From positions 1-30,431 of the IMG/VR virus record IMGVR_UViG_3300035701_000190: 30,431 nt of DNA. One strand, 5' to 3'. Position numbers and translations under genes: made by a program. This DNA comes from a virus. The notes below the pieces were generated by a model that worked only from the letters and a program-made list of their open reading frames with translations, searched no databases and had not been told where the DNA came from. Below, piece by piece: positions 1 to 30,431 of the stretch (the first letter of the stretch is position 1; each line of letters opens with the position of its first letter).

Positions 1-1
1 A

Positions 2-487
2 CTCTCTACTGCACGTAATGACTATAGCTGGTTTCCTCCTAATCGTAGATACATACATCAGAATCTATATCTTCCATCCCTGAGATCAAACGAGATAGGG
101 GACATAGTGATAGCTGTAGATACTTCATGTAGCATAGGCAATGACGAGCTTGCTCAGTTTCAGGGGGAACTGAATGGAATCCTAGAGGACTTTGATGCTA
201 CCGTCTATGTAGTGTACTGTGATTCTGCTATTGCTGGTGTGGAGACTTTTACAAAGGCAGAGTATCCAGTACAGATGCACGCTAGGGGGGGTGGGGGAAC
301 AGACTTTAGACCCCCATTCACTTGGGTTGAGGAGCAGGGTATAACCCCTACCGTATTCATATATTTGACGGATATGTGCTGTTCGAGCTTTCCAGAGGAA
401 CCTGGGTATCCCTGCATGTGGTGTAAGATTGGCCACTGGTCGGGGGATGAAGCTCCGTTTGGTGTGACTCTTGAGATAAATGACTAG
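2..487 (+). CDS. VWA-like metallopeptidase-family protein (DUF2201-like), 5' end cut off
   Basis: The frame is open from base 2, so the true start lies upstream; a GTG at 107 is only an internal codon. The visible part begins with a Tyr-Ser-Trp-Phe plus Pro-Asn-Arg-Arg stretch (23-46) and then a VWA core. It keeps a MIDAS-type metal site: DTSCSI (DxSxS), the Thr in GGGGTDF and the Asp in YLTDM. This order matches the C-terminal half of the DUF2201/COG3864 family of predicted metal-dependent peptidases. That family often pairs with a MoxR-type AAA ATPase, which would lie outside this window. The usual Gly of DTSGS is Cys here. The downstream intergenic gap holds a perfect hairpin. Role in the phage is unknown; binding or remodelling of a partner protein is inferred. 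Confidence 0.72.
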   Translation, partial: LSTARNDYSWFPPNRRYIHQNLYLPSLRSNEIGDIVIAVDTSCSIGNDELAQFQGELNGILEDFDATVYVVYCDSAIAGVETFTKAEYPVQMHARGGGGTDFRPPFTWVEEQGITPTVFIYLTDMCCSSFPEEPGYPCMWCKIGHWSGDEAPFGVTLEIND

Positions 488-500
488 TTAGCTTACTCTT

Positions 501-520
501 GGTGAGGAATGGTCCTCACC
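501..520 (+). terminator. Perfect 8-bp hairpin without a full U-tract
   Basis: GGTGAGGA at 501-508 pairs perfectly with TCCTCACC at 513-520 across a four-base loop (ATGG). It lies in the 53-base gap between the VWA gene and the next gene. Only two T residues follow, so it is not a textbook intrinsic terminator. It could be a weak terminator, an attenuator or an mRNA-stabilising stem. Confidence 0.45.
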
Positions 521-540
521 TTGAGCGAGGTGTATAAGTT

Positions 541-846
541 ATGAAACTAAAAACTGCAGCCTATTACTGGATAGAGGGTAAGCGCAATGTTAGGGCACTG
601 TATACGGGTGCTGCTGCGGATGCCTGGCCATACGGTGGTGGACAAGTTGCCGTCAGTTCTAGTCTCTACCCCTATAGGGACAGTGATACTGCGCTAGAAT
701 TTATCAGAATGACTGTGAGTAGTAGGAGATACCGCGGTCTACACTTAGAGTACATACAGGATGTAGGGAGTAGGGGGAATATCTTAACCCTAGTCCTTAT
801 TGCTAAGACTCAGGGAACGTGGCGTAGTTATGATTATCAAAGCTAA
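541..846 (+). CDS. Small protein of the YYW paralogous family, copy 1
   Basis: A 101-residue protein of unknown function. It starts at ATG 541, a few bases after GCGAGGTG. It opens with AAYYWIEG and closes with a DVGSRGNILTLVLIAK segment. The same head and tail occur in the proteins starting at 1084, 2017, 2707 and more weakly 3707, so I treat these as divergent paralogs. The alternation of aromatic strands, one central helix (around residues 50-65) and a final hydrophobic strand or helix suggests a small alpha/beta fold, perhaps akin to DUF1508/YegP-type domains. That fold match is only a guess. The stop overlaps the next gene. Confidence 0.65.
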   Translation: MKLKTAAYYWIEGKRNVRALYTGAAADAWPYGGGQVAVSSSLYPYRDSDTALEFIRMTVSSRRYRGLHLEYIQDVGSRGNILTLVLIAKTQGTWRSYDYQS

Positions 847-1072
847 GTTTGTTACTGAGGGGGAGCACATTAGGGTCAGGATAGTGGACCAATCAGACCT
901 CAAGTTGCTTCCTGTAGATAGTGATGGGGAGGTACGAGTCAAGATAGTAACAACAGGAGAGGATTTCTGCGCTGAGATAGTAAGGGAACCTAAGATGGCA
1001 AAGGCTCTTACACTTGTGACATTCACAGCTGGTGGAGTGGAAGATATCAGAGTTTTTAGACCATTTGAATAG
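830..1072 (+). CDS. Small beta-rich hypothetical protein
   Basis: An 80-residue protein starting at ATG 830, overlapping the previous gene by 17 bases. The frame is open upstream to 800, but ATG 830 gives the sensible N-terminus MIIKAKF. The sequence alternates short hydrophobic and charged segments (HIRVRIV, EVRVKIV, FCAEIV, TLVTFTAGG), which suggests an all-beta fold. It has no membrane segment or catalytic motif. The Shine-Dalgarno site is weak, so it is probably translated by coupling to the gene before it. Family not recognised. Confidence 0.6.
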   Translation: MIIKAKFVTEGEHIRVRIVDQSDLKLLPVDSDGEVRVKIVTTGEDFCAEIVREPKMAKALTLVTFTAGGVEDIRVFRPFE

Positions 1073-1083
1073 GAGCAGTCGAT

Positions 1084-1395
1084 ATGAGAGTAGAGTCTTG
1101 GACCCAAGAGACAAAAGTTCCTGGGAGATTGGTAGGGCATTCATATTACTGGTTAGATGAAAGTGCCCGATGGAACTGGTTGCACCTCCGCCCTGCTAGC
1201 ATAATCTTGGGGAGAGACTTAAACAGGAGCACTCTGAATGATCTTATTAGCCGTTCTCGTAACAACAATAAAATGGGAACCTATAACAGGACATTCCATT
1301 GGACGAGAGATATATCAAAGAGGACTGACCTATGGAATTTTATTCTATTAGCTAGGATCAGTGGGAAATGGGAGTCTCATGATGCAAAGAGATGA
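1084..1395 (+). CDS. Small protein of the YYW paralogous family, copy 2
   Basis: A 103-residue protein of unknown function. ATG 1084 follows AGGAG in a normal spacing. Residues about 20-27 read HSYYWLDE, and the tail reads TRDISKRTDLWNFILLARISG. Both are close to the copy at 2707 (QSYYWVD and VRDITKRGDLLAILLQCK), which makes this the clearest pair in the family. A short linker before the YYW segment is unique to this copy. The following gene starts inside its last codons. Rapid divergence among copies is typical of phage accessory genes, but the partner or target cannot be told from sequence. Confidence 0.68.
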   Translation: MRVESWTQETKVPGRLVGHSYYWLDESARWNWLHLRPASIILGRDLNRSTLNDLISRSRNNNKMGTYNRTFHWTRDISKRTDLWNFILLARISGKWESHDAKR

Positions 1396-1726
1396 ATTAC
1401 TAGAACTATTTCTGATTTACAAAGCAGCCCTAACGGATAATTCAAAATCGAGTGAGGACTCCTTTGAGGCTGATCCAAACCATATCTACTCTACTCTCAT
1501 TATTGGGATTGGGGATAGCTGGAAAAACTCGATCAGTATCTCAGGATTTGAAAGCCTGATGATTAAAGTAGAGGAATATGGCGATTTCTACCAACTTACT
1601 GAGGAGGGTAGGGGGGCCGTAAGATTAATGAGAAGGATTTCTACCCAAGAAGAGATACGCAAGAGAGCTATTGACCTGAGAGAGGAACTCCTATCGTATG
1701 AGGGGAGAAGAGTGTGGAAGCGTTAA
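1382..1726 (+). CDS. Hypothetical helical protein
   Basis: A 114-residue protein. Two adjacent ATGs (1379, 1382) follow GGGAG; 1382 gives the better spacing. An upstream in-frame ATG at 1361 lacks a good ribosome site. The N-terminal half is acidic and the C-terminal third (TQEEIRKRAIDLREELL) is a strongly helical, charged segment. LTEEGRGAVRLM resembles the turn of a winged-helix protein, where a hydrophobic T-x-x-G-R motif is common. This is a weak hint only. It overlaps the previous gene by 14 bases and the next by 13. Confidence 0.6.
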   Translation: MQRDELLELFLIYKAALTDNSKSSEDSFEADPNHIYSTLIIGIGDSWKNSISISGFESLMIKVEEYGDFYQLTEEGRGAVRLMRRISTQEEIRKRAIDLREELLSYEGRRVWKR

Positions 1727-1896
1727 TACTCTTGGGGCCACTGGTTCCACTATGGATTATATATGTCTTATACTGTCCACAAAGGGGGGCTAGTGATCGA
1801 GACTACATCAAGACTCTCATTCTTATACTCCTATCTTACATTGTTTGCGTTATGGGATTAGTAGGATTCAATTTCTTATGGAGGATACTACTATGA
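1714..1896 (+). CDS. Small membrane protein with two predicted spans
   Basis: A 60-residue protein starting at GTG 1714 after GAGGGGA. Residues about 2-20 and 34-58 are hydrophobic and long enough to span a membrane. Between them lies a charged loop (PQRGASDRDYIK). No lysis motif is recognisable. A two-span small protein in an early accessory block could be a superinfection or host-membrane factor, but that is inference. The stop TGA overlaps the next ATG (ATGA), which indicates coupled translation. Confidence 0.6.
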   Translation: MEALILLGPLVPLWIIYVLYCPQRGASDRDYIKTLILILLSYIVCVMGLVGFNFLWRILL

Positions 1897-2036
1897 AGTG
1901 CCAGTTTTGCAAGAAGAGAACTATATTTACTTCTGCCAAGTGGCATAAGAATGACCATACCAGGTCTGTGCAATGCAGTCTGTGTGGTAGAGTAACCATT
2001 ATGCAGGAGAAGAAACGTGGCAGAAAGACGAAGTAA
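1893..2036 (+). CDS. Zinc-ribbon microprotein
   Basis: A 47-residue protein starting at ATG 1893, preceded by GGAGG and overlapping the previous stop. Two CxxC knuckles (CQFC at 3-6 and CSLC near 28-31) are spaced like a zinc ribbon. A basic tail (KKRGRKTK) follows, so nucleic-acid or RNA-polymerase contact is plausible. Several other small zinc-binding proteins are encoded in this window. Function is unknown. Confidence 0.62.
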   Translation: MKCQFCKKRTIFTSAKWHKNDHTRSVQCSLCGRVTIMQEKKRGRKTK

Positions 2037-2337
2037 GGTATCCTACTTCTGGATAGTAGGTGAGAAAGATGGTTGGGTAGCTCACTGCTATTGGGATATG
2101 GTAACAATCCGTAGGTTCATCTGGAATAGAGAACCCGCTACTCGTTCAGAGGCGGAGAGTCTAATAAAAGAGCTTATCTCTGCGAAGAACTCTGAGTATG
2201 CATCCTACCACGATAAAGAGTATCAGGGGTGGAAGTACAGGTATGTACCGGACGCTAGCGGGAACAAGACTTTGCTAGACATCATTCTGAAAGCCAAGTG
2301 TGGAGTATCTGGGTATGAGTATTTGGGTGATCGCTAG
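2017..2337 (+). CDS. Small protein of the YYW paralogous family, copy 3
   Basis: A 106-residue protein starting at GTG 2017, which follows AGGAGA and overlaps the previous gene by 20 bases. VSYFWIVGE near the N-terminus and DASGNKTLLDIILKAK near the C-terminus align with the copies at 541, 1084 and 2707. The middle is longer and more charged than in the others and includes a predicted helix (SEAESLIKELISAK). The C-terminal tail (GVSGYEYLGDR) resembles the TQGTWRSYDYQS and ISGKWESHDAKR tails of copies 1 and 2. Function is unknown. Confidence 0.64.
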   Translation: MAERRSKVSYFWIVGEKDGWVAHCYWDMVTIRRFIWNREPATRSEAESLIKELISAKNSEYASYHDKEYQGWKYRYVPDASGNKTLLDIILKAKCGVSGYEYLGDR

Positions 2338-2372
2338 GATGAACAAGACTAAGACAGAGCGAGGGGGATTAG

Positions 2373-2591
2373 ATGAATACAGGATTAATTCTAGCCATTT
2401 CGTTATTGGTAGCTGTAGCTTTCTTCGCACCGTTTATCCTACTTGTTTTTTCAGCAGCGGAGAAGGTTTTCAACAAGAGAAACAAGAAGAGAATTAGTTT
2501 AACTGATGTTGCAGTACTGGGGGGAATCTGTTTCTTTGCCTACATGTTGGTTACAGCTCTTGTCCTGGGAATACCAGAGATGGGGCTATGA
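2373..2591 (+). CDS. Small membrane protein with two predicted spans
   Basis: A 72-residue protein starting at ATG 2373 after GAGGGGG. Residues about 4-28 and 47-68 are hydrophobic spans, separated by a basic loop (KVFNKRNKKR). By the positive-inside rule that loop should be cytoplasmic, with both ends outside. No recognised holin family can be claimed. After its TGA stop (2589-2591) the same frame stays open for 42 more codons, discussed as a separate observation. Confidence 0.6.
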   Translation: MNTGLILAISLLVAVAFFAPFILLVFSAAEKVFNKRNKKRISLTDVAVLGGICFFAYMLVTALVLGIPEMGL

Positions 2592-2718
2592 GGACTCGCA
2601 AATGGGACTGGTGGAGCAGCAGTTGTACTACTTCTCAGAAAGTCTCTCAGTTATGAGGAACTGACAGACAGAAAGAAACAGTTGCTACAGAAGTTGGGGA
2701 ATAAGAATGAAGATACTT
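2588..2718 (+). other. Possible frameshifted small gene or stop-readthrough extension
   Basis: No intact gene is convincing in 2592-2706. An ATG at 2588 (ATGA overlap with the previous stop) opens 22 codons beginning MRTRKWDWW and ending at a TGA near 2656. The neighbouring frame, which continues the 2373 gene past its stop, reads LSYEELTDRKKQLLQKLGNK up to a TAA at 2716-2718 and looks protein-like. This could be a small gene with a one-base frame change, or a readthrough extension. Evidence is thin. Confidence 0.25.
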
Positions 2719-2970
2719 AAGAGACTACAAAATCAGAGTTACTACTGGGTAGATAGGGATGGCAAATTCAACTACCTGCATGTGTACGATGACTACTCTT
2801 ACTGGGGTGTGGAGGATACACGGAAGAGAGTTAATCTCAGAATCATAACACGTCATGCTAGAAAGAATAACAGGGCGCATGTGTCGCTAACTCAGACTTT
2901 TCATACGGTAAGGGACATAACAAAGAGAGGAGATCTACTTGCCATTCTTCTCCAGTGTAAGGTAAGGTAA
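2707..2970 (+). CDS. Small protein of the YYW paralogous family, copy 4
   Basis: An 87-residue protein starting at ATG 2707 after GGGGA. QSYYWVDRDGKFNYLHV at the N-terminus and VRDITKRGDLLAILLQCK at the C-terminus match the copy at 1084 almost position by position. Both also share a central basic stretch and a T-F-H-x-x-R-D-I motif. It lacks the 10-residue tail seen in copies 1-3. It is followed at once by the thymidylate synthase gene. Function is unknown. Confidence 0.68.
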   Translation: MKILKRLQNQSYYWVDRDGKFNYLHVYDDYSYWGVEDTRKRVNLRIITRHARKNNRAHVSLTQTFHTVRDITKRGDLLAILLQCKVR

Positions 2971-2995
2971 GGGGTGTTGATAAGGGGAGGATCTC

Positions 2996-3649
2996 ATGAA
3001 CATTACAAACATAAGTTCGACAACTATCTCCGAGGCGTGGTATAAGTGCCTTAAGGAAATCCTGACTAACGGATATGAGTATAACATTACCTCCGGTAGT
3101 TCGGGTACTGAGGGACAGACACGAAAGGAACTAGACTTTGTGACCATTCAGATTACTAATCCTGGAGTAAGGCCCTTGGTTCCTGATGTGCCAATAGGGA
3201 TGACTCCACCTACCTCGGATGAATATATACAGTCCTATACTGAAGATTACTTGCTATCCTCCACTAAGAGGGATGGAGAAACATATACCTACGGGCAATA
3301 CATAGCCCCCCAATTTGATGCAGTAGTGGCAATGTATCAGACACAAGGTCACAATACCAATCAAGCCACTATCATGGTGGGTAATGAGAACTCGATTTAC
3401 TCAGCCGATCCACCATGTCTTCGCCTAATAGACACACGAATACGATACGGAAAGTTACATTGGGTATGTTATTTCCGGTCATGGGATATGGCAATGGCGA
3501 TGCCAACCAACCTGGGGGGACTACAACTCGCTAAGGAGATGATGGCAGACCTAATAGGAGTAGATGATGGTGAACTCATAGCCTGTAGCAAGGGAGCACA
3601 CGTATATGGAGACGACCTAGAGTATGCACGATTAGTCACCAGGATGTAA
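2996..3649 (+). CDS. thyA: Thymidylate synthase family protein, short form
   Basis: A 217-residue protein starting at ATG 2996 after AGGGGAGG. The family signature is clear: DPPCLRL with the catalytic Cys at 141, RSWD at 161-164 (phosphate-binding Arg/Ser and Asp), Asn172 in MPTNLGG, and AHVY with His202 and Tyr204. These match the dUMP-binding residues of ThyA enzymes, which methylate dUMP to dTMP with methylene-tetrahydrofolate. It is about 50 residues shorter than bacterial ThyA and closer in length to the archaeal-type branch (TIGR03283-like). The YTYGQYI segment also fits that branch. A dUMP or dCMP hydroxymethylase is an alternative, as some phages use ThyA relatives for base modification. 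The dCMP deaminase at 8378 would supply dUMP. Confidence 0.8.
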   Translation: MNITNISSTTISEAWYKCLKEILTNGYEYNITSGSSGTEGQTRKELDFVTIQITNPGVRPLVPDVPIGMTPPTSDEYIQSYTEDYLLSSTKRDGETYTYGQYIAPQFDAVVAMYQTQGHNTNQATIMVGNENSIYSADPPCLRLIDTRIRYGKLHWVCYFRSWDMAMAMPTNLGGLQLAKEMMADLIGVDDGELIACSKGAHVYGDDLEYARLVTRM

Positions 3650-3706
3650 GTTGGGCCAGCACTCCATAAGGGGTTGTAACGGGCACCAAAAAGAGGGGTA
3701 GATGCT

Positions 3707-3985
3707 ATGAGTAGTGGTCACGGTGCTGCAAAGTTGTATATTTACCCAGAGAAAACATCCGATGGGAGTTACCATATGGGGGTACTAAGAGTAGAGACAG
3801 ACGGTCTAGTTCAAAGGGCGATAGGATTCTCAACAAAGTATACGTCTATGGGTAGCTGCGTCAGAGCTATGAAGAACAAACAAGACCAGGGTGGAATCCA
3901 CCACGATGTGCCATATGAGGTAGTATTTAATCCTAAGAAACATGAGGAGCTTATGGTGTTGATCCTACGGATGAAGTGTCAATGA
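3707..3985 (+). CDS. Small protein, divergent member of the YYW family
   Basis: A 92-residue protein starting at ATG 3707 after GAGGGGT. KLYIYPEKTSDGSYHMGVLRV is followed by GFSTKYTSMGSCVRAMK, a strand-turn-strand-helix pattern reminiscent of DUF1508/YegP domains. The C-terminus reads NPKKHEELMVLILRMKCQ, aligning with the D-x-x-K-R-x-D-L-L-x-x-I-L-x-x-K tail of the copies at 1084 and 2707. I call it a distant paralog. The stop overlaps the next ATG. Confidence 0.58.
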   Translation: MSSGHGAAKLYIYPEKTSDGSYHMGVLRVETDGLVQRAIGFSTKYTSMGSCVRAMKNKQDQGGIHHDVPYEVVFNPKKHEELMVLILRMKCQ

Positions 3986-4260
3986 AACTCTACTGCTGGT
4001 ATGATGAGACAACCCATTGGTGGGTTGGTGTAACACCTGATGGGGAGTGGTTTGGTGCTGCCTCTCCCCTAAATGGTAGAGAATTCAGTTTAGTTATGTG
4101 TATAAGTACACTTCTCGATATTCCAGTAAACGAGATAAAGGTACTTACATTTAGGTATCCATTTAGGTCAGTTAGGTGTAGGACAGCTCTGGGTTTGCAT
4201 AAGATTAGGGGAGTTAAGTATCAAGAGGATTGGGACCGCGCAGTAAAGGGACGAATCTAA
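3982..4260 (+). CDS. Small hypothetical protein, aromatic-rich
   Basis: A 92-residue protein. ATG 3982 overlaps the preceding stop as ATGA, so translation is probably coupled; an in-frame GTG at 3976 is less likely. The N-terminus (KLYCWYDETTHWWVGV) is rich in Trp and Tyr and loosely recalls the YYW family head, but the characteristic tail is absent. The C-terminus is basic. Family not recognised. Confidence 0.58.
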   Translation: MKLYCWYDETTHWWVGVTPDGEWFGAASPLNGREFSLVMCISTLLDIPVNEIKVLTFRYPFRSVRCRTALGLHKIRGVKYQEDWDRAVKGRI

Positions 4261-4286
4261 CGAATATTAATGAGGGGGAATTATAG

Positions 4287-4553
4287 ATGGACATTAAGAG
4301 AATCCAATGGAAGCACAGCGAGTTAGGGGCCGATGGTTATATCAATGATAAGAGAGTATGTACCATTAGGCCAAACAGAACTGTAGCTGGAGGTCATGAC
4401 CTCCTATTCTACGGAAACTTATCTGGCCCAGTAGAATGGAGAGAGACAGTAGGGGAGGCTAAGTTACTGGCTCAGAGGCGACTTCGAACAAAGGTTAATT
4501 CGTTTAACCGGTCCTACTGTTTCGACCCTGACGTTATTGGTCGCTTATCATGA
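4287..4553 (+). CDS. Small hypothetical protein
   Basis: An 88-residue, basic protein starting at ATG 4287 after GAGGGGG. It opens with a strand-like IKRIQWKH and continues with GADGYINDKRVCTIRP, which looks like the two-strand meander common in small phage DNA-mimic or inhibitor proteins. A predicted helix (VGEAKLLAQRRLRTKV) follows. A perfect 16-base palindrome lies within the gene at 4389-4404. No family can be assigned. Confidence 0.55.
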   Translation: MDIKRIQWKHSELGADGYINDKRVCTIRPNRTVAGGHDLLFYGNLSGPVEWRETVGEAKLLAQRRLRTKVNSFNRSYCFDPDVIGRLS

Positions 4554-4560
4554 GGGGGGC

Positions 4561-4899
4561 ATGAAAAAGATGACACCATCAGAAAAGATCATTATCTACA
4601 AAGAGGCATACCTACTTCACCTTAGAGATACACGCCCCTTTGTTAACTATGTAGAGATAATATACGATTTAGGTGACCTCCAGACAGGGGTAACTGAGGA
4701 TGATCTAAGAGACTCAGAATTAGTAAGGGTCAAACCAGGATGTTTCATAGCAGGGCAATGTAATAATGTATATGCGCTCAACATGGAGGCCGCTACCATA
4801 GCAGCCCTACTTCATAAATCTCTCAGTCGCAATGAGTTGAAAGAGAAACTAATATCTATGTGTCATCGTAATGTTAGGAGGAAGAGTAAGAATGTCTAG
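4561..4899 (+). CDS. Hypothetical protein
   Basis: A 112-residue protein starting at ATG 4561, directly after GAGGGGGGC; a second ATG at 4570 is possible. Its middle, with the stretches DLGDLQTG and PGCFIAGQCNNVYAL, is mixed alpha/beta. The end (RNELKEKLISMCHRNVRRKSKNV) is helical and strongly basic. No catalytic motif is visible. The next gene starts within its last codons. Confidence 0.55.
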   Translation: MKKMTPSEKIIIYKEAYLLHLRDTRPFVNYVEIIYDLGDLQTGVTEDDLRDSELVRVKPGCFIAGQCNNVYALNMEAATIAALLHKSLSRNELKEKLISMCHRNVRRKSKNV

Positions 4900-5053
4900 T
4901 AACGTGACGTTCAGGTACAATCCGGTTACTCAGTATATAGAGGTAGTAGAACCAAATGGAGGAGTAGTTCTGTGGTACACAGTGGAGCAATGGGAAAACT
5001 TCCTAGTGAACTCATTAGCGTGGACGAAGAGAAACAGACAGAGTTGGAAATAG
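4892..5053 (+). CDS. Small hypothetical protein
   Basis: A 53-residue protein starting at ATG 4892, well placed after TTAGGAGGA. It reads as three short strands (VTFRYN, QYIEVVEP, GVVLWYTV) followed by a helix (EQWENFLVNSLAW) and a basic tail. The final 64 bases are shared with the next gene in another frame, an unusually long overlap. Either the overlap is real or one of the two starts is misplaced. Function unknown. Confidence 0.5.
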   Translation: MSSNVTFRYNPVTQYIEVVEPNGGVVLWYTVEQWENFLVNSLAWTKRNRQSWK

Positions 5054-5244
5054 AGCCCCTTACCAATGAGGATTGGTCTGTATTAGAAACATTTCATAAG
5101 AATCACTGGGATCTAATTCTACATTGTGAAAGGGATTCAGTATATAAGCTTGAGAAATTAGGGTGGCTCATAGTGGAGCATGGCATTGTGACAGTAACCC
5201 CTACTGGTAAACTAATCTGCGCGTTACAAGGATGGTCTTCATGA
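4990..5244 (+). CDS. Possible winged-helix small protein
   Basis: An 84-residue protein starting at ATG 4990 after GTGGAG. The C-terminal half, with YKLEKLGWLIVEHGIVTVTP then TGKLI, has the layout of a winged-helix recognition unit: helix, Leu-Gly turn, two-strand wing, then Thr-x-x-Gly. That supports a DNA-binding or regulatory role, but this short pattern is common by chance. It overlaps the previous gene by 64 bases, and its stop overlaps the next start as ATGA. Confidence 0.55.
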   Translation: MGKLPSELISVDEEKQTELEIEPLTNEDWSVLETFHKNHWDLILHCERDSVYKLEKLGWLIVEHGIVTVTPTGKLICALQGWSS

Positions 5245-5786
5245 TTAAGCATATACTTTGTCTAGTGGCCCTATGGGTTGTGTTCTTTATAGTCATTTTT
5301 AGTGTTGTCTATACTCGAGCTGATGTAAATCCAGTTCCTACAGGATACTACTGTGAGAGAGAAGAGGTGACTCCCACTAGGACAGATGTCATCCGCAAGC
5401 TTGCAGTACTGGAGAGTAATCTCAACTTTTATGACTTGTATAAGGAAGACTATTTTGACTGCTCTGAAATGTCAGCTTACCTGGAGTGGTACTTTGAGAG
5501 GAATGGATACAAGACAGACATAGTGATAGGGCACACAGAAACCTTATCGACGAATAACTCTCCCCTATCCCATGCATGGGTAAGAGTACATGGAGAGAAT
5601 AATTCTCTTATCATGGTAGAGGCCACTTGCTGTGAGGTCCTACCTCAGTTCTGGTATGACTCTGAATATCACGAGGAGATGTCATTCTCAAATATTTACA
5701 AGTCGGACAATACTCTGTTTGGTATAGATGAGTTTGATTGGTGGAACACTTCCTATGCTGATCAGTTGGGAGGATACACAACGTAA
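5241..5786 (+). CDS. Membrane-anchored transglutaminase-like (papain-fold) protein
   Basis: A 181-residue protein starting at ATG 5241 (ATGA overlap). Residues 5-24 form one hydrophobic N-terminal span, so the rest should lie outside the membrane, as an anchored or exported domain. DCSEMS gives a candidate nucleophile Cys74, followed by a helix (AYLEWYFERNGY). SHAWVRV gives His111, and MVEATCC gives Glu127. The C-H-D/E order and spacing fit transglutaminase-like cysteine peptidases. Possible roles are cell-wall or surface-protein cleavage or crosslinking; that is inference. The gene ends a run of rightward genes and is followed by about 100 non-coding bases. Confidence 0.62.
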   Translation: MIKHILCLVALWVVFFIVIFSVVYTRADVNPVPTGYYCEREEVTPTRTDVIRKLAVLESNLNFYDLYKEDYFDCSEMSAYLEWYFERNGYKTDIVIGHTETLSTNNSPLSHAWVRVHGENNSLIMVEATCCEVLPQFWYDSEYHEEMSFSNIYKSDNTLFGIDEFDWWNTSYADQLGGYTT

Positions 5787-5832
5787 AGAAAATCGTTACC
5801 AAAAATTCACGTAAAAAGTAGAAAAGTGCCTG

Positions 5833-5838
5833 TATAAT
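5833..5838 (+). promoter_or_regulatory. Perfect TATAAT -10 hexamer in an intergenic gap
   Basis: The 97-base gap 5787-5883 separates two gene blocks and contains TATAAT at 5833-5838, 45 bases before the next start codon. No convincing -35 lies 16-18 bases upstream; TTCACG sits 21 bases away. It could be a promoter helped by an activator or a phage sigma factor. I see no terminator hairpin in the gap. Confidence 0.35.
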
Positions 5839-5883
5839 AAGTAGTAGAGGGAAAGTTATAACTAAGTAGGAGGGAGAGAGATA

Positions 5884-6141
5884 GTGAAAATGATTTTGAA
5901 GAGGAATTTGAATCTTGGGTTTGGTACTTTGGGAATGAGGGTATGGTCAGCCAAAGCCCCTGGTAAGGCTTCTCACTGTAGTACCTGTGGCAGGTTTATT
6001 GGTGAGGATGACTTTCAGTGGGGGCTTGGTAATGTCGAGGTCTGCCGATGCTGGAGACACCTACCTACTGTGGTAGCTAATGACGCTGCTGATCAGTATA
6101 CCCAGGACCAAAGACTGTTAACACTCTACGAGGAGAAGTAG
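5884..6141 (+). CDS. Small zinc-binding protein
   Basis: An 85-residue protein starting at GTG 5884 after GGAGGGAGAG; ATG 5890 is an alternative. SHCSTCGRFIGEDDF followed by EVCRCWRHLP gives CxxC and CxC pairs about 20 residues apart, probably one zinc site with the nearby His as a possible ligand. The N-terminus is basic. It is the first gene after the intergenic gap and so may head a transcription unit. Function unknown. Confidence 0.6.
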   Translation: MKMILKRNLNLGFGTLGMRVWSAKAPGKASHCSTCGRFIGEDDFQWGLGNVEVCRCWRHLPTVVANDAADQYTQDQRLLTLYEEK

Positions 6142-6143
6142 AG

Positions 6144-6521
6144 ATGAATGCAGAAGAGTATGAGGGTAGGGTTACAAAGTGGAATGAAGAGGAGATGGGT
6201 ATCTCCCGCTCACGTAGAAAGGGGTACACCTCTGATGGTGTAGAGATCAAACCCGATGTACTCTCCAACTTCAAGGCTACAGCCAGGATCAAGAAGGACT
6301 TTGGAATTGGTAGTGGTGATCCGGTAGAGGAAGCCCTTAAGTATCAGATTGAAAAACTCTATCGTATCATAAATATCTACGGTAAGATGAGGCAGGGGTT
6401 TGAGTTACCTACAGAGGGGGAGGGTAGTATTGCTGATTCCTTTAAGGATGAACGAAACTACTCTCGTCTAGCTCAGGCTCTTATTGAGGAATGGGTTGAG
6501 TCTAAGAAAGAGGAGAAATAA
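6144..6521 (+). CDS. Possible DUF1599/nucleotide-modification-like helical protein
   Basis: A 125-residue protein starting at ATG 6144 after GAGGAG. DVLSNFKATARIKKDFG is followed by ALKYQIEKLYRIINIYGK and then by ADSFKDERNYSRLAQALIEEW. This layout (D-x-L-x-N-F, a K-x-x-R helix, then E/D-S-x-x-D-x-x-N-Y-x-x-L) is that of phage DUF1599-type all-alpha proteins, which are distantly related to MazG-like nucleotide hydrolases. If right, it would act on nucleotides near the dCMP deaminase. The assignment is by eye and tentative. Confidence 0.48.
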   Translation: MNAEEYEGRVTKWNEEEMGISRSRRKGYTSDGVEIKPDVLSNFKATARIKKDFGIGSGDPVEEALKYQIEKLYRIINIYGKMRQGFELPTEGEGSIADSFKDERNYSRLAQALIEEWVESKKEEK

Positions 6522-6522
6522 G

Positions 6523-7050
6523 ATGATTACTCTAAAGCCAGGAGACATAGTATTGGTGCATGGTAGCAGTTTCTCAGCGCGACTGATTCAGTTTGCTACA
6601 AGGTCACGGTGGAATCATGCTGCATTAGTAGCTCGTCATGAAGAAGATGGTGACTATACAATCTATGAATCTGACAAGGATGGTGTAGTCGCTAGTGATT
6701 TGAGCAGGTATGGTAATAGTGACATAGCTATCTATCGCATGCCTGATCTAAATAACTCTGAGAGGAACAGTATTGTTAAGGCAGCACGGGAGACTTGGGG
6801 AAACCAATATGACTACCCTATTGTGATTTGGACTGTAAAGGTTCTTGGCTGGAAGAGATCAGGTATTCTTCTGGCTAAGATAGTATTTGGTCTTCCTTGG
6901 AGAGCACCACATATTCAGGATAAGTATCTTGTGTGCAGTGAGATGGTGCAGGAAGCATATAGTAGTGCTGGGTTTCCCCTGACTGATGACGAGTACCTGG
7001 TGACTCCAGGGGACATAGCTAAGTGTGAGAAGTTAGAGAGGGTATACTAA
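6523..7050 (+). CDS. Permuted papain-fold (YiiX/NlpC-P60-like) hydrolase
   Basis: A 175-residue protein starting at ATG 6523 after AGAGGAG; an in-frame upstream ATG (6484) lies inside the previous gene and is ignored. It opens with LKPGDIVLVHG and then RWNHAALV with a candidate catalytic His32. YLVCSEMVQEAY late in the chain supplies Cys138. A His-before-Cys order is the mark of the circularly permuted NlpC/P60 superfamily (YiiX/DUF830-like). Members cleave amide or ester bonds in peptidoglycan peptides, lipids or proteins. It has no signal peptide, so the substrate is unclear. The stop overlaps the next start as TAATG. Confidence 0.7.
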   Translation: MITLKPGDIVLVHGSSFSARLIQFATRSRWNHAALVARHEEDGDYTIYESDKDGVVASDLSRYGNSDIAIYRMPDLNNSERNSIVKAARETWGNQYDYPIVIWTVKVLGWKRSGILLAKIVFGLPWRAPHIQDKYLVCSEMVQEAYSSAGFPLTDDEYLVTPGDIAKCEKLERVY

Positions 7051-7289
7051 TGAAACTACTTGGTAGACCTAGGACATACTTTATTGTGGAGCAGGTAGAC
7101 TCAAGCGGCAGCCATTGTTGGGAGGCATATGGTAAGGGGATACTCTCTACCTTTGGTGTCTACAATATCTGGAATCTGGTATGCGGGACCAGATGTTATG
7201 CGAGTGCTGAGGATTGTGAGAATTATCTTCGTAAGATAACACTCAGTAAAAAGTGGAAGCCAGTGGTAGTAAGGGTAGTGAAGGTGTAG
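7050..7289 (+). CDS. Small hypothetical protein
   Basis: A 79-residue protein starting at ATG 7050, overlapping the previous stop by one base, so likely co-translated with the hydrolase. TYFIVEQVDSSGSHCWEAYG, then a helix (ASAEDCENYLRKI) and a final strand (WKPVVVRVVKV) give a beta-beta-alpha-beta pattern broadly like the YYW family. Sequence identity is too low to claim kinship. Function unknown. Confidence 0.58.
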   Translation: MKLLGRPRTYFIVEQVDSSGSHCWEAYGKGILSTFGVYNIWNLVCGTRCYASAEDCENYLRKITLSKKWKPVVVRVVKV

Positions 7290-7302
7290 AAAGGATACAT
7301 TA

Positions 7303-7503
7303 ATGATAGGACCTTGTACATGCAAGAGTGAACAGCAAGATGCAATACATGGTGAGGGCAGGAGGGTATTTAATCCCTGCGGTACACAAGAGAACCCAAT
7401 GTGGAAGTGTACTGTGTGTCTGAAGATGGTATCGAGAGCTAAGAAGGAAGTAATTTTCACTGGAAGGTTTGTTAAGAAAGAGGGGGAGAGTAAAGATGTA
7501 TAA
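7303..7503 (+). CDS. Small Cys-rich zinc-binding-type protein
   Basis: A 66-residue protein starting at ATG 7303 after AAAGGA. It contains PCTC, a single Cys in NPCG and KCTVC, enough ligands for one zinc knuckle pair. The end is lysine-rich. The next gene starts within its last three codons. A nucleic-acid or protein-binding adaptor is plausible, but no family is recognised. Confidence 0.55.
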   Translation: MIGPCTCKSEQQDAIHGEGRRVFNPCGTQENPMWKCTVCLKMVSRAKKEVIFTGRFVKKEGESKDV

Positions 7504-7678
7504 GGTGTCGTGTTGTGTACATCCAGAGGCCACTAGAAAGAGCAAGAGACAAGAGTGTACTGTTACTCAAGAGGTAATAGATACTGAATTTGAGAACGTG
7601 TTTACAGCCCATGATGGTGCATGTAAGATTATTGTGATGATGAGAGATGGGTCTAGAATTAAGGTAGAGAAGGTATAA
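7496..7678 (+). CDS. Small hypothetical protein
   Basis: A 60-residue protein starting at ATG 7496 after GAGGGGGAG, overlapping the previous gene by eight bases. It contains a CC pair near the start and a basic stretch (RKSKRQE). A strand pattern (ACKIIVMMRDGSRIKVEKV) at the C-terminus suggests a small beta structure. No function can be assigned. Confidence 0.5.
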   Translation: MYKVSCCVHPEATRKSKRQECTVTQEVIDTEFENVFTAHDGACKIIVMMRDGSRIKVEKV

Positions 7679-7679
7679 G

Positions 7680-7778
7680 ATGGATTGGGTAATAGCAGTA
7701 TTCGTTGGGTTACTAGTACTGGCTGGTATTGGATTCACATACACTATAGTAACAGAGTACAGGAGATGGAGGAAGTAG
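7680..7778 (+). CDS. Single-span membrane microprotein
   Basis: A 32-residue product starting at ATG 7680, two bases after the previous stop and ending directly before the next ATG (7779). Residues 3-24 are hydrophobic (VIAVFVGLLVLAGIGF core) and the tail is basic (EYRRWRK), fitting a single N-out/C-in span. GAGAAGG lies upstream as a ribosome site. Its tight packing between two genes supports a real gene. Role unknown. Confidence 0.58.
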   Translation: MDWVIAVFVGLLVLAGIGFTYTIVTEYRRWRK

Positions 7779-8015
7779 ATGGCAAAGCACGCAACATTAT
7801 TTAGCAAGTTCACGTATAGGGGTCTTACTTTTCGAGTACCAACAATGGGTGGTGGAGTTGAAGTCCTTGATCCTGAGACTAACCAGTGGATAGTTACAGC
7901 CTATAGGTCACAGAAAGCAATGGATATTCAGGCGGCTACAATGAATGCTGAGGTTACTTGCCTTACTAAGACTGGTCAGAAGAGTATTAAGTTCCTAAAA
8001 TCTCGTTTTTGTTGA
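7779..8015 (+). CDS. Small hypothetical protein with a possibly replaced C-terminus
   Basis: A 78-residue protein starting at ATG 7779 after GGAGG. FTYRGLTFRVPT then GGVEVLDPETNQWIV reads as a beta-hairpin with a helix after it. The final 13 codons (7976-8012) lie opposite a relic of a Vsr-like endonuclease on the other strand. The native C-terminus may therefore have been lost or replaced when that element arrived. No family is recognised. Confidence 0.52.
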   Translation: MAKHATLFSKFTYRGLTFRVPTMGGGVEVLDPETNQWIVTAYRSQKAMDIQAATMNAEVTCLTKTGQKSIKFLKSRFC

Positions 8016-8137
8016 TCAGGTCTCTCAGCCCCATGCCAGTAATCTCCATCACAGAATATGCATATGTTAGGTTCGATAAAGATATCCGGCCATCCGAATA
8101 TCTTTTTATGAGTCTCAAATGGCATACCTAATTCAGT
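7976..8137 (-). pseudogene. Relic of a Vsr-like (VSR/DUF559-type) homing endonuclease
   Basis: This is the only minus-strand coding signal in the window. Read leftward from 8137 it gives TELGMPFETHKKIF, then GWPDIFIEPNICIFCDGDYWHG, then a short charged end before a TGA at 7978-7976. The core (G-x-P-D-hhh, h-I-F-x-D-G-x-x-W-H-G) is the catalytic heart of Vsr-type nucleases, with the Asp of PDI and the His of WHG as active-site residues. A stop lies just before the N-terminus, and the C-terminal third is missing, so only about 50 codons of the usual 120 or more remain. ATG 8125 could start a 49-residue product. Phages carry stand-alone Vsr-like homing endonucleases; this looks like a decayed copy. 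Confidence 0.72.
8081..8107 (+). terminator. Hairpin plus T5 tract, possible intrinsic terminator
   Basis: GATATCCGG (8081-8089) pairs with CCGAATATC (8094-8102) with one mismatch around a four-base loop, followed by TTTTT at 8103-8107. It lies in the 137-base gap between plus-strand genes. The same bases encode the KIFGWPDIF part of the antisense endonuclease relic, so the stem may be a coding accident that now ends transcription. Confidence 0.42.
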
Positions 8138-8152
8138 TCATAGGGGTTAGTT

Positions 8153-8374
8153 ATGAACGTGGATATTAAAGTGTGGGACAGGAAAAAGGGGGGATGGGTT
8201 AGTGACGAGTTAGAAGAGTTAGGACTAGAGTTTAACTTGATGTACTGTGATATGAGTGGTGTGGCAATACAGGATGATGGATCTACTATCCTACTTGATG
8301 AATGTGGTAGGTTTGCGTATCTTGATCCAGTACGATTTGAAACCCAAATCACATTCAAGCTAGGGGGAGGATAG
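8153..8374 (+). CDS. Small acidic hypothetical protein
   Basis: A 73-residue protein starting at ATG 8153 after ATAGGGG. It follows the only sizeable gap in this block. It is acidic, with VDIKVWDRKKGGWV, then ELEELGLEF and a beta pattern DGSTILLDECGRFAYL, like the small phage proteins that describe a short beta sheet. It lies three bases upstream of dCMP deaminase and is probably co-transcribed with it. Function unknown. Confidence 0.58.
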   Translation: MNVDIKVWDRKKGGWVSDELEELGLEFNLMYCDMSGVAIQDDGSTILLDECGRFAYLDPVRFETQITFKLGGG

Positions 8375-8377
8375 TAT

Positions 8378-8956
8378 ATGACATGGGATTCCTATTTCAT
8401 GGAGATTGCAAAGACAGTCTCTATCAATAGCAAATGTCAGAGTAGGAAAATTGGGGCTGTCATAGTGACCCAGGATAACCGCTTAGTATCATCTGGATAC
8501 AATGGTGCCCCCTCTCATATTGATCCTTGTTACACGAAGGTCTTTCCTATTACAGCACCAGATGGTCATAAGATGTTGATCATACCTGAGGGATCTGATA
8601 TTAAATCCTATGAAACTAATGGACGGTACAGAGAGGACCGTAGAGATGTGGTCCTTAATGAACACAGTGAGTGCCCACGATATGTGGCAGGGTATAGATC
8701 AGGTCAAGGGATGCAATACTGCCCAGCACAGCACGCTGAAGAGAACTGTGTTCACACTGCAGCCCTTCTTGGGGTGGCAACTAGGGGAACCAAGATGTAT
8801 TGCTACTGCCCCACCCCTTGTGTACATTGCTGTGGGGCCATTATTAATGCTGGTATTGTTGAGGTAGTATGCGCTAGTCTAAAAGAATACCAAGATGAAG
8901 TATCATCGTTGGAGATGTTCAAACAGGCAGGAGTAAAGGTTAGGTTAGCAGAGTAG
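8378..8956 (+). CDS. Deoxycytidylate (dCMP) deaminase
   Basis: A 192-residue protein starting at ATG 8378 after GGGGGAGGA. It contains the cytidine-deaminase zinc site: HAE at 119-121 (His ligand, catalytic Glu) and PCVHC at 147-151 (two Cys ligands). SECPRYVAGYRSGQGMQYCP before HAE is the insert typical of phage dCMP deaminases, and it places extra Cys and His residues where a structural second zinc often sits. The enzyme converts dCMP to dUMP, which feeds thymidylate synthase (2996). Phage members are usually regulated by dCTP and dTTP. Distinction from ComEB-type homologs cannot be made by eye, but the activity is the same. Confidence 0.88.
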   Translation: MTWDSYFMEIAKTVSINSKCQSRKIGAVIVTQDNRLVSSGYNGAPSHIDPCYTKVFPITAPDGHKMLIIPEGSDIKSYETNGRYREDRRDVVLNEHSECPRYVAGYRSGQGMQYCPAQHAEENCVHTAALLGVATRGTKMYCYCPTPCVHCCGAIINAGIVEVVCASLKEYQDEVSSLEMFKQAGVKVRLAE

Positions 8957-8980
8957 TAGTAGGAGGAATAAGTAGTATAT

Positions 8981-9376
8981 ATGAATAGACAAGAGAGAAG
9001 AAACTTAGAAAGGCAGACTCGAAGCCCTAAGTTTAAGAAGCTGATGAAAAAGACTATGGAGGAGAGAGCTGCTAATCCCAAGCCTGAGATCGTAACAACT
9101 CAAGTAGAACCCAAGGTAGTGGAACCTACCCCAGTAGCTGAAGTGAAGACTCGTCCAGAAAGCTACTACAATCACGGAAAGATTACTGGGAGGTTGGTAA
9201 ATTGTCATCTCTGCGAGAAGGGTGACGGTACTCTTATGAAGTATGAAACCACCGACGGTCAGAAAGGATATGTGCATTTCAAATGCGCTGACATGATGAT
9301 GAAGGCTATTGAAAAGGATAGGCTGGAGAAGTTGGGTATCAAGCTTCCTGACAATAGGGCAGTACTTCCGAAGTAG
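8981..9376 (+). CDS. Zinc-binding protein with a disordered N-terminal half
   Basis: A 131-residue protein starting at ATG 8981 after GGAGGAA. Residues 1-30 are strongly basic, residues 35-60 are Pro/Glu/Val-rich and likely disordered, and the C-terminal part carries CHLCEKGDG and HFKCAD, a CxxC...HxxC zinc site. The layout suggests a nucleic-acid-binding tail joined to a zinc module. It is followed after eight bases by the DUF4406 fusion. Function unknown. Confidence 0.58.
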   Translation: MNRQERRNLERQTRSPKFKKLMKKTMEERAANPKPEIVTTQVEPKVVEPTPVAEVKTRPESYYNHGKITGRLVNCHLCEKGDGTLMKYETTDGQKGYVHFKCADMMMKAIEKDRLEKLGIKLPDNRAVLPK

Positions 9377-9384
9377 GAGGGTTA

Positions 9385-10560
9385 ATGAAAGTTAAGTACA
9401 AGCCAACACATTTTGATGGGGAATGTATATTTGTTTCCGGTCCTATCAGCACCAACTCTTGTAGGGAGTTGGTCAGTGATACAGAGAGGGAGAGAAATGT
9501 ACAGAGAGCTACAGATATCAGTAGGATAATCTTACTGTGTGGTAATGTGCCATATGTCCCCCACTGGGATTACTGGGCAAACAAATATCTGGAAACTCAA
9601 GGAAGAGCATTATCAGCGGATACTCTTATGGGAGTGGATCTTTTTATGATCCCAAAGTGTGACTCCATGTTTAGAATAGCTCCCTCTGCTGGTTCAAACA
9701 TAGAGCGGGGGCTGGCTAAAAGATTGGGGAAAAGAATATACTACAAGCTATCGGATATCCCAAACTATCAGATTTTAGTGGACCGGATAAAGCTTGATTA
9801 TCTCAATGGGGGTATGACTACTGATGAAATAGGAAAGTCTTATGGTCTCAGCGGTAGAAGGATTAGATATATCCTAGCCAAGAATAGTATACCAACCCGT
9901 ACGGTTGGATACAAAAAGACTACAGTAACCCGAACTGATGCTTTTGATAATCTAACTGAGGAGTCATCGTATTGGATCGGTTTCTTAATGGCGGATGGAT
10001 ATGTCAGCCAGACTAGATATGGGACTAAGAGTGTAAAACTAGGATTATCAGCCGATGATAGGGATCATATTCTAAAGTTCAAGGAGTTCTTGGGCACTAC
10101 TGCTAAGGTTGTGGACTATAGAAATCCTACCACCGGATATCGATCTTCACAACTAACAGTGTATGATTCTCATCTAGTGTCGGAGTTGGAGAGGTATGGG
10201 GTAGTACCACATAAAACCTTTATAGCAAAGGCACCCACCTGCCTATTAAAAAATAGGGACTTCTGGAGGGGTTTATTTGATGGTGATGGTAGCATCACCT
10301 TTAGGTCCGAATACCCGATGCTGAAGATGTGTGGATCGGAATCCTTGGTGAATCAATTTCTTGAGTTTGCCAGAGAGTATGCCCCCAGTTGTGGCTCACA
10401 CGTCTACAAAAAAAGTAGCATTTTTGCAGTAGACTTGGCTGGAAATTATGCATGTGAAGTGGCAAAAGCTCTGTATGAAGACAGCAAGATTCATTTGGAG
10501 AGAAAATATCAGCGGTACCTGAAGGTACAGGAATGGTCTGATGCCAGAACCAAGTCTTAG
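9385..10560 (+). CDS. DUF4406-like nucleoside deoxyribosyltransferase-fold protein fused to LAGLIDADG endonuclease
   Basis: A 391-residue protein starting at ATG 9385 after AGGAGG. Residues 1-125 look like a DUF4406/nucleoside 2-deoxyribosyltransferase-type domain: IFVSGPIS at 15-22, a helix, VPYVPHWDYW, the GVDLFMIP strand, and PSAGSNIERGLAKRLGKRIYY, where Glu107 would match the catalytic Glu of the S-x-G-x-x-x-E motif. Residues about 130-170 form a helix-turn-helix segment (GGMTTDEIGKSYGLSGRRIR). Residues about 185-390 hold a two-motif LAGLIDADG endonuclease, YWIGFLMADGY at 196-206 and FWRGLFDGDGSI at 293-304. No intein splicing blocks are present, so this is an in-frame fusion at the C-terminus and not an intein. 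Whether both halves are active is unknown. Confidence 0.75.
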   Translation: MKVKYKPTHFDGECIFVSGPISTNSCRELVSDTERERNVQRATDISRIILLCGNVPYVPHWDYWANKYLETQGRALSADTLMGVDLFMIPKCDSMFRIAPSAGSNIERGLAKRLGKRIYYKLSDIPNYQILVDRIKLDYLNGGMTTDEIGKSYGLSGRRIRYILAKNSIPTRTVGYKKTTVTRTDAFDNLTEESSYWIGFLMADGYVSQTRYGTKSVKLGLSADDRDHILKFKEFLGTTAKVVDYRNPTTGYRSSQLTVYDSHLVSELERYGVVPHKTFIAKAPTCLLKNRDFWRGLFDGDGSITFRSEYPMLKMCGSESLVNQFLEFAREYAPSCGSHVYKKSSIFAVDLAGNYACEVAKALYEDSKIHLERKYQRYLKVQEWSDARTKS

Positions 10561-10762
10561 TTTATGTTACTTTGAACTGATTAGGATCATCAGTAGATAC
10601 AATGGGTTAAATCCTACCAAGCCATGTCTACTGACTGATCAAGAGATTCAGGGTTTAGCCCTGGTTCTCTACAAGATTAGGATCGGGTTGATGGGTGGTA
10701 GGGAAGATGGGAAGACGAGACACGGAGGAGACTGCAATGAAACTCTTTGGCAGGACTGGTAA
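10541..10762 (+). CDS. Small hypothetical protein
   Basis: A 73-residue protein; ATG 10541 lies inside the last 20 bases of the LAGLIDADG fusion gene, and no strong ribosome site is seen. The segment LTDQEIQGLALVLYKIRIGL looks like a helix pair, and the C-terminus (GREDGKTRHGGDCNETLW) loosely recalls the D-N-x-x-D-x-x-x-Y end of MazG-like phage proteins, but the match is poor. It may be what is left of a gene disrupted by the homing insertion. It overlaps the next gene by 26 bases. Confidence 0.42.
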   Translation: MPEPSLSLCYFELIRIISRYNGLNPTKPCLLTDQEIQGLALVLYKIRIGLMGGREDGKTRHGGDCNETLWQDW

Positions 10763-10979
10763 AAAGAATATAATAGCTGATAAGATGCAAGCTGATCTTG
10801 AGTATGACTCCAGTAGGAGAGTAGTTATTATGTACTACTCAGACAGTAAGAAGGTCATCCGTAAAGAGTTTGATATGAATGAATGGCTAGGTCTGATGGT
10901 TAGGGCCGAGACACTTACTCAGTCCCTAGCTCAAGACGCCATTATACTACAGTCTAGGGTGCCAACATGGAAAATGTAG
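10737..10979 (+). CDS. Small hypothetical protein
   Basis: An 80-residue protein starting at ATG 10737, with GGAGG ending seven bases upstream; a longer reading from 10695 is less likely. It has a basic N-terminus (MKLFGRTGKKN), two strands (RRVVIMYYSD, KVIRKEFD) and helices towards the end. It lies 33 bases upstream of the primase. Family not recognised. Confidence 0.55.
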   Translation: MKLFGRTGKKNIIADKMQADLEYDSSRRVVIMYYSDSKKVIRKEFDMNEWLGLMVRAETLTQSLAQDAIILQSRVPTWKM

Positions 10980-11012
10980 ATCTGGAGAGAGTTAACTGGA
11001 GGCTGGTGCGGT

Positions 11013-11819
11013 ATGTTAAGAGTTAGATCCGTTAGCGACGATGAGTTGATGTCTATCTGTCCTTTTCATAATGACACCAAGCCCTCGTTAGGGATCAACA
11101 TAGGAGAGAAGGGAATCTATCATTGCTTTTCCTGTGGAGCTACAGGTCGGACAACTGAGTTAGTGGAGAAGTTTGGCGGGTTCCTACTTGAAGATTCAGA
11201 TGGTATAGTCTACAGTAGTTCAATGACTGTATCTTATGAGGAGGACAATGTAGGTTTTGAATATCTGAGGAAGAGGGGATTTCAGGACAGCACTATCCAA
11301 GAGTTCTCTATCTGCTATGACTCTGAATCTAGTAGGGTAGTAATACCAGTCATCAGTAGGAATGGAGTAGTGTCTGGTACGATAGGGAGGACAGTCGTAG
11401 GGGATGAACCGAAGTATAAATACTCCGCAGGATTTAAGGCATCCCAACACCTATTCGGTATGAACAAGTATCAACCTGCTAAGTACCTCTACCTGGTTGA
11501 AGGATCACTGGATTCAATTTGGATGTGGCAGAATGGATACAAGAGTACTCTCTCTATCCTTGGCTCTAATCTGAGTGATACTCAGGCAGCTGGGGTGAAG
11601 TACTTGAGTAACCGAGTGGTACTGTGCTTTGATACCGATAAGGCAGGACAGGATTGTATCAGGGAGTCGGCAGAAAAGTTAATGGGTTTAGGGGTAGTTA
11701 CCTGGGCTATCCGATTACCTGAGGGAAAGAAGGATGTACAAGACTGTAGCTTGGGAGAGCTACTATCTGTAGTCGAGGGTCGAATACCCACCATGCTGTA
11801 TAATTTCAAACATGAATAA
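11013..11819 (+). CDS. DnaG-type DNA primase (CHC2 zinc finger plus TOPRIM)
   Basis: A 268-residue protein; ATG 11013 is the only start after an in-frame TAG at 10978, and it follows TGGAGG. The zinc finger has Cys16, His19, Cys38 and Cys41 (CPFH and CFSC), the CHC2 pattern used for template recognition. The TOPRIM domain shows EGSLDS (metal-binding Glu) near residue 167 and the DTD acidic pair in VVLCFDTDKAGQ near residue 207. The chain is much shorter than bacterial DnaG and lacks the helicase-binding C-terminal domain, as is usual for compact phage primases. It should make RNA primers for the polymerase at 14449. No DnaB-type helicase is fused or adjacent. The stop overlaps the next start by eight bases. 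Confidence 0.85.
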   Translation: MLRVRSVSDDELMSICPFHNDTKPSLGINIGEKGIYHCFSCGATGRTTELVEKFGGFLLEDSDGIVYSSSMTVSYEEDNVGFEYLRKRGFQDSTIQEFSICYDSESSRVVIPVISRNGVVSGTIGRTVVGDEPKYKYSAGFKASQHLFGMNKYQPAKYLYLVEGSLDSIWMWQNGYKSTLSILGSNLSDTQAAGVKYLSNRVVLCFDTDKAGQDCIRESAEKLMGLGVVTWAIRLPEGKKDVQDCSLGELLSVVEGRIPTMLYNFKHE

Positions 11820-12078
11820 ATACAAGCCGATCAACTCAGTGCATTTTACGGTCCTTTCCACTAGGGCTTTTGAGATGTTAATACACATCACAGAGCAGTG
11901 TGCAGAGGAGATGGATACAGAGAGAGGATGTTCTAGGTGTAGCAGAAAAGATAAGTGTCTTCGAGTATGGGATTACATAGTAGATCATACAGTAGTATTA
12001 GAGGAAGATGAGGGAGAGAGTAATGGAGTTGAGCAAAGCGGAGACGGATCTGATCAAGAATTGGAGCCCCAGAATTGA
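11812..12078 (+). CDS. Small Cys-containing acidic protein
   Basis: An 88-residue protein starting at ATG 11812, overlapping the primase stop. A helical N-terminal half (AFEMLIHITEQCAEEMD) precedes CSRCSRKDKC, a CxxC plus Cys cluster suited to one zinc. The tail is very acidic (LEEDEGESNG) and overlaps the start of the sigma-like gene by 56 bases. Placement in the replication block suggests a role there. Function unknown. Confidence 0.52.
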   Translation: MNKYKPINSVHFTVLSTRAFEMLIHITEQCAEEMDTERGCSRCSRKDKCLRVWDYIVDHTVVLEEDEGESNGVEQSGDGSDQELEPQN

Positions 12079-12601
12079 TAAGTTATCTTACTCAGTACGG
12101 GGAATCAGTCCAGATGACGTTAAGCAGGAGTTACTAATACAGCTAGTAAAATGTTCGAGATACTATAACCCCAAGTTTGGGGCATCGTTCAGTACGTATG
12201 TGTACTCGGCCATGCAAAACAGGATAAGAAACATGATCAAGCAAGAACAGAGACGATACCAGAATGTGGGGCGTGGTCCATCATACGATACTACTGAGTC
12301 GAGTTTTCACCCCACTGATCCTATAACCTATGGAAAGCATCCTGTGGGGTGTGATTACACTGCCGAGGATAACACCTGGTATGAGAGAGATGGCTTCTCT
12401 ATTCCAGCTCCAGAGGTAACTCCCTTGAGTCATCTCCTACCTGTTACTCTGACGGAAAAAGAAACAGACCTGATATATAGGAGATACAACGGGGCTAGTA
12501 CAACAGAGGTCAAGAGTGCAATGAATCTCACTACTACAGCTTACAATGCACTTTTACGATCATGTAGACAAAAATGCAAAGTGTTGAAGGAGGATTACTA
12601 A
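12023..12601 (+). CDS. Sigma-70-like RNA polymerase factor
   Basis: A 192-residue protein starting at ATG 12023 after GGGAGAG; ATG 12008 is an alternative. Residues about 25-75 resemble sigma region 2: DDVKQELLIQLVKCSRYY, then FSTYVYSAMQNRIRN and a basic R-rich end. The C-terminal part (LTEKETDLIYRRYNG followed by a helix-turn-helix LTTTAYNALLRSCRQK) resembles region 4, which contacts the -35 element. A compact sigma factor in the replication block could switch transcription to later genes, for example the promoter at the end of TerL. An alternative is a DNA-binding protein with a sigma-like fold. The next gene starts on the following base. Confidence 0.7.
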   Translation: MELSKAETDLIKNWSPRIDKLSYSVRGISPDDVKQELLIQLVKCSRYYNPKFGASFSTYVYSAMQNRIRNMIKQEQRRYQNVGRGPSYDTTESSFHPTDPITYGKHPVGCDYTAEDNTWYERDGFSIPAPEVTPLSHLLPVTLTEKETDLIYRRYNGASTTEVKSAMNLTTTAYNALLRSCRQKCKVLKEDY

Positions 12602-13363
12602 GTGACTAAGGGATTAGATAGTTTGTTTAAGAAGGGTGAGGGGAGTACCCGACAGGGGGAACGAACTCAGAGTTACCAAAGGAATCTCTACCTCAAGAAT
12701 GATGGAGATATGGCACGGATTAGATTCCTTACTGAGGCGGAGGATATGGAGACTGTACATTCCCATGCCATCAAGTACACGAGTGGTGGCAAGACCATGT
12801 ACTCAGAGAGGTACTGTGTTGGTCCAAATAACGGATGCAAGTACTGTGCCGATGGACTCAAGTACACCTCCAAGTGGAATGCCTGGGTATACGTCTATGA
12901 GACCTACTCGATGGTTCCATCAAAGGGGAGTGAGGCTATGCAGTCTGCTGATGGGAAAACTACAGCCTACGTAACTAAAGTTAATCAGGTGATGCTCCTA
13001 CGACAGGGGCGTGGCAAGGATGACTACATAATTACCAAGCTCAAGAATCTCAGACAGAAGTATGGTACTCTGTTGGACAGGGACTACGATTACACCATGA
13101 GTAAGGGTAAGGATAGTAGATCCTATGACTTCATGCCCAATGATCCAACTCAGTTTTCTATTAGGGCTGAAGCACCCTACGAGGTAGAGGCAGCGGCTAA
13201 GGCATATCCATACACACCAGAGGACACAAAGAAGGAAGTGGTAAAGGCATCTCTTCAACCTGTTGAGCAACCTAAGACAGAGCTGTTATCGAAGTCTGAC
13301 CCTCTCCCCCTTAAGTCCAGGCAGCTATACCAGAGCCTGTTTGGTAAGAAGGAAGATAAGTAA
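12602..13363 (+). CDS. Probable phage single-stranded-DNA-binding protein
   Basis: A 253-residue protein starting at GTG 12602 after GAAGGAGG. The basic N-terminus (GLDSLFKKGEG) is followed by a strand-rich domain beginning ARIRFLTE. A probable zinc site is made by His53/His55, Cys72, Cys79 and Cys82 (NGCKYC). Later segments carry aromatic residues (KWNAWVYVYETY) and a basic stretch (ITKLKNLRQKYG) that could bind DNA, and the end is flexible and Pro/Lys-rich. This layout, with zinc knuckle inside an OB-like domain, is common in phage ssDNA-binding proteins of the gp32-like type. The place between sigma factor, primase and polymerase agrees. I assign it by context and layout, not by a specific signature. 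It shares its stop with the next start (TAATG). Confidence 0.5.
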   Translation: MTKGLDSLFKKGEGSTRQGERTQSYQRNLYLKNDGDMARIRFLTEAEDMETVHSHAIKYTSGGKTMYSERYCVGPNNGCKYCADGLKYTSKWNAWVYVYETYSMVPSKGSEAMQSADGKTTAYVTKVNQVMLLRQGRGKDDYIITKLKNLRQKYGTLLDRDYDYTMSKGKDSRSYDFMPNDPTQFSIRAEAPYEVEAAAKAYPYTPEDTKKEVVKASLQPVEQPKTELLSKSDPLPLKSRQLYQSLFGKKEDK

Positions 13364-14103
13364 TGAAGATTGGTACTGATATTAACGTGACCATACCAGT
13401 TGGTGACACGAACGAACGTGATAAGAAATGGGTTAAGGTTGGTATTAACATGGCAGAGATTGATCTTGATGGAAGCATTACTGATCAGCTAACTCAGGCG
13501 AGGTCTGCTATAACGCAGAGTCTAGATGCCTCTAGTGACATGGTATACGAAAGACTGCAGGAACTTACTGGAGAAAGACCAGCTGTTCAGAGGCCAGTAG
13601 ATAAGGCTATGGAAGATATCAATGAGACGTTGGGGGAATTGGCAATTATAGTGTCAAATCTCAAGAAGATTATTGGGGCTCACCTTGAGGAGCATGAGAC
13701 TACTATGCCGCAGACTGATCTTCCACTGGTCCCCTTTGATACAGTGGAAACTATGGGGACTGCTGAGGAACGCGAGACTATACAGGAACAACCAGTCCTT
13801 ACGTTGGCCCCATCGGTATTGATCAAGGGCACTGAGACTGACGACACTAGTAATTACCCACCATCTGAGACACCTACTCCTGCCCCAAAGAAGAGAGGTC
13901 GTAAGCCTGGGTCAAAGAATAAGGATAAGGTAGTCGCGCAGAAAACTCTTCTCAAGAGTCTGGCTGAGGAACCTAAGCCTGAGGTTAAACATATTTGTCA
14001 AACATGTCGGAAGGAGTTCGCTACTATCACTGAGTTAGTGAATCATCATATTACTGAGCATAAGAATAAGTCGAGTATTGGTATTGACATAGCGAATTTG
14101 TAG
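13363..14103 (+). CDS. Coiled-coil protein with AT-hook-like stretch and C2H2 zinc finger
   Basis: A 246-residue protein starting at ATG 13363 and overlapping the previous stop. The N-terminal 45 residues (INVTIPVGD...) look like a small beta domain. A helical region (about 50-105) follows, then a Pro/Thr-rich linker. KKRGRKPGSKNK (around residue 175) resembles an AT-hook. The end is a classical C2H2 finger with Cys212, Cys215, His228 and His233. DNA binding is therefore likely. Its partner gene upstream encodes the probable ssDNA-binding protein, so it may act at replication forks or as a loader. Exact role unknown. Confidence 0.62.
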   Translation: MKIGTDINVTIPVGDTNERDKKWVKVGINMAEIDLDGSITDQLTQARSAITQSLDASSDMVYERLQELTGERPAVQRPVDKAMEDINETLGELAIIVSNLKKIIGAHLEEHETTMPQTDLPLVPFDTVETMGTAEERETIQEQPVLTLAPSVLIKGTETDDTSNYPPSETPTPAPKKRGRKPGSKNKDKVVAQKTLLKSLAEEPKPEVKHICQTCRKEFATITELVNHHITEHKNKSSIGIDIANL

Positions 14104-14115
14104 GAGGGGAAGTAA

Positions 14116-14361
14116 GTGTTTTATAGAGAGGCAGCAGTACAGGTTAAGTCTATTTCTGTGTCTGGTATGTTTGGATTCTCGTTCGATAGTATGGGACTTG
14201 GTTTCCATTCCCATATCGTGAGGTATCCTAAGCATAGTTTCTTCATGGCTCATGTTGGCCCTGTGAACTTTGGTGCTGGTGCATTCAAGGTGCCATCTGT
14301 GCAGGATGTAGATGATCTGTTTACACAGATGCAGAAGCAGTTTGAAACCCAGCAGAAGTAG
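14116..14361 (+). CDS. Small hypothetical protein
   Basis: An 81-residue protein starting at GTG 14116 after TAGGAGGGG. The N-terminal part (AAVQVKSISVSGMFGFSFDS) is strand-rich and the C-terminus (VDDLFTQMQKQFETQQK) is a charged helix. The motif HSHIVRYPKHSFFMAHVG places several His residues close together. No family is recognised. It sits between the zinc-finger protein and the polymerase. Confidence 0.55.
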   Translation: MFYREAAVQVKSISVSGMFGFSFDSMGLGFHSHIVRYPKHSFFMAHVGPVNFGAGAFKVPSVQDVDDLFTQMQKQFETQQK

Positions 14362-14374
14362 TCTTGTACCTAAG

Positions 14375-14452
14375 GTGGTAAGGTATAGTACTGTCAAGTA
14401 TGGAACTGATATGTGTCATCAATGTGGTTGTATTGTCTCTAAACAGAAGTGA
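14375..14452 (+). CDS. Probable zinc microprotein coupled to the polymerase gene
   Basis: A frame open from at least 14312 ends at TGA 14450-14452 and encodes KYGTDMCHQCGCIVSKQK at its C-terminus. CHQCGC gives a tight Cys cluster. Its TGA overlaps the polymerase GTG start (GTGA), the coupling geometry used all over this genome, which supports translation. The start is uncertain: GTG 14375 (25 residues) or ATG 14312 (46 residues, with AGGA upstream, overlapping the previous gene). Confidence 0.42.
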   Translation: MVRYSTVKYGTDMCHQCGCIVSKQK

Positions 14453-17400
14453 GAGTGATAGAAATTTTCTGCACCAAATGTCAACTTTACAAGTCCTCTA
14501 AGATCAACAACATTGACGGATGGGGTGATCTTGCCTCCAAGATTCTCATTCTTGGTGAGTCTCCTGGTGAGCAGGAGGAGAGGGATGGCATCCCATTTGT
14601 TGGTGATGCTGGAAAGAAGCTATGGGAGATCCTTGCTAAGTTTGGTGTTACAAGAGATCAGTGTCGTATCGTTAACGTGTTGGGTTGCAGACCCAATAAG
14701 AAGGATAAGAGTCTAGATCTTCTGTCTTGTATCCCACTATGTAGGGAAAACTTCCTTAAGAAGATAGGGGGATGCAATCCTGATATCGTGATCACGTTAG
14801 GGGACCCAGCCCTATTTGCAGTCACTGGTGAAACAAAGATATCTAAACACCGTGGTCTGCATACCTGGGATCAATTCCCCAATGCTAAGGTAGTCTCCAC
14901 TTATCATCCTGCGTACCTACTCTACAGTCACAACCCCACGGCTCAGTCAGATGTGATGGAAGACCTTTCATTAGTCTTTGGTAAGAAGGCTGAGACTGCA
15001 CACTACTACGTGTTAGGGCCAGGGGAAGATCTAACTACTCTCCTGAAGGAAGTTGAATCTAAAGGTTCCTACAGTCTGGATATTGAAACTACATCCCTTG
15101 ACTGGATGTCGGCTAGAATACTATGCGGAGCAGTCTGTCTTGAGCCCTACACTTCCTATACCATTCCTCTACTTGGTAGGTATGCTGCTGATATCTGGAC
15201 CCAGGACGACTTCAACATGGTCGTAAAGTTCTTTCAGAGATTACTATCCATAGAAGCCAGTGTCTGTGGGGATAACATCAAGTTTGATTTCAAATGCCTT
15301 AAGTTTTATGGGGCGGAGTTAAATCCTAAGTCCTTCATTTGGAGTAACGACCTAGCTCATCATTTGATTAGGGAAGAAGATCCACATTCTTTGGATTATC
15401 TAACTTCCCAATATACTGACATGCCACTGTATAAGGACAACTTCCTGAAGCTAGTGGCACAGAATAGTAAGAGAGGCAAAAAGGATTTCTCTGCCCCGCC
15501 AGAAAAAGATCTGTGGATCTACAATGCTAAGGATGCAGATGCCCAGTTGAGAGTTGCTAGAGCACTGTACCCATTGGTCAAAGCAGAGGGATTGTTGGAA
15601 CTGTATGGGACTTTCACGGAGCCCCTTATTCATCAGACGATGGAGTGGGAGATTCATGGTGTCCTAATTGATGTGCCCCTTATGACTCAGGTGAAGACAC
15701 AGCTGCAGGGAGAGAACACAGTCCTAGCTAATGAGATTCGAACTGAGGTTAGCTTACCTGAATTGAACATCGGAAGTGACCAGCAGGTAGCGGATCTTTT
15801 GTTCAATCAAATAGGATTGGAATCCCTTAAGAAGACTAAGGGTAAGAAGAACTCAGTATCTGATAAGGAAGTTCTGATCAAGTATGATGACATTCCTTTG
15901 GTTCATAATATTAGGAACTATCGAAAGAGAAAGACTCTTATCTCGCTGGTAGGCGGGAGCGCGAAGGGCATCCCTAGATTTCTTGATAAGAACAGTAGGG
16001 TACATCCTGAGGCTAAGATTGGTAGGGCCAAGACTGGGAGAGTCACCTACGGAAAACCTACCCTACAAAACATTCCTGACACTAAGTCAATGAGAGGAAT
16101 GATCAAGGCTCCTGAGGGATATTCAATTCTCTCTGGGGACTACTGCTTAGAGGAAGATACTCTTATACAGGTTCCTGGTGGGGATGTACCTATTAAGGAC
16201 ATTAGACCAGGAGACCTAGTAATAAGCTGGAATAAACTCCACTGTCTATCTAAAGTTCTGGCCGTAAGGGATATGGGGTTGCAGCCCTGCTACTATGTCG
16301 GGTTGGACAACGAGAGATCTTTTATTGCGTCTGAGGATCACAAAATGCAGTTAAAATACTGCGGTGGTATGGTAGACCCTGATACTAGGTTAATAAGAGT
16401 TAAAGATCTTGTGGTAGGGGATTCTCTACATCCGTCTAATAGGTCTGTATTTGAAGGTAGAGAGCACTATGGCAGGACTAGTATAAATACTATGGTTAGA
16501 AACTATTATGGGGTCAAGGTAGTACATCACAAGGATGATAATCCATTAAATAATAACCCCTCTAACTGGGAGTTAGGGTGGAGTTCCTCTCAGCATAATA
16601 GTTACCATGCAGCTAGGCAAAATGGTTCTCAATGGGGCGGAAAAGCAGGGAAACACAGAAGTTATGAAGGATGCGGTAATCCCAATTACGGTAAACATGA
16701 GCATAGTCATATAGAGCAGTGCCTGACTTGTGGGGAGCAATTTAGAGTGCCTAATAGTCAGGGAATCAAAGATTCAGGTTATTGTAGTTCTAAGTGCTAT
16801 CATAGCAGTAGAAAAAAAGACAACCATAAAGTGGTATCAAAAGTTTTCGTCGGGCTTAGAAGATGCTTTGACATAGAGGTAGAGAATACTCATAGATTCT
16901 GTCTATCAGCGGGGGTAGTGTCTCATAATTGTCAAATAGAGCTATATATTGCTGCACTGATGAGTCACGATGACGCTATGCTAGCGGCAGTAAGGGATGA
17001 TCTACATAACTACGTGGCTATCAATGTCTTGCATTCCCCGACACACATAGACGAAGGCACGAGAAAAGTGATGGCTGACCCACTATTTCGTAAGAAGGCG
17101 AAGACGTTAAACTTTGGCGTGTGCTTGCCTATGTCAGATGAAATGTTAACTAGAGGCGGATGGAAGAAATATGGCGAAGTATATATCGGAGACGTCATTC
17201 TAGGCTATAATATGTTATCTGGACGAAACGAATGGACAACAGTAGAGGATATTATCTATAACGAGTCCACTCCTATGGTGGAATTCGGCAATGCGAATAC
17301 CAAACTCAAATGCTCGATAGGACATCGGTGGGTTGATAATCATAGGCATACTGGTCTTCCTAAGAGATTAGGAGCTTACTCTAGGTACTATCTTAAAAAG

Positions 17401-18717
17401 CTGTCTGCTGTTGAGGATATTGATGTCGAGTCTAATTTAATTCTGGCATCTCACTCTGACGGAGGAAACTCAGATGTAACAGAAAACGAGGCTGCTATAA
17501 TAGCGTGGCTAATGACAGATGGTAGTATAAAAGGAAACAGCAATACTATTTGGCAAAAGAAAGACAATTTCTGCAGGCATATAGAATGGCTGCTGGATCA
17601 AGAAGATGCGCTAGCTAGTATATATGTTATGTCTAGTGGCGTACTTGGTTATCATCTTACTAGTAGCTACTCTAAGTACCTATGGAATAAGTCTGGTTTG
17701 AATAATGTTACGTTAGACCAATTTATTCTATCATTGAATGAAAAATCTAGGGGAGCTTTCTTGCTGAATGCGTATTATGCTGAGGGAACAGTCTGCAAAA
17801 AGAATAAAAGCAGGGTAATCACTCAAAATGCAGGAGAGCTACTTGACGCTATTAAGCTAGCTGCCTTCTTAGAGGGGTATTTTGTGTCCCAACATAGGAA
17901 TCCGAATAATAGATACCCGTTGTCTACAAGCCAGAAAATAATACTTAGTGATCCAATACTCACTGGGCAAAAGATCAAACTACGAACCTGTGGTTTGGAA
18001 CCTTCCTGGTGCGTGCGTACTGGGTTAGGAACAGTAATAGCCAGGTCAGACAAGTATATGTTTATAACTGGAAACTGCTATGGGGAGACAGAGTGGGGTT
18101 TAAGTAAAAGTATGCCCTGTTCTAAGGATGAAGCCATCGAGTACATAGCTGGATTCTACCGTAGGTTCCCAATGTGGAAGCGCTTTACGGAGGAGATAGC
18201 CAACCAAGTCTACACTAGGAATTATGTTGAGGATATCTATGGGAGGAGGAGACATATCCATCTAACACCGGAGATGTCTCCAATGCAAAGAGCTGCTCTC
18301 CTACGAGAGGCAGTTAACCAACCTATTCAAGGTACAGCAACTGACATCCTGCACTTTGCAGCTATGCGCGTACATAAGAGATTTAAGGAAGAGTTCGGCA
18401 GGGGACTAGCTACTGTCCTCTTTACTCACCATGATGCTATTGTGTGTGAGGTTAGGAATGATGTGCTAGACAGGGCTAAGTATATTATGCTAGAGGAAAT
18501 GCTTAGGCCAATTCCTCAGTTAGGCAACTTCGTTCCTGTAGTGGACCCCGTAACAGGCCCATGCTGGTTTAGTAAGAATGATGATGCTTTTGCGTTAGAA
18601 GAAGCGGAGGTTTTAGATGCCGAAGAAGATGAAGAAGACGAAGACAATACAACCGGAGAAGAAGTCGGAAACGAACAGTCTGGAGGAGATAACGAAGTAT
18701 CTGAAGTCAGCTCTTAA
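14449..18717 (+). CDS. Uracil-DNA glycosylase / 3'-5' exonuclease / family A DNA polymerase fusion with two inteins
   Basis: A 1422-codon precursor starting at GTG 14449; without inteins the protein is 842 residues. Residues 1-180 are a family-4-type uracil-DNA glycosylase: Cys8, Cys11, Cys80 and Cys94/98 as Fe-S cluster ligands, GESPGEQEE at 36-44 and HPAYLL at 153-158. The 3'-5' exonuclease follows, with Asp211 and Glu213 (DIET), Asp280 (NIKFD) and Tyr358/Asp362 (YNAKD). The polymerase part keeps motif A (SGDY before the first intein, CQIEL after), motif B (KTLNFGV before the second, CYGETEWGLS after) and motif C (HHDAIV, Asp1329). In motif C the Glu that usually follows Asp is Ala. The C-terminal tail is extremely acidic and overlaps recA by 101 bases. 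The enzyme is probably the phage replicase. Fusing a glycosylase would let it deal with uracil ahead of or behind synthesis; that is inference. Confidence 0.9.
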   Translation: MRVIEIFCTKCQLYKSSKINNIDGWGDLASKILILGESPGEQEERDGIPFVGDAGKKLWEILAKFGVTRDQCRIVNVLGCRPNKKDKSLDLLSCIPLCRENFLKKIGGCNPDIVITLGDPALFAVTGETKISKHRGLHTWDQFPNAKVVSTYHPAYLLYSHNPTAQSDVMEDLSLVFGKKAETAHYYVLGPGEDLTTLLKEVESKGSYSLDIETTSLDWMSARILCGAVCLEPYTSYTIPLLGRYAADIWTQDDFNMVVKFFQRLLSIEASVCGDNIKFDFKCLKFYGAELNPKSFIWSNDLAHHLIREEDPHSLDYLTSQYTDMPLYKDNFLKLVAQNSKRGKKDFSAPPEKDLWIYNAKDADAQLRVARALYPLVKAEGLLELYGTFTEPLIHQTMEWEIHGVLIDVPLMTQVKTQLQGENTVLANEIRTEVSLPELNIGSDQQVADLLFNQIGLESLKKTKGKKNSVSDKEVLIKYDDIPLVHNIRNYRKRKTLISLVGGSAKGIPRFLDKNSRVHPEAKIGRAKTGRVTYGKPTLQNIPDTKSMRGMIKAPEGYSILSGDYCLEEDTLIQVPGGDVPIKDIRPGDLVISWNKLHCLSKVLAVRDMGLQPCYYVGLDNERSFIASEDHKMQLKYCGGMVDPDTRLIRVKDLVVGDSLHPSNRSVFEGREHYGRTSINTMVRNYYGVKVVHHKDDNPLNNNPSNWELGWSSSQHNSYHAARQNGSQWGGKAGKHRSYEGCGNPNYGKHEHSHIEQCLTCGEQFRVPNSQGIKDSGYCSSKCYHSSRKKDNHKVVSKVFVGLRRCFDIEVENTHRFCLSAGVVSHNCQIELYIAALMSHDDAMLAAVRDDLHNYVAINVLHSPTHIDEGTRKVMADPLFRKKAKTLNFGVCLPMSDEMLTRGGWKKYGEVYIGDVILGYNMLSGRNEWTTVEDIIYNESTPMVEFGNANTKLKCSIGHRWVDNHRHTGLPKRLGAYSRYYLKKLSAVEDIDVESNLILASHSDGGNSDVTENEAAIIAWLMTDGSIKGNSNTIWQKKDNFCRHIEWLLDQEDALASIYVMSSGVLGYHLTSSYSKYLWNKSGLNNVTLDQFILSLNEKSRGAFLLNAYYAEGTVCKKNKSRVITQNAGELLDAIKLAAFLEGYFVSQHRNPNNRYPLSTSQKIILSDPILTGQKIKLRTCGLEPSWCVRTGLGTVIARSDKYMFITGNCYGETEWGLSKSMPCSKDEAIEYIAGFYRRFPMWKRFTEEIANQVYTRNYVEDIYGRRRHIHLTPEMSPMQRAALLREAVNQPIQGTATDILHFAAMRVHKRFKEEFGRGLATVLFTHHDAIVCEVRNDVLDRAKYIMLEEMLRPIPQLGNFVPVVDPVTGPCWFSKNDDAFALEEAEVLDAEEDEEDEDNTTGEEVGNEQSGGDNEVSEVSS
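16144..16929 (+). mobile_element. Intein 1 of the DNA polymerase (HNH type), in motif A
   Basis: A 262-residue intein at precursor residues 566-827. It starts with Cys (CLEEDTLI), has an N3-type block (ASEDHKM) and ends with VVSHN, the canonical His-Asn, before an extein Cys. Its endonuclease carries an HNH-type region: HHKDDNPLNNNPSNWELG starts at residue 693, followed by a zinc-type segment (CLTCGEQF, CSSKCY). The insertion splits motif A between Tyr565 and the next extein residue, beside the catalytic Asp564. The +1 extein residue is Cys where most polymerases have Ser. Confidence 0.9.
17122..18075 (+). mobile_element. Intein 2 of the DNA polymerase (LAGLIDADG type), in motif B
   Basis: A 318-residue intein at residues 892-1209. 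It starts CLPMSDEML and includes the block-B-like KLKCSIGHRW. The endonuclease motifs are IIAWLMTDGSI (about 1017-1027) and LLNAYYAEGTV (about 1105-1115). It ends FITGN before extein Cys1210. The penultimate residue is Gly in place of the usual His. It interrupts the O-helix/motif B loop NFGV-CYGE, the nucleotide-binding part of family A polymerases. Only 64 extein residues separate the two inteins. Confidence 0.9.
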
Positions 18718-19663
18718 GAATGCTGATGTCATGGTAGGTAGTGACCCTTCCCTATCAATTCAACGAATTTCGACGGGGATCAGACAGTTTGATGATATAC
18801 TTGGGGGAGGTCTACCCAAGGGCAGAATTACGATATTTCATGGGGAGGAGTCCAGTGGAAAGTCTTTACTATCTTATCTATGTATCGCTGCTGCTCAGAG
18901 GCAAGGGCTAGTACCAGGATTGGTAGATGTAGAACACTCGTTTGATCCGGTATGGGCACAGGTCTTAGGGATTGATACTAGTAAGTTGATCATAGTTACC
19001 ACCTATACAGGAGAGGATGCATTATCTGCTGCTGAAGAGATGGTTAAGGCAGGAGTAGGAATGGTAGTCCTAGATAGTATCGCAGCTCTACTCCCCACGG
19101 CAGAGGATGAAAGTGCTATGGGAGATCAGAGTATTGGTCTACAACCCAGAATGTTGAATAAGGGGTTGAGGAGAATTACTCAGTCAGCCAATAAGAATGG
19201 AACGGTAATGCTTCTGATCAATCAAGTTAGGGATACGATAGGTAGATTCCCAGGTCTGTCTGGTGTGACAATGCCTGGTGGTAGGGCACAGAAGCATCAT
19301 GCCTCTATCAATGTAAACATAAGTAGGGGACCATCAATCAAAGAAACAGTTAAGGATAAGGACATTAAGATCGGCTACATCATTAGGATGACGACGGTTA
19401 AGAACAAGACATTCCATCCTGTCCTAACATGTGAGTTACCGTTTCTATTTAATGGCAAGCTTGACCTAGAGAAGATGGTTGCTCTCAGAGCTATAGAGTT
19501 AGGGGTAATTAAGAATAGCAAGGGGTATACTTATGAATACCCAGCATTCCCAGATGGTAGGTTGTTGGGAAAAAAGGGATGCATTGATTTTATCACCGAA
19601 CATCCAGAGGTATACGAGGAACTTGCTAAACTAGTTGAAGAGGCAGAGAATAATGATAACTAG
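18617..19663 (+). CDS. recA: RecA-family recombinase
   Basis: A 348-residue protein. ATG 18617 has a strong site (GGAGGTTTT) and lies inside the polymerase gene, overlapping its last 101 bases. Walker A is GEESSGKS (76-83). DVEHSFDP matches the RecA DAEHALDP region, VVLDSIAAL is Walker B, and LLINQVRDTIG plus MPGGRAQKHHAS resemble the L2/core region. The N-terminus (PKKMKKTKT) is rich in lysine. It should form filaments on ssDNA for strand exchange and repair, alongside the nucleases and the RuvC-like resolvase downstream. The C-terminus is acidic, as in bacterial RecA. Confidence 0.92.
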   Translation: MPKKMKKTKTIQPEKKSETNSLEEITKYLKSALKNADVMVGSDPSLSIQRISTGIRQFDDILGGGLPKGRITIFHGEESSGKSLLSYLCIAAAQRQGLVPGLVDVEHSFDPVWAQVLGIDTSKLIIVTTYTGEDALSAAEEMVKAGVGMVVLDSIAALLPTAEDESAMGDQSIGLQPRMLNKGLRRITQSANKNGTVMLLINQVRDTIGRFPGLSGVTMPGGRAQKHHASINVNISRGPSIKETVKDKDIKIGYIIRMTTVKNKTFHPVLTCELPFLFNGKLDLEKMVALRAIELGVIKNSKGYTYEYPAFPDGRLLGKKGCIDFITEHPEVYEELAKLVEEAENNDN

Positions 19664-20000
19664 CCAAGCTCAGAGGAAGCTACTGAGGTTAATTAATGAA
19701 GTTGGATTTGAGGTAGACTCCGAAGTTGCAGTTGGTCCCTATTCCTTAGACTGCTATTGCTTCGAGTCCCATACAGGATTTGAGTTAGATAGCAAGTACA
19801 CTCATATGTCCAAGAAGAGGGATAAGAAGAGAGACGATTGGATATGGGAGAACTATAGGATACCCATTTGCCGAGTTGATGAGACCGAGTTGGAAGACGA
19901 GGAGGCGGTTAAGGCAAAGCTGCTGAGGTTCATGGAGATATGGAATGATGGGAAATGGAGGCGCGGGGCATTCATTCCCCGCAGTTATGGTGAAATATAG
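19653..20000 (+). CDS. Putative PD-(D/E)XK endonuclease (Vsr/DUF559-like)
   Basis: A 115-residue protein starting at ATG 19653, which overlaps the recA stop by 11 bases. YSLDCYCFESHTGFELDSKY supplies an Asp, a Glu and an Asp-x-Lys-type end, in the layout D...ExD. RDKKRDDWIWENYRIPICRV then gives the usual helix plus strand of DUF559/Vsr-type nucleases. The spacing is compact. It could act as a nickase or structure-specific nuclease in recombination. The match is by fold pattern, so the precise family is uncertain. Confidence 0.58.
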   Translation: MITSQAQRKLLRLINEVGFEVDSEVAVGPYSLDCYCFESHTGFELDSKYTHMSKKRDKKRDDWIWENYRIPICRVDETELEDEEAVKAKLLRFMEIWNDGKWRRGAFIPRSYGEI

Positions 20001-20178
20001 GGACGAGCACTGGTACAGGATAGTAGCTCCACATTTTGTAGCAGCTATTACAGTGACTGATGGATTCGTAGATGAGGCTGCTCCTATATTGGGCTGGTCT
20101 ATTGGATGGCATCGTGATAGGTTCTTTGAGTACTGCAAGGCTAGGAATTGGAATGTCGAAATGCTAGGGGGACTATAA
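19987..20178 (+). CDS. Small aromatic-rich hypothetical protein
   Basis: A 63-residue protein starting at ATG 19987, in the last codons of the nuclease gene; an earlier in-frame ATG at 19945 lies well inside that gene. The sequence is compact, with KYRDEHWYRIVAPHFVAAI, then APILGWSIGWHRDRFFEYCK. Similar short proteins with a conserved H-W-Y-R-I-V-x-P-H-F pattern occur in phage replication modules, from memory. Its stop is shared with the next ATG (TAATG). Function unknown. Confidence 0.6.
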   Translation: MVKYRDEHWYRIVAPHFVAAITVTDGFVDEAAPILGWSIGWHRDRFFEYCKARNWNVEMLGGL

Positions 20179-21038
20179 TGGCTCAACATAAACTGTATAA
20201 GATGCTGAATCCTGACAAGGCAGCAGAAGATGAAGCTAAGGACAAGGCAGTTACCTCTCCTCTAGCTAAGGCTGCTAACTCCTTCTGGAAGTACAAGGTC
20301 AAGGGGGTACAGAATACTAGGGTACAGGGTAAGTTCAGGAACTTCTCAGTAAGTGAGGTAGGTAAGGAAGCTAGGCTGATCTACTTATCGTCCCTAGGAT
20401 ACATAGTATTCACTACTGATACCCCATCCTTTAGGCGCATGGCTAATGGAAACTATGTGCATGACAGGTGGAAGGACTGGCTAAAGGAAATGGAATCTAT
20501 GCCAGTATCGGTAGAGCCTAATGGACACAGGAGCCTACCATTCAAGGTAGTACAATTTGAAGGATCAGCCGTTATAGAGGAACTTAGTCTGAGAGGAAGA
20601 TATGATGGACTGATCTCTATTGAGGGTAAGCTGTATATCTGGGAGCTTAAATCTATCTACGATAGTGGATTTCAGAAGTTGGATGAACCGGAATGGAACC
20701 ATATCTGTCAGCAGTCCATGTATTGCTATGCCACTAAGGTTCCTCTGGGTGTGATTACATATGAGAATAAGGATAATCAGACACCACGTTACTTCGATAT
20801 AGAGGTGAATTTAGAGACAGGTGACGTAGTGGCCAGGGGTAAGAAGGGTGAGTACAAGTATCCTGCTCTTGTGCGCCAAATAGAAAAGAAATTGCGATAT
20901 ATCAGAACATGTATCGAACAGAACAAAGTGCCCATTAAGTGTACTGGGTGTTCTACTCGTTGCGACTTTGCTGCTGTCTGTGCTAATGTTAGTGCTGGTA
21001 AGGAAATCCTACCATTCCCTAGAGAGGAGCAGAAATGA
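20178..21038 (+). CDS. Cas4/RecB-like PD-(D/E)XK exonuclease with C-terminal Cys cluster
   Basis: A 286-residue protein starting at ATG 20178. His95 (GNYVHDRW), Asp143 (GRYDGLI), Glu156 and Lys158 (WELKS) and a Q-x-x-x-Y-type helix (QQSMYCYA) fit the RecB-family nuclease core. Near the end, CTGCSTRCDFAAVC gives four Cys residues in 14, able to hold a 4Fe-4S cluster or zinc. In true Cas4 one ligand Cys lies near the N-terminus, but here all four are C-terminal, so this is Cas4-like only in outline. No cas gene or CRISPR array is near, so a role in phage recombination or end resection with RecA is more likely. The stop overlaps the next start as ATGA. Confidence 0.75.
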   Translation: MAQHKLYKMLNPDKAAEDEAKDKAVTSPLAKAANSFWKYKVKGVQNTRVQGKFRNFSVSEVGKEARLIYLSSLGYIVFTTDTPSFRRMANGNYVHDRWKDWLKEMESMPVSVEPNGHRSLPFKVVQFEGSAVIEELSLRGRYDGLISIEGKLYIWELKSIYDSGFQKLDEPEWNHICQQSMYCYATKVPLGVITYENKDNQTPRYFDIEVNLETGDVVARGKKGEYKYPALVRQIEKKLRYIRTCIEQNKVPIKCTGCSTRCDFAAVCANVSAGKEILPFPREEQK

Positions 21039-21511
21039 GTGACGAGATAGAGATTCCGTTTCAAGATATAGTAGAGGGATACAGAGAAGTGCTTCATATC
21101 AAGAGGCCAAAGTCTTATGGAGAACTCATAGAGTTTCCTGAGTCTGTAGATGGTATCAGTGATCAGGAACTAGGTAATATGATGCTCCGCCTTACTGCTT
21201 ATCGTGGGTATGGGATGTACTTATTGTCCACTATCGATGTCAAGTATGCCGGATTGAAATCTATTTATAATGACGAACTTCGAAAGACAATCCGAGAACA
21301 GAAGATGGAGACAGCTAAGAGAACACAGACGGCAGTAGAGAATGATGCCATTAACAACAGCCCTCGTCTACAACAGATGGTGGAATTAGTGGAAAGAGTT
21401 AAGGCTGAGAGAGACTTACTAGATAGGTTAGTGGGTATCTACGAAGTACAGGTGAATGCTCTATCCCGTGAAGTGACGAGGAGAGGGATGGAGATAGGAA
21501 AGAATCTGTGA
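21035..21511 (+). CDS. Helical coiled-coil protein
   Basis: A 158-residue protein starting at ATG 21035. The last two thirds are nearly all helix with heptad-like spacing (LQQMVELVERVKAERDLLDR) and few hydrophobic strands. This suggests an oligomeric or scaffold role next to the nuclease and RecA. Its stop TGA is overlapped by the next gene's GTG. No family is recognised. Confidence 0.6.
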   Translation: MSDEIEIPFQDIVEGYREVLHIKRPKSYGELIEFPESVDGISDQELGNMMLRLTAYRGYGMYLLSTIDVKYAGLKSIYNDELRKTIREQKMETAKRTQTAVENDAINNSPRLQQMVELVERVKAERDLLDRLVGIYEVQVNALSREVTRRGMEIGKNL

Positions 21512-21747
21512 AAGTATTAGAAGTTTGTAATCCGGTCTTATACTATTACTATCAGCGTGCAGAAAATGATACGGTTATGGGGATGGATCTTGATGGGAAT
21601 ATTTGGGGTACTGCGTACACAAAGTTAGGGGATATGGAACTGGGATGGAGAAACTATCCCTGCAATGTATATGAGGAACCGAATATACCAGAGGAATTTT
21701 GTGTCCTGGCATTACAGAGGGCAGTAAAAGGATACGGAAGACTATGA
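21508..21747 (+). CDS. Small hypothetical protein
   Basis: A 79-residue protein starting at GTG 21508 (GTGA overlap). VLYYYYQRAENDTVMGMDLDG recalls a two-strand meander; the end, PEEFCVLALQRAVKGYG, is a helix. It is loosely like the small aromatic proteins of the 0-4 kb block but lacks their tail. The stop overlaps an ATG (21744) that opens only a 12-codon frame, just before the HNH/RuvC fusion. Confidence 0.55.
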   Translation: MKVLEVCNPVLYYYYQRAENDTVMGMDLDGNIWGTAYTKLGDMELGWRNYPCNVYEEPNIPEEFCVLALQRAVKGYGRL

Positions 21748-21782
21748 TTACTTTGGAGGTTGATGCGACCGATCCAATTTGA
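21744..21782 (+). other. Twelve-codon frame left at the RuvC gene start
   Basis: ATG 21744 overlaps the previous stop as ATGA, the coupling used throughout this genome, and encodes MITLEVDATDPI before TGA at 21780-21782. The sequence resembles the first strand of a RuvC-fold enzyme (hhxhDxSD), as does VGGIDVDSQQ after the HNH region. It may be the cut-off original start of the resolvase gene. Confidence 0.35.
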
Positions 21783-21807
21783 CTTTTATCAGAGATTATG
21801 ATACAAT
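21779..21807 (+). promoter_or_regulatory. Sigma70-type promoter for the HNH/RuvC fusion
   Basis: TTGACT at 21779-21784, exactly 17 bases of spacer, then TACAAT at 21802-21807. Each hexamer differs from consensus at one base. The expected start point, six to seven bases after the -10, falls on or beside the A of ATG 21815, which suggests a leaderless or nearly leaderless transcript. No ribosome site precedes that ATG. Confidence 0.68.
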
Positions 21808-21814
21808 ACAGATT

Positions 21815-22489
21815 ATGAAGACTTGTAAGATCTGCGGAAAACGGTTGCATACGGGAAAAGTGTATTGCAGTGCTAAGTGCAGCAATTCTGACCCAGTAAA
21901 AGTTTCAGAGAGGGTTACTAAATCTACGGAGTCTAGGAGCAAACAAACCCCAGAGAGAAAAATAGAGATAAGGGATAAAATCTCGGTGGCCAGAAAGAAA
22001 CTTCACATAGTTCCTAGATCTGCATTTCAGAAAGGTCACCGTCCTTGGATTGCTGGAAGAACCAAAAATACTGATGTAAGGGTAAAACAGATGGCAGAAA
22101 AGAGTTCCATTTCCCACATGGGCCAGACCTCTCTTTCCAAGGGGTTTAGTTTTGAGGAGCTGTACGGAGAGGAAAGGGCCGCTAAAATAAAGAATCAGAT
22201 AAGATGCACCTTGAGAGGGGTTAATGATGTCTCTGAAATAGTTGATGATTACTACCCAGCAGTATTCCATCAGGTTAAGCATGTAGTGGCAAGGAGAGAC
22301 GGGGGCATCTGTAAGCTGTGTGGGAAGAATGATGATATATGTGTCCATCATATTAATTACATAAAACAAAACTGTTCATTTTCAAACTTGGTAACTCTAT
22401 GTAGGGGTTGCAATGGGCGAGTTAATAGAGACAGGAACTACTGGTTATCCCACTTTTCTGAGCTAAGCCCCAAGAGCCTCACTAAATGT
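21815..22489 (+). mobile_element. HNH endonuclease segment inserted ahead of the RuvC-like domain
   Basis: This part of the fusion gene (residues 1-225) has its own promoter and no counterpart in ordinary RuvC-like proteins. It keeps the zinc knuckle, NUMOD-like stretch and HNH residues. The upstream 12-codon frame and the absence of a ribosome site before the RuvC part suggest insertion at the 5' end of the resolvase gene. Confidence 0.6.
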
Positions 22490-22975
22490 AGAGTAGGAGG
22501 GATCGACGTAGATAGCCAGCAGTTAACCCTAGTGCTGACTGAGAACAACGAGTTCGTTACACATATACATATTGATGGTGGGAAGGGAACTTGGGAGGAT
22601 AGGATCTATAACATTGCATCCAAATTTGATCAGCTCATTGATACTGGGGCACTAGATGGTACTGTATTAATAGCAATAGAGGAACCCATAATGGTGCAAA
22701 ACCCCCTAACCACTATGAAATTAGCAGAGGCATATGCCTTAGTGTGGTTCATTTTGCATAATCATAGTATCCCATACATACCTGTTGGGAACCGTACCTG
22801 GAAGAAGGATATGCTAGGAGATGGGAAAATAGGAAAAGACGGAATACGAGAATGGGTAATTTCTCTGGAAAATTTTCCTATCGATATCAAGGAACAACAT
22901 TACTATGACAGCTGTGTGTTAAGCCTATGGTGTGCTCGATACGGTGAAACCAAGCTAAGTTTATTAGTTGTATAA
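21815..22975 (+). CDS. HNH homing endonuclease fused to a RuvC-like Holliday junction resolvase
   Basis: A 386-residue protein from ATG 21815; the frame is open upstream to 21779. Residues 4-22 hold a zinc knuckle (CKIC, CSAKC). A NUMOD-like basic stretch (about 45-110) follows, then an HNH core at about 166-206: CKLCGKNDDICVHHINY and LVTLCRGCN. After residue 226 the sequence becomes a RuvC-like domain: GGIDVDSQQ with Asp231, IAIEEP with Glu289/290, a GKIGKDGIREWV segment and YYDSCVLSLW with Asp365. This matches the D-E-D metal-binding order of RuvC enzymes, which cut Holliday junctions. The RuvC part alone is about 160 residues, the usual size. The fused endonuclease has its own promoter. 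Whether the two parts are separated in the cell (internal start, splicing, proteolysis) is unknown. Confidence 0.78.
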   Translation: MKTCKICGKRLHTGKVYCSAKCSNSDPVKVSERVTKSTESRSKQTPERKIEIRDKISVARKKLHIVPRSAFQKGHRPWIAGRTKNTDVRVKQMAEKSSISHMGQTSLSKGFSFEELYGEERAAKIKNQIRCTLRGVNDVSEIVDDYYPAVFHQVKHVVARRDGGICKLCGKNDDICVHHINYIKQNCSFSNLVTLCRGCNGRVNRDRNYWLSHFSELSPKSLTKCRVGGIDVDSQQLTLVLTENNEFVTHIHIDGGKGTWEDRIYNIASKFDQLIDTGALDGTVLIAIEEPIMVQNPLTTMKLAEAYALVWFILHNHSIPYIPVGNRTWKKDMLGDGKIGKDGIREWVISLENFPIDIKEQHYYDSCVLSLWCARYGETKLSLLVV

Positions 22976-23002
22976 TGTATCAACAGAGAGGGGAGAAATA
23001 GA

Positions 23003-24589
23003 TTGGCGAACTGGAGTCCAGATGCGATTAAATTACTTGAGGCTAGATACCTACGAAAGAATGAAGTTTTGGAGTGTATAGAAACTCCTGATGCTATGCT
23101 TAACCGTGTAGCTACAGCTGTGTCTGATCCTGAAACGACAAGTGATAGGGAAGCATGGAAGTACAAGTTCTACAAGTCCATGAATAACTTAGACTTTTTG
23201 CCCAACTCCCCATGTCTAATGAATGCAGGGTCAGATAACCAGCAATTACTAGCTTGTTTCCTCCTAGAGATACCTGACTCAATCGAGGGGATATTCGATA
23301 TGGTGAAACTCACCGCATTGATACACAAAAGTGGTGGGGGCACTGGTCTATCATTCTCCAGACTGAGAGGAAGACATACAGCTGTCACATCTTCAGGAGG
23401 ATATGCTAGTGGTCCGGTGTCATTCATGAGAGCCTTTGGTGTGGCTACAGATGTAGTTGCTCAGGGTGGTAGACGACGTGGTGCAAACTTGGGATTACTT
23501 GATATTGGTCACCCTAATATTATGAGCTTTATCTCTTGTAAGGAATCGACTGAAGACTTCTCATCCTTCAATATCTCCGCGTCAGTAACCGATGAGTTTA
23601 TGGATTGCCTTCGAAAGGGGTCTCAGTTTACACTAGTAGACCCAAAGTCAGTGTCTGAGACTCAGATAGATCCCCAGGAGATATGGGATGCTCTGATCTA
23701 TCAGGCGTGGCTAACTGGCGAACCTGGGGTATTCTTTGTAGACACCGCTAACAGGTATAACACAGTGCCGTGGGTAGGAGATATAGTAGGGACTAATCCC
23801 TGTGGGGAATCTCCCCTACGGAACTTTGAGTCCTGTGATTTAGGCTCTATCAATATTACTAACTTTGTAGATGTTAAGAACAGAACCTTTGATTATCCTA
23901 GGCTGGCTGAAGTAGTAGAGACTAGTATTCGATTCTTAGATAACATGATTACAGTCAACGACTTCACAGACCCTCGCATATCTGATACTACTAAACAGAC
24001 TAGGAAAGTAGGATTGGGGATAATGGGGTGGGCAGATGCCCTCCTGATGCTAGGGGTTCCTTATGATACCCAGCCAGCCAGATGTCTAGCCTATGAGTTG
24101 GCTGGATTCATGATGTCCGTAGCAGAGAGAACTAGTCAGGCACTCGCTGTCGAAAAGGGACCAGCGCCCTGTTACCGTAGGAGAAAGAATAAGTTCCGAA
24201 ATGCCACGGTAATGTCAATAGCTCCTACTGGTAGTATATCTATCTTGGCTAATTGTTCAAACTCTATTGAGCCTATTTTTAGTAGGGAATACACTAGGAA
24301 GGTTCTAGATGGGGATCTGGTTATGTCTAAGAAGTATACCTCTGCCTCAGTAAGGACGGCATTAGAAATTAGTCCTCTTAATCATCTGAAGATGCAGAAG
24401 GCGTTTCAGTGTTGGGTAGACCTAGCGTGTTCCAAGACTATTAACCTACCTGAAAGTGCCACGGTAGGGGATGTAGCTAATGTATACAAGCTGGCTTATG
24501 AGATGCAGCTAAAGGGTGTCACCGTGTACCGTCAGGGGTCGCGTAAGGACGCCCCAATTAAGTGCGACTCAGGAGTTTGTCCACTGTAG
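23003..24589 (+). CDS. nrdJ: Adenosylcobalamin-dependent (class II) ribonucleotide reductase
   Basis: A 528-residue protein starting at TTG 23003 after GAGGGGAG. It contains FLPNSPCLMNAG, IHKSGGGTGLSFSRLR, then VVAQGGRRRGANLGLLDIGHP, the signature that separates class II from class I enzymes. It also has TNPCGESPL (active-site Cys, Asn and Glu), a PTGSISILA phosphate-binding stretch and a C-terminal redox Cys pair in CDSGVCPL. It reduces ribonucleotides to deoxyribonucleotides using a B12 radical, so the host or its surroundings must supply cobalamin. It is shorter than most bacterial NrdJ proteins and lacks an ATP-cone, so allosteric on/off control by dATP is probably absent. It works with dCMP deaminase and thymidylate synthase. 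Confidence 0.93.
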   Translation: MANWSPDAIKLLEARYLRKNEVLECIETPDAMLNRVATAVSDPETTSDREAWKYKFYKSMNNLDFLPNSPCLMNAGSDNQQLLACFLLEIPDSIEGIFDMVKLTALIHKSGGGTGLSFSRLRGRHTAVTSSGGYASGPVSFMRAFGVATDVVAQGGRRRGANLGLLDIGHPNIMSFISCKESTEDFSSFNISASVTDEFMDCLRKGSQFTLVDPKSVSETQIDPQEIWDALIYQAWLTGEPGVFFVDTANRYNTVPWVGDIVGTNPCGESPLRNFESCDLGSINITNFVDVKNRTFDYPRLAEVVETSIRFLDNMITVNDFTDPRISDTTKQTRKVGLGIMGWADALLMLGVPYDTQPARCLAYELAGFMMSVAERTSQALAVEKGPAPCYRRRKNKFRNATVMSIAPTGSISILANCSNSIEPIFSREYTRKVLDGDLVMSKKYTSASVRTALEISPLNHLKMQKAFQCWVDLACSKTINLPESATVGDVANVYKLAYEMQLKGVTVYRQGSRKDAPIKCDSGVCPL

Positions 24590-24627
24590 AAAGCATACGA
24601 AACCGGTATGGGAGAAGGAGGTTATAA

Positions 24628-24921
24628 ATGACCCAATTATTTTGCAACAAGACTGGATGTTTACATTACAAGCCCCTACCAGAGGGAGAGAAACATCACC
24701 TAGGGGAAGAGAAACCTGATCAGAATGTATTCTTAAAGGACACCTATTGTGGTACCTGTGACAGGGACGCAGTATTTTTGCGTGGCAAGAGAATTGAGGG
24801 AGCCTCTGGTATCCTTTACAATCTTACTGAGTGTGCGTCCTACTCAGACACTAAGATAAGTGGGCACCTTGACTTCAGTAGGTTTGTTGGTGGAGACCAG
24901 GGTAGTAATGTCATTAGTTAG
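24628..24921 (+). CDS. Small Cys-containing protein
   Basis: A 97-residue protein starting at ATG 24628 after GAAGGAGG, an ideal site. CNKTGC near the N-terminus and CGTC in the middle can form one zinc site (C-x4-C...C-x2-C). The rest is mixed with no catalytic motif. It lies directly after the reductase gene, so a redox or regulatory link is possible, but no evidence beyond position supports it. Confidence 0.58.
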   Translation: MTQLFCNKTGCLHYKPLPEGEKHHLGEEKPDQNVFLKDTYCGTCDRDAVFLRGKRIEGASGILYNLTECASYSDTKISGHLDFSRFVGGDQGSNVIS

Positions 24922-24930
24922 GAGATTAGT

Positions 24931-25104
24931 ATGTGTAGTTCATGTAATTTGAAACCTTGCGATGTCTGTGGAGATCTTACTGCAGGACTGTGGCCGTTTG
25001 CTGGTGGGCTATGGAAAGTAAAGTGTAAGTGTGGTTGGGGTGGACCAGTAGCCTGTACTCCAGAAGAAGCTGAGGAGATGTGGAATGACCAAGAAAGTAA
25101 CTAA
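24931..25104 (+). CDS. Lar-like zinc-ribbon protein
   Basis: A 57-residue product starting at ATG 24931 after TAGGAG. LKPCDVCGD, then WKVKCKCGWGG, then TPEEAEEMWND reproduces the layout of Lar/restriction-alleviation-type phage proteins: CxxCG, a Trp, CxCG, then E-A-x-x-x-W-N at the end. Lar relieves type I restriction in Rac prophage; many small homologs are only Lar-like and their function is untested. The TerS-like gene starts inside its last seven codons. Confidence 0.62.
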   Translation: MCSSCNLKPCDVCGDLTAGLWPFAGGLWKVKCKCGWGGPVACTPEEAEEMWNDQESN

Positions 25105-25621
25105 GAAAGAAAAGGGGTTTAGAACTAAGTTTAGTGACGGAGAGATTCAATGGGTCAAAGAACAAGTTCTTCTCCACAAAACCTATTTACAGATTACAAG
25201 AGAATTCGCAGTTATGTTTGAGGGAAAAACGATATCTGAAGCAGGGATACGAAAATACTCTAAGAAGTATAACTGGGATACCTCCACTGGTTCAGCTATG
25301 ATCGTAGCAAATAAGGATATTGCCAAGGCTGGTAAGACCATCAAGGAAATGACTGAAGAACACTTACAGGCTTATGATGATATAGCTGATGTAGGAAGAT
25401 TAAAGGTAGATGTTCCTGTGCGGTCTGGACTTGAGGCAGCACAGATGGTAGACATGGCGATTAAGGGAAAGCGCAATATTATGACAGGTATGGTCGCTGT
25501 ACAGTTAGTGGGAGACCTAATTGATATCCTAGAGAGACGAGTTACTGATCGTGCTGTAAGGGACGATATCATTAGGGATCTGAGAGAACTCACAGTAAGA
25601 TATCAGAACTTAGGAATGTAA
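25085..25621 (+). CDS. terS: Probable small terminase subunit
   Basis: A 178-residue protein starting at ATG 25085. The basic N-terminus and the segment KTYLQITREFAVMFEGKTIS followed by EAGIRKYSKKY have the shape of a helix-turn-helix DNA-binding domain. The middle and end are long helices (LVGDLIDILERRVTDRAVRD), fit for ring assembly. The large subunit follows 286 bases later with one small gene between, the usual terminase order. It should recognise the packaging site and load the motor. Assignment rests on position and fold, not on a specific signature. Confidence 0.6.
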   Translation: MTKKVTKKEKGFRTKFSDGEIQWVKEQVLLHKTYLQITREFAVMFEGKTISEAGIRKYSKKYNWDTSTGSAMIVANKDIAKAGKTIKEMTEEHLQAYDDIADVGRLKVDVPVRSGLEAAQMVDMAIKGKRNIMTGMVAVQLVGDLIDILERRVTDRAVRDDIIRDLRELTVRYQNLGM

Positions 25622-25623
25622 AT

Positions 25624-25908
25624 ATGAGTATGCTTAACTTTGATAAGATAAGCCAGTGGAAGCACCTGGAGTTTAGCCACCATGTTGACGAGTTTACTAT
25701 CTCTCTGTGGTGGTATCGACTCATTATTACTACTCCACGTATACATGATCATTCAACCTACGTGGGAGATAGGATTTTTCTGGAGTATGTAAATGATTAC
25801 AATTGGTTTGATGTAGGACTGCACCTTAATTCAGGGTGCTGCAGTTTTGAACTCGGAAAGTTTATGTTCTATCTATACAGAATGGGTATTGAAAAGGTCG
25901 GCAGATAG
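25624..25908 (+). CDS. Small hypothetical protein between terminase genes
   Basis: A 94-residue protein starting at ATG 25624, two bases after the TerS-like stop. It is rich in aromatic residues and His (SQWKHLEFSHHVDEFTISLW, LWWYRLIITTP) and ends in a helix (FELGKFMFYLYRMG). Its stop TAG shares a base with the terminase GTG start. It may assist packaging or be a cargo gene. Family not recognised. Confidence 0.58.
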   Translation: MSMLNFDKISQWKHLEFSHHVDEFTISLWWYRLIITTPRIHDHSTYVGDRIFLEYVNDYNWFDVGLHLNSGCCSFELGKFMFYLYRMGIEKVGR

Positions 25909-28900
25909 TGGCAGGTAAGAAAGAACTCATTAGTATATCTCAGGCATTTGCTAACATAGCAGACGCTCTGGAGACTAGATCTGGAGACAATGTTGTTTAC
26001 TATCCAGAATATCAGAATAATCCTAACGGATTTCTGAAGGATGTCTTGGGTATTGATCAATGGGAAATACCTAGCCAGATTATTGATTCCGTCTGGGCTA
26101 ATGGTAGGACTACGGTAAGATCCTGCCATGCTAGTAGCAAGTGTGTAGACGAGAATGAGTGGGTGTATCTGGCTAACGGGAGAGAGAGAGCAAAGGACCT
26201 CGTAAATAAATCATTTGATTTATATACCATTGACCAGGGATACCCCAAGAAAACTGTGGCTGGTGCGGTACCGAATGGGATACAGAGATGTTTCAAATTG
26301 GAAACCGAGTCCGGGTTCTCATGCACTAGGACATTTAACCATCCTCTCTATATGAAGGAATCGAGGAGATTGTCTCGCGGAGAGTGGAAAGAGATAGAAA
26401 AGACAGAAGTAGGGGAGTATGTTGCTGTGGTAGATGAATACCCTTCAGACTGCACGTCTCTTGTTTCTGACGATCTAGTTAAAGTACTTGCGTACATGAT
26501 CACGGAAGGCTATACTAAGGCCGGGATGTGTCAGTTTACCCAAAACGAGGGGAAAGTATTAGATGACTTTATAGGCAGCTGTGCTAGACTAGGCTACAAA
26601 TATAACAGGGGCAGCAAAACCATTGCTAGGGATACCTCACAGGTAACCTTTGGGAACCTAATGGCTAAATATAACTTAAGGCAGTTGTCTGATAGGAAGT
26701 TTATTCCTGATATCATATTCTCCCTACCTAAGAGACAACAGGCATTATTTCTATCCTGTATGTACTCCTGCGATGGCTGGATTTCTACGGGTAAGAAATA
26801 CGATACAAAAAAGTCAGGTGAGGGTGTTACGGTTATTGGGTATGTCTCTAAATCAGAAACCTTAGTGAGGGACCTTAAGACGCTACTACTACGATTTGGT
26901 ATTTTCTCTAGGATCGGATGTTGGAGCCACTCTTGGACACACAAAGGAGAGAAAAAATCAGGTAACTATTGGCATTTGAATATATGGAGAAAGAGAGATA
27001 CATTACGTTTTAATCAAGAAATATCAGTACTAGGTAAAGAGTACAGACAGCAGACACAAAGTAGACGAGCAGGGTGCAAAGCACAGAAGGGCAGAGGTGA
27101 TTCCTATTGGTCAATGTGGGGTCTACCGAGCTGCCTCAGGTGGGAGAAAGTTACTAAGATCGAGGATGTGGGTAATAGGAAAACCGTAGCGATAACTGTT
27201 CCAGAAACAGGTACGTTCCTATCTGAATTCTATGAACATAACTCGTTCTCAGCTGCAGCTATTGCCCTTACATTCTTACATACCTATCGTCCCTCTACTG
27301 TGATTACTACCGCTCCTGGTGGACGACAGGCTAAGGAAGTGATCTGGGCAGAAATTCATGACATCTATCACAAGGCGAAGAAACCCCTAGGGGGAAGACT
27401 GCTTCAAACTAAACTGTCTATGAGTGAGACGGAGAAGTGGGTTGGACTTGGATTTGCAGTTGATGAAGATAGACCAGAAACGCTACAGGGCTACCATAAC
27501 CAAAATATACTTATAATCGTAGACGAGGCGTGTTTCCGATCTGATACTGAGATCCTTACTAATAATGGCTGGAAATATTTTCAAGACCTAACCTTGGGGG
27601 ACCTAGTAGCAACTAAGGATGGCCCAGGTGGGGTTATGTATTACAGCCAGCCAACTGAATATCATGTGTACCCGTACAGGGGGTATATGAAGGAAGTGGA
27701 CATTAAGGGGTGTAATTTTTCTATCACTCCGAACCATAATCTATTTGCTGGTTTTAGGACTGCTACAACTGGGGAAGTTAATTGGGCACTGCGAAAAGTA
27801 GGGGACATCCCTAACTCCAAGGTCTCTATAATGGGGAGAACTTTGAACTGGACTGGAGAAAAAAGACAGGAATATACTATCAAAGGTTACGCTGGTGTGA
27901 GGAAAACATGGGATGACATAACTGTTCCTATGAAACCCTGGTGCAGATTTCTTGGGTGGTATCTATCCGAGGGCTGCTGCGACAGCAGCGGCTATGCCGT
28001 ATCTATTACGCAGAAGTATAGGGATAAAATAGATGACATAGAAAAGTGTATCACTGATTTGGGTCTGCCCTACAAGGAATACAGCAGAAAAGTACCTGGT
28101 GGCAGCACTGAAATAAGGATACAATCACGACCCCTAGTCGAAGAGCTGTCTCAGTTAGGAAAGTGTCTGAATAAGAGAGTACCGCAATATTTACGAGAGC
28201 TATCTCCTGAATTAATAGAGGAGTTTTTGGATGCATTTAGGATGGGAGACGGGTATAAGAAGAACAATGTGGACGTATACTACACTTCATCAAAAGAGCT
28301 AGCAACTGATTTACATGAACTGTGCCTAAAAACTGGGTATACATCATTTATGCATAAGAGAAGGCTGTTAGGAAAGAGCACATGGATCAAAGATCATACC
28401 GTCAGAGCCTCTGTAGATGGATTCGTAGTAACTAGAAGTAAAGAACGATCTAATATTTGGTTACACATGAATAGTGTTAAAGATGTACATTATGAGGGTA
28501 ATGTCTACTGCGTTTCGGTAGAACCTCATCATCTAATCTTTACGAGAAGAAATGGATACTGTATGTGGTCTGGAAACTCAGGTGTAGCTAGACCTATCTT
28601 TGAAGCCATTGAAGGATTGCTGTCCTCTGGTAGGCTGGTAAGACTATTACTTATCGGGAACCCCAATGACGAAGCCACATTATTTGGCGATAGTTTTAGG
28701 GAGGGGTCTATATATACTACCTTTCATATCAGCGCCTTCGATACCCCAAATTTTACAGCATACGGGGTCACAGAAGAGGACTTTAAAAATACGACATGGA
28801 AAGATAAGATCACTGGCCCTTTACCACGCCCCTATCTTACATCGCCTGAGTGGGCCTACAACATGTATAAGACCTATGGTCCAGACAGCCCTCTCTATAT

Positions 28901-29810
28901 GGTGAGGGTCAGGGGAGATTTCCCACCTATCTCAGAGGACACGTTAATTCCTCTTCCGTGGATAGAGAAGGCTACTGATGCAAAGTTGATAGGAGGTGTT
29001 GAAGATAAGACATGGTTAGGAGTGGATGTAGCTCGATTCGGTACAGATGAAAGTGTTCTTACCGTGAGAAAAGGTGACACAACTCTACTACAAAAAGCTT
29101 ATAACTCCCTAGATGGGTTCTTCCTAGCAGATAAGGTTGAAGAGATCATGTCTGAGTTTGGAATCGATGCCTCTCAAGTTAACGTAGATGAGATTGGTAT
29201 TGGTGGGTCCCCTATTGACTTCCTACGTCATCGTGAAAAGTATGTGAAAGCCATTAACGCATCCTCTAAGGCATCAGATACTACTATGTATGTGAATACT
29301 AGGGCGGAGATGTATTACACATTGAGAAATAGATTTAAGAGTGGGACCATATCTATCCCCAAGTCTGACCTACTTATTGATGAGCTGAGTAAGATCAAGT
29401 ACAAGTTTAGTAACGGTAAGATACAAATAGAAGACAAGAAAGAAATGAAGAAGCGAATAGGGAAGTCTCCTGATCGGGCCGATTCTATCGCTATGGCCTA
29501 CTATGAGCCTAAGGGGGCTCCATTGGCAGACCTGGGTTCACTGCAGAGACCAAAGAGTGACCCTAATACAGACCCACGTACAAAGATCTACGATGATGAT
29601 ACCTACAGTGATAGAATAAACAGCCTGTTCAAAGCTGAGGTACCTGAAGATGTAGATAAGTGCCCGAAGTGTGATACTCATATTGGCTTAGAGTATCGTG
29701 CTAGGGGAGTAAGGTCTAATGAAAAAGAGGGTATGGAAAAGTTATGTCTTATCTGTCGCACCAAATGGTCGAGAGAGGGGCATACCTGGGTGGAGAAAAT
29801 AGTTGACTAA
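25908..29810 (+). CDS. terL: Large terminase subunit with two inteins
   Basis: A 1300-codon precursor starting at GTG 25908; without inteins it is 584 residues. The ATPase part has SCHASSK, which becomes SCHASSKSFSAA after splicing (Walker A with Lys78 and Ser446), and IIVDEA with Asp539 and Glu540 (Walker B and catalytic Glu), followed by SGVARPIF. The nuclease part keeps three acidic motifs: GVDVARFG (Asp1040), NVDEIG (Asp1094) and DRADSIAM (Asp1192), as in RNase H-fold terminases. An extra C-terminal zinc ribbon (Cys1252, Cys1255, Cys1280, Cys1283) is unusual and could bind DNA or the portal. The protein powers DNA packaging and cuts the concatemer. Both inteins must splice before it can hydrolyse ATP. 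A promoter overlaps its final codons. Confidence 0.92.
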   Translation: MAGKKELISISQAFANIADALETRSGDNVVYYPEYQNNPNGFLKDVLGIDQWEIPSQIIDSVWANGRTTVRSCHASSKCVDENEWVYLANGRERAKDLVNKSFDLYTIDQGYPKKTVAGAVPNGIQRCFKLETESGFSCTRTFNHPLYMKESRRLSRGEWKEIEKTEVGEYVAVVDEYPSDCTSLVSDDLVKVLAYMITEGYTKAGMCQFTQNEGKVLDDFIGSCARLGYKYNRGSKTIARDTSQVTFGNLMAKYNLRQLSDRKFIPDIIFSLPKRQQALFLSCMYSCDGWISTGKKYDTKKSGEGVTVIGYVSKSETLVRDLKTLLLRFGIFSRIGCWSHSWTHKGEKKSGNYWHLNIWRKRDTLRFNQEISVLGKEYRQQTQSRRAGCKAQKGRGDSYWSMWGLPSCLRWEKVTKIEDVGNRKTVAITVPETGTFLSEFYEHNSFSAAAIALTFLHTYRPSTVITTAPGGRQAKEVIWAEIHDIYHKAKKPLGGRLLQTKLSMSETEKWVGLGFAVDEDRPETLQGYHNQNILIIVDEACFRSDTEILTNNGWKYFQDLTLGDLVATKDGPGGVMYYSQPTEYHVYPYRGYMKEVDIKGCNFSITPNHNLFAGFRTATTGEVNWALRKVGDIPNSKVSIMGRTLNWTGEKRQEYTIKGYAGVRKTWDDITVPMKPWCRFLGWYLSEGCCDSSGYAVSITQKYRDKIDDIEKCITDLGLPYKEYSRKVPGGSTEIRIQSRPLVEELSQLGKCLNKRVPQYLRELSPELIEEFLDAFRMGDGYKKNNVDVYYTSSKELATDLHELCLKTGYTSFMHKRRLLGKSTWIKDHTVRASVDGFVVTRSKERSNIWLHMNSVKDVHYEGNVYCVSVEPHHLIFTRRNGYCMWSGNSGVARPIFEAIEGLLSSGRLVRLLLIGNPNDEATLFGDSFREGSIYTTFHISAFDTPNFTAYGVTEEDFKNTTWKDKITGPLPRPYLTSPEWAYNMYKTYGPDSPLYMVRVRGDFPPISEDTLIPLPWIEKATDAKLIGGVEDKTWLGVDVARFGTDESVLTVRKGDTTLLQKAYNSLDGFFLADKVEEIMSEFGIDASQVNVDEIGIGGSPIDFLRHREKYVKAINASSKASDTTMYVNTRAEMYYTLRNRFKSGTISIPKSDLLIDELSKIKYKFSNGKIQIEDKKEMKKRIGKSPDRADSIAMAYYEPKGAPLADLGSLQRPKSDPNTDPRTKIYDDDTYSDRINSLFKAEVPEDVDKCPKCDTHIGLEYRARGVRSNEKEGMEKLCLICRTKWSREGHTWVEKIVD
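26142..27242 (+). mobile_element. Terminase intein 1 (LAGLIDADG type), inside Walker A
   Basis: A 367-residue intein at residues 79-445. It starts with Cys (CVDENEWVYLANG), has the TFNHP block-B element and ends FYEHN before Ser446. LAGLIDADG motifs are VLAYMITEGYT (about 193-203) and FLSCMYSCDGWI (about 281-291). It splits Walker A between the Lys and the Ser, so the unspliced precursor lacks a nucleotide-binding loop. Confidence 0.92.
27531..28577 (+). mobile_element. Terminase intein 2 (LAGLIDADG type), directly after Walker B
   Basis: A 349-residue intein at residues 542-890. It starts CFRSDTEILTNNGW, has the ITPNHNL block-B element and ends MWSGN before Ser891. LAGLIDADG motifs are FLGWYLSEGCC (681-691) and FLDAFRMGDGYK (773-784). 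The penultimate residue is Gly, not His, as in polymerase intein 2. It separates Walker B (VDEA) from SGVARP. Only 96 extein residues lie between the two terminase inteins. Confidence 0.92.
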
Positions 29811-29832
29811 GGTGGCTGCGACGTGGTATAAT
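29803..29832 (+). promoter_or_regulatory. Sigma70-type promoter at the end of terL
   Basis: TTGACT at 29803-29808 overlaps the last codons of the terminase gene. An 18-base spacer follows, then a perfect TATAAT at 29827-29832. The predicted start near 29839 is about 25 bases before the next ATG (29864) and includes its ribosome site (AAAAGGAGA). It should drive the downstream structural block. Confidence 0.7.
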
Positions 29833-29863
29833 GATAATAGAACAGTCGCAGAAAAGGAGAGCA

Positions 29864-30025
29864 ATGGAAGAAACTAATTTTAGGATGCCCGAACCTGATA
29901 TCCGTGTTGATTACTTTTCAAATCACAAACTAGTTAGGTCTGCCACAGTATTCTATGATGTTGGTAAGGTTACCTATGGAGTAGTCGAAGATATTAGTGC
30001 AGAGTACGCAAAGGAGAGTAAGTAA
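29864..30025 (+). CDS. Small hypothetical protein
   Basis: A 53-residue protein starting at ATG 29864 after AAAAGGAGA; an upstream in-frame start at 29831 lies inside the -10 element and cannot be used by the promoter transcript. The sequence is a short beta-type stretch (IRVDYFSNHKLVRSATVFYD, then GKVTYGVVEDIS). It is the first gene behind the promoter and shares its stop with the next ATG. Function unknown. Confidence 0.58.
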   Translation: MEETNFRMPEPDIRVDYFSNHKLVRSATVFYDVGKVTYGVVEDISAEYAKESK

Positions 30026-30431
30026 TGCCCCTCTATAATTTCGATGGAGTTCTAAGTTCAGAGTTTGCTCGTTACCGTGTAGTCTACAATAGGGATCAGG
30101 ATCTGTGGAGAATACTCGATCTTCACCATGAGGCCCTCATGGGTATCAACGATCCCGATTCTGATATTCCTGATAATAGCCCAGCCTTGAAGATCCTTCC
30201 AGGTTTGGCTGTCAGGTCCTTACTAGAGGAGATGGACAGGTTGGGTATGGGATCAGGTGTCGTTAATGCTGGAACCACAGCCTTAACCCCTGTGGTATCA
30301 GTTGAACCAGTGGACCCTATCGAGTTGAAGAAATTAGCTATGGAAAAGATTTCTGAGATAGTTGAAAAGGCTATGCCACAGGACAAGAGAGAGGTAGCTC
30401 AGACTGCTATTGATAGAATTACTGAGTTAGC
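30025..30431 (+). CDS. Unidentified protein, 3' end outside the window
   Basis: ATG 30025 overlaps the previous stop (TAATG) and opens a frame that remains open to the last base, at least 135 residues. It begins MPLYNFDGVLSSEFARYRVV and continues with a Gly/Pro-poor helical part, a flexible Thr/Val/Pro-rich linker (around residues 80-95) and a charged helix (LKKLAMEKISEIVEKAMPQD). Its position after terL is where portal or head genes usually lie, but the visible part shows no portal feature, so I name no function. Confidence 0.6.
   Translation, partial: MPLYNFDGVLSSEFARYRVVYNRDQDLWRILDLHHEALMGINDPDSDIPDNSPALKILPGLAVRSLLEEMDRLGMGSGVVNAGTTALTPVVSVEPVDPIELKKLAMEKISEIVEKAMPQDKREVAQTAIDRITEL

Follow-up and report, generated by a model that had tools for sequence, protein, structure and literature searches.

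A family-4-type uracil-DNA glycosylase domain at the head of a double-intein family A DNA polymerase from a virus

What does a glycosylase do at the front of a viral DNA polymerase? The question is raised by an open reading frame at 14449-18717 of a 30,431-base contig, itself a fragment, from a virus of bacteria or archaea (IMG/VR record IMGVR_UViG_3300035701_000190; this whole stretch is called the window below, and the polymerase frame with all its parts, as well as the deaminase, thymidylate synthase and recombinase genes, lie on its plus strand). The frame starts with GTG and encodes 1422 residues without an internal stop. An initial annotation, made from the sequence alone, had read it as a single chain that joins a uracil-DNA glycosylase (UDG) to a proofreading exonuclease and a family A polymerase, and matches in Pfam, PHROG, NCBIfam and the PDB, all within this single open frame, bear that reading out. 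The UDG domain (residues 1-178, 14449..14982) is recognised by Pfam UDG over residues 25-173 (3.4e-25, 89.2 bits against a cut-off of 24.3), and its best PDB matches are Thermotoga maritima TM0511 (1vk2; 1.2e-25 to 1.5e-25) and Thermus thermophilus UDG (1ui0; 2.6e-22); the match is far above chance. Two NCBIfam family-4 models also match, each under its curated cut-off (TIGR00758: 1.6e-29, 102.9 bits against 125.3; NF040953: 1.5e-30, 106 bits against 250). Because the superfamily cut-off of Pfam is passed and those of the family-4 models are not, we file the domain as a family-4-type member of the UDG superfamily and not as a strict family-4 equivalog.

The 3'-5' proofreading exonuclease follows at about residues 186-380 (15004..15588; Pfam DNA_pol_A_exo1, 1.5e-11, residues 193-376), and its D211, E213 and D362 are invariant in 29 relatives. 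The family A polymerase claimed from its Pol I motifs is confirmed (Pfam DNA_pol_A, 1.4e-58), in three pieces, the best stretch being 1208-1351, since two inteins interrupt it. PHROG phrog_17 (DNA polymerase) matches at 1.1e-86, and its best stretch, residues 30-565, includes the UDG part. An AlphaFold model of residues 1-565 has a mean pLDDT of 88.6 and a pTM of 0.68, with the UDG stretch mostly at 80-98 except for the first residues. Foldseek returned mostly Klenow-type polymerases from the PDB, with no separate UDG entry among the best 50 matches, and phage PolA proteins from BFVD. The order UDG, exonuclease, family A polymerase in a single chain is that of the SPO1 and PaBG polymerases. 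The frame belongs to this known kind and probably encodes a tailed virus's replicative DNA polymerase.

The polymerase domain is broken at two of its core motifs. Its first piece (15619..16143; Pfam DNA_pol_A and orthologue alignment) ends in motif A at ILSGDY, where intein 1 (residues 566-827, 262 amino acids, 16144..16929) is inserted between SGDY and CQIEL. This element carries a Hint splicing domain and an HNH homing endonuclease (Pfam Hint_2 2.9e-5 and HNH_3 3.3e-4, both under cut-off), starts with Cys and ends in HN before the extein Cys. The second piece (16930..17121), located by orthologue alignment, runs from motif A to motif B (CQIELYIAAL to LNFGV) and leads into intein 2 (residues 892-1209, 318 amino acids, 17122..18075), inserted in motif B between NFGV and CYGET. 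Intein 2 ends in GN before Cys and is of the LAGLIDADG type, with a weak Pfam match to LAGLIDADG_3 (0.073, under cut-off); Pfam finds a Hint domain in intein 1 only. The third piece (18076..18585; Pfam DNA_pol_A) supplies the remainder of motif B and the motif C sequence HHDAI. Both insertions have Cys1, an Asn-Cys end and an in-frame extein joint as in an intein-free homologue, which marks them as inteins, and splicing is predicted; computed removal of both leaves 842 residues. An acidic tail of about 43 residues closes the chain (18586-18717), and its DNA overlaps, in another frame, the basic start of the RecA/UvsX frame. The terminase large subunit (25908-29810) apparently also holds two inteins, judged by eye together with intein and LAGLIDADG matches, at Walker A (after ASSK, before SFS) and Walker B (after VDEA, before SGV), which would bring the 30 kb fragment to four. 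Inteins near motif B occur in other UDG-PolA genes (L056, L092, L097 and L098), at sites unlike those of the window.

The splice joints were confirmed by an intein-free orthologue, L024/L027, a polymerase of 798 residues on IMG/VR contig 3300005613_000020 (96.9 kb) that is 41% identical to the window protein across the whole chain and aligns with it without a break at both joints. At the first site it reads uninterrupted DYSQAEL and at the second NFGIAYGMTEFG. It was reached through a scan with the neighbouring RecA gene; peptide-pattern scans of viral and genome contigs with the N-terminal 568 residues found no relative, a profile from 9 diverse phage sequences gave no usable conserved stretch and a DNA-level search of phage records gave no match. 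The UDG domain is the most conserved part between the two proteins (47% identity, against 38% for the exonuclease and 42% for the polymerase). The AlphaFold model of the whole L024 enzyme (pLDDT 89.5, pTM 0.87) suggests an arrangement of the three domains that can be taken with fair confidence. RecA, ribonucleotide reductase (RNR) and deaminase genes are also near the L024/L027 gene, which differs from that of the window in having neither inteins nor, when the ends are compared, the acidic tail.

The window domain shares with stand-alone family-4 UDGs (T. thermophilus UDGa, 1ui0, here TTUDGA, and T. maritima TM0511) the fold, the four Fe-S cysteines, the GExPG motif, Asn80 and HPAYLL; it departs from them in Lys85 for Asn89 by ungapped spacing, Tyr159 for Arg161, the polymerase fusion and the scores under the NCBIfam cut-offs. 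The annotation had given the Fe-S cysteines as 8, 11, 80 and either 94 or 98. C8, C11 and C80 align with cysteines of both reference enzymes, and the fourth ligand is C98, which sits 13 residues ahead of the Pro of the next strand exactly as in TM0511, and not C94. The GESPGEQEE and HPAYLL motifs are present as described. E37 (GESPG), N76 and H153 correspond to TTUDGA E41, N80 and H155; among 35 Fe-S active sequences, motif A has the Ser variant in six and the Glu in all. In 29 diverse fused sequences, G36, E37, P39, G40, E43, N76, H153 and P154 are all invariant; the search pattern took in part of motif A, and N76, H153 and P154 lie outside it.

Two changes at the active site had escaped the annotation. 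Lys85, nine residues past the invariant Asn76, stands by ungapped spacing (CRPNKKD) where T. thermophilus UDG has its catalytic Asn89; a gapped alignment instead sets N83 there. The orthologue L024 also has Lys at this place (CRPKSKK). Where Asn80 is present, in 67 fused sequences, the place is taken by Asn in 57, by Lys in three (window, L024/L027 and MaInes) and by E, D, G, P or L in the others; in a second set Asn is found in 29 of 31. Motif B closes with an Arg (HPxxLLR), which L024 retains; in the window Tyr159 stands there instead (HPAYLLY), a residue that none of the other Fe-S active sequences has. The related enzyme UdgX gives a measure of what such changes may mean: its catalytic residues are the Glu of motif A, the TNAV Asn and the His of motif B, its His109 takes the role of TthUDG Asn89, its motif-B Arg binds DNA, and the H109K variant, with Lys at the equivalent position, has almost no activity remaining (PMC10359453). 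UdgX itself is defined by a GEQPG motif A and a KRRIH loop with the covalent His109 (PMC10359453); the window domain has GESPG and neither the loop nor the His, and membership of that group is ruled out. The annotation's view that the site is preserved thus holds for the motifs it named and not for the entire site. Of the two findings that it said would overturn its reading, the lack of a significant UDG match does not apply, and an active site without key residues applies in part, as E37, N76 and H153 remain but Lys85, by ungapped spacing, and Tyr159 replace Asn89 and the motif-B Arg. On these residues, we consider glycosylase activity of the window domain plausible, not assured.

The fusion is not peculiar to the window. 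In gp31 of the hydroxymethyluracil phage SPO1 of Bacillus, a UDG-like N-terminal stretch is likewise joined to an exonuclease-polymerase, but its active site is altered (ENPF, and Ser for Asn80), its Fe-S cysteines are lost and its gene is broken by an intron with a homing endonuclease where that of the window is broken by inteins. The DNA polymerase I (gp205) of the jumbo phage PaBG ('Lupandier'), whose single chain runs from an N-terminal UDG through a 3'-5' exonuclease to a family A polymerase and was modelled on T. thermophilus UDG 1ui0, was published in 2020 together with the same fusion in PaBG kin (PMC7412058). Its differences from the window case are that these are jumbo myoviruses and that the passages on gp205 make no mention of inteins; the authors did not uncover the wider family by BLASTP (PMC7412058). 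Searching viral sequences with a profile of the UDG and exonuclease parts, we confirmed 406 relatives and retained 80 of them. A second scan, blind to the UDG and using only the exonuclease-polymerase part, gave 80 loci, 77 of them assessable: both UDG motifs are present in 30, the UDG scores as degenerate in 18 (a few of which are merely cut at the 5' end) and 29 have no UDG, so that 48 of 77 are fused. Among named phages the fusion, whether intact or degenerate, occurs for instance in PMBT14, Serbin, Lebethron, Mel-JY34, MaInes, SPO1 and vir526. From these counts and the PaBG paper (PMC7412058), the fusion is already known and common; to it the window contributes an example with two inteins and, by ungapped spacing, an unusual Lys where the catalytic Asn would be expected. 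In the open-access literature searched, we did not find repeated loss of the active site under selection, an intact Fe-S-free clade or Lys at the catalytic Asn.

The surroundings of the gene bear on whether uracil is a plausible target. The dCMP deaminase that the annotation had reported in the same virus is real (8378-8956; Pfam dCMP_cyt_deam_1, 1.5e-18) and would be a source of dUMP. The window also encodes a thymidylate synthase of the methanogen type (2996-3649; TIGR03283, 7.2e-26, under cut-off; Pfam Thymidylat_synt, 6.9e-10; alignment) that keeps the Asn at the dUMP-reading position (PTNLG); the deaminase therefore fits an ordinary route from dCMP through dUMP to dTMP and alone is no evidence of uracil trouble. 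The gene after the polymerase is a RecA/UvsX recombinase (18617..19663; Pfam RecA, 1.5e-57), and a primase, an SSB-like protein, a Cas4-like nuclease and a B12-dependent RNR are also present. A dUTPase, for which the annotation had advised a search, is found neither as the trimeric (PF00692) nor as the dimeric form (PF08761), whether in this 30 kb contig or in the 96.9 kb one that carries L024/L027; both are fragments, and the gene may lie elsewhere in the genome. Across related records a dUTPase scores above cut-off in 6 of 49, including a T5-like record with a degenerate UDG. This scarcity fits uracil surveillance but is only suggestive, the records being fragmentary and a base rate for fusion-free phages lacking. 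In 15 of 31 Fe-S-type active relatives a dCMP deaminase gene is found no more than about 6 kb away from the polymerase; the Fe-S-free group has none so placed.

Other genes of the window and of its relatives deserve a brief comment. Thymidylate-synthase homologues beside UDG-PolA genes (L004, L006, L008, L016, L020 and L002) have Asp where dUMP enzymes have Asn; they include those of PMBT14, Serbin, Lebethron, Yakult, a Desulfofustis phage and MW202455, and the change suggests, by sequence, a dCMP hydroxymethylase and modified cytosine. We considered whether a broken UDG goes with hydroxymethyl-pyrimidine synthesis and found no simple correlation, as MW202455 has the Asp change yet an intact UDG. 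The frame at 21779-22975 of the window encodes a resolvase that resembles RuvC; its N-terminal half contains an HNH region, it matches an IscB model weakly (NF040563, 6.8e-7), and it may be an HNH frame joined to RuvC. The C-terminal part of that at 9385-10560 is homing-endonuclease-like (phrog_4645, LAGLIDADG_3), and its N-terminus has a weak match to nucleoside 2-deoxyribosyltransferase.

We suggest, with confidence that stands at the midpoint, that the N-terminal domain derives from Fe-S family-4 UDGs, inspects the DNA beside the polymerase and takes out uracil, perhaps with low activity in the window member. The two inteins would splice out to leave the 842-residue replicase with the UDG domain as a working part; the domain would scan DNA near the polymerase and flip uracil out, and the uracil would be excised, or in the window member perhaps excised slowly. 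Excision would be timed at the fork and its product passed to host repair, and would keep uracil low in a phage whose dCMP deaminase yields dUMP and in whose record no dUTPase is seen. Uracil surveillance at the fork is on this account possible. The proposal is based on the order of the domains within one frame, the splice joints, the kept and invariant residues, the conservation of the domain, selection in relatives and the dUTPase and deaminase context. Support also comes from a clade of 29 relatives (L053 to L105, support 93) in an exonuclease-polymerase tree, in which all four Fe-S cysteines are gone together and E, N80, N89 and H are retained throughout; retention of the catalytic residues points to selection for catalysis there. 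The clade can be described as an Fe-S-free family-4-like UDG. Against the proposal stand Lys85, Tyr159, the UdgX H109K result and the loss of the active site in several lineages that keep the domain.

That loss speaks for a different role. On the same tree, which was quickly built and contains several long branches that make single placements unsure, the UDG active site changes between intact and broken at least nine times, and 18 of the 48 fused domains score as degenerate, a few of them through 5' truncation. PMBT14, Serbin and Lebethron have all the Fe-S cysteines but GDNPN or GDAPN in motif A and Pro at Asn80. The domain is nevertheless under strong selection: in close pairs of relatives its dN/dS is 0.02-0.20, comparable with the exonuclease-polymerase, and in the T5-like pair L054/L059, whose UDG is fully degenerate, it is 0.031 against 0.036 for the exonuclease-polymerase part, a sign of strong purifying selection. 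The domain is thus selected for its active site in many lineages and for something else in others, and repeated loss of the active site under such selection argues for a function independent of catalysis as well. The domain might then be mainly a DNA-binding or processivity module in which catalysis is optional and has repeatedly decayed, and in the window may be failing already (K85, Y159). Vaccinia D4 offers the analogy, as a UDG physically tied to the viral replicase that serves as a processivity subunit and has a replication role independent of catalysis (PMC1936997, PMC10253040). D4 is, however, of another UDG family, is linked to the polymerase E9 through A20 and is not a homologous fusion; E, N and H are also kept without exception in many lineages, and a mere DNA clamp would not need them. 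We rank this explanation second, below even credence. Broader still, and rather unlikely in our estimate, is that the fused UDG fold serves family A replicases throughout the tailed phages as an integral DNA-binding or processivity element, an independent parallel to D4, in which excision is optional, often lost and, in the window lineage, altered by Lys in place of the catalytic Asn. The uracil-removing and DNA-holding roles are compatible and both can be true; alongside catalysis, the fused domain probably also binds DNA as part of the replicase.

Two further explanations fare less well. Phages with uracil in their DNA exist and a UDG is active on such DNA, and the domain could act on uracil-rich DNA of the host or of competitor phages, or on uracil left by host enzymes, instead of at its own fork. 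Being fused to the replicase, however, suggests a part in replicating the phage itself, and the window offers no support for an offensive role, which makes this improbable. Least probable of all, and already disfavoured, is a functionless relic carried along by an essential polymerase. In its favour, two positions of catalysis or DNA contact are changed in the window, but the UDG is the most conserved of the three domains between the window and L024, dN/dS is far under 1 in all measurable pairs of relatives, and the 29 of 77 PolA relatives without a UDG show that the domain can be absent.

Many phages replicate with family A polymerases, and many of these enzymes begin with a DNA-repair glycosylase. 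The relatives surveyed supply natural variants, namely intact, Fe-S-free intact, Fe-S-bearing but broken, fully degenerate and UDG-free, and these allow one to ask whether the domain serves uracil removal, DNA holding or both.
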